A stretch of 29,722 nt of DNA from a virus, in IMG/VR virus record IMGVR_UViG_3300021963_000477, positions 1 through 29,722 of that record; one strand, given 5' to 3'. This document shows positions 1-29,722 of this stretch, one piece after another (the stretch's first letter is position 1; the number at the start of each line of letters is the position of its first letter). Under the pieces are notes generated by a model. It saw only the letters and a program-made list of their open reading frames with translations, did not search any database and had not been told where the DNA came from. The translations under genes were made by a program, and so were the position numbers.

Positions 1-101
1 ATTGGTTGCGTAGCTGTAAAATAACCCATTACAAGCCAAAATAAAGACAATGCTACTACTGTGCCTAAAATGTCTTTTTGATTTTCGTTTAGTGTTTTCA
101 T
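1..101 (-). CDS. small membrane protein, 3' end cut by window
   Basis: Only the first 33 codons are visible; the gene runs off the left edge. The protein starts MKTLNENQKDILGT and continues into a hydrophobic stretch (about residues 14 to 29, with ALSLFWLVMGYF), so it is probably a one-helix inner membrane protein. The start is supported by an AAGAGG-like Shine-Dalgarno sequence 4 bases upstream, unusual for this genome, and by an ATGA overlap with the stop of the preceding gene. I do not recognise the family. Confidence 0.6.
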   Translation of the reverse strand, partial: MKTLNENQKDILGTVVALSLFWLVMGYFTATQP

Positions 102-265
102 ATTCCTCTTAATTTACATACTAGTTTGTTAACTGATGACCATCTAGCTACTGCGACATCTGTTAAAGAGTCACGCATACCTAATTTGTCAATGCATTCC
201 ATCATTTCTTTCCATAATTGCTTTTCTTCTGCAATCATAATTTGAATCATTTCTCGTTTTTTCAT
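98..265 (-). CDS. small hypothetical protein (55 aa)
   Basis: An open frame of 55 codons starts MKKREMIQIMIAEEKQLW and ends KLRGI. It is a charged, largely helical protein with no recognised domain. Its TGA stop overlaps the ATG of the next gene (ATGA), the junction seen repeatedly in this phage, so the two are probably translationally coupled. It lies just downstream (in transcription) of the tRNA-like gene and the hairpin repeat at 290-311. Function unknown. Confidence 0.6.
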   Translation of the reverse strand: MKKREMIQIMIAEEKQLWKEMMECIDKLGMRDSLTDVAVARWSSVNKLVCKLRGI

Positions 266-283
266 AGCTTAATAGTTAAGGTT

Positions 284-311
284 AAAAAATGCTCGTCTTT
301 CCGAGCTGTCA
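284..311 (-). terminator. candidate rho-independent terminator (hairpin repeat copy 1)
   Basis: Read on the minus strand, GCTCG-GAAAGA-CGAGC forms a 5-bp, GC-rich stem with a 6-nt loop, followed by A and six Ts. It lies downstream of the tRNA-like gene, so it may end that transcript. The stem is short, so termination may be partial. The hairpin lies within one of two identical 22-bp copies; the other copy (488-509) has no T-run. Confidence 0.45.
290..311 (-). repeat. 22-bp hairpin repeat, copy 1
   Basis: An identical 22-bp sequence occurs at 488-509 in the same orientation. Each copy holds the inverted repeat GCTCG/CGAGC around TCTTTC (plus-strand reading). The two copies bracket the tRNA-like gene at 376-483. 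A third, partial resemblance (TGACAG followed by GAAAGA on the minus strand) lies at about 327-345. Confidence 0.8.
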
Positions 312-375
312 CCCACTTATAAGCCTCTAGGTTATCTTTCCTGTCAGGGTAAGGCAACTAATCACATTGTGATTG

Positions 376-483
376 TAATCAGGACAGGATTTGAACCTGT
401 ATTCTTGTTGCAATCTTTCGACCAAGATTCACCTTTATACACCTGATATAAAGCGCAGCGTCTACCAATTCCGCCACCTGACT
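376..483 (-). tRNA. atypical tRNA-Leu(CAG)-like gene
   Basis: The ends fold as a good tRNA. The acceptor strands AGTCAGG (477-483) and CCTGATT (377-383) pair over 7 positions with one G-T wobble, the T-arm is ACAGG-TTCAAAT-CCTGT, and the D-arm GCGGAATTGGTAGACGC is that of leucine tRNAs. The middle holds T-CAG-G, matching the anticodon loop of tRNA-Leu(CAG), inside a hairpin CTTTATA/TATAAAG. The gene is about 108 nt, however, some 20 nt longer than a normal tRNA-Leu. The extra length comes from about 4 bases before the anticodon arm and an enlarged variable region with a second hairpin (AATCTT/AAGATT) plus about 11 unpaired bases. No CCA is encoded. It could be a functional odd tRNA, a decaying one or a tRNA mimic. 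Confidence 0.55.
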
Positions 484-487
484 ATGT

Positions 488-509
488 TGCTCGTCTTTCC
501 GAGCTGTCA
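488..509 (-). repeat. 22-bp hairpin repeat, copy 2
   Basis: This is the exact second copy of the repeat at 290-311, lying 5 bases 5' of the tRNA-like acceptor stem on the minus strand. The same 5-bp hairpin can form, but no T-run follows, so it is not a terminator here. A role in RNA processing around the tRNA, or a duplication scar, are both possible. Confidence 0.8.
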
Positions 510-540
510 ACCCTGTACGAATACTGTGGGATTTTTATTT

Positions 541-795
541 TTAAGCGTTAGCTAAGTGTAATTTAATTGATTGCTTGATTAATCTAGCAACCATTTTTTC
601 TAATTGAATAACAGCTTTGATTGAAATTTTATCAGCAGTTGCAACCCATCTTAAAGCTGCACCATCAATACCATTTAAAATTGCCACTCGGTTTCCTTTG
701 TGAAATACATCTACTTGGTCAACTAATTCGCTTTTAAATAATTCAAATTTAAAAGTGTTGTTATCAGATAAAAGTGCTGTGTTAATTGTTTTCAT
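541..795 (-). CDS. small hypothetical protein (84 aa)
   Basis: The frame stays open upstream to 957, but I start it at MKTINTALLSDNN (795). A good Bacteroidota promoter lies at 818-849, which would put the upstream part outside the mRNA, and that part is a low-complexity Lys/Ile-rich stretch. The 84-residue product has a short beta-like N-terminal half and a helical C-terminal end (VIQLEKMVARLIKQSIKLHL). I do not recognise the family. It is the first gene of the leftward operon that also holds the tRNA-like gene and the two small genes at the left end. Confidence 0.6.
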   Translation of the reverse strand: MKTINTALLSDNNTFKFELFKSELVDQVDVFHKGNRVAILNGIDGAALRWVATADKISIKAVIQLEKMVARLIKQSIKLHLANA

Positions 796-817
796 GTGTT
801 TTTCGTTTTTGTTTCTA

Positions 818-849
818 CAAAGATATGTACTTTTTATATTTAAATCTAA
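818..849 (-). promoter_or_regulatory. Bacteroidota-type promoter (-33 TTAG, -7 TATCTTTG)
   Basis: On the minus strand TATCTTTG (818-825) fits the Bacteroidota -7 consensus TAnnTTTG exactly. TTAG (846-849) lies 20 bases upstream, in place of the usual TTG/TTTG -33 element. The predicted transcript would start about 20 bases before the ATG at 795. The leader is A-rich, as expected in this phylum. Confidence 0.6.
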
Positions 850-1077
850 TTTATGAACATTTTTTTTCATTTTTTTTGCAATTATTTTTAAAATGCTTGA
901 TTTTACTAGGGAAAATTTATACCCGATAAGGTGCATAAAGTAACTTATAAGTAACATTATAATATGTTTTTGACCTTTATATGACCACTTATGTCAATTA
1001 TAATATACCTAAATCACATTAAAGTAGGATTTGGCCAAGTATACAATTGCCAATAAATCGAAATAGTGTCAAATGTT

Positions 1078-1132
1078 TGTAACAAAACAATGGTAAAAAT
1101 GTTACATTCTTGTAACAGAACAAAGGTAAAAT
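1078..1132 (-). repeat. tandem 22-bp repeats with promoter-like boxes
   Basis: The copies at 1078-1099 and 1111-1132 differ at only about three positions and are 33 bp apart. On the minus strand each holds a -7-like box: TACCTTTG (1121-1128), a full match to TAnnTTTG, and TACCATTG (1088-1095), one mismatch. No clear -33 element stands at the right distance, so promoter activity is uncertain. Confidence 0.55.
1101..1116. promoter_or_regulatory. candidate operator dyad GTTACA-N4-TGTAAC
   Basis: GTTACATTCTTGTAAC is a perfect 6-bp inverted repeat with a 4-base spacer. It lies between, and partly overlaps, the two promoter-like repeats. That position and symmetry suit a dimeric repressor or activator, but no regulator gene for it is identified in the window. 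Confidence 0.45.
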
Positions 1133-1162
1133 TCACGCATATAATCGGAATTAAACCGTTTA

Positions 1163-1202
1163 TGTCCAGTTTATGTGACAAAAAAGTGGACAAATATGTC
1201 AC
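1163..1202. repeat. interleaved inverted repeats (TGTCCA/TGGACA and GTGACA/TGTCAC)
   Basis: TGTCCA (1163-1168) pairs with TGGACA (1187-1192), and GTGACA (1175-1180) pairs with TGTCAC (1197-1202). The arms alternate, so both hairpins cannot form at once. Similar half-sites recur nearby (982-996 and about 1207-1211). The layout suggests a cluster of binding sites or a switchable fold. Confidence 0.45.
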
Positions 1203-1271
1203 TATAATGTCTCAAATATCTACTAAATATGCGACACACCTATACTAGTTTTACTATACAGGTGCTATTGA

Positions 1272-1317
1272 TTAAGGGTATAGCCTTACGAATGTGGGTT
1301 CGCTTTAAGGGTATAGC
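1272..1317. repeat. 13-bp direct repeat pair around a nested hairpin
   Basis: TTAAGGGTATAGC occurs at 1272-1284 and 1305-1317, 33 bp apart. Between and across them CCTTA-CGAA ... TTCG-CTT-TAAGG can fold into a bulged stem. It sits just beyond the operon terminator. The function is unknown; protein-binding repeats or part of an attachment site are possible. Confidence 0.5.
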
Positions 1318-1320
1318 ATG

Positions 1321-1355
1321 AAAAAAGGGATGCCGCTTTCAACTGACACCCCTTT
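1321..1355 (-). terminator. strong rho-independent terminator of the late operon
   Basis: On the minus strand AAAGGG (1350-1355) pairs with CCCTTT (1324-1329). As RNA the stem continues inward through G-U, U-A, G-C, U-G and C-G pairs to about 11 bp, and a run of six Ts follows. The wobble pairs are stable only on the minus strand. It lies about 37 bp after the phosphoesterase stop and marks the end of the long leftward late operon. Confidence 0.85.
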
Positions 1356-1391
1356 CTGCAATAACCAAAAAACTATGAAGTCACAAATGTA

Positions 1392-2429
1392 CTAAAATAT
1401 GTGAGAAATTCTGCACACCTGACCGTAATCTTTATGATGAATAAATCCTTCAACTGCTTTAGGTGAATGTTGGTAGCCATTCTTATGATGCCATGAGTCA
1501 GTTCCTGAAGGTGATCGTAATGATTCAACAGTTACTCCAATATAGTCTTTACTATTCTTGTGGTGAACGTGATGCGTATAAACGTACCTGTGCTTAGTTA
1601 AGCTCCATTCGTGAGGAAACTCAGTCGCCATCAATAAAGGTAAGTGTTCGTTTTTAGCTCCGTCTCCGTGAGTAGTTCCGATTAGATTCTTCCCATATAG
1701 AAATCCCTTCCGATGAGCAATAGAACAATCGAAAGTAATATTGTCACAACCCCTAAACCACGTTTGTATAACGTCCGCAAGGAAGAATCCGTGTGTGTAA
1801 TCGTGATTAGATGGATTAAAGGTAAAATGCACATCAGCGACAGATAGCAAAGTTTCCAAGATATCAACATATAATTGTTTGGCGATTAGAAAATTAGAGT
1901 ACCACATTCCGTCTGTGTCTTGTGGCGTTCCTCCAGTGGTTTGTCTTTTAGGAGTGTCAATATGTAAAATGTCGTTTCCTCCAATGAATAGAATCTTGTC
2001 AATGTTAAAACCTGTTGACTTGTCTAGGATTCCCTGAACGCCTTCTTTTACTCGTTTTACTGCTATCTGATTGTTGTAGTCCTCACCTGTTTCAAATGCA
2101 TCACATAGCTTTCCGATATGGATGTCAGCAGGGTCTACTACTAATAAGTGTCCTTCTGTGGATGGATTCCTAAAAATAGTCGGGTATTCAGGTTTGAAAT
2201 CACGAATGTCTTGTAAGATAGATTCCTGCAGCTCCTTGTAATTAGTTTCCTCAGCTTCTTTAAAGTTCGGATTTTTAAAGAACAATGATGCGTGTTTATT
2301 CTTAATCCATCCGTGCTTGACATCCTTGTCATTTAAACCTAATCCGTTAGACTCCTCCTTAATTGCTCTGTAAGAGTGCAAAATCTCTATTTCGTCTTCC
2401 TGTAGTCTGTAACGTGTTTGTTTACTCAT
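1392..2429 (-). CDS. calcineurin-like metallophosphoesterase
   Basis: The 345-residue protein carries the metal-binding motif series of the calcineurin-like phosphoesterase family: DIHIGK (residues 102-107, D-x-H), GGND (150-153), SNHD (207-210, in place of GNHD), THGD (253-256) and HHVHH (286-290). The first 90 residues form a charged N-terminal extension. Such enzymes use a two-metal site to hydrolyse phosphodiester or phosphomonoester bonds, and phage members are often linked to nucleic acid metabolism. The substrate here is unknown. It is the last gene of the late operon, 2 bp after the candidate spanin gene and before a strong terminator. The place after the lysis genes is unusual for an enzyme, so it may be an accessory gene. 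Confidence 0.8.
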   Translation of the reverse strand: MSKQTRYRLQEDEIEILHSYRAIKEESNGLGLNDKDVKHGWIKNKHASLFFKNPNFKEAEETNYKELQESILQDIRDFKPEYPTIFRNPSTEGHLLVVDPADIHIGKLCDAFETGEDYNNQIAVKRVKEGVQGILDKSTGFNIDKILFIGGNDILHIDTPKRQTTGGTPQDTDGMWYSNFLIAKQLYVDILETLLSVADVHFTFNPSNHDYTHGFFLADVIQTWFRGCDNITFDCSIAHRKGFLYGKNLIGTTHGDGAKNEHLPLLMATEFPHEWSLTKHRYVYTHHVHHKNSKDYIGVTVESLRSPSGTDSWHHKNGYQHSPKAVEGFIHHKDYGQVCRISHIF

Positions 2430-2431
2430 TC

Positions 2432-2884
2432 TTAAAGTTTAGTGAGAAGTTTTATCCTACTTCGAAAGGTTTCACTTATAGATAACCTAACTAGGAATCC
2501 TACGATAAATGCAATGATTACAAATAACCACCTTGTCTTGTACTTTGTGATATATTTATTTTGGTATTTTACCTTTTGTGCTTCTGCTTTGATGTATTTT
2601 GTCTTGTACTTGTATTCAGTCTTTATCTGAAATCGTGTTTTAGGCACGAAAGAAGCCTTATAACGCACTATCGTATCTTTCTGAACGATTACCTTCTCCC
2701 AATAAATTGAATCCCTTAAAACGTACGGAATTGAATCTATCGTTGAAACTTGTATTGTGTCGCTAGTTTCGTCACATCTGTAGCCTTTTTTCATGGCTTT
2801 TACAATGTGATAATGAGCAGAACACGAACCTAATAAAATTAAGGTCGAAATGTAAATCGGTAATCGTTTAATCTGTTTAACCAT
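2432..2884 (-). CDS. candidate u-spanin (lipoprotein with C-terminal membrane helix)
   Basis: The 150-residue protein has an N-terminal lipoprotein signal (IYISTLILLGSC, lipobox Cys at residue 21). A Lys/Tyr-rich, beta- or coil-prone middle follows, then one strong C-terminal transmembrane helix (about 119-136) and a basic cytoplasmic end. An outer-membrane lipid anchor plus an inner-membrane helix in one chain is the architecture of one-component spanins such as T1 gp11, which fuse the two membranes in the last step of lysis. The position fits: the start overlaps the endolysin 3' end by 46 bp, and the holin is next upstream. Sequence alone does not prove the role. The alternative is an unrelated bitopic lipoprotein. 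Confidence 0.6.
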   Translation of the reverse strand: MVKQIKRLPIYISTLILLGSCSAHYHIVKAMKKGYRCDETSDTIQVSTIDSIPYVLRDSIYWEKVIVQKDTIVRYKASFVPKTRFQIKTEYKYKTKYIKAEAQKVKYQNKYITKYKTRWLFVIIAFIVGFLVRLSISETFRSRIKLLTKL

Positions 2885-3402
2885 CCTGTCAAGAATTTAG
2901 CGTTTTTACCTACTCCAATTGCATAAAAGAATCTTTCTCGTTCTTTTGTTAGTGCGTCAAACAATTTTCTAGGTTCAATTGAGTTAGCCAGTAGTATTGT
3001 TTTAGGCCCTATTAATCCGTCCACATCGCATTGAAGTCCGCAATGATTAATTGATACCTGTAGAGATTTTACTGCTTGTCTAGCACCACTTCCCCACGCC
3101 ATCCCTGTAACAAATATTGCAATGTTTTGTGAATTATAAGCGTCACCTCTTACGCCATCCCAATAACCTTTTTTAAATATCGTAAACCAATCAGCAGCAT
3201 TCATTAAATAAAATCTTGCATCGTTATCAGTTCCAAAGAAACTTACCCATGCTTTATAAGTAATTCCTGCGTTTGTATGATATCCCGTTTTTCCCTTGTA
3301 AGGAGTTGGACATGGATAGCTAGATGCTGAATCTGCTTTGTCTTTAGATAGTCCACCTTCCCACTTCTTAGTAAAGGCAACGTATTTTTCGATTAGTGTC
3401 AT
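2839..3402 (-). CDS. GH108-type lysozyme (endolysin)
   Basis: The 187-residue protein has the GH108 (N-acetylmuramidase, ZliS-like) signature: KWEGG near the N terminus (catalytic Glu at residue 15), the NAGIT motif, and a C-terminal peptidoglycan-binding part including DVDGLIGPKTI. It would cut the muramic acid-glucosamine bonds of peptidoglycan at the end of infection. There is no signal peptide, so it needs the holin encoded just upstream (4-bp overlap) to reach the periplasm. Its 3' end overlaps the candidate spanin gene, making a compact holin-endolysin-spanin lysis cassette. Length is normal for the family. Confidence 0.85.
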   Translation of the reverse strand: MTLIEKYVAFTKKWEGGLSKDKADSASSYPCPTPYKGKTGYHTNAGITYKAWVSFFGTDNDARFYLMNAADWFTIFKKGYWDGVRGDAYNSQNIAIFVTGMAWGSGARQAVKSLQVSINHCGLQCDVDGLIGPKTILLANSIEPRKLFDALTKERERFFYAIGVGKNAKFLTGWLNRLNDYRFTFRP

Positions 3403-3824
3403 TTTAAATCTTCTAAGGTTTCTTTACTTCTTTTTGCGAAAGCTACGAATTTATCCCATACGTTGATTCCTGTAACTGAAAAATAACTTTCGTTAATACT
3501 TTTAATCTCCGTGTAAACGCAGAAGAATGTAAACGCTTTAGTCATTAGTAAATCAATAGCAATGAAATGTGCTAAAATATCCGCTATAACGTACTTTTCT
3601 AACAGGAATACAAATACTATCGCACCACTATATAAAAGTGTCTTAGAAATGGTGTGAGATAGCCTACGAGAACGAATTGACTTCCATCCTCCTTTTTTAA
3701 CTGAACGCCAAATGCCAAAACACGTATCTAAGATGATTGCTAGAACTGCGATTATTACAAGTGGTTTAACAGGAGTTAAGATTGTAAACAACGAAAACAC
3801 GATCAAAGATAGTTTGCTTTTCAT
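3399..3824 (-). CDS. phage holin
   Basis: The 141-residue membrane protein has an N-terminal hydrophobic region (about residues 5-32), a basic loop (SVKKGGWKSIRSRRLSH) and two or three further hydrophobic segments (about 64-102). The pattern D-x-x-x-G-x-x plus a basic stretch after the first helices fits the phage_holin_4_1 family known from phages of Gram-positive hosts and Bacteroidota. It would form the lesion that releases the GH108 lysozyme. The ATGA overlap with the endolysin gene and the one-base TAATG junction with the upstream gene suggest coupled translation. Confidence 0.75.
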   Translation of the reverse strand: MKSKLSLIVFSLFTILTPVKPLVIIAVLAIILDTCFGIWRSVKKGGWKSIRSRRLSHTISKTLLYSGAIVFVFLLEKYVIADILAHFIAIDLLMTKAFTFFCVYTEIKSINESYFSVTGINVWDKFVAFAKRSKETLEDLK

Positions 3825-4072
3825 TAGAACGGAGAAGGTGTTGGTTTCGCTTTGTACTCGATTAGTTCAAGGTCTTTAACCCACATAGTGTCAGGATTAG
3901 ACGTTGACTGAATTTCTTCTACTGAAATAATCCAATTGTCGTTTATATCTTGAATAGGATTGTAGATTGAATCTGCTGAGTAGTAAATTCCGACTAATTC
4001 GTCTTTCTGTAATTTCGTCAATAGTCCGACTAATGTAGTGATGTCTTCTGTTGTTATGTCTGCTAGTTTCAT
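3824..4072 (-). CDS. hypothetical protein (82 aa)
   Basis: The protein is acidic with a Pro-rich end (KAKPTPSPF) and no cysteine, signal or membrane segment. The first 35 residues look helical (LADITTEDITTLVGLLTKLQKDEL) and the rest beta-like. It lies between the tail fibre gene (TAATG junction at 4072) and the holin (TAATG junction at 3824). It could be a small fibre-associated or host-contact protein, but this rests on position alone and I do not recognise the family. Confidence 0.6.
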   Translation of the reverse strand: MKLADITTEDITTLVGLLTKLQKDELVGIYYSADSIYNPIQDINDNWIISVEEIQSTSNPDTMWVKDLELIEYKAKPTPSPF

Positions 4073-4965
4073 TATACGTTTCTTGAAAGTGATACTTGGA
4101 ATTGTTGTACGCGAGAATATAGGTTTGATGCTTCAGTGTCGGTAAGTCCGTCTCCGATTGAACTGAAAGCATATTGTTTAGCACTATAAATCCCTGCGGG
4201 TAGATTTGTGGTACTTACATTAGTTGTTGCTAAATAAATGTTATTATTAAACATTGTTCTTGCTTGTGATGTTGTACTTGAAGCAATTGAAGTTCCGTTT
4301 TTATATAATTTAGAATTTGTAGAACTTGTAGAAGCTCCTAAAAATAAACCTAATGAATTTGGAGTTGATGTGTTAATTACTTGAGAACCATTCTCAAATA
4401 TTGCATTTGTTGAAAAAAGCAATTGACTAAATGAAAAACTTGTATTGTTTGTTACACCTGAATCAATTTGATAAGCTAAATTATTACTTCTACTATAAAG
4501 AGAAATATGATTATTTGAAGGTGTTAAATTTCCTGATTGGTTTAAATAAGTATTTGCATATCCATTTGTTCCATTAGGAGTAGCACCTGTACTTGAATGC
4601 GTCCATCCTCCGTTGAATACTAATCGGAAAGCAGCGTCTAAATCTCTAGGATCTTTAAGGTTGTATTTGTGAGTTGATGCAGTTCCACCAACAAACGGGT
4701 AAATTGCTTTCATCTTCGTCCAAATTCCGTCGGTCTTTAATCCTTTCACAAGTGTATCAATTGCACTTTGTTGAGTAGCGTCAGTAATCGCAGCAGCAGT
4801 AATAAATGCTTGTGCGTCTGAATCCGTAGTTAGTCCTACAATGTCAGTCAATCCTGCACTTGACAAAGAATGAGATTTACCCCATCCGATATTATTATTT
4901 GCACCTTGTCCCCAACCTATTGCGTTGTTGGCAGCACCATCTCCCCATCCGTTACTATTTGCCAT
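4072..4965 (-). CDS. putative tail fibre / receptor-binding protein with GWG repeats
   Basis: The 297-residue protein opens with a Gly/Asn/Trp-rich repeat (GWGDGAANNA, GWGQGANNNI, GWGKSH). A region LTDIVGL...IDTLVKGLKTDGIW follows, then a Ser/Thr/Asn-rich beta domain (about residues 120-270) that resembles LamG/concanavalin-type beta-sandwich domains of phage tails. The C-terminal 30 residues (SIGDGLTDTEASNLYSRVQ) match a pattern I have seen ending Bacteroidota phage fibre proteins. Placed just before the lysis cassette, where receptor-binding proteins often sit, it probably binds the host surface. The Gly-rich start may mediate assembly. No enzyme motif is visible. Confidence 0.6.
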   Translation of the reverse strand: MANSNGWGDGAANNAIGWGQGANNNIGWGKSHSLSSAGLTDIVGLTTDSDAQAFITAAAITDATQQSAIDTLVKGLKTDGIWTKMKAIYPFVGGTASTHKYNLKDPRDLDAAFRLVFNGGWTHSSTGATPNGTNGYANTYLNQSGNLTPSNNHISLYSRSNNLAYQIDSGVTNNTSFSFSQLLFSTNAIFENGSQVINTSTPNSLGLFLGASTSSTNSKLYKNGTSIASSTTSQARTMFNNNIYLATTNVSTTNLPAGIYSAKQYAFSSIGDGLTDTEASNLYSRVQQFQVSLSRNV

Positions 4966-5059
4966 TTTCCGTTTTATTTAGTTTAGCTAGAAAAACACGA
5001 AGCTTCTCTACATTAGTTTCTTTAGGTTTGTAATTACCTAGTTTAATCCGTTTTCTCAT
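4955..5059 (-). CDS. tiny basic protein (34 aa)
   Basis: The 34-codon frame (MRKRIKLGNYKPKETNVEKL...) starts in an ATGA overlap with the stop of the connector gene and ends 11 bp inside the start of the tail fibre gene. It fills exactly what would otherwise be a 90-bp gap. The junctions fit the coupled style of this phage, which is the main support for its being translated. It is Lys/Arg-rich, without membrane segments, and of unknown function. Confidence 0.55.
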   Translation of the reverse strand: MRKRIKLGNYKPKETNVEKLRVFLAKLNKTENGK

Positions 5060-5556
5060 ATATACCAGCCAGTGTAGTTATTCATTGAATCAGGGAACAC
5101 ATCGCTGTTTTTATTAGAACGATATTCAGGAAATAACTGCTGATTAAAAGACATATAGTCAATGAACCTTTGTGTGTAGTTCTGAGCAATGTTACGTTCC
5201 TTTTCTAGTAAGTAATCCACTTCGTTTTTATCTACGTTCTCAGAGTTCTCAGATGAATGTTTGTATACTCCTTTGTTTGCAATTGTGTAAGCTGCAAAAG
5301 GAAGATATTCCACCATTCCCCAATGGATTAACATTGGCTTAACGTATGTAACAACCAACGTCTGATAGTTACCTGTAAGAGTTCCTGCAATGATGTCAGC
5401 TTGTAGCTTTTGGAATAGCTTTGTACCTAAGTAATTCTGAATGTGAATATCCTGTGCGATTTTAACGAACTGAATAAACTTATCCGTGTCTACGTTTCCG
5501 TTTAGTGCAGTGAATTTTACGATGTCTTCGCGTGTTATGAATAATGCCTCTGCCAT
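5056..5556 (-). CDS. putative head-tail connector protein
   Basis: The 166-residue protein is mostly helical (EDIVKFTALNGNVDTDKFIQ, QNYLGTKLFQKLQADI, YVKPMLIHWGMVEYLPFAAY). Its YxLGTKLF...L core and all-helical build resemble gp6-like connector proteins and the DUF6712-type proteins of Bacteroidota phages. It begins in a one-base TAATG junction with the portal stop. A ring at the portal-tail joint is the expected role. This is an assignment by build and neighbourhood, without catalytic motifs to check. Confidence 0.55.
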   Translation of the reverse strand: MAEALFITREDIVKFTALNGNVDTDKFIQFVKIAQDIHIQNYLGTKLFQKLQADIIAGTLTGNYQTLVVTYVKPMLIHWGMVEYLPFAAYTIANKGVYKHSSENSENVDKNEVDYLLEKERNIAQNYTQRFIDYMSFNQQLFPEYRSNKNSDVFPDSMNNYTGWYI

Positions 5557-7340
5557 TAGTTGAATCTTTTGTTAGTTGGTAAAAAGCCTTGATTCGGCAT
5601 ATCTACAGGACGCATGGCAACTTGTTGTGGATTTCTAACTCGGTAACCTGCTTTCTCTGCTTTGTTTGTACTGATTGTTTTTGCATTAGGACTTAACGGG
5701 TCTATTCCACGTCCTTGTTCAAATGCTACAAATGTTTGACGCATCCATTTATGATGACAAGCACCTCCACCTTTGTATAGGAAGATATCGTAAGTGTCAG
5801 AACCTCTAGCACCCCAACCTGCATTAACTACCTGAGAACCCATTCTAACGATGTCTTCCTTGCGATAAACTTTATCAGCAGCTACCATCTTTTTGCAGAA
5901 CTCACGTGAATTTTCTTTAACTCCTCCGTTGTATCGGTAACGAGTCATAAATTTGAATCCATCAACAGTTGCGTCTTGTTCTGATTTCGCTCTAGGATTA
6001 GCAGTACCTGTAGAAACAAAATTGTAAACTTTGGATAGTAAAGATTGTTTTTTGTTGTTTGCGTTTTCAATCTCTAAGTCAATTGCATCTTCTTGGTTAT
6101 AATCAACTTCAAATTCGTCAATCAAAATCCAATTTTCATCAACTACTTCTCCACATTCAATTAATGCGTCAGCAATTTGATTGTCTAATGCGTCTTGTTT
6201 TGATAGTTCAGTACCTGTTTCCTCTGCAACTTGTTCTTCAGTTTGCGTGTTTTCAAGGTCTACAAACTCCAAAGGTTGTAATGTTTTAAAGAATAGTTTT
6301 AAACTAATTCCGTTAAACGCTAGAATCGTGTCAAATGCGTCTAATAACTCTTCTTGCATTGGACGAATAACCATATTATCAAACAAGATAGCAGAGTTTT
6401 TAAGCTCGTCTGCGTTACTTGAGAATCCGTTTGAACTAGCAACTCCAAATAATAGCGGAGAAGTCACGTTGTGACCTAGCATAATCTTACGCAAACACTC
6501 TTCAGATAAATATGTGTAATGCTCAGGAGCATCGTTTAATGGAATATCCTCTACGGTTGTCTTAGATTCTGCATTGTCATTGAATGCTACGATTACTTTT
6601 TGCCCTCTAGAACCTGTGAGCTTGTTCATTACTTTAGAAGTAATCATGCTTTGTTGCTCCTCAGTAGGTGTTCCGTTGTTAAAATTTACGATTTTCGTGC
6701 CTGAGAACCCGTTCTGTACTTCGTTGATTAAGTAATCAGCTATTTCTTCTTCTAAAAGAGCATATGGAAGTGAACCTTGATAGTCAGGATAACTATAGTA
6801 TTTCATTCCGACTGCGTAAGGCTTAGAAAACAAGATTTCTACCTTGTCTTTAGATGTTCCGAATGCTGAGTAACGTACTGGAGCAAATTTCTTAATGTCT
6901 GTCCAATCATCAGAATAGTAATAACCTTCTATTTCTCCGTCTTTATTACATTTCTCTGCACGTAATAAGTTAATTGGCATATGATAAGCCTTGAGAATCT
7001 TGTCATGCTTGTCGTTGTAGTGTACTTGAATAGCAAATTGACCTAGCATCTTTCTATCAAGAACCATTTTACGAACGCAATCCTTGTTAAACAAAGCCAT
7101 CATTTGAGCATACTCATTAGGCTTTTTAGACGCATCTAACGCACTTAATCCTTTTCCGTATACTAAGCGACTAATATTGTTTATAATGGCGTTATTCGTC
7201 GTAGAATTCGTGTATCTGTCAATTAAAAACGAGTAGTAATTATTGTCCTCACCAAATTCAACCCAATTATCTTTTTTAGATTCTTGAATTGTAGGCGTTG
7301 TGTAAGCACTTAGGCTTAATATGTGTACGTTATCACTCAT
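5556..7340 (-). CDS. portal protein with C-terminal extension
   Basis: The 594-residue protein has portal features: a bulky N-terminal clip/wing region, a conserved core (SEECLRKIMLGHNVTSPLLFG, residues about 280-300) and the long helix IRPMQEELLDAFDTILAFNGI typical of the stem region. The portal forms the dodecameric ring through which DNA is packaged. From about residue 440 a separate domain follows (SREFCKKMV, VNAGWGARG, GGGACHHKWMR), with Cys/His/Trp residues that recall MuF-like minor head proteins. The gene lies downstream of the capsid and tail tube genes rather than next to terminase. It overlaps the upstream gene by 8 bp. Confidence 0.75.
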   Translation of the reverse strand: MSDNVHILSLSAYTTPTIQESKKDNWVEFGEDNNYYSFLIDRYTNSTTNNAIINNISRLVYGKGLSALDASKKPNEYAQMMALFNKDCVRKMVLDRKMLGQFAIQVHYNDKHDKILKAYHMPINLLRAEKCNKDGEIEGYYYSDDWTDIKKFAPVRYSAFGTSKDKVEILFSKPYAVGMKYYSYPDYQGSLPYALLEEEIADYLINEVQNGFSGTKIVNFNNGTPTEEQQSMITSKVMNKLTGSRGQKVIVAFNDNAESKTTVEDIPLNDAPEHYTYLSEECLRKIMLGHNVTSPLLFGVASSNGFSSNADELKNSAILFDNMVIRPMQEELLDAFDTILAFNGISLKLFFKTLQPLEFVDLENTQTEEQVAEETGTELSKQDALDNQIADALIECGEVVDENWILIDEFEVDYNQEDAIDLEIENANNKKQSLLSKVYNFVSTGTANPRAKSEQDATVDGFKFMTRYRYNGGVKENSREFCKKMVAADKVYRKEDIVRMGSQVVNAGWGARGSDTYDIFLYKGGGACHHKWMRQTFVAFEQGRGIDPLSPNAKTISTNKAEKAGYRVRNPQQVAMRPVDMPNQGFLPTNKRFN

Positions 7341-7665
7341 AAACTATGAAAGTGTTTGTTGTGGCATTAGAAGTATATTGTCCGTCGTTTACGGAGAATG
7401 TTGCAATGGATTGATTTGTACAGAAAACTTTGTCTTTATGACAGATAGTAGTTCCGTTTGATAGTAAAAGTGTGTAGGTGTGATTGTCTACTAAAGCAAA
7501 TGTTGCAGTTATCGTGTTTACATAGCCACCTTGAGTTGAACTTGTAATAGCAACTGTTGTAGTCACGTTTGTTTGTTCATCAGTAATTGCCATTGTCGTG
7601 TAATTCTCAAAGCGAGGAATAAACGAAAAAGTTTGTGCTGATGTAGAAGGCGTTAATACTATCAT
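7333..7665 (-). CDS. hypothetical structural protein (110 aa)
   Basis: The protein is Thr/Ser/Asn-rich and almost all beta-strand in character (TTTVAITSSTQGGYVNTITATFAL, TYTLLLSNGTTICHKDKVFC), with two Cys residues that might pair. It resembles small beta-sandwich proteins found next to the portal or tail tube gene in Bacteroidota phages. It could be a head-tail joining or decoration protein. The start is preceded by the leader ATCGTTTTAAAATT, shared exactly with the gene starting at 20175. Function not established. Confidence 0.55.
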   Translation of the reverse strand: MIVLTPSTSAQTFSFIPRFENYTTMAITDEQTNVTTTVAITSSTQGGYVNTITATFALVDNHTYTLLLSNGTTICHKDKVFCTNQSIATFSVNDGQYTSNATTNTFIVYE

Positions 7666-7703
7666 AATTTTAAAACGATGAAATTAAAATATTGTTGTAA
7701 ATG

Positions 7704-7730
7704 AAAAAGGGGTAACCTAAGCCACCCCTT
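7704..7730 (-). terminator. terminator-like hairpin after tail tube gene
   Basis: On the minus strand AAGGGGT (7724-7730) pairs with ACCCCTT (7707-7713) around a 10-nt loop, and five Ts end the element. It lies about 20 bp after the tail tube stop and inside the late operon. With no clear promoter before the next gene, it is probably a partial terminator that lowers expression of the portal and later genes. Confidence 0.75.
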
Positions 7731-7751
7731 CTAATCACTATGAAAAAAGAA

Positions 7752-8315
7752 CTATGAAGTAACGATAGTTGTAGTTGCTCCAAATACGTCACCAACTGAA
7801 CCTACTAAGTCTGCTTCAGATGTAGCATCTAATAGATTAGCTAACAATTTCTCTGTTCCTACAAATGTCAACGTGTAACCATTCAAGTCACCCATTGCAG
7901 TTCCGTTAGATACGTTAGCAGTAGTTAATTCCATTCCATGCTCCAAACCTGCAAGATAGAATTGGTTGTTACGTGTTTTCACTACTACGTTAGGACGTCC
8001 GTAAGATAACAATTTAACTGTTTTGTGTGTAGCAGCATCTTGTTTTTTCAAGACTACTGATAACGTTTGTTCTACGAATGAAGTTCCGTTCTCACGAGAA
8101 GAAGTGATTACTTGGTCGAAAGAGTTAGTTCCTTTCAATTCGTATTTGTATAAAGAAGTTACGTTAGCAACTGCTTCGATTGTGTCAGTACCTGTTGCAT
8201 AGGTAATGTCAGCAGGATAAGAGTAATCTCCGAAGTTGATGAAGTAGATAGCGTCAATTCCACCTACTGCGTCTTTACATACTTCTAATCTGCCATTTGA
8301 GATATCACAAGCCAT
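7752..8315 (-). CDS. putative major tail (tube) protein
   Basis: The 187-residue protein starts MACDISNGRLEVCKDAVGG, a start I recognise from tail tube-type proteins of Bacteroidota phages, and is mainly beta-strand. Only one abundant tube protein is expected in a siphovirus, and this gene is set off by its own hairpins on both sides (8339-8366 and 7704-7730), as suits a highly expressed structural gene. The tape measure lies further upstream in the operon instead of next to it, which is unusual. The family is not named with certainty, but size and context fit. Confidence 0.65.
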   Translation of the reverse strand: MACDISNGRLEVCKDAVGGIDAIYFINFGDYSYPADITYATGTDTIEAVANVTSLYKYELKGTNSFDQVITSSRENGTSFVEQTLSVVLKKQDAATHKTVKLLSYGRPNVVVKTRNNQFYLAGLEHGMELTTANVSNGTAMGDLNGYTLTFVGTEKLLANLLDATSEADLVGSVGDVFGATTTIVTS

Positions 8316-8338
8316 AATATATATATTTTAAATGTTAT

Positions 8339-8366
8339 AAAAAAGGGAGGAGCGTAAACCCCTCCC
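8339..8366 (-). terminator. terminator-like hairpin after capsid gene
   Basis: On the minus strand GGGAGG (8361-8366) pairs with CCTCCC (8345-8350) around a 10-nt loop and six Ts follow. It lies 23 bp after the major capsid stop and before the tail tube gene. No TAnnTTTG box is visible between it and the tail tube start, so read-through must occur and the hairpin may act as an attenuator or mRNA-stabilising end. Confidence 0.75.
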
Positions 8367-8388
8367 CGATTAATTTGTTAAGCTAATT

Positions 8389-9339
8389 TTAGTTAGCAGA
8401 GTTGGTAATTCCGTAAGTAACTACGTCTGATGCAAAACCATATTTAGCGTCTGCAGTAAATCGCATAACTACACGTACGTTTTGTGAACCATCGTTCTCA
8501 CCCATGTCGATAACACGAACTTCGTTCATATCATTCAACAATCCTGTAGCGAAGTACAAGTTAGATTTTTGAGCAAGTAACGCAGTGTTAGCAGCTAATC
8601 CGTTTGCCATGAATACACGAACACCATCAAAGTAAACATCACCCAAAGTTTGGTTTGTTCCTTTGTTGTCGTAACCATTAGCACCTAAACCTGAAGCACC
8701 GAATCCACCCAAAGCACGTACATAAGCACGATAGATGTTGTTAGATACATACAATGTTAAATCTTCTTTTCCGTAGATAGCAGCAGGACAAGCGTCAACA
8801 ACTTTACCTAATTCAGTGATAACGTTAGCAGCAGTAACTGTAGTACCTGCAACTTCTTGAGCAGATGGCAAAGTAGCGTCTGTAGTCAATTGTGTCATCA
8901 AACCTGCAAACTGACCTGCAGTTGCGTTAGCTCCAACCCAGATAGATGTTTCCATTGCAGCAGCAACTTTCTCAGCAGCGTGTGCCAATAAGAAGTCTGT
9001 AAAGTTTTTCGGCATCACTTCGAATGCAGAGTAACCCATAGAAATTGCTTCCCAATCAGAAACGAAATCTTTTTTACACAATTGTAAGTTAACTTGGAAT
9101 TCTTCAGGTTGAAGGATTTTCTCAGTTAATGTGATTGTTGATGTAGCATCGAAGTCACAAGTAGCGTCTTTAACGATTCCGTCAGTAGCTACACGTTTGA
9201 TAACTTGTTTGTATTTTACATTAGGAACGATAGTGATTCCACCTTTGTCCAATGTTGGTGCAGATAACAAAGCAGCAGCGATGTATTTACCTGCGAACTC
9301 ACCTGCGTAAGTTGTAGTAATTGATGTTGTAGTTGCCAT
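8389..9339 (-). CDS. major capsid protein
   Basis: The 316-residue protein is the likely HK97-fold major capsid. It follows the protease and scaffold genes directly and has the right size. It has a hydrophobic helix-rich middle (FTDFLLAHAAEKVAAAMETSIWVG), an Ala/Gly-rich insertion and a C-terminal beta part with a GDVYFDGVRVFMANGL-like stretch typical of such capsids. The start MATTTSITTTYAGEFAGKY matches what I recall of Flavobacterium and Cellulophaga phage capsids. No long N-terminal delta domain is present, so assembly guidance presumably comes from the separate scaffold at 9365-9946. A terminator-like hairpin follows the gene. Confidence 0.8.
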   Translation of the reverse strand: MATTTSITTTYAGEFAGKYIAAALLSAPTLDKGGITIVPNVKYKQVIKRVATDGIVKDATCDFDATSTITLTEKILQPEEFQVNLQLCKKDFVSDWEAISMGYSAFEVMPKNFTDFLLAHAAEKVAAAMETSIWVGANATAGQFAGLMTQLTTDATLPSAQEVAGTTVTAANVITELGKVVDACPAAIYGKEDLTLYVSNNIYRAYVRALGGFGASGLGANGYDNKGTNQTLGDVYFDGVRVFMANGLAANTALLAQKSNLYFATGLLNDMNEVRVIDMGENDGSQNVRVVMRFTADAKYGFASDVVTYGITNSAN

Positions 9340-9364
9340 TTTTTAAAAATGTTTGTTGTTAATA

Positions 9365-9946
9365 TTATTTGTTAAATTTTTCTAAGATTGAATCCAATGT
9401 ATTACGCTCTCTGTTTTTAGCAAACTTGAAAGTTTCAACTGGATTCGTGTTTTCAGGATTAAAAGAGATTGGTTTAGGTTCTTCTGAAAGTTTGGTTACC
9501 TCTTCTGTAACTTCTTCAACTTTAGAAAGACTTTCCAATTTTGCTTTCAATTCAGTATTTTCGTTTTTAAGTGCTTCAATTTCTGAGAAGAATGTTTCTT
9601 TTACGATAGATTCAACTGTTTTCTTAGCTTGTGGAGCAACAGGTGCAGCTTCTGCTTCAACTTCTACTTCAACTTCTGCTTCAGGAGCAACTTCTTCAAC
9701 TACTGCTTCTTTGATTTCAGCAATAATTCCTTCTACTGCTACTACTAGAATCATTCCGTTCTCTAGTTCGTATTCTCCAATTGGCAATGGAATCTTTTGC
9801 TCGTCTTCTGTTACAATGAAAACTTCGTTATCCATTTCAAATGCGTCTGCTTCAAGGATAGTGATTCCATCCATCAACATCATTTGCTCAAGTTTCACTT
9901 CCATTCCTAAAAGTGCTTTGATTTTGTTAATTGTGCTATTTTTCAT
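9365..9946 (-). CDS. putative scaffolding protein
   Basis: The 193-residue protein is strongly acidic. A folded N-terminal part (residues 1-75, LLGMEVKLEQMMLMDG) is followed by an Ala/Glu/Val-rich linker (about 80-105), a coiled coil (about 110-145, ETFFSEIEALKNENTELKAK) and a basic end (ILEKFNK). Acidic coiled-coil proteins encoded directly before the capsid usually act as internal scaffolds, removed by the prohead protease, here the XkdF-like one upstream. The basic C terminus would suit capsid docking. No sequence motif proves it, so the call rests on composition and position. Confidence 0.65.
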   Translation of the reverse strand: MKNSTINKIKALLGMEVKLEQMMLMDGITILEADAFEMDNEVFIVTEDEQKIPLPIGEYELENGMILVVAVEGIIAEIKEAVVEEVAPEAEVEVEVEAEAAPVAPQAKKTVESIVKETFFSEIEALKNENTELKAKLESLSKVEEVTEEVTKLSEEPKPISFNPENTNPVETFKFAKNRERNTLDSILEKFNK

Positions 9947-9959
9947 TTTTCGTTTTTAT

Positions 9960-10343
9960 TTAATTGAATAATTTTTTAGCATTTTCAAGTGCTTTTACTT
10001 TTGCTGCACTTAATTTTTGAGATGCTTCCAATTCTTTTTTACCTGAAACAATGTAACTTGGAGGAGGTGTCATTCCTAAATCTGCAAACTTTTTAGTTAC
10101 ATCGTCTGCTGCTGCTAAACCTAAATTACAAGTTACTTGATTAGTTCTGTAAGCTGCAATAACTTTATCAATTGAAGCCATTACATTTTTTGCTAATGTA
10201 TTTGCAGCGTCTAATTCTTTTTTAGATTGCATTTGTGCTTTTGCTAAATCATCAGGAGTTGCTAACTCTACTTTCTCAGATGCTAACTCAGTAGCATTTT
10301 TCTCAATGTCTGCTACTTTCTTAAATACTTCGTTTAATCCCAT
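9960..10343 (-). CDS. hypothetical helical protein (127 aa)
   Basis: The protein is Ala/Lys/Asp-rich and almost wholly helical, with likely coiled coils at both ends (residues 1-65 and 95-127). A short turn-rich part (DLGMTPPPSYIVSG) lies in between. It sits between the Cys-rich small gene and the scaffold gene in the head-assembly block. It may be a minor head or assembly factor; I do not recognise a family. The leader is A-rich without a Shine-Dalgarno sequence. Confidence 0.6.
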   Translation of the reverse strand: MGLNEVFKKVADIEKNATELASEKVELATPDDLAKAQMQSKKELDAANTLAKNVMASIDKVIAAYRTNQVTCNLGLAAADDVTKKFADLGMTPPPSYIVSGKKELEASQKLSAAKVKALENAKKLFN

Positions 10344-10390
10344 TTTGTCTTTTTTCTTTTAACGATAATTATTATATTTCTGTTGTATTT

Positions 10391-10588
10391 TTATCCGTTT
10401 TGACGTACTGTTGTTCTCACTCCTGAATCAACTGTTATCGTAACGCTTTCAGTTCCTGTAGTCATTCCTATGCCCTGTGCCTGTAGACTTCCATCACAAC
10501 ATTTGCTTGAGTATTTTCCGTTTTCACATAGACATCCTCTACGTCCTCCTTTTGGACTAGAATAACTTGGTGTTTTACTTTTTGCCAT
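10391..10588 (-). CDS. small Cys-rich protein (65 aa)
   Basis: The protein has a basic start and a compact cysteine cluster C-x-C-x(8)-CC (residues 19-31, CLCENGKYSSKCC), then DGSLQAQGIG and a beta-like end. I recall similar short proteins beside the head genes of other Bacteroidota phages. The four cysteines could bind a metal or form disulfides; the cytoplasmic setting favours metal. Its start overlaps the protease gene end by 14 bp. Role unknown, probably head assembly or a minor virion part. Confidence 0.6.
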   Translation of the reverse strand: MAKSKTPSYSSPKGGRRGCLCENGKYSSKCCDGSLQAQGIGMTTGTESVTITVDSGVRTTVRQNG

Positions 10589-11165
10589 CTTCTAAAATTA
10601 TTTGTTTGATTTTTTCGATTAATAAATCTTCTTCTGTCATTTGTGACATTTCTAACTTGTCAGCGAAGTAACCCTCAATGGAGAATCCTTTTACTTTACC
10701 TTCCTTTACATCTTTCCATACTTCATCGTTGTTTACCTTCATTGAAATCATCCAAGTTCCTTTTGGTAAACTGAATCCGTATTTAGCTGACTTGTCTTGT
10801 TTCTCGTCTTCTATAATCCAACTTTCTACAACTGACATTCCTTTTAACTTCTTGTCGTGTTCGTATGTAGCATTGTTTTGGTTTGAGTTCATTAAGAATA
10901 ACTCTGATGCTTTGCGTACTGTATCAGCAGAGAAATAAATGTAGTATTCCTCTTTCGTTTTTTCGTTGACTCTGTAGATTTGCTTATCAGGAACTAATGC
11001 AGCACCCATTAAGATACGTTTTTCCGTGTCTACTTCTTTGAGTTCTACTTCGTGTTTTGACAAGTGAATGAAGTTCTCCTCAATCGCTGGAGAATGAACG
11101 ACAGAAACTGCGTCAATTCCACTTAATGAGTCTTTTTCGTCAATTACTAATTCAACTATTTTCAT
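10575..11165 (-). CDS. XkdF-type prohead serine protease
   Basis: I start the 196-residue protein at the ATG at 11165; a TTG three codons earlier is possible but has a poorer leader. The protein has the features of the putative phage serine protease XkdF family: AALVPDKQIYR (residues 55-65), a conserved His in ATYEHDKK (His103), VVESWIIED, and Ser in KGFSIEGYF (Ser162). The His and Ser sit where the catalytic pair of prohead proteases is expected. It would mature the head by cutting the scaffold and perhaps the capsid. It lies upstream of the scaffold and capsid genes, the usual order. Confidence 0.75.
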   Translation of the reverse strand: MKIVELVIDEKDSLSGIDAVSVVHSPAIEENFIHLSKHEVELKEVDTEKRILMGAALVPDKQIYRVNEKTKEEYYIYFSADTVRKASELFLMNSNQNNATYEHDKKLKGMSVVESWIIEDEKQDKSAKYGFSLPKGTWMISMKVNNDEVWKDVKEGKVKGFSIEGYFADKLEMSQMTEEDLLIEKIKQIILEDGKK

Positions 11166-11180
11166 AACTTTCAAACGATT

Positions 11181-13016
11181 TTATTGTACTAGTGTTGCAT
11201 TTTCTATTCTGTTGCGGTCTAACGCTTGTGCAGTTGTCATGTCACCTGATACTACATAAGCCTTCGTAGGTGTCTGTTGTAATTGTGCTAACTGATTGAT
11301 TCCCGAGTTACCTACTACATTGAATGATGGTGCCTGTGGAATTGCTCCTCCATTTGGAACAGATGCTCCTCCACCTCCACCTGTAGAACCACCACCTTCA
11401 AATTTCTGTTGCCCGATTTTTGCTACATTAGCCAATCCTGATGCTACTGCTATACCTGCTGCAATTGCTCCACGTACAGGTGAACTCGGGTCGGGTAATG
11501 GCGTGAATTGTGAAGCGTAGGCTGATGTCGCACTTTGATAAGTTGTTATTAATGCACTTGCAATATTAGCAGCCTTCTGAATCTTAAACGCTGCCTTTGC
11601 TGCCTTCTCACTTCGCTTTCCGAATAGTTCTGTAATTTGTGCAATAGTATCGAAACCTGCTTTAGTTAATTTAACTTTCTCAGATTGTGCTTTTGCGTCT
11701 ATTTGTGATGCTCTTACTGCTTTAGCTTCTAGTATTAATAGTTCGTGTTCTGCTGCGTCTGTTTGAAGTTTAGTAGTAGCGTCAATGTGACCTTGTAAAG
11801 TAAGTTCTGAATGTTTAAGTAAGGATGCTTTTTTGTACTCTAATTTCTCGTAGCTTTCAAATTCCTTTTCAGTTTCTTTCTTAACTTTTTTATTTCTATC
11901 CTCTAATTCTTGTGCTGCTTTATCTGCAGCGTCTTTGTCAATTTGTTTAATTGAAAGTTGAAATCCTGCTCTTTGATTTTTTAGTTCAGCAAGTTTCTTT
12001 TTAGTTTCGTCAATAGTTTTATCTGCTTCTGCTTTTACTTCGTTCGGGTCAAACACTAAACTTGCAATACCTCTGTTTAATCCTTTGCGTAATCCGAAAT
12101 CCTTTCCTAATGCAGAACCAATACTATCAATCGTGCCTAATAAAAGTTGTAAAGGTGCAGTTAAGAATGTAATGATACCTTCTAAAATATCTCTATTTCG
12201 TTTTGCTGCTGCTACCTGTGCGTTTTTAGTTTCTTCTTGTTGAACTATTGTAGCTTCAGTTGCTGCTATAACTGCATCTATTTGTTTTAGCTTTAATTCT
12301 AGGATTTGCTTTTCAGTTTTACCTTGAAGTTTTAAGATGTTATCTTGTCCATCAATTGCTTCTAATTTTGCTTCTTGAGCTACTAGATTTGCATCCGTTT
12401 TTGCGTTGAGATTTTCTTGTTCGTCAGATACTCCACTGACTGCAGATTTAATGTCGTCCCAATATGCTGCCAAAGTTCCTAATGCTACTACAAGTAATCC
12501 AATACCAGTAGAACCGATAGCAGTTTTCATTGCAGAACCAAACGCCTTGATAGATGGAATGGCTTCTCTGAATCCTTTTACACCTTCCGAAATGGCAATT
12601 GCTGATTGTACTTTAAGTAAAGTTTCTTCAAGTTGTGCTGATTCCACACCCATTGCACCCATAGCACCCTGAGTAATAGCAAACGCTGATGTTGCACCTT
12701 GTAACGCACCACCAAGTTTACCACCCATTGTAGTGGCAGCGGCGTCAACTGCTAAATCCGTTTGAATCTGAACCTTTCTGTAATCTCCAACGGTCTTTAA
12801 TAAGTCCTTATACTCTTGAGTTGTGGTCTTTCCTGCGTTCGCTAGTTCATATAACCTGTCCTCAGCTTCACCCATACGAGTAGTGAGTGGTTGTAAGTCA
12901 CCATAAACTTCCTCAAAACTTGCTGAAACGTCATGCGTAGCTTTGGAGAGATTCTCCATAGACTTTACCGCATCTTTCGTGTTTACGTCAATTTCAATTA
13001 CTTTCTTTTCAGCCAT
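11181..13016 (-). CDS. tail tape measure protein
   Basis: The 611-residue protein has the layout of a tape measure: a helical N terminus, a hydrophobic region (about residues 150-185, IGSTGIGLLVVALGTLAAYW), long Lys/Glu/Ala-rich coiled coils (about 200-470), an Ala-rich membrane-like stretch, and a Gly-rich hinge (KFEGGGSTGGGGG) before the end KAYVVSGDMTTAQ. Tape measures span the tail lumen and set its length at about 0.15 nm per residue, which would give a tail of roughly 90 nm if the whole chain counts. It overlaps the 53-codon gene upstream by 8 bp. Confidence 0.8.
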   Translation of the reverse strand: MAEKKVIEIDVNTKDAVKSMENLSKATHDVSASFEEVYGDLQPLTTRMGEAEDRLYELANAGKTTTQEYKDLLKTVGDYRKVQIQTDLAVDAAATTMGGKLGGALQGATSAFAITQGAMGAMGVESAQLEETLLKVQSAIAISEGVKGFREAIPSIKAFGSAMKTAIGSTGIGLLVVALGTLAAYWDDIKSAVSGVSDEQENLNAKTDANLVAQEAKLEAIDGQDNILKLQGKTEKQILELKLKQIDAVIAATEATIVQQEETKNAQVAAAKRNRDILEGIITFLTAPLQLLLGTIDSIGSALGKDFGLRKGLNRGIASLVFDPNEVKAEADKTIDETKKKLAELKNQRAGFQLSIKQIDKDAADKAAQELEDRNKKVKKETEKEFESYEKLEYKKASLLKHSELTLQGHIDATTKLQTDAAEHELLILEAKAVRASQIDAKAQSEKVKLTKAGFDTIAQITELFGKRSEKAAKAAFKIQKAANIASALITTYQSATSAYASQFTPLPDPSSPVRGAIAAGIAVASGLANVAKIGQQKFEGGGSTGGGGGASVPNGGAIPQAPSFNVVGNSGINQLAQLQQTPTKAYVVSGDMTTAQALDRNRIENATLVQ

Positions 13017-13170
13017 TATTTACTTTTTTTAGTGCGTGTTTTCTTCTCTCTTGACGTGTCATTTTTCTAAAGGATGTCGTATAAGCATACTTTCCTTTTG
13101 CGATGTCTATGTTCTCTGATACTCCGTAGAAGTTATCTATGGCTAACATGGCGATAATGTTCTTTATCAT
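13009..13170 (-). CDS. small basic protein before the tape measure (53 aa)
   Basis: The 53-codon frame (MIKNIIAMLAIDNFYGVSEN...) begins in an ATGA overlap with the distal tail gene and ends by overlapping the tape measure start (AATGGCTGA). It exactly fills the 150-bp space between them. The second half is strongly basic (FRKMTRQERRKHALKKVNN). Genes directly before the tape measure often encode assembly chaperones, but this one is much shorter and a frameshifted chaperone candidate is found elsewhere, so its role is open. Confidence 0.6.
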   Translation of the reverse strand: MIKNIIAMLAIDNFYGVSENIDIAKGKYAYTTSFRKMTRQERRKHALKKVNNG

Positions 13171-15434
13171 TGTTGTATGATGTTTATGGTTCGTGTTTCT
13201 ATGATTCCTGAGTTCAATGTATATTCAACGTCTATTGGGTAAACAGTTCCTGCAGTTCCACTAGGTAAAGTTACCGTGACTAACTGAGCAGCTTCGATGT
13301 AGTCAGGTGCGATTATCACGTCTGCTGATGTTGTTGTAATTGATGCAGAATAAGTGTCGTTAACAAAGTCAATTGATAACTGAATATCTCCTCCATCTAC
13401 TCCTACGTTTGGAGTTTGTGTTGCGTTTACCATTGGTCTAAAATCTAAAATCAATTGAAAGTTTACCTCTCCTGTTGTTAGATTAGATTGCATTGAGTTA
13501 ATGATGTAGCGTTTATCTCTGATTACTAATCTATCGTTTAAACGTAGGCTTGTCAATAGTCCAATAGGTAGAATCGTTTTTACGCTGATTAATCTCTGCT
13601 TTAAGTTGTAAAGATTATACAAGTAACTAAAATAGTACGTTCCAAATAATGTTTGTTGTACTGGTACATTTAATATCGTAGAAATGTCAGGAGCGAAGTT
13701 TAACGTGTAGTTGGTTAAGTTCGTGTATAAGTCTTGACCGAATGGCGTATAATCTAAAATCGTATTTGTAGAAGTTCCATCATTGAAATGGAAATCTGCA
13801 CTTTGGTTATCGTACTGATAAAGTAGAACAGGTTTAGGAATATACGGAGCAAATTCGTTGTTTAAAGAATAACCTACTTGTAAGTTTGTACCTGTGAATT
13901 TCGTCTGTAACAAGTTTTCGAAAGGAACGTCTAAAGTAAATTCATCTCCGTCGTAGTTGTATTGATATGTCGTGTTTCCATACTCACGCATAAATAACTG
14001 ACTGAATTGTTTGTTTAAGAATGATTCCGAATCTTGATACTTCATCGTTATTTTCTTGTAAAGCTTCATTCTGTCTACGTCAATAGTATCTACGTCTGTG
14101 TATTGTGAAATGTCTACAATTGCTCCTGCTGAGTACCAATCGTCTAATGGTTCTACTTGGAAATTATTCTCCGTTATTCCGTAGCAAGTCATGTTGAAAA
14201 TCTTGAGTATTCCACTAAAGAAATCGCTTACTTTCATGACAGGTGACATAGAAGCTAAATCCGTGTTTACCACCATTACGTTGTTTGCACAAGTTGCATT
14301 GCAATTGGCTACAGGTGCAAATAATCCTCCTGAAATTGCATATATTGTATAAATAACAGAAACATTCACAGTAACTGCAGTATGTGTTCTAACTTTGAAC
14401 GTATAAATAGAATCTAATCCAATTGTATTTTGAATTATAATTATAGGTAACACACCCGATGTACTGAATGGCATACTTTGAATAAAGTTACCATTTTGGT
14501 AAACATCTAAAATCGCACCTGTTGTTGCGGATATTGAATTGACGTTGATAGTGATGTAATGCTCACATTGATTCAATCCTAAATACTGAACGTGAATAGA
14601 ATTATCGGTTAAATCAAATGCGTTACTTGCATCGTTTCCTGATGTGGATAAACTTGTAAAGTCAATCGGTTGTGCTTCTGAAAAGAAGTTAAACTCATTT
14701 CTGTTTTTATACCACAAGAATAACTTCGTAAACCTGTCGTCACTTAAAAAGTTTCCATTGAAGGTAACTCCGTATTTATCTGCAATCTGTTCAAAGATTT
14801 TCTCTACTCTTACTGCAGGAAATAACTCTGTATAGTGAATGTGTCCTGCGTTCTGATGTATATCATGTGAACTATTTGTTGGAATAGAATAGTAAGCAGG
14901 TGAAATAGTTGTTGGAGGATTTCCGTCGTATGTCCAAACTCGCTTTGAACTAATCAAAGGATATTTAACATCATACGTGTTTGCGTTGTCTTCGATTCTA
15001 TTTTTGACCTCTGCTCCTGTGTAAGTATGGTTTATAGGTGTGTAATCCAAGTCAGATAACAAGTCCTCACCAAAGTAATCTAAAAGCGTTCTACCTTCTC
15101 CATAGAAACTTAATGAGTAGCTTTCTACTGCTCCGTTTTTTAGTTGTGCTTTATCAATCTGTATTTTACCTCTACGGAAAAACGTTAAGTCAATCTCAAT
15201 AAAAGCATTTCTGCGGATGTTGTGGTCAATAGTAGAATCTACGTCACTCTGATAAAAGTGCTGCAAGATAGCGTTGTTGTATGGTGAAGCAGGAATTGTA
15301 AAACTCTGAGAAAAGTCCGTGTAAGTCTTGGAAATATCTGCTACGTTTTGCTGAGTGGATGTTACTTGAATCTGCTCATCGTTGAATAGTTCGAGTCGTT
15401 GTCCTTCTATGTATACTTGTACCTTTCTATTCAT
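13167..15434 (-). CDS. putative distal tail / tail tip protein
   Basis: The 755-residue protein starts MNRKVQVYIEGQRLEL and has an N-terminal region (residues 1-110) with FSQSFTIPASPYN, similar to the hub-type start of tail tip proteins in Bacteroidota phages. Long beta-rich sections and a C-terminal Ig-like stretch (about 670-755, TSADVIIAPDYIEAAQLVTVTLP) follow. It has no lysozyme or protease motif that I can see. It lies between another distal tail protein (TAATG junction at 15434) and the tape measure, so a baseplate hub or tail tip role is likely. Confidence 0.65.
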   Translation of the reverse strand: MNRKVQVYIEGQRLELFNDEQIQVTSTQQNVADISKTYTDFSQSFTIPASPYNNAILQHFYQSDVDSTIDHNIRRNAFIEIDLTFFRRGKIQIDKAQLKNGAVESYSLSFYGEGRTLLDYFGEDLLSDLDYTPINHTYTGAEVKNRIEDNANTYDVKYPLISSKRVWTYDGNPPTTISPAYYSIPTNSSHDIHQNAGHIHYTELFPAVRVEKIFEQIADKYGVTFNGNFLSDDRFTKLFLWYKNRNEFNFFSEAQPIDFTSLSTSGNDASNAFDLTDNSIHVQYLGLNQCEHYITINVNSISATTGAILDVYQNGNFIQSMPFSTSGVLPIIIIQNTIGLDSIYTFKVRTHTAVTVNVSVIYTIYAISGGLFAPVANCNATCANNVMVVNTDLASMSPVMKVSDFFSGILKIFNMTCYGITENNFQVEPLDDWYSAGAIVDISQYTDVDTIDVDRMKLYKKITMKYQDSESFLNKQFSQLFMREYGNTTYQYNYDGDEFTLDVPFENLLQTKFTGTNLQVGYSLNNEFAPYIPKPVLLYQYDNQSADFHFNDGTSTNTILDYTPFGQDLYTNLTNYTLNFAPDISTILNVPVQQTLFGTYYFSYLYNLYNLKQRLISVKTILPIGLLTSLRLNDRLVIRDKRYIINSMQSNLTTGEVNFQLILDFRPMVNATQTPNVGVDGGDIQLSIDFVNDTYSASITTTSADVIIAPDYIEAAQLVTVTLPSGTAGTVYPIDVEYTLNSGIIETRTINIIQQ

Positions 15435-16480
15435 TACACTACAGAGTTAATTGTGTCGTAAGCGTATTCAAAATCTAACTGATAGTTAATCATGTGAGTA
15501 TTTATGCTTTTGAAAAGCTCCGTTGATTTCGTGTTTATCTTCACTGGAGATTTGTCTAGTAGGATTCTTTCGCTTAACATGAGTTGTTTAATGACTTCTG
15601 AATAACTTTCGTTTACCCAATCAGTGTTTACCTTAATCTGTTCTTTTGCGTTCGTGTTAAAGACTTTTCTTTGACCTTCCTGAACGTTGTAACTTGGATA
15701 GGTTTGTGGCATTAAATTGTATTCCGTGTTTTCAACGTTGATTGAATTGTTACTCGCCTTAAAAAACCACTCAGTTTGCCATGCTCCAAACTTGTTAACG
15801 AAGTCACATCGAATCGGTGTATATTTACATTCGTCTTTAGGTCTGAATGTCGCACTCCATACGGTGCTTCCTCCTGTTATAATCTCTACTAGATTACCAT
15901 CGTTTAAATATGTAGGCCATACTTTCGCCCAATCATTTACATTTGACGTAGCCAAAGAACCTGTCTGAACTCCTCCTGTAACTAGATTCGTGTATTTGAT
16001 TGAATATCCACTCGCTCCCTCAATTGTAATATGACCTGTGTTCCCTGTTCCATCGTTGTAATAGTAAGAGTCTATAGGTGAAAGGTGTGCTATGAAAAGA
16101 TTCGGATTTGCTCCGTCAGTATAATTTCCGTACCCGTCGTAACATCTTCTTGTGATTGTAGTTCCAAACTGAACGAATCCACCTGTAGTTTTCTTGAAAG
16201 TCTTGATTCCAATCCAGCACCATTGTGCAGCAGGAGTAACAGGATTCCCACTTGTGACGTTCTGTAATGTGTTGTGACTGATAAACTCACGAATGTAAGG
16301 AGATAAGTCGTAGTAAGTAGCAGGTGAACTAGAAGAAGGAATGTTTTTACTTAACGTGTAAGCAGGTGAACTCGGCATCGGAGTAGTATTACCATTCCAA
16401 AGGAAGATTTGGATCATTGAAGCAGTCTGCCCTGTTTCGTTGATTGTTAGAATGTAAGGTGAACGTGCGAAAATTGACAT
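15434..16480 (-). CDS. putative distal tail protein
   Basis: The 348-residue, beta-rich protein starts with FARSPYILTINETGQTAS and ends in a region (YSEVIKQLMLSERILLD, KSTELFKSINTHMINYQLDF) that I recall from baseplate-associated proteins of Bacteroidota siphophages. There are several cysteines (WCWIG, CYDGYG, ECKYTPIRC). It sits between the gp10-like protein and the tail tip protein, both joined to it closely. A role in the tail tip is inferred from position. The true family is not certain. Confidence 0.6.
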   Translation of the reverse strand: MSIFARSPYILTINETGQTASMIQIFLWNGNTTPMPSSPAYTLSKNIPSSSSPATYYDLSPYIREFISHNTLQNVTSGNPVTPAAQWCWIGIKTFKKTTGGFVQFGTTITRRCYDGYGNYTDGANPNLFIAHLSPIDSYYYNDGTGNTGHITIEGASGYSIKYTNLVTGGVQTGSLATSNVNDWAKVWPTYLNDGNLVEIITGGSTVWSATFRPKDECKYTPIRCDFVNKFGAWQTEWFFKASNNSINVENTEYNLMPQTYPSYNVQEGQRKVFNTNAKEQIKVNTDWVNESYSEVIKQLMLSERILLDKSPVKINTKSTELFKSINTHMINYQLDFEYAYDTINSVV

Positions 16481-16990
16481 CTATTTTTGATTTGGAAATA
16501 CTGTGTTATTAAATAATTTTATTGCATCTAATCCGAATGCTTCTACTAGGTCATCAGGTAAACGCTTGATTGCTTTTTCAAATGGTTTAGTAAAGAATAA
16601 ACTAGGTTTAATTCCGTTGTAATATACTGATCGTGCAATTGCAAACGATAAAGACTTTCTGCTTTTAAACTTTCCTTTTTCTCTAGGTGCTAGTCCTTTT
16701 CTAACTACCCATTTATCGAATGCTTTAGCAGGAGGCATTTTGTTCGTGTATTTGAAGTCTGTATTGTACTTCTTTTTAATACCACTAACTCCTTTGTCCT
16801 GATAAAAACCGTACTCCTCCATTGAGAAGTCCATTTCGAATGAATTAGGATTTGCCTTGACGTTTCCTTTGATTGAATTATACAAGCTCTTAGACGAGTT
16901 CTTTCCTTGACGTGTTAAGTTAGACTTAGCCTGACTCACTACGTAATCACGGAACTTGTTAAGCTCTAGTTGTAATTCACTCTGCTTCAT
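16481..16990 (-). CDS. HK97 gp10-like head-tail joining protein
   Basis: The 169-residue basic protein matches the gp10-like family pattern. A helical N terminus (QLELNKFRDYVVSQAKSNL) is followed by a central EYGFYQDKGVSGIKKKYN motif, where these proteins carry a conserved Y-x-x-x-x-x-G, and a final FFTKPFEKAIKRL. Such proteins form part of the neck or complete the tail. The gene overlaps the upstream 42-codon gene by 14 bp. Confidence 0.7.
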   Translation of the reverse strand: MKQSELQLELNKFRDYVVSQAKSNLTRQGKNSSKSLYNSIKGNVKANPNSFEMDFSMEEYGFYQDKGVSGIKKKYNTDFKYTNKMPPAKAFDKWVVRKGLAPREKGKFKSRKSLSFAIARSVYYNGIKPSLFFTKPFEKAIKRLPDDLVEAFGLDAIKLFNNTVFPNQK

Positions 16991-17105
16991 CCTTTGGTTT
17001 ACTCGCTTCGTTTAAAATATTCAAAATAGGAACTCCGAACTTCATCGGTAACTCACTTAATATTTGCTCTAATTGCTTTACTTGTTCTTCTGATAGTGTT
17101 AACAT
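16977..17105 (-). CDS. tiny acidic protein (42 aa)
   Basis: The 42-codon frame (MLTLSEEQVKQLEQILSELP...) has the leader AAAACACGAATC before its ATG and ends 14 bp inside the gp10-like gene. It fills a 125-bp space otherwise without a gene. The sequence is a likely amphipathic helix followed by a short hydrophobic part (GVPILNILNEA). Translation is supported by tight packing and the leader. Function unknown. Confidence 0.6.
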   Translation of the reverse strand: MLTLSEEQVKQLEQILSELPMKFGVPILNILNEASKPKDEAE

Positions 17106-17115
17106 GATTCGTGTT

Positions 17116-17385
17116 TTAGATGATTACTACTCCGATTGCTTCAGCGACATACTCGTTCACTACTGAATTATCAGTCCCCCAAGTTAAGAATTGTTCTTCG
17201 GTCAAGGTGTAATTGTCTTGACTTAATACCTTTCCCTCTTCGGTTAGTAATTGCCAGTACGTTGTGCAAGTCGTTGCATCCGTTGCGAAGTTCAATACAA
17301 GTACGCTCAATCGTGTCGCAGTACCTTCGTTAAGTGGGTAGGGAATCGGTTTGATTGCTACTCCGTTTGTGTTTGTTGTTTCCAT
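17116..17385 (-). CDS. conserved-looking tail protein (89 aa)
   Basis: The protein reads as one small domain: AIKPIPYPLNEGTATRLSV, then ATTCTTYWQLLTEEGKVL, then EQFLTWGTDNSVVNEYVAEAIGV. I recall close relatives beside the tail fibre gene in other Bacteroidota phages, without a known function. It follows the tail fibre by 3 bp and has no membrane segment. It could be a small fibre-associated or fibre-assembly protein, which is a guess from position. Confidence 0.6.
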   Translation of the reverse strand: METTNTNGVAIKPIPYPLNEGTATRLSVLVLNFATDATTCTTYWQLLTEEGKVLSQDNYTLTEEQFLTWGTDNSVVNEYVAEAIGVVII

Positions 17386-17388
17386 ATT

Positions 17389-18762
17389 TTATAATAATAA
17401 TGCCCATCCAGTGGACTTGTTAACGTATAAACCTTCAGTTCCATCAGTTTGATAAACTACCAATCCAACAGCGGGAGACGCAATAGCGGTACGCTGTGCC
17501 TGAGTTTGTCTTGGAGGGAGGAAGCCACGAGTCGTGCTATCAACTTGTAGTTGACTACTTGCGTTAATTGTACCCGAACCATAGTAACCCGCACCCGTTA
17601 AACTAATTAAAGAGTAAAGTTTATTTCCCGCAGCATCGTCAAAAAACACAAAGTTGTTTGATGTTCCACCCGCTGAAAAACGAAATGTACCTGCACTTAC
17701 TCCGAGTCCCATACTTATACCTGCGCTTGTGTAAATAGCTAATTTAACATTATTTGTATCTGCTCCTAAATCAACTCTACCCGAAAGCAAGTTTAAACCC
17801 GTAGAAGATACATTACATATTTCAGTAAATGTTGCACCCGTATAGTTACCCATTGCAACGCGATTGCCAGAAGGTGTGCCTAATCTAATTGCTCCCGCTG
17901 CTAATCCGATTGCATAATCATTTATGCCCTCGTAAAGAAATATTTTTTTATCTAATGTTGCGGGGAATGTCATTTGTGTAACCCTCGCAGTACCATTAAC
18001 GTCTAGCTTGAATCCTGCGTTTGTTGTGGTGTTTACCCCTACGTTCCCATCGTTAAAGATAGTCATTCTGATAGCTCCATTTGTTCCGAATTGTGTAGGG
18101 AAATTTCCTCCGTTACCAAAAAACGAAGCATACTGAAGACCACCCGTAAACAAAAATCCACCGCCCGTACTATCCGTACCGAAATACGTTGTTGTGCCCG
18201 AATTGGAAACTTGTTGTGCTACTCCACTTGTACTCGCTCTTGATAATGAAATTGGATAATTTCCCGTAGTCACTATGCGCATTGCTCCGCTAATGTCAAG
18301 TGATTGTTGTGGAGAAGCATTGTTAATCCCCAACCTTCCATTAGTATTGTCCCAAAAAAAGTTAGCACTCTCACTCACCACATTCCCCGTACCTTCAAAC
18401 AATACACGTCCAACAGTACCCGAAGTGATTGCAGTCGTACCGATTGTGATTCCCGTAGATACAGTGAATGTTCTATCTGCTGAAAGGTCTTGTGTAGTTC
18501 CGTTTATTGTTAGGGTGCGTGTAGTTGGGACTTTGCCATTCAACGCAGTATTCAAGTCAGTTTGTGAGGATAGTGTTCCTGTGATAGTTCCCCAAGAAGC
18601 TGCTTGACTTGCTGAAATCTCTACATAGGCTGAACCTGTCCAACGATAGGTCTTGTTAGTGTCCTCTGCTATGTAGATTGTTTTTAAACTACCTGTAGCG
18701 GGAAATCCTGCTAGGTTTGCGTAGTTCTTTACCTGTGATGGAATGTTTATGTCTATTGCCAT
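17389..18762 (-). CDS. tail fibre protein
   Basis: The 457-residue protein opens with a short attachment segment (residues 1-45, YIAEDTNKTYRWTGSAYVEI). A long Gly/Thr/Asn/Ser-rich, beta-helix-like shaft follows with phrases such as GRLGINNASPQQSLDISG and GFKLDVNGTARVTQ. The end LQVDSTTRGFLPPRQTQAQRTA...GTEGLYVNKSTGWALL is common in phage fibres. There is no Ser-Asp autoprotease chaperone domain at the C terminus. It probably contacts the host surface. A 10-bp overlap joins it to the upstream gene. This stretch is richer in G and C than its neighbours, as is common in exchanged fibre genes. Confidence 0.75.
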   Translation of the reverse strand: MAIDINIPSQVKNYANLAGFPATGSLKTIYIAEDTNKTYRWTGSAYVEISASQAASWGTITGTLSSQTDLNTALNGKVPTTRTLTINGTTQDLSADRTFTVSTGITIGTTAITSGTVGRVLFEGTGNVVSESANFFWDNTNGRLGINNASPQQSLDISGAMRIVTTGNYPISLSRASTSGVAQQVSNSGTTTYFGTDSTGGGFLFTGGLQYASFFGNGGNFPTQFGTNGAIRMTIFNDGNVGVNTTTNAGFKLDVNGTARVTQMTFPATLDKKIFLYEGINDYAIGLAAGAIRLGTPSGNRVAMGNYTGATFTEICNVSSTGLNLLSGRVDLGADTNNVKLAIYTSAGISMGLGVSAGTFRFSAGGTSNNFVFFDDAAGNKLYSLISLTGAGYYGSGTINASSQLQVDSTTRGFLPPRQTQAQRTAIASPAVGLVVYQTDGTEGLYVNKSTGWALLL

Positions 18763-19403
18763 ACTAAATTTATTGTTTGATTGCTTAAAGTTGCAAATGT
18801 TGATGTCGCTACTTGTGTTCCGTCTATTTGTAGATTCAATGTCGTGTCAGGTAGCGTAAGAGTGTCTCCGCTTGGAATCGTTGCAGTATAACTTGCGTTC
18901 GTGTTTACAACGTATGAAGGCGAACAAAAAGGAGCATAGCTACCAGTGTCGCAAATCGTCATGTCGTTAGGAATCGTAACATCGAATGTCATCGTCCATC
19001 CTGCAAGTAAGTTCTCGAATCTTTCTGTAAATGGTTCTAATGCAGGTTCTCCTGCAACTACGAAATTTAAGTCCCATAGATTGCCGTGAAGCATCTGCTG
19101 ATAACATCTATTCAACACGTGGTGTTGTGTGTTTAGAACGTCTAATTCGTTGTTATTTTCTTGAAATATATCAGTTGTTTCCGTTTTGGAAATATCTACT
19201 ATATCCATTGCTAGAATAGATACGTTAAACGTCTGAGTGTTGCTTTGTAAAGACGAACTATTCACCATTATGTGAGTAAGTGGAAATATCGTCTGCTTGT
19301 TTAGATCAACTTGAAAGATGTCGCCTTGTGTAACAGAGTTTACTAACTCATCATTGTCAAAGTGCCACTTTAGTTTGTCTAGTATGTCGTAGAATCCTGT
19401 CAT
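18753..19403 (-). CDS. putative tail completion / terminator protein
   Basis: The 216-residue protein has an N-terminal domain (residues 1-145) with FYDILDKLKWHFDNDELVNSV, DIFQVDLNKQTIFPLTHIMV and FNVSILAMDIVD. This pattern resembles the small alpha-beta proteins that cap siphophage tails. A short Thr/Ser-rich beta domain follows (about 155-216). Its ATG overlaps the stop of the -1-frame chaperone product (ATGA at 19400-19403), so translation of the two may be coupled. Assigned mainly by position and fold type. Confidence 0.5.
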   Translation of the reverse strand: MTGFYDILDKLKWHFDNDELVNSVTQGDIFQVDLNKQTIFPLTHIMVNSSSLQSNTQTFNVSILAMDIVDISKTETTDIFQENNNELDVLNTQHHVLNRCYQQMLHGNLWDLNFVVAGEPALEPFTERFENLLAGWTMTFDVTIPNDMTICDTGSYAPFCSPSYVVNTNASYTATIPSGDTLTLPDTTLNLQIDGTQVATSTFATLSNQTINLVWQ

Positions 19404-19675
19404 CGTTTTAAATTACGTTCAAATTGTCTTCTTTCAATTTCGTTTTTTTGCTTTTCAAAGACAAGATAGGTAAGACATTTAGTAAGTCTGAGTTCGGTAA
19501 CTTCATCAAATCGTGTAACATCTCCTTTTGCGAGAGCATAAATGCTTTGATACCATCCCCATTGCTTGGCAAACTGAGTTGTTTCTGAAAAGTCGTTGAT
19601 AGGTTCTTGTCCTTCTTCATCTCCTTCTCCAAATAGTTCAGGGTAGCCTGCAGTAACTCGTTTCCTAAACTCCAA
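19400..19675 (-). CDS. -1 frame C-terminal extension of the tail assembly chaperone
   Basis: This frame has no ATG of its own near its start, yet it is clearly protein-like: FAKQWGWYQSIYALAKGD, then VTRFDEVTELRLTKCLTYL and a basic coiled end. I recall this pattern from Bacteroidota phage proteins where it follows a chaperone-like gene. It would be joined after residue 167 of the 19408-20175 gene by a -1 slip on the T9 run at 19674-19682, giving a product of about 258 residues. Its TGA overlaps the next gene's ATG. The gpG/gpGT frameshift of lambda is the model. Which product dominates is unknown. Confidence 0.65.
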   Translation of the reverse strand: MEFRKRVTAGYPELFGEGDEEGQEPINDFSETTQFAKQWGWYQSIYALAKGDVTRFDEVTELRLTKCLTYLVFEKQKNEIERRQFERNLKR

Positions 19676-20175
19676 AAAAAAACACTTGATGCTATTACCA
19701 CGTCAAGTGGAGCAAACTTCATTAACTCCTGAAAGTCTACATTCGGTTCATAAGGCAAGATATCGTATTTATCCTTTCGTGTTTTCACGATTGGTCTGTA
19801 CATCACTGACATCGCCTTGTGGTAACTATCCCAATTCGTAAGGTGTGATTCTAAATCTACATATTCCCCGAATGTGATTGCTTCTAACTCTGGAATGAAT
19901 CCAAATTCAATCTCTCCCTCTTCAGCTTTGATTTTAAACCTGTTTTGGAACTTAGGCTTCTCTGAGAATAACTTTGTGAAGTGTGCTATTAGCTCATTTA
20001 AGCTCGTTAGCTTCATTTTAACTACGTCCTTTAACTCTATACCACAAAAGATTTCTACCATCTTCTGAGCAACAAATTCTTCATCGTTGGAATCTGCCTG
20101 AACTTTTAAGAAGTCCTGATAGTGTTTAAGTGGAATTTCACTTAGGCTAGAAGGTACGTTGATTTCTAACTTCAT
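19408..20175 (-). CDS. putative tail assembly chaperone (zero-frame product)
   Basis: The 255-residue protein starts MKLEINVPSSLSEIPLKHYQ. Residues 1-167 hold a folded domain (QKMVEIFCGIELKDVVKMKL, EFGFIPELEAITFGEYVDLE, SVMYRPIVKTRKDKYDILPY). After the slip site the zero frame reads WSLGNELLQATLNYLEKE and a Lys-rich end. It lies downstream of the terminase block and upstream of tail genes, where phages encode tape-measure chaperones made in two forms by frameshifting. The tape measure itself is further along than usual. The leader matches that of the gene at 7665. The family name is not certain. Confidence 0.65.
   Translation of the reverse strand: MKLEINVPSSLSEIPLKHYQDFLKVQADSNDEEFVAQKMVEIFCGIELKDVVKMKLTSLNELIAHFTKLFSEKPKFQNRFKIKAEEGEIEFGFIPELEAITFGEYVDLESHLTNWDSYHKAMSVMYRPIVKTRKDKYDILPYEPNVDFQELMKFAPLDVVIASSVFFWSLGNELLQATLNYLEKEMKKDKNLSTTFQKQLSLPSNGDGIKAFMLSQKEMLHDLMKLPNSDLLNVLPILSLKSKKTKLKEDNLNVI
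19674..19682 (-). other. -1 ribosomal frameshift slippery site (T9)
   Basis: Nine Ts on the minus strand are read in the zero frame as GTT TTT TTT TGG, so T TTT TTT fits the X XXY YYZ slippery rule. A -1 slip leads directly into the open frame 19400-19675. Downstream within 30 bases only weak hairpins are visible (GTTT/AAAC; CAGG/CCTG at 19639-19650), so stimulation may come from elsewhere or be weak. Confidence 0.65.
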
Positions 20176-20189
20176 AATTTTAAAACGAT

Positions 20190-20369
20190 TTAATTTTTGT
20201 TTTGTTGCACTAGGATAATGTCGTATGCTGCAGTCAACATTTGGAAGTGTCTTCTAATCATCATAACATCATCGAATACTATTACAATCCGTTTTCCTGT
20301 ACGCTGATAGATGTAGTCCTCTACGACTCTTTTCATCATTGGTAAATCATCTGATGTTGTATTGTCCAT
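20190..20369 (-). CDS. small hypothetical protein (59 aa)
   Basis: The 59-codon frame (MDNTTSDDLPMMKRVVEDYI...) starts 23 bp inside the end of the large terminase gene and fills the space before the chaperone gene. It has an alternating pattern (KRIVIVFDDVMMIRRHFQML) suggesting one small alpha-beta or helical unit. No family recognised. The length, coding character and lack of another gene here support it. Confidence 0.6.
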   Translation of the reverse strand: MDNTTSDDLPMMKRVVEDYIYQRTGKRIVIVFDDVMMIRRHFQMLTAAYDIILVQQNKN

Positions 20370-21507
20370 AGTTCTTTTTTAGTCCTAATGTTTCCATCTC
20401 GTGATATCTTAAAGCATCTATAGCGTGGTTAAAATGATCAATAGGAACGTTTGTTTTCTCTCCGTCTTTCTTTACACTCCAACAATAGCTTCTAAGCTCT
20501 TTGATTAGGTTTGTACTCGCACTTGTAACTAAGTAGTCTTGTCGTTGCATTACGTCAATTCCAAACTTGATTGAGTCAACTCCTTTCGTTACTCCTTTAA
20601 TCATCTTTCCGAATCTACGAATCTCCTCGATTGATTTAGGTTCTGAACTATCTGCATAAATTGTTACATTATTTGGGAGCACTTTTGCAATGTCAGAGTT
20701 TACCATTCCTGTACGATAGCAAATCTCGTTTATGATTCTTTGTCCATTGTAGTTGTAGATTTCAATTGCTGATGTTGGATCATTCGTGTAACCAAAGTCA
20801 AGTCCGATTCCTATCAACTTTGCTTCGCTTGGTATTGTGTCTATTGTTTTCCAGTTGTTGAAGATTACACCCTCAAGGCTTCCGATTTCTCCTAGTCCGT
20901 AAACACGCCACCAATTCGCCCAATAGGAACTCGTGGCTGCTTTCTCACGGTTCTTTTCGATTTGGCTAACTATTGACTCATCTAACGCTTCGTTGTCTTT
21001 GTAAGTTAAGATAATGAAATCTGAGTCAGGTTCGTCTTTTAGTTCCTTGTGTACCCAAAACTCGTTTGCAGGATTAAAGTCTAAGAATACTTCCTTTTTG
21101 GTACGAATGGAAAGCTCGTTGTAAGATTCAAAGCTTACGTTGTTACACTCGTTTATGTAAAGGATATCACGCCTTGCTCCTCTGAGTTTAGATGCGTCAT
21201 CTGCTGAGAAGAACTCTATAACACTTCCGTTTGCAAATTCGTATCTTAGAAGTGACTTATTGAATCTGTCGTCAATATAACGTCCTGTCCATCGCATTAC
21301 TTTAACAAAGTCTTTTAATGCACCACGTCGCAAGTGAGGGATTGATTCAGCTACTACAGATACTTCTAGTCCTGCTTGTTTTGTACACTTGTCAATAAGC
21401 ACGGGTAAAATCCCAAATGTCTTTCCAGCACTGGTACCTCCTTGAATAATCTTAATCCGTTTTTTCAAGGATAGAATCTTGTTTATCGCAGTCGTTCTTT
21501 TAAACAT
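20347..21507 (-). CDS. terL: terminase large subunit
   Basis: The 386-residue protein has a full terminase layout. Walker A is GGTSAGKT (residues 23-30) and Walker B is DILYINE (114-120), followed by a coupling segment. The RNase H-like nuclease has acidic residues in GIGLDFGYTNDP (Asp237), IYADSSEP (Asp286) and FNHAIDALRY (Asp364). It packages the phage DNA into the prohead through the portal and cuts concatemers. The family resembles the PBSX/Terminase_3 type; length is short-normal. It follows the small subunit by 2 bp. Confidence 0.93.
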   Translation of the reverse strand: MFKRTTAINKILSLKKRIKIIQGGTSAGKTFGILPVLIDKCTKQAGLEVSVVAESIPHLRRGALKDFVKVMRWTGRYIDDRFNKSLLRYEFANGSVIEFFSADDASKLRGARRDILYINECNNVSFESYNELSIRTKKEVFLDFNPANEFWVHKELKDEPDSDFIILTYKDNEALDESIVSQIEKNREKAATSSYWANWWRVYGLGEIGSLEGVIFNNWKTIDTIPSEAKLIGIGLDFGYTNDPTSAIEIYNYNGQRIINEICYRTGMVNSDIAKVLPNNVTIYADSSEPKSIEEIRRFGKMIKGVTKGVDSIKFGIDVMQRQDYLVTSASTNLIKELRSYCWSVKKDGEKTNVPIDHFNHAIDALRYHEMETLGLKKNYGQYNIR

Positions 21508-21509
21508 AC

Positions 21510-21923
21510 TTACTCCTCAGGGAACAATGGTTGCTCTGTTATAATCGTGCTTTCAACTTTCTCTGTTAATCCGTTTAATCGTTGTGTAATGGACGGATTG
21601 TACTGTCCTACCATGCCTCCTTCGATTTGGTCTTGACGGATTGCTTTTCTTATACGCGTACAGATGGGAGTATATTCTGAGTATCTTTTATCAGTATTCT
21701 TAAAATAATCATCAACGCATCCTACTCTGTCGTAGCAAAACAATTCAAATCCTTCTAGTGTTAGAGGTCTTTCTAGTGGTTCTGCTCTTTCTTCAAACTC
21801 CTTTCCTCCGAATACGCTTTTGATTCTTGGGTTCGCTTTTACGTCTGCTTTATACTTGTCGAATAGTTCACTTAGTTGTTCTGGTGAATCTAGGTTTCTT
21901 GGTCTTCCTACTTTATTTTTCAT
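21510..21923 (-). CDS. terS: terminase small subunit
   Basis: The 137-residue protein starts MKNKVGRPRNLDSPEQLSEL, a common start of small terminases. A helical region (TLEGFELFCYDRVGCVDDYF) resembles the DNA-recognition fold, and the C-terminal end (YNPSITQRLNGLTEKVES) is like that of known small subunits. It would recognise the packaging site and load the large subunit encoded immediately after. The start overlaps the upstream gene by 11 bp. The packaging site cannot be located from the sequence. Confidence 0.85.
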   Translation of the reverse strand: MKNKVGRPRNLDSPEQLSELFDKYKADVKANPRIKSVFGGKEFEERAEPLERPLTLEGFELFCYDRVGCVDDYFKNTDKRYSEYTPICTRIRKAIRQDQIEGGMVGQYNPSITQRLNGLTEKVESTIITEQPLFPEE

Positions 21924-22113
21924 TGGTTTCGTGTTTTGGTCGTTTCTTAAAGTGGTCTAAAAATTCATTCTCGTCTATCTCTTCAACGCACATTAATCCA
22001 TCTGCATCTGTTAAGTAAACCACATAGTGATGTCCTTGCTTAGTTAAATGGTCTGTTAGAACGTTTGCTTCTGCAATCATTTCTTTTCCGTGGTCAATGA
22101 GATAGTATTTCAT
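21913..22113 (-). CDS. hypothetical protein (66 aa)
   Basis: The frame stays open upstream to 22158, but I start at MKYYLIDHGKEMIAEANVL (22113) because this ATG lies 1 base after the TAA of the preceding gene (TAAAATG), with an A-rich leader. The small protein has an alpha-beta look (GHHYVVYLTDADGLMCVEEI) and a Lys-rich end. It sits before the small terminase gene, overlapping it by 11 bp. Family unknown. Confidence 0.6.
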   Translation of the reverse strand: MKYYLIDHGKEMIAEANVLTDHLTKQGHHYVVYLTDADGLMCVEEIDENEFLDHFKKRPKHETNEK

Positions 22114-22114
22114 T

Positions 22115-22492
22115 TTACTCTGTTTCGTATTCATTAAATACCTGCTGCATCTTAACAATAATTTCTCTTAAGCAACTTGCACATGATGTAGGTTCTCTTC
22201 TTACATGGAAAACTCTGTTGTAGATGTTTAAGATAGCTTCTTGTTCTGTTGGTTTAATGCTAGTTTTGAATAGTACCTGAGATTCGTTTAGGTAGTTGTA
22301 TTCGTCTTCTGTTAGGCATTCAGGTTTGTTGTAAGGAAACAATGCGTTGAGCTTCTCTTTACGTGCTTGACATCCGCAGTCCTCTCCTGCGACAAAGTTT
22401 ACTAGTTTAGAAATACCTGTTAGCTTTAGTACATTCTCTACTGTATCTCCTAGTCCTTCTGCTTTCTTTCTTGGTGTTCGTGTTTTTGTCAT
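22115..22492 (-). CDS. conserved Cys-rich protein before terminase (125 aa)
   Basis: The basic N terminus (MTKTRTPRKKAEGLGDTVEN) leads into a domain with CGC (residues 39-41, EDCGCQARKEKLNALFPY), a single Cys in PECLTEDEY, and a C-terminal TSCASCLREI. The cysteine pairs suggest a metal-binding fold. I recall similar proteins (GLGDTVE... DCGC) next to terminase in other Bacteroidota phages. A packaging or DNA-binding role is possible from position but unproved. Confidence 0.6.
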   Translation of the reverse strand: MTKTRTPRKKAEGLGDTVENVLKLTGISKLVNFVAGEDCGCQARKEKLNALFPYNKPECLTEDEYNYLNESQVLFKTSIKPTEQEAILNIYNRVFHVRREPTSCASCLREIIVKMQQVFNEYETE

Positions 22493-22495
22493 AAT

Positions 22496-23020
22496 CTATT
22501 TTATTAGTTCAAAATCTTTATTTAAATAATCGCTGTAGTCTTCTCCGACTGATTCTTGTAATCTTTTCTTACATCTTTTTAACGTATGGAAAATAGATGT
22601 GTAATGTATTCCTGTAGCTTCTGCTATTTCTCGCATTGATAGCTCCGTCTTTCTGTACAAATCAAATAACATTTTGTCGTAGTGATGCCACTTCTTTGTT
22701 TCTTGTTCAATCAAATCGTCAATTTTATTTATTGCTTCCTGACTCTCTATTGAATCTTCATAGCTTAAACTATAGATTGCATCTAAACTTACTTTTTCGT
22801 GTTTCTGTAGCCTTAAATGGTCTATGTATACGCTTCGTATAACTAACCACATCATGCTTCTGTTGATAGTCGTAGTAACAATCTTGTCTATATGATTTAA
22901 ACGAAGAATTTTCAGATATGTTTCTTGTATGATATCATCAGCGTAGAAGTATTCACCAAAGCTATTGACTACCTTGACCCAATCCTTGTGATGATTTGTT
23001 AATAATGTGAGCTTGTCCAT
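22496..23020 (-). CDS. phage RNA polymerase sigma factor (sigma-70/ECF-like)
   Basis: The 174-residue protein has the two core sigma domains. Region 2 (about residues 25-75) includes YADDIIQETYLKIL, the polymerase-binding helix, and a C-terminal region 4 helix-turn-helix (about 125-155) includes LSMREIAEATGIHYTSIFHTLKR. It lacks sigma regions 1.1 and 3, as ECF types do. It is the first gene of the late operon, directly after a terminator and a candidate promoter, so it may switch host polymerase to late genes. Its own target promoter is not identified. A transcription regulator of the same fold is the alternative. Confidence 0.75.
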   Translation of the reverse strand: MDKLTLLTNHHKDWVKVVNSFGEYFYADDIIQETYLKILRLNHIDKIVTTTINRSMMWLVIRSVYIDHLRLQKHEKVSLDAIYSLSYEDSIESQEAINKIDDLIEQETKKWHHYDKMLFDLYRKTELSMREIAEATGIHYTSIFHTLKRCKKRLQESVGEDYSDYLNKDFELIK

Positions 23021-23035
23021 TGATTAAATTCTAAT

Positions 23036-23069
23036 CAAACTTACGATGAAAATCTAATCACGTTGCTAA
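23036..23069 (-). promoter_or_regulatory. candidate promoter of the sigma factor / late operon
   Basis: On the minus strand TAAGTTTG (23036-23043) matches the TAnnTTTG -7 consensus. TTAG lies 22 bases upstream (23066-23069), the same weak -33 variant seen at two other sites. Transcription would start about 10 bases before the ATG at 23020. The box lies downstream of the terminator at 23085-23109, where a new promoter is needed. Confidence 0.55.
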
Positions 23070-23084
23070 AAAGTTTTCAACAAT

Positions 23085-23109
23085 AAAAAAGCCACCTGTT
23101 AAAGTGGCT
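23085..23109 (-). terminator. rho-independent terminator of the early operon
   Basis: On the minus strand AGCCAC (23104-23109) pairs with GTGGCT (23090-23095) around an 8-nt loop, and a run of six Ts follows. It lies about 40 bp after the stop of the last early gene. It separates replication genes from the sigma-led late operon. Confidence 0.8.
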
Positions 23110-23149
23110 CTAAAAAGAATCTATTGCAGTTCTTATGGTATGCTTTAGA

Positions 23150-23350
23150 TTACATTGTTTCCCTTAATAAATATTCGTCTAATTTAATTGCAGTGCTTAG
23201 TGTGATATCTTTGCCCTGTAAAAATTTGTCTATTTGGTATTGGTGAAACTTTCCTGTCTTTGATTTAATGTCCTGCACAATTTGGTTTCGTGTTTTGGTA
23301 CGAAGCAACATCTCTAATTGCTTTCGCAATCCTCCCTCGTCAATGTACAT
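23150..23350 (-). CDS. small helical, possibly DNA-binding protein (66 aa)
   Basis: The product has a helix-rich pattern with KTRNQIVQDIKSKTGKFHQY followed by QIDKFLQGKDITLSTAIKLD. That resembles the second half of an XRE-type helix-turn-helix (a Q-x-x-x-F-L-x-G-K spacing). It is too short to be a full repressor and may bind DNA or be a small regulator. It is the last gene of the early operon, joined by TAATG to the SSB-like gene. Confidence 0.55.
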   Translation of the reverse strand: MYIDEGGLRKQLEMLLRTKTRNQIVQDIKSKTGKFHQYQIDKFLQGKDITLSTAIKLDEYLLRETM

Positions 23351-23700
23351 TAGAATGGTAAATCGTCATCCAATGAATCTGATACTGGAACTCTTTCCAT
23401 TGTTGCAGGTGCTACGTAAGGTTCTGAGAAAGCTGCAGAGAAGAATGAACCTGCTTTACCTTGTTTTACCCATAAGGCAACTTCCATTTCTTTGCCGTTT
23501 ACGTTTACTTTTCCTTTGTAGTCGGGGTGGTTATCAGCTTTCTTGTTCGTGTTTTTGAAGATTGCTCCCGTGTTTAACTTGTTTTCCATTGTATATTTAT
23601 TTATTTGTTTACTTAATTCGTATTTTTCTACTTGTGGTTTGACTATTGTTTCGATGACATAATTAGCTTTAACATTAAAATCATCCCAATCTATTTTCAT
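23350..23700 (-). CDS. DUF736-like protein with SSB-type acidic tail
   Basis: I start at MKIDWDDFNV (23700), 7 bases after the stop of the upstream membrane protein gene; a later start (MENKLNTG, 23589) is possible. Residues 43-95 (NTGAIFKNTNKKADNHPDYK, then GKVNVNGKEMEVALWVKQGK) resemble DUF736/OB-like proteins. The C-terminal DDDLPF is the acidic tip typical of single-stranded DNA-binding proteins, which recruits replication and repair partners. Phage SSB-like function fits the recombination genes around it. Residues 1-37 form a helical extension whose role is unclear. Confidence 0.55.
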   Translation of the reverse strand: MKIDWDDFNVKANYVIETIVKPQVEKYELSKQINKYTMENKLNTGAIFKNTNKKADNHPDYKGKVNVNGKEMEVALWVKQGKAGSFFSAAFSEPYVAPATMERVPVSDSLDDDLPF

Positions 23701-23707
23701 ATTACTT

Positions 23708-23812
23708 TTAAAATGCTCCTCGCCATACATAACCTACAAAGTGCAGGAATCCATAGCAAAAAACGGATAGTACAAAGAGTAGGAATATGATTGCTTTGGT
23801 TTTCTCTTTCAT
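23708..23812 (-). CDS. tiny single-helix membrane protein (34 aa)
   Basis: The 34-codon frame (MKEKTKAIIFLLFVLSVFCY...) is a basic start, one transmembrane helix (about residues 7-27) and an aromatic end (GYVWRGAF). Its ATG overlaps the stop of the endonuclease gene (ATGA at 23809-23812) and its stop lies 7 bp before the SSB-like gene. The tight packing supports translation. It may act on the host membrane early in infection, but nothing identifies a target. Confidence 0.6.
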   Translation of the reverse strand: MKEKTKAIIFLLFVLSVFCYGFLHFVGYVWRGAF

Positions 23813-24318
23813 TGTGTTATAGTTTCTAGTTTGTTTTTATATGCTAAATGAGCATCTATTTCATTAATATATGTTCCAAGATAAATTATTTTTTTATCTA
23901 TTACTATTTGTGATTTCCATCTATTTCCCGATTTATAAACTCCTTTTAAATTACTAGAGTATCTACCTTGTGTTTTACAAACATTAAATCTTTGAGTTAC
24001 AATCTGTAAATTTTCCATTTTATTATCAGATGGGTCATCATTAATATGGTCAACTACTAGTTTTAATCCATTCGGTTTATGATTTAAAAATGCTTCTGCA
24101 ACTAATTGATGAACCATTCTGAATTTCTTTACTCCATTATTATATAAATTAACAGCTAAATATCCTTCTCCTCTATCGCATAATTTTAATAATTTGCCAT
24201 TATGTTTTTGTCTTGCTCCATTTGATGAAATCCATTCTTTAGGTAAACTTTTTACATTTCCTAAATTACTCACTTGGTATAGATTTTCATATCCTACTAT
24301 ATCTTTCCAAATCTCCAT
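23809..24318 (-). CDS. HNH homing endonuclease (NUMOD4-HNH-AP2 type)
   Basis: The 169-residue protein has an N-terminal NUMOD4 motif (WKDIVGYENLYQVSNLGNVKSL). A central HNH nuclease (VHQLVAEAFLN, then VVDHINDDPSDNKMENLQIV) has the expected His and Asn residues (His91, Asn100/Asn103). A C-terminal AP2-like DNA-binding repeat (GVYKSGNRWKSQIVI) follows. Such free-standing nucleases cut alleles that lack them and spread between phages. It looks like a guest in the early operon, and its stretch is AT-richer than the neighbours. Even so, its stop overlaps the start of the next small gene, so it is built into the operon. Confidence 0.85.
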   Translation of the reverse strand: MEIWKDIVGYENLYQVSNLGNVKSLPKEWISSNGARQKHNGKLLKLCDRGEGYLAVNLYNNGVKKFRMVHQLVAEAFLNHKPNGLKLVVDHINDDPSDNKMENLQIVTQRFNVCKTQGRYSSNLKGVYKSGNRWKSQIVIDKKIIYLGTYINEIDAHLAYKNKLETITQ

Positions 24319-24321
24319 GTC

Positions 24322-24600
24322 TTATTGTTTAAAGGTTTCGTGTTTCACTCCGAATTCATCATATGTAGTGATTGTCGCATCTCCAACTCTTATTTTTGGT
24401 TCATTAGGCTCATCAACTATTCTAAATGATTCCCTTTCATCCTCCACACTATCGTCCACTATCTGAAGGTTACCAGTGAAGCAGTACCCAGTACATTTGA
24501 GAAGTCGTTCGAGTATTTCTAACATCTCATCCATATTGACATCATTGTGTTTGACCTCATAGGTAACGGTGTGTTCGTATTGTTCTATCGTTATTTTCAT
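24322..24600 (-). CDS. hypothetical protein (92 aa)
   Basis: The first 50 residues read as a beta-helix-beta unit (MKITIEQYEHTVTYEVKHND, then MDEMLEILERLLKCTGYCFTG), a pattern I recall from other Bacteroidota phages. The rest is acidic and less ordered (VEDERESFRIVDEPNEPK). The leader AAATAAAAACGAA before the ATG at 24600 is of the common type in this phage. It overlaps the preceding gene by 4 bp. Function unknown. Confidence 0.55.
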   Translation of the reverse strand: MKITIEQYEHTVTYEVKHNDVNMDEMLEILERLLKCTGYCFTGNLQIVDDSVEDERESFRIVDEPNEPKIRVGDATITTYDEFGVKHETFKQ

Positions 24601-24809
24601 TTCGTTTTTATTTCAAATCCAATTTTTACTATTTCGTATTTAAGTTTAACTATTTTATTTTGACTCATAACATCTACTACTTCTTGGATAAAATTTTGAA
24701 TTTCATTCCATTCTAATGTTGTTATTTTATCTTGAGTGGTGGTATTAAAATATTGTTCAAAATAATTTCCGCCTATTTCTTCATTATAAAACTCTGATTG
24801 TATTTTCAT
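24597..24809 (-). CDS. hypothetical protein (70 aa)
   Basis: A small acidic protein with a likely helical middle (TLEWNEIQNFIQEVVDVMSQ) and a beta-like end (KIVKLKYEIVKIGFEIK). The start has the leader TAAACACGAA and the stop overlaps the next ATG (ATGA). Nothing in it is recognised. It belongs to the run of small genes between the recombination genes and the endonuclease. Confidence 0.5.
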   Translation of the reverse strand: MKIQSEFYNEEIGGNYFEQYFNTTTQDKITTLEWNEIQNFIQEVVDVMSQNKIVKLKYEIVKIGFEIKTK

Positions 24810-24816
24810 TTCGTGT

Positions 24817-25044
24817 TTATTTAGGCATTGTTCTACTTAAATCTTTGCTTTTGTATTCGTCTTTCAATTTTTCCAAATATAAAACGAAGTCCATAGCTTC
24901 CTCTTGTGCGTGTGTAAGCCATTGTAACGTGTCTAAATCGGTTCTTTCAAGCGTTGTGTTGTACTTGTTTATTCCTACTTGTGAACGTTCGCTGAATCGA
25001 CTAAGAACACGTAATACTATTTTATCTTCTATTTGTTGTTTCAT
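24817..25044 (-). CDS. hypothetical protein (75 aa)
   Basis: The product has the pattern KYNTTLERTDLDTLQWLTHA followed by QEEAMDFVLYLEKLK. I recall it from many phage genomes as a short conserved helical protein, loosely like MazG/all-alpha nucleotide hydrolase segments (E-E-x-x-D), but it is too short for a full enzyme. It could act as a dimer. It follows its upstream neighbour by an ATGA overlap (25041-25044). Confidence 0.55.
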   Translation of the reverse strand: MKQQIEDKIVLRVLSRFSERSQVGINKYNTTLERTDLDTLQWLTHAQEEAMDFVLYLEKLKDEYKSKDLSRTMPK

Positions 25045-25241
25045 AGTTTTTTTATTTCGTTTGTAACTGAAATGTAAAATCCAAGTTCTATAACATTTTT
25101 CTTTGGCGATTCATACAATAATTCAAGCATTTGACCAACTGCAATTAATGAACATTCTTTAGCGGTTCCTTTTAATTTAATATGTGATAAAATACCTTCA
25201 TATCTTTCAATTAATTCTTCTGCTTTTTCTTTCGGTGTCAT
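25041..25241 (-). CDS. hypothetical protein (66 aa)
   Basis: The frame runs further upstream to 25277, but MTPKEKAEELIERYEGILSH (25241) is the better start because it overlaps the nuclease stop (ATGA). The protein looks wholly helical (AKECSLIAVGQMLELLYESP). I recall similar short helical proteins in phages of this group. No function is evident. Confidence 0.55.
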   Translation of the reverse strand: MTPKEKAEELIERYEGILSHIKLKGTAKECSLIAVGQMLELLYESPKKNVIELGFYISVTNEIKKL

Positions 25242-25909
25242 AAGAAATTTATTAAAGTGTTGTAATACTCTCGGCAAAGTTCAACCTGTTCTTTTATTTT
25301 TTCTATAACTGCTTCGTCTTTCTGTACATAAAATACTTTTACACGTCTGTTCTTTGGGATATGTGAGAAGATATGCTTCTTTTGTATTTCGTCACGCAAG
25401 TCCAAACTTTCCTCCATTAGATTAAGTTTCCAGTGCGTTCTTCTAATCTCGTCTTCAACCATTAGTTCAGGTGTATCAACTAAGCAGTAACAAAGCATTG
25501 ATTGTTGCTTACCTGTTAGCCACATATAGCCTTGAAGTTGGTAGAAATAATCCTTTGTAGGTATCTCAGTTTCAAAAAACGGAAAGGTAGAACCATCCCA
25601 AGAAGATTTAACATCTAAAAGAACTTCTTCCGTGTTTACGTCAGGAGTACCTGTAATCCAATCATTCTCGAAATACTCCTCGTTTTTGTAGATAAATCCA
25701 ACGTCTAACACTTCGTTAACTAGATTGATTGATTCGTTTTCTACTTCGTTTCCTTTGTCTGTGTAACGTGAGCTGAACTCTTTTCTGATTCCGTATTTAT
25801 CTTGTAAGACTAACTCGTGAATGTAAGTCTTTGCAGTCTGTGAAAGCACCTCACTCTTATTGCGAGGTGCTGACATTATTTTACCTATAGCAGAGCATCT
25901 AACTTTCAT
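25238..25909 (-). CDS. YqaJ/lambda exonuclease-like recombination nuclease
   Basis: The 223-residue protein carries PD-(D/E)xK nuclease features of the YqaJ/RedX group: SSRYTDKGNEVENESINLVN (E-x-x-x-E), then WITGTPDVNTEEVLLDVKSS (Asp-x(n)-D-V-K) and FYQLQGYMWLTGKQQSML. It would chew 5' ends to give single strands for the annealing protein encoded just upstream (ATGA overlap at 25906-25909). The pair resembles lambda Exo/Beta and other phage recombination systems. Length is normal. Confidence 0.8.
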   Translation of the reverse strand: MKVRCSAIGKIMSAPRNKSEVLSQTAKTYIHELVLQDKYGIRKEFSSRYTDKGNEVENESINLVNEVLDVGFIYKNEEYFENDWITGTPDVNTEEVLLDVKSSWDGSTFPFFETEIPTKDYFYQLQGYMWLTGKQQSMLCYCLVDTPELMVEDEIRRTHWKLNLMEESLDLRDEIQKKHIFSHIPKNRRVKVFYVQKDEAVIEKIKEQVELCREYYNTLINFL

Positions 25910-26445
25910 AGTGCGTTCAATATATCAATTTGACCATCTGTTAACTGAAATTTACTCTCTAAAGATTCACGTGTAATCTTTCCATCCGTTACTGCTTTGA
26001 CTGCATCTTGGAATCTTTTAGAGTCTAGTGCTTGTTTCTTTGGTTGCACTGGAGTATTGTCTTTTGAGTCGGGGTCTGATTCAGTTTCGTCAATTAAGAA
26101 TAGTCCGTTTAATGCGTACTTACGTGCATAACTTGATGCAGTTCCTGTACATTGTTCTGATGACATTCCTTTATGTTCTCCAAGTTCTGCAAATCCAAGT
26201 GTGTAAACTTCTGTATCTACACCATCAACATCTTTAATCCATAGTGATGCAGTAGCTTTTAAAAATAGCTTATCGCCTACCTGAATAATATCATCTGATA
26301 ATGTTAATGTTGCTTCGTGTTTCTGTAGAACAGGTTTTAACGATTCTAAAATCTGCTCTGCACTACGATACTTGTACTTACCGAATGAGTTGAAGCTACC
26401 TTTTGGACATTTTAATTCTGCCTGAATTTTTAATAGATTTTTCAT
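25906..26445 (-). CDS. erf: ERF-family single-strand annealing protein
   Basis: The 179-residue protein has the ERF core: FGKYKYRSAEQILESLKPVL near the start (residues 21-40) and GMSSEQCTGTASSYARKYAL with NGLFLIDETESD. The C-terminal 50 residues form a short helical domain (ESKFQLTDGQIDIL). ERF proteins anneal complementary single strands and help phage DNA circularise or recombine. It is translated just before the partner exonuclease, and a candidate promoter stands in front of it (26469-26502). Confidence 0.85.
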   Translation of the reverse strand: MKNLLKIQAELKCPKGSFNSFGKYKYRSAEQILESLKPVLQKHEATLTLSDDIIQVGDKLFLKATASLWIKDVDGVDTEVYTLGFAELGEHKGMSSEQCTGTASSYARKYALNGLFLIDETESDPDSKDNTPVQPKKQALDSKRFQDAVKAVTDGKITRESLESKFQLTDGQIDILNAL

Positions 26446-26468
26446 AATAAATTGGTTTTTGTTATACG

Positions 26469-26502
26469 CAAATATAATACTTTATTTCATATCTCGTACT
26501 AA
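26469..26502 (-). promoter_or_regulatory. candidate promoter for the erf-exonuclease genes
   Basis: On the minus strand TATATTTG (26469-26476) matches the -7 consensus TAnnTTTG, and TTAG (26499-26502) stands 22 bases upstream. It overlaps the end of the NinG gene and precedes erf by about 25 bp, so a second start for this block is plausible. AT-rich sequence makes chance matches likely. Confidence 0.45.
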
Positions 26503-27009
26503 ATCTTTATATTTTTTTATGATTTCTTTTAGTTCGTCTTTCGTGAACTTTCTTTCTATATGTGCTATTGAATCTAACTCACTCAATTTATCCTCTCCAT
26601 ATCTTTTGATAAACCCTAACCTGTAATTATTTATATCACCTGACTTATCTTTATTGCAAGGTCTTGAGCATTGAGCATTAACATTAAATTCATTAAAACG
26701 CAGGTTGCTATGACCTCCTGCACTCCACAAATGTCCTGCATCCATATTTCCTTTTCGTATTGGTTTTCCACAAGATATGCAAGTTTCGTTTTTATCTCGT
26801 TCACGAATATACTTATTGAATACTATCTGAGCTGCCTTTACAATGTCTTGTACTGTTTCTAACTCGTTTTTCATTCGTGTTTTCGTCTGCTTCCATGTCT
26901 TCTCTTTTACCTCAGCTACAAAAGCACGGATGCACTCATCATTTAAACAATATTTGTGATTAAATCTGATAGGTTCAAACTTCTCTTTGCAGTTTTTACA
27001 TCTTGGCAT
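26482..27009 (-). CDS. ninG: NinG/Rap-type recombination protein
   Basis: The 175-residue protein has the NinG layout. An N-terminal zinc-like cluster (CKNCKEKFEPIRFNHKYC, residues 4-21) is followed by a helical part and a C-terminal HNH-like region. That region has CISCGKPIRKGNMDAGHLWS, HSNLRFNEFNVNAQC and CNKDKSGDINNYRLGFIKRYG. NinG/Rap of lambda is a structure-specific nuclease that cuts Holliday junctions and aids recombination. It stands with ERF and the exonuclease in one recombination block. Confidence 0.85.
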   Translation of the reverse strand: MPRCKNCKEKFEPIRFNHKYCLNDECIRAFVAEVKEKTWKQTKTRMKNELETVQDIVKAAQIVFNKYIRERDKNETCISCGKPIRKGNMDAGHLWSAGGHSNLRFNEFNVNAQCSRPCNKDKSGDINNYRLGFIKRYGEDKLSELDSIAHIERKFTKDELKEIIKKYKDLVRDMK

Positions 27010-27266
27010 CAGTCTAAGTTTATTGTTTCTTCAATCCATTGTCTAAATAGTAACTGCAACTGAACTTGTTGCTCGTATATTTCATCTCGTTTTTCTCCAT
27101 ATACCTGTAAAACTTTGTAGTCAACCTTTCTTATCTCGTCTGCTAGTATGTTAGCTTTTCGTTTTAAGTCTTGCTTAAAAACGAACTGATTGTTTAAGTC
27201 TTCAATGAAGTCTGCTAATACTGGAAGCACTGCTGATAGTGCTACTAATTTTTTCTCTTTAATCAT
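27009..27266 (-). CDS. helical hypothetical protein (85 aa)
   Basis: A charged, all-helical protein (IEDLNNQFVFKQDLKRKANI, then DEIRKVDYKVLQVYGEKRDE) with a probable coiled coil and no cysteine. It lies between the methyltransferase and NinG, with a one-base TGATG junction at 27009. I recall small proteins of this kind in other Flavobacterium-type phages, without assigned function. Confidence 0.55.
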   Translation of the reverse strand: MIKEKKLVALSAVLPVLADFIEDLNNQFVFKQDLKRKANILADEIRKVDYKVLQVYGEKRDEIYEQQVQLQLLFRQWIEETINLD

Positions 27267-27268
27267 TT

Positions 27269-27901
27269 TTAAAATAGTTTTTGTTGGTTTGTATGGTTTT
27301 TAATTCTTTGTATCGCTTTTTCGTAGTATTCAGCATCAAGTTCACAAGCGGTTAATTCGAATCCGTAATCATGACAAGCTATTGCAATACTTCCAGAACC
27401 TAAGTGCGTGTCAAGTATTTTATCTCCTTGCTTTCCATATTTGTCAAGAATCCATTTATAGAGTGAAGTAGGTTTCTGTGTCGGGTGTATTCTGTTTTGT
27501 TGTGATGGGTGTTTGTCATATTTTTTTGCACTTGAAGTAAAAGAAGTCCAAGCCATTTCAAACTGAGCAAAAGTAACATCTTCAGAAAATCCTTTATCCC
27601 AAAGCAACCAACAAGGCGATGGCGTTAAATGTTCAATCATATAATTTCCGCCCCAAACAATCTGCTCTTTAGATACTCTTTTCAGTTCGTTAAAATATTC
27701 TGCAGTAGGAATACAATTATCATTACCAGCAAATTTATGGTAATTACTTTTTTTATCTCCTTTTCTTCTACCCATAGAAACATTTATATTAATCCCATAC
27801 GGAGGGTCCACTATTGCTAAGTCAAAATAGTTGTCAGGATAACGTGCCATTAACTGCATATTATCTTCATTTGTTATGGTTATTTTATCAGTTACTTTCA
27901 T
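27269..27901 (-). CDS. beta-class site-specific DNA methyltransferase
   Basis: The 210-residue protein has motif IV DPPYG (residues 32-36) before the SAM-binding motif I LDTHLGSGS (163-171), with HPTQKP (139-144) between. This order marks the beta class of amino methyltransferases (N6-adenine or N4-cytosine). The asparagine/aspartate position and DPPY rather than SPPY favour adenine N6 methylation. No restriction nuclease lies nearby, so protection against host restriction, or marking for packaging or replication, is likely. The target site cannot be read from the sequence. It overlaps the upstream gene by ATGA. Confidence 0.88.
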   Translation of the reverse strand: MKVTDKITITNEDNMQLMARYPDNYFDLAIVDPPYGININVSMGRRKGDKKSNYHKFAGNDNCIPTAEYFNELKRVSKEQIVWGGNYMIEHLTPSPCWLLWDKGFSEDVTFAQFEMAWTSFTSSAKKYDKHPSQQNRIHPTQKPTSLYKWILDKYGKQGDKILDTHLGSGSIAIACHDYGFELTACELDAEYYEKAIQRIKNHTNQQKLF

Positions 27902-28194
27902 AGCTCAATATTCTTGTATTTTAATTCGTGTTCAAGTTCTTCAATTCTTTTCTTTAATTCTCCGTTTATATGCAGACACCTGTTGATTTCTCTTCCGTGT
28001 AAGCGTAGTTCTGTTTCAAGCTCTATGATTGCTAACTGCACCTGCTTTAAGTCGTTCTCCGTGTCTTTAGCTCCGTTTATGTACGCTTCTGCTGATGGTC
28101 GTTTCTCTTGTAACTCTTCTCGTGTTAGTTTGACTTTCCAAATGTTCTTTTGTATTAGTCCTTTGATGTAAAGTAGTTTTAATCCTATGTCCAT
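27898..28194 (-). CDS. coiled-coil hypothetical protein (98 aa)
   Basis: The C-terminal 55 residues are a clear coiled coil (LKQVQLAIIELETELRLHGR, then LKKRIEELEHELKYKN) after a basic N-terminal helix. It overlaps the methyltransferase start by 4 bp. It may serve as a dimer partner or scaffold for one of the replication proteins; nothing in it names a family. Confidence 0.55.
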   Translation of the reverse strand: MDIGLKLLYIKGLIQKNIWKVKLTREELQEKRPSAEAYINGAKDTENDLKQVQLAIIELETELRLHGREINRCLHINGELKKRIEELEHELKYKNIEL

Positions 28195-28203
28195 AATTTT
28201 AAT

Positions 28204-29052
28204 TTAAAGTCCGCAATATCCTGAATCACAATCGTTGAAATCTTCATCAAACAAATCTAATTGTAATTTATGGTTTTTTATCTTTTCGTAAGTAACTCCA
28301 CTTTTGAATGTGCATCCGTTTTTCTGCTCCATATCAATAAACCACTGGAACTTGTTATCATCTCTTTGGCTCATATGCTTCAAGAATAACTCAGAACGAT
28401 GAAAGCATCCAACACAATTATTCTTGTAGGCAAATCTTACAGGTTTATCTTTCCAAAACTCCTCAACTGTATCTTTAAAAATACCTGCTTCAATTAGTGG
28501 AAATGTAGCAGTTCGATATGGTAATGTTTTCCATTTGTTGCGTCCGTTTTTTTCTCCAACCTTAAACTTAAAATGCTCTACTCCATCAATAGCTCGGTCA
28601 ATCATCGTCTTTGCTCTGCTCATTTCATTAGCTCTAAATCCTATTCGCATTTCAATAGGCAACTCTGTGTTTTCATAGCACCATTGAGCAATTGGTTTTA
28701 CCTTCATATCAACTGTGCAATAACGTGTCATTTGGTTAGGTAAGTAATTACTTCCATTAGCCATCTTGTAACTTGCTATCACTTCATCAAATGTCTTTTC
28801 TGATAACCATACAATCTCGCTTCCAATATATTGCTCTAAATCAAGCATAGTGTAAATAATCATATCTTCCTCAAGTGTTCCAATGAACTCTTTACCTATT
28901 CGGTCACTTACCATTTGACGAACCTTTGCATCAGGAAACAAGCAATTAATATCATTTGTACGAACAAGCGAAAAGATGTTATAGTCAGCAGGATAATTTG
29001 CTGCTATGTAGCTTGATGTTTTACCACCACTTAATGAGTTTATTGTTTTCAT
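28204..29052 (-). CDS. PP-loop ATPase of the PAPS reductase-like family
   Basis: The 282-residue protein has the PP-loop SGGKTSS (residues 8-14) typical of ATP pyrophosphatases that adenylate a substrate. Conserved-looking cysteines follow: RYCTVDMKVKP (Cys112), NNCVGC (Cys213, Cys216) and a C-terminal CDSGYC (Cys275, Cys280). Phage members are annotated as PAPS reductases, but the cysteine pattern also fits enzymes that bind an iron-sulfur cluster and move sulfur, such as DndC-like proteins. The substrate could be a nucleotide, tRNA or DNA. It starts at the stop of the helicase gene, inside the replication operon. Confidence 0.75.
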   Translation of the reverse strand: MKTINSLSGGKTSSYIAANYPADYNIFSLVRTNDINCLFPDAKVRQMVSDRIGKEFIGTLEEDMIIYTMLDLEQYIGSEIVWLSEKTFDEVIASYKMANGSNYLPNQMTRYCTVDMKVKPIAQWCYENTELPIEMRIGFRANEMSRAKTMIDRAIDGVEHFKFKVGEKNGRNKWKTLPYRTATFPLIEAGIFKDTVEEFWKDKPVRFAYKNNCVGCFHRSELFLKHMSQRDDNKFQWFIDMEQKNGCTFKSGVTYEKIKNHKLQLDLFDEDFNDCDSGYCGL

Positions 29053-29722
29053 TAGAATTCTTTATTAGCTTGAATAGCGTTTAACTTTTGTTCTACCATT
29101 GTAATCTTTGCTTGAGTTGGTGGTTTAGGTCTAAAAGGTTTCAATGGGTCTTGTCCGTTGATTGTGAATCCTAATCCGCTATTGAAATCACACATAATGA
29201 AATCATCTAATGCGGTAATCTTACCTCCTGTATCTGTGTCCTTTACTTTCTCTACTGAAATCAAAGTTACAAATTTCATCGTTTCGTGTTTTACTAGCCT
29301 GTGAATTACAAACATATCATCACAACGATTCAAGAATGCCTTACCTCCTTCAATGTGGTCTTTCATTGGTGGTTTAAGATGTCCTTTCCAGTGATGTTGT
29401 TCTCCGTAAATATTTCCTGCTCTACCTGATTCAGTATTAGGATGCGTGTTTATGTAAATTGATTTACCTGTTTCGTTTACAAACTGACGAGCTGCATTTA
29501 AAAACTTGTAGTTGCCTTCATATCCCATTTCTCTGTCAAGTCCTGTGTAAGGGTCAATCAAACAAGCATGAGCATCTGACTTACGAAATATCTCAAATAA
29601 CTCAGCAGGTTTGTAAAGTTTAGAATTGTCTACAAAGTCAAAATACTGCTCTAGGTAAGTTGAGTAACTAAGTATTTGTTGTTCGTTTAATTCTCGGTAT
29701 GGCTTACCTGAATAGATTTGAA
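29052..29722 (-). CDS. RecA/DnaB-type replicative ATPase or helicase, 5' part missing
   Basis: The frame continues to the right edge, so about 222 C-terminal residues are visible. The Walker-B-like HACLIDPYTGLD and the later IYINTHPNTESGR (a sensor-like motif seen in DnaB-type ATPases) with VIHRLVKHE and VEKVKDTDTGGKI point to a RecA-fold helicase. The Walker A site must lie outside the window. A primase-helicase or DnaB-like loader is likely, since it heads the replication genes. The final 45 residues are Pro/Lys-rich. Confidence 0.7.
   Translation of the reverse strand, partial: QIYSGKPYRELNEQQILSYSTYLEQYFDFVDNSKLYKPAELFEIFRKSDAHACLIDPYTGLDREMGYEGNYKFLNAARQFVNETGKSIYINTHPNTESGRAGNIYGEQHHWKGHLKPPMKDHIEGGKAFLNRCDDMFVIHRLVKHETMKFVTLISVEKVKDTDTGGKITALDDFIMCDFNSGLGFTINGQDPLKPFRPKPPTQAKITMVEQKLNAIQANKEF

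Follow-up and report, generated by a model that had tools for sequence, protein, structure and literature searches.

A conserved T run links two selected C-terminal reading frames in a predicted two-product gene of a Bacteroidota phage tail module

Introduction

The closest described relatives in design of the gene studied here are the tail assembly chaperones of phage lambda. The proteins gpG and gpGT have been described, as has the fact that both dissociate from the tail (PMC5009743). The mean distance from the slip site to the 0-frame stop is 26 nt in SEA-PHAGES and 36 nt in the phages of Xu et al. (PMC10885494). The frameshift predictor PRFect learned from sites with short distances between slip and stop and is reported to lose sites at which this distance is longer (PMC10885494), so that a class with long 0-frame tails would tend to be missed. 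A homopolymer run that gives access to an alternative frame is also a feature of transcriptional-slippage genes such as Shigella mxiE.

Here we analyse a gene on a 29,722-nt stretch of viral DNA (IMG/VR record IMGVR_UViG_3300021963_000477), the whole of which is called the window. The gene resembles that of gpG and gpGT in that two products with a common N-terminal part are predicted from its sequence by way of a -1 slip, in that it precedes the tape measure in the tail module and in that the shifted product has a different C-terminal domain. The unshifted lambda product ends soon past the slip, whereas here 264 nt separate the slip site from the 0-frame stop and constraint acts on both C-termini. 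The sequence showed no relation to that of gpG/gpGT. From genes of the mxiE type it differs in being a phage tail gene, both predicted products of which keep long conserved C-termini. Tail-chaperone recoding is usually described as a domain added to a shorter protein, whereas in this gene two frames are maintained at once over about 88 codons. What is unusual is an unshifted product with a conserved C-terminus of its own. In the open-access literature, of which the coverage was incomplete, we found no report of the T9 gene family, nor of a chaperone whose 0-frame tail is both long and constrained.

The Nonlabens phages P12024L and P12024S have a homologous gene that adjoins the large terminase and is annotated as 'hypothetical'. 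The gene of P12024L has the same T9 and carries WGWY in its -1 frame, but its 0-frame tail has only 25 codons and it is annotated as two separate hypothetical genes (phrog_32199 and phrog_38404) with no frameshift noted.

Results and discussion

The two-product gene was located on the minus strand, for which the preliminary description had given no orientation (Table 1). This description had proposed that a run of nine T's links two long frames, that the products have 255 and about 258 residues with 167 in common and 91 new ones, and that both frames end almost together on common DNA, the -1 stop overlapping the ATG of the next gene. All of these numbers were reproduced. The unshifted product has 255 aa and the product after a -1 slip 258 aa (167 + 91), and the C-terminal parts of both, 88 and 91 codons after the slip, are read in two frames from one stretch of ~270 bp. 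An independent start for the -1 ORF was rejected, as the sole start-like codon is a TTG at the slip, which is TTA in other lineages. The gene has one start and two predicted products linked by a conserved slip site; we infer that both proteins are made.

Table 1. Features of the two-product gene and its neighbours in the window
Feature	Position	Strand	Remarks
0-frame ORF, unshifted product	19408..20175	-	255 aa; stop codon included in the coordinates
N-terminal part common to both products	19675..20175	-	167 codons, the last two being the slip codons TTT TTT
T9 slip site	19674..19682	-	GTT TTT TTT TGG
Slippery heptamer T_TTT_TTT	19675-19681	-	inside T9
-1-frame segment	19400..19675	-	91 codons with conserved F-x-K-x-WGWY motif, then TGA (19400-19402)
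0-frame tail past slip site	19408..19674	-	88 codons + stop; overlaps the -1 segment
Next gene, 216 aa	18753..19403	-	ATG overlaps the -1 stop (ATGA, 19400-19403); N-terminal ~148 aa match phrog_30964 (unknown function)
Terminase large subunit	20347..21507	-	immediately upstream of the two-product gene
Tape measure protein	11181..13016	-	several genes downstream; PHROG tape-measure matches down to 1e-14

The conservation of the slip site was followed through homologous loci. A search with the 0-frame protein yielded 80 IMG/VR loci at 67-100% identity, and searches with the fused product yielded many more. Further copies were found in Flavobacterium, Bacteroidetes, Dysgonomonas and Prevotella genomes and in the Nonlabens phage P12024L. 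When annotated phages were searched, matches were obtained in Nonlabens phages only, and a Dysgonomonas/Prevotella profile detected a copy in 1 of 296 Bacteroidota genomes. At 198 of 199 homologous loci a T9 or T10 run is present in phase. The 189 loci analysed in full comprise 186 with T9 and 3 with T10, and the remainder of the 198 are truncated at contig ends, with T9 present. The single exception, L221, has an internal deletion that spans the slip site; at all other loci the in-phase heptamer T_TTT_TTT is invariant. The slip codons are 100% TTT and TTC is never used (0 synonymous differences vs 716 expected). A second set comprised 133 unique, divergent loci, most of them at 28-67% identity. 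Here the runs extend from T9 to T12, and the WGW motif was found in the -1 frame at all 121 loci where it is recognisable and at none in the N-terminal frame. Over 187 representatives, 176 runs are T9, 10 are T10 and one is T12.

Neither a disrupted -1 frame nor an unconserved T run, which had been named beforehand as speaking against dual coding, was seen across the homologues. The occurrence of the T9 alone is not beyond chance: it is the one homopolymer of at least nine in the 29.7-kb window, against a mean of 5.4 in dinucleotide shuffles. Its significance comes from its conservation. A homopolymer is a classical site of error, and the arrangement might thus stem from faulty sequencing or assembly or from the decay of a frameshifted gene. 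The identical T9 and the same split are found, however, at about 200 loci including phage P12024L, and both frames are constrained, which makes this explanation hardly conceivable. Chance or error as the source of the slip arrangement is therefore ruled out by the conservation.

Several loci deviate in detail. In L221 (L221:3001-3600) the slip site is lost through the deletion, which leaves the N-terminal part fused to the 0-frame tail; the contig is possibly chimeric. Two T10 alleles, L083 (478-1239) and L146 (7977-8729), encode the N and WGWY domains in a single frame. L146 sits in Dysgonomonas sp. 520, whose second copy (L148) is T9. A second, diverged copy was also found within one Prevotella assembly (L395, MAG G003:C52:313400-314900), where the slip region reads AGT TTT TTT TTA, with a T9 in the other phase; its -1 frame contains WGWY. 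In the window itself, long A/T runs seem to be avoided outside the slip site.

Both frames were then compared at the codon level across homologues, the check put forward in the preliminary description. Codon differences at the same amino acid were counted and normalised residue by residue to the common N-terminal region. The window clade was represented by 61 sequences with 0-frame tails of at least 78 codons and a sister clade by 43 sequences whose 0 frame ends earlier (tails of 54-65 codons). In the window clade, where the 80-locus search favours conserved 0-frame tails because it was ranked by similarity to the 0-frame product, the synonymous observed/expected ratio (O/E) of the -1 frame in the overlap was 0.41 (0.32-0.49). 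This bias does not apply to the sister clade, which came from searches with the fused product. In that clade the ratio was 0.47 (0.33-0.62) in the overlap and 0.90 (0.65-1.15) past the 0-frame stop. Because pairs share sequences, the test was rerun with disjoint pairs. This gave 0.39 for the window clade and 0.43 for the sister clade in the overlap; in the 3' part the ratio was 0.60 in the window clade, whose 0 frame has not yet ended, vs 0.78 in the sister clade, which is past its stop (p=0.003). When only codons unable to create a 0-frame stop were counted, the ratios were 0.45 and 0.44, which indicates selection on the 0-frame residues beyond mere openness.

The avoidance of stops was analysed by permuting codons within columns. 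In the 61 window-type representatives no 0-frame stop occurs over the first 78 tail codons, whereas permutation created 19.7 stops on average (range 14-24). In three control frames of the window clade, the observed stops were about as many as the permuted ones. Random synonymous recoding was harsher than permutation, since TTA before G gives an immediate 0-frame stop, and the permutation result was relied on.

These results bear on the view that only the -1 product is functional, the 0 frame being long as a passive consequence of the composition of the -1 protein. Consistent with such passivity, lineages differ in their 0-frame tails, which range from 16 to 94 codons, so that not every member of the family needs a long one, and the far end of the tail is predicted with low confidence. 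Against it, synonymous changes in the -1 frame are held to about 0.4 under the open 0 frame and are far less suppressed past its stop, and permutation creates stops that the real sequences lack. Passive openness is contradicted by the synonymous deficit together with the codon permutation, and we consider it very unlikely. Taken together, the deficit confined mostly to the overlap and the avoidance of 0-frame stops bear out the dual coding proposed earlier, and purifying selection on both frames is strongly supported.

The length of the 0-frame tail was placed on a maximum-likelihood tree of 116 sequences, in which the root is arbitrary, some deep forks are open and the Dysgonomonas copies were left out. 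Tails of at least 78 codons occur in about four separated lineages, namely the window clade, L314/L315, the L246-L272-L251 group and Prevotella. Most other lineages have tails of 52-67 codons, and the Nonlabens clade has 16-25 codons. The simplest reading is an independent lengthening of the 0-frame tail; losses are also possible. The occurrence of short, medium and long tails in different lineages makes it possible to trace and test how an overprinted domain grew.

The preliminary description had taken the gene for a frameshift cassette. That the slip is programmed is supported by the conservation of the T run; the slipping machine may be either the ribosome or the RNA polymerase. In the latter case gene and products would be the same, with the polymerase adding one base on the T9. 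A or T runs are known slippage sites in bacteria (PMC5009743, PMC3711429), and the run of about nine or more that characterises slippage genes is present in the 187 representatives with 9, 10 or 12 T's. No run falls below nine, though T_TTT_TTT needs only seven, and in Prevotella and Dysgonomonas the boundaries of the run are shifted, yet there are again nine or ten T's. RNA folding downstream of the slip site did not exceed control windows or shuffles (mean z -0.01 to -0.6), and upstream of it no Shine-Dalgarno-like element was seen by eye in ten representatives. Stimulators are not present at all -1 frameshift sites. The T10 alleles L083 and L146 encode the shifted product directly, which slippage would tolerate; they could also be assembly errors or decayed copies. 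The flanking T's may equally be explained by amino acids (V/L/I ahead of the run and, in the -1 frame, L or F following it), and the chaperone recoding studied so far is ribosomal. The runs never shorter than nine, the lack of a stimulator signal and the T10 alleles make transcriptional slippage a serious rival to ribosomal frameshifting, and we regard it as a real possibility, though somewhat less likely than not.

With regard to function, both halves of the gene correspond to database entries of unknown function. No Pfam or NCBIfam profile matched, and the PHROG matches were of 'unknown function' apart from one weak 'tail protein' (PHROG 166, E=0.004). AlphaFold2 predicted a confident N domain (residues 1 to ~180, pLDDT mostly 83-94 over residues 11-170), a helical 0-frame tail that is less certain than the N domain and, with the N and -1 parts of the fused product modelled apart, a helical -1 domain. 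Fold searches returned uncharacterised phage proteins; the named BFVD matches were weak and read tail assembly chaperone or baseplate protein (prob 0.72, 0.47 and 0.18; E 0.1-0.5). Profile and fold searches against solved structures (PDB) gave nothing convincing. The role of a tail assembly chaperone assigned in the preliminary description is retained as the best guess on the grounds of the architecture, the position in the tail module and the weak fold matches, and it is weakened by the missing Pfam/NCBIfam match and by a position next to the large terminase instead of a visible one between the major tail protein and the tape measure. A slip gene of the tail or neck module with another task, for example a baseplate-hub or connector assembly factor, would suit this location next to the terminase and the phrog_30964 and phrog_29822 neighbours, the one weak match named 'Baseplate protein' and the lack of a match to chaperone family profiles. 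The weak fold matches are also named chaperone, however, and among tailed phages it is the chaperone pair that shows wide conservation as a recoding gene (PMC5009743), so that we judge another task rather unlikely.

Overall, we think it probable that this is a slip-linked two-product gene in which both C-termini are selected and the two products, A and B, are most likely tail assembly chaperones of the gpG/gpGT type. Most expression would read the 0 frame and give protein A, the common N domain with the 88-residue 0-frame tail. A fraction would slip one base at the T9 and give protein B, the N domain with the 91-residue helical WGWY domain. By analogy, A and B would act as the gpG- and gpGT-like chaperones of a siphovirus-type tail in Bacteroidota phages; as in lambda, the N domain might coat the tape measure and the WGWY domain might recruit tail-tube subunits. 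Slipping would then swap one conserved C-terminus for another rather than add one. In the window clade, shifted and unshifted ribosomes would stop within ~8 nt of each other at the start of the next gene, which may keep this gene translationally coupled in either case. A more far-reaching proposal, which we put forward tentatively and with more doubt than conviction, is that these loci form a large, unrecognised Bacteroidota phage family whose conserved C-terminal domains, nearly equal in length and encoded in the same DNA, are exchanged through slippage at T9, possibly that of RNA polymerase. The overprinted 0-frame domain would have lengthened several times independently from a shorter ancestral tail, and the slip would be a domain-swap switch, not a lambda-type add-on.

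The two-product gene sits in a Bacteroidota phage tail module; the large terminase directly precedes it and the tape measure lies downstream. Small and large terminase lie upstream; the gene is followed by phrog_30964- and phrog_29822-type genes and further tail genes, past which come the tape measure, a protease, a candidate capsid protein and the portal. The tape measure is thus several genes further on, as had been predicted. The phrog_29822 family is weakly related to 'tail completion or Neck1'. P12024L has a matching order of terminase, homologue, phrog_30964, phrog_29822, phrog_35281 and tape measure. In the close relative L002, the homologue of the 216-aa gene has 151 aa and is followed directly by the phrog_29822 gene. 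The ~65-residue C-terminal extension of the 216-aa gene is absent from L002, as are a 457-aa gene with weak PHROG tail/peptidase matches and an 89-aa gene, which together occupy positions 17116-18762 of the window.
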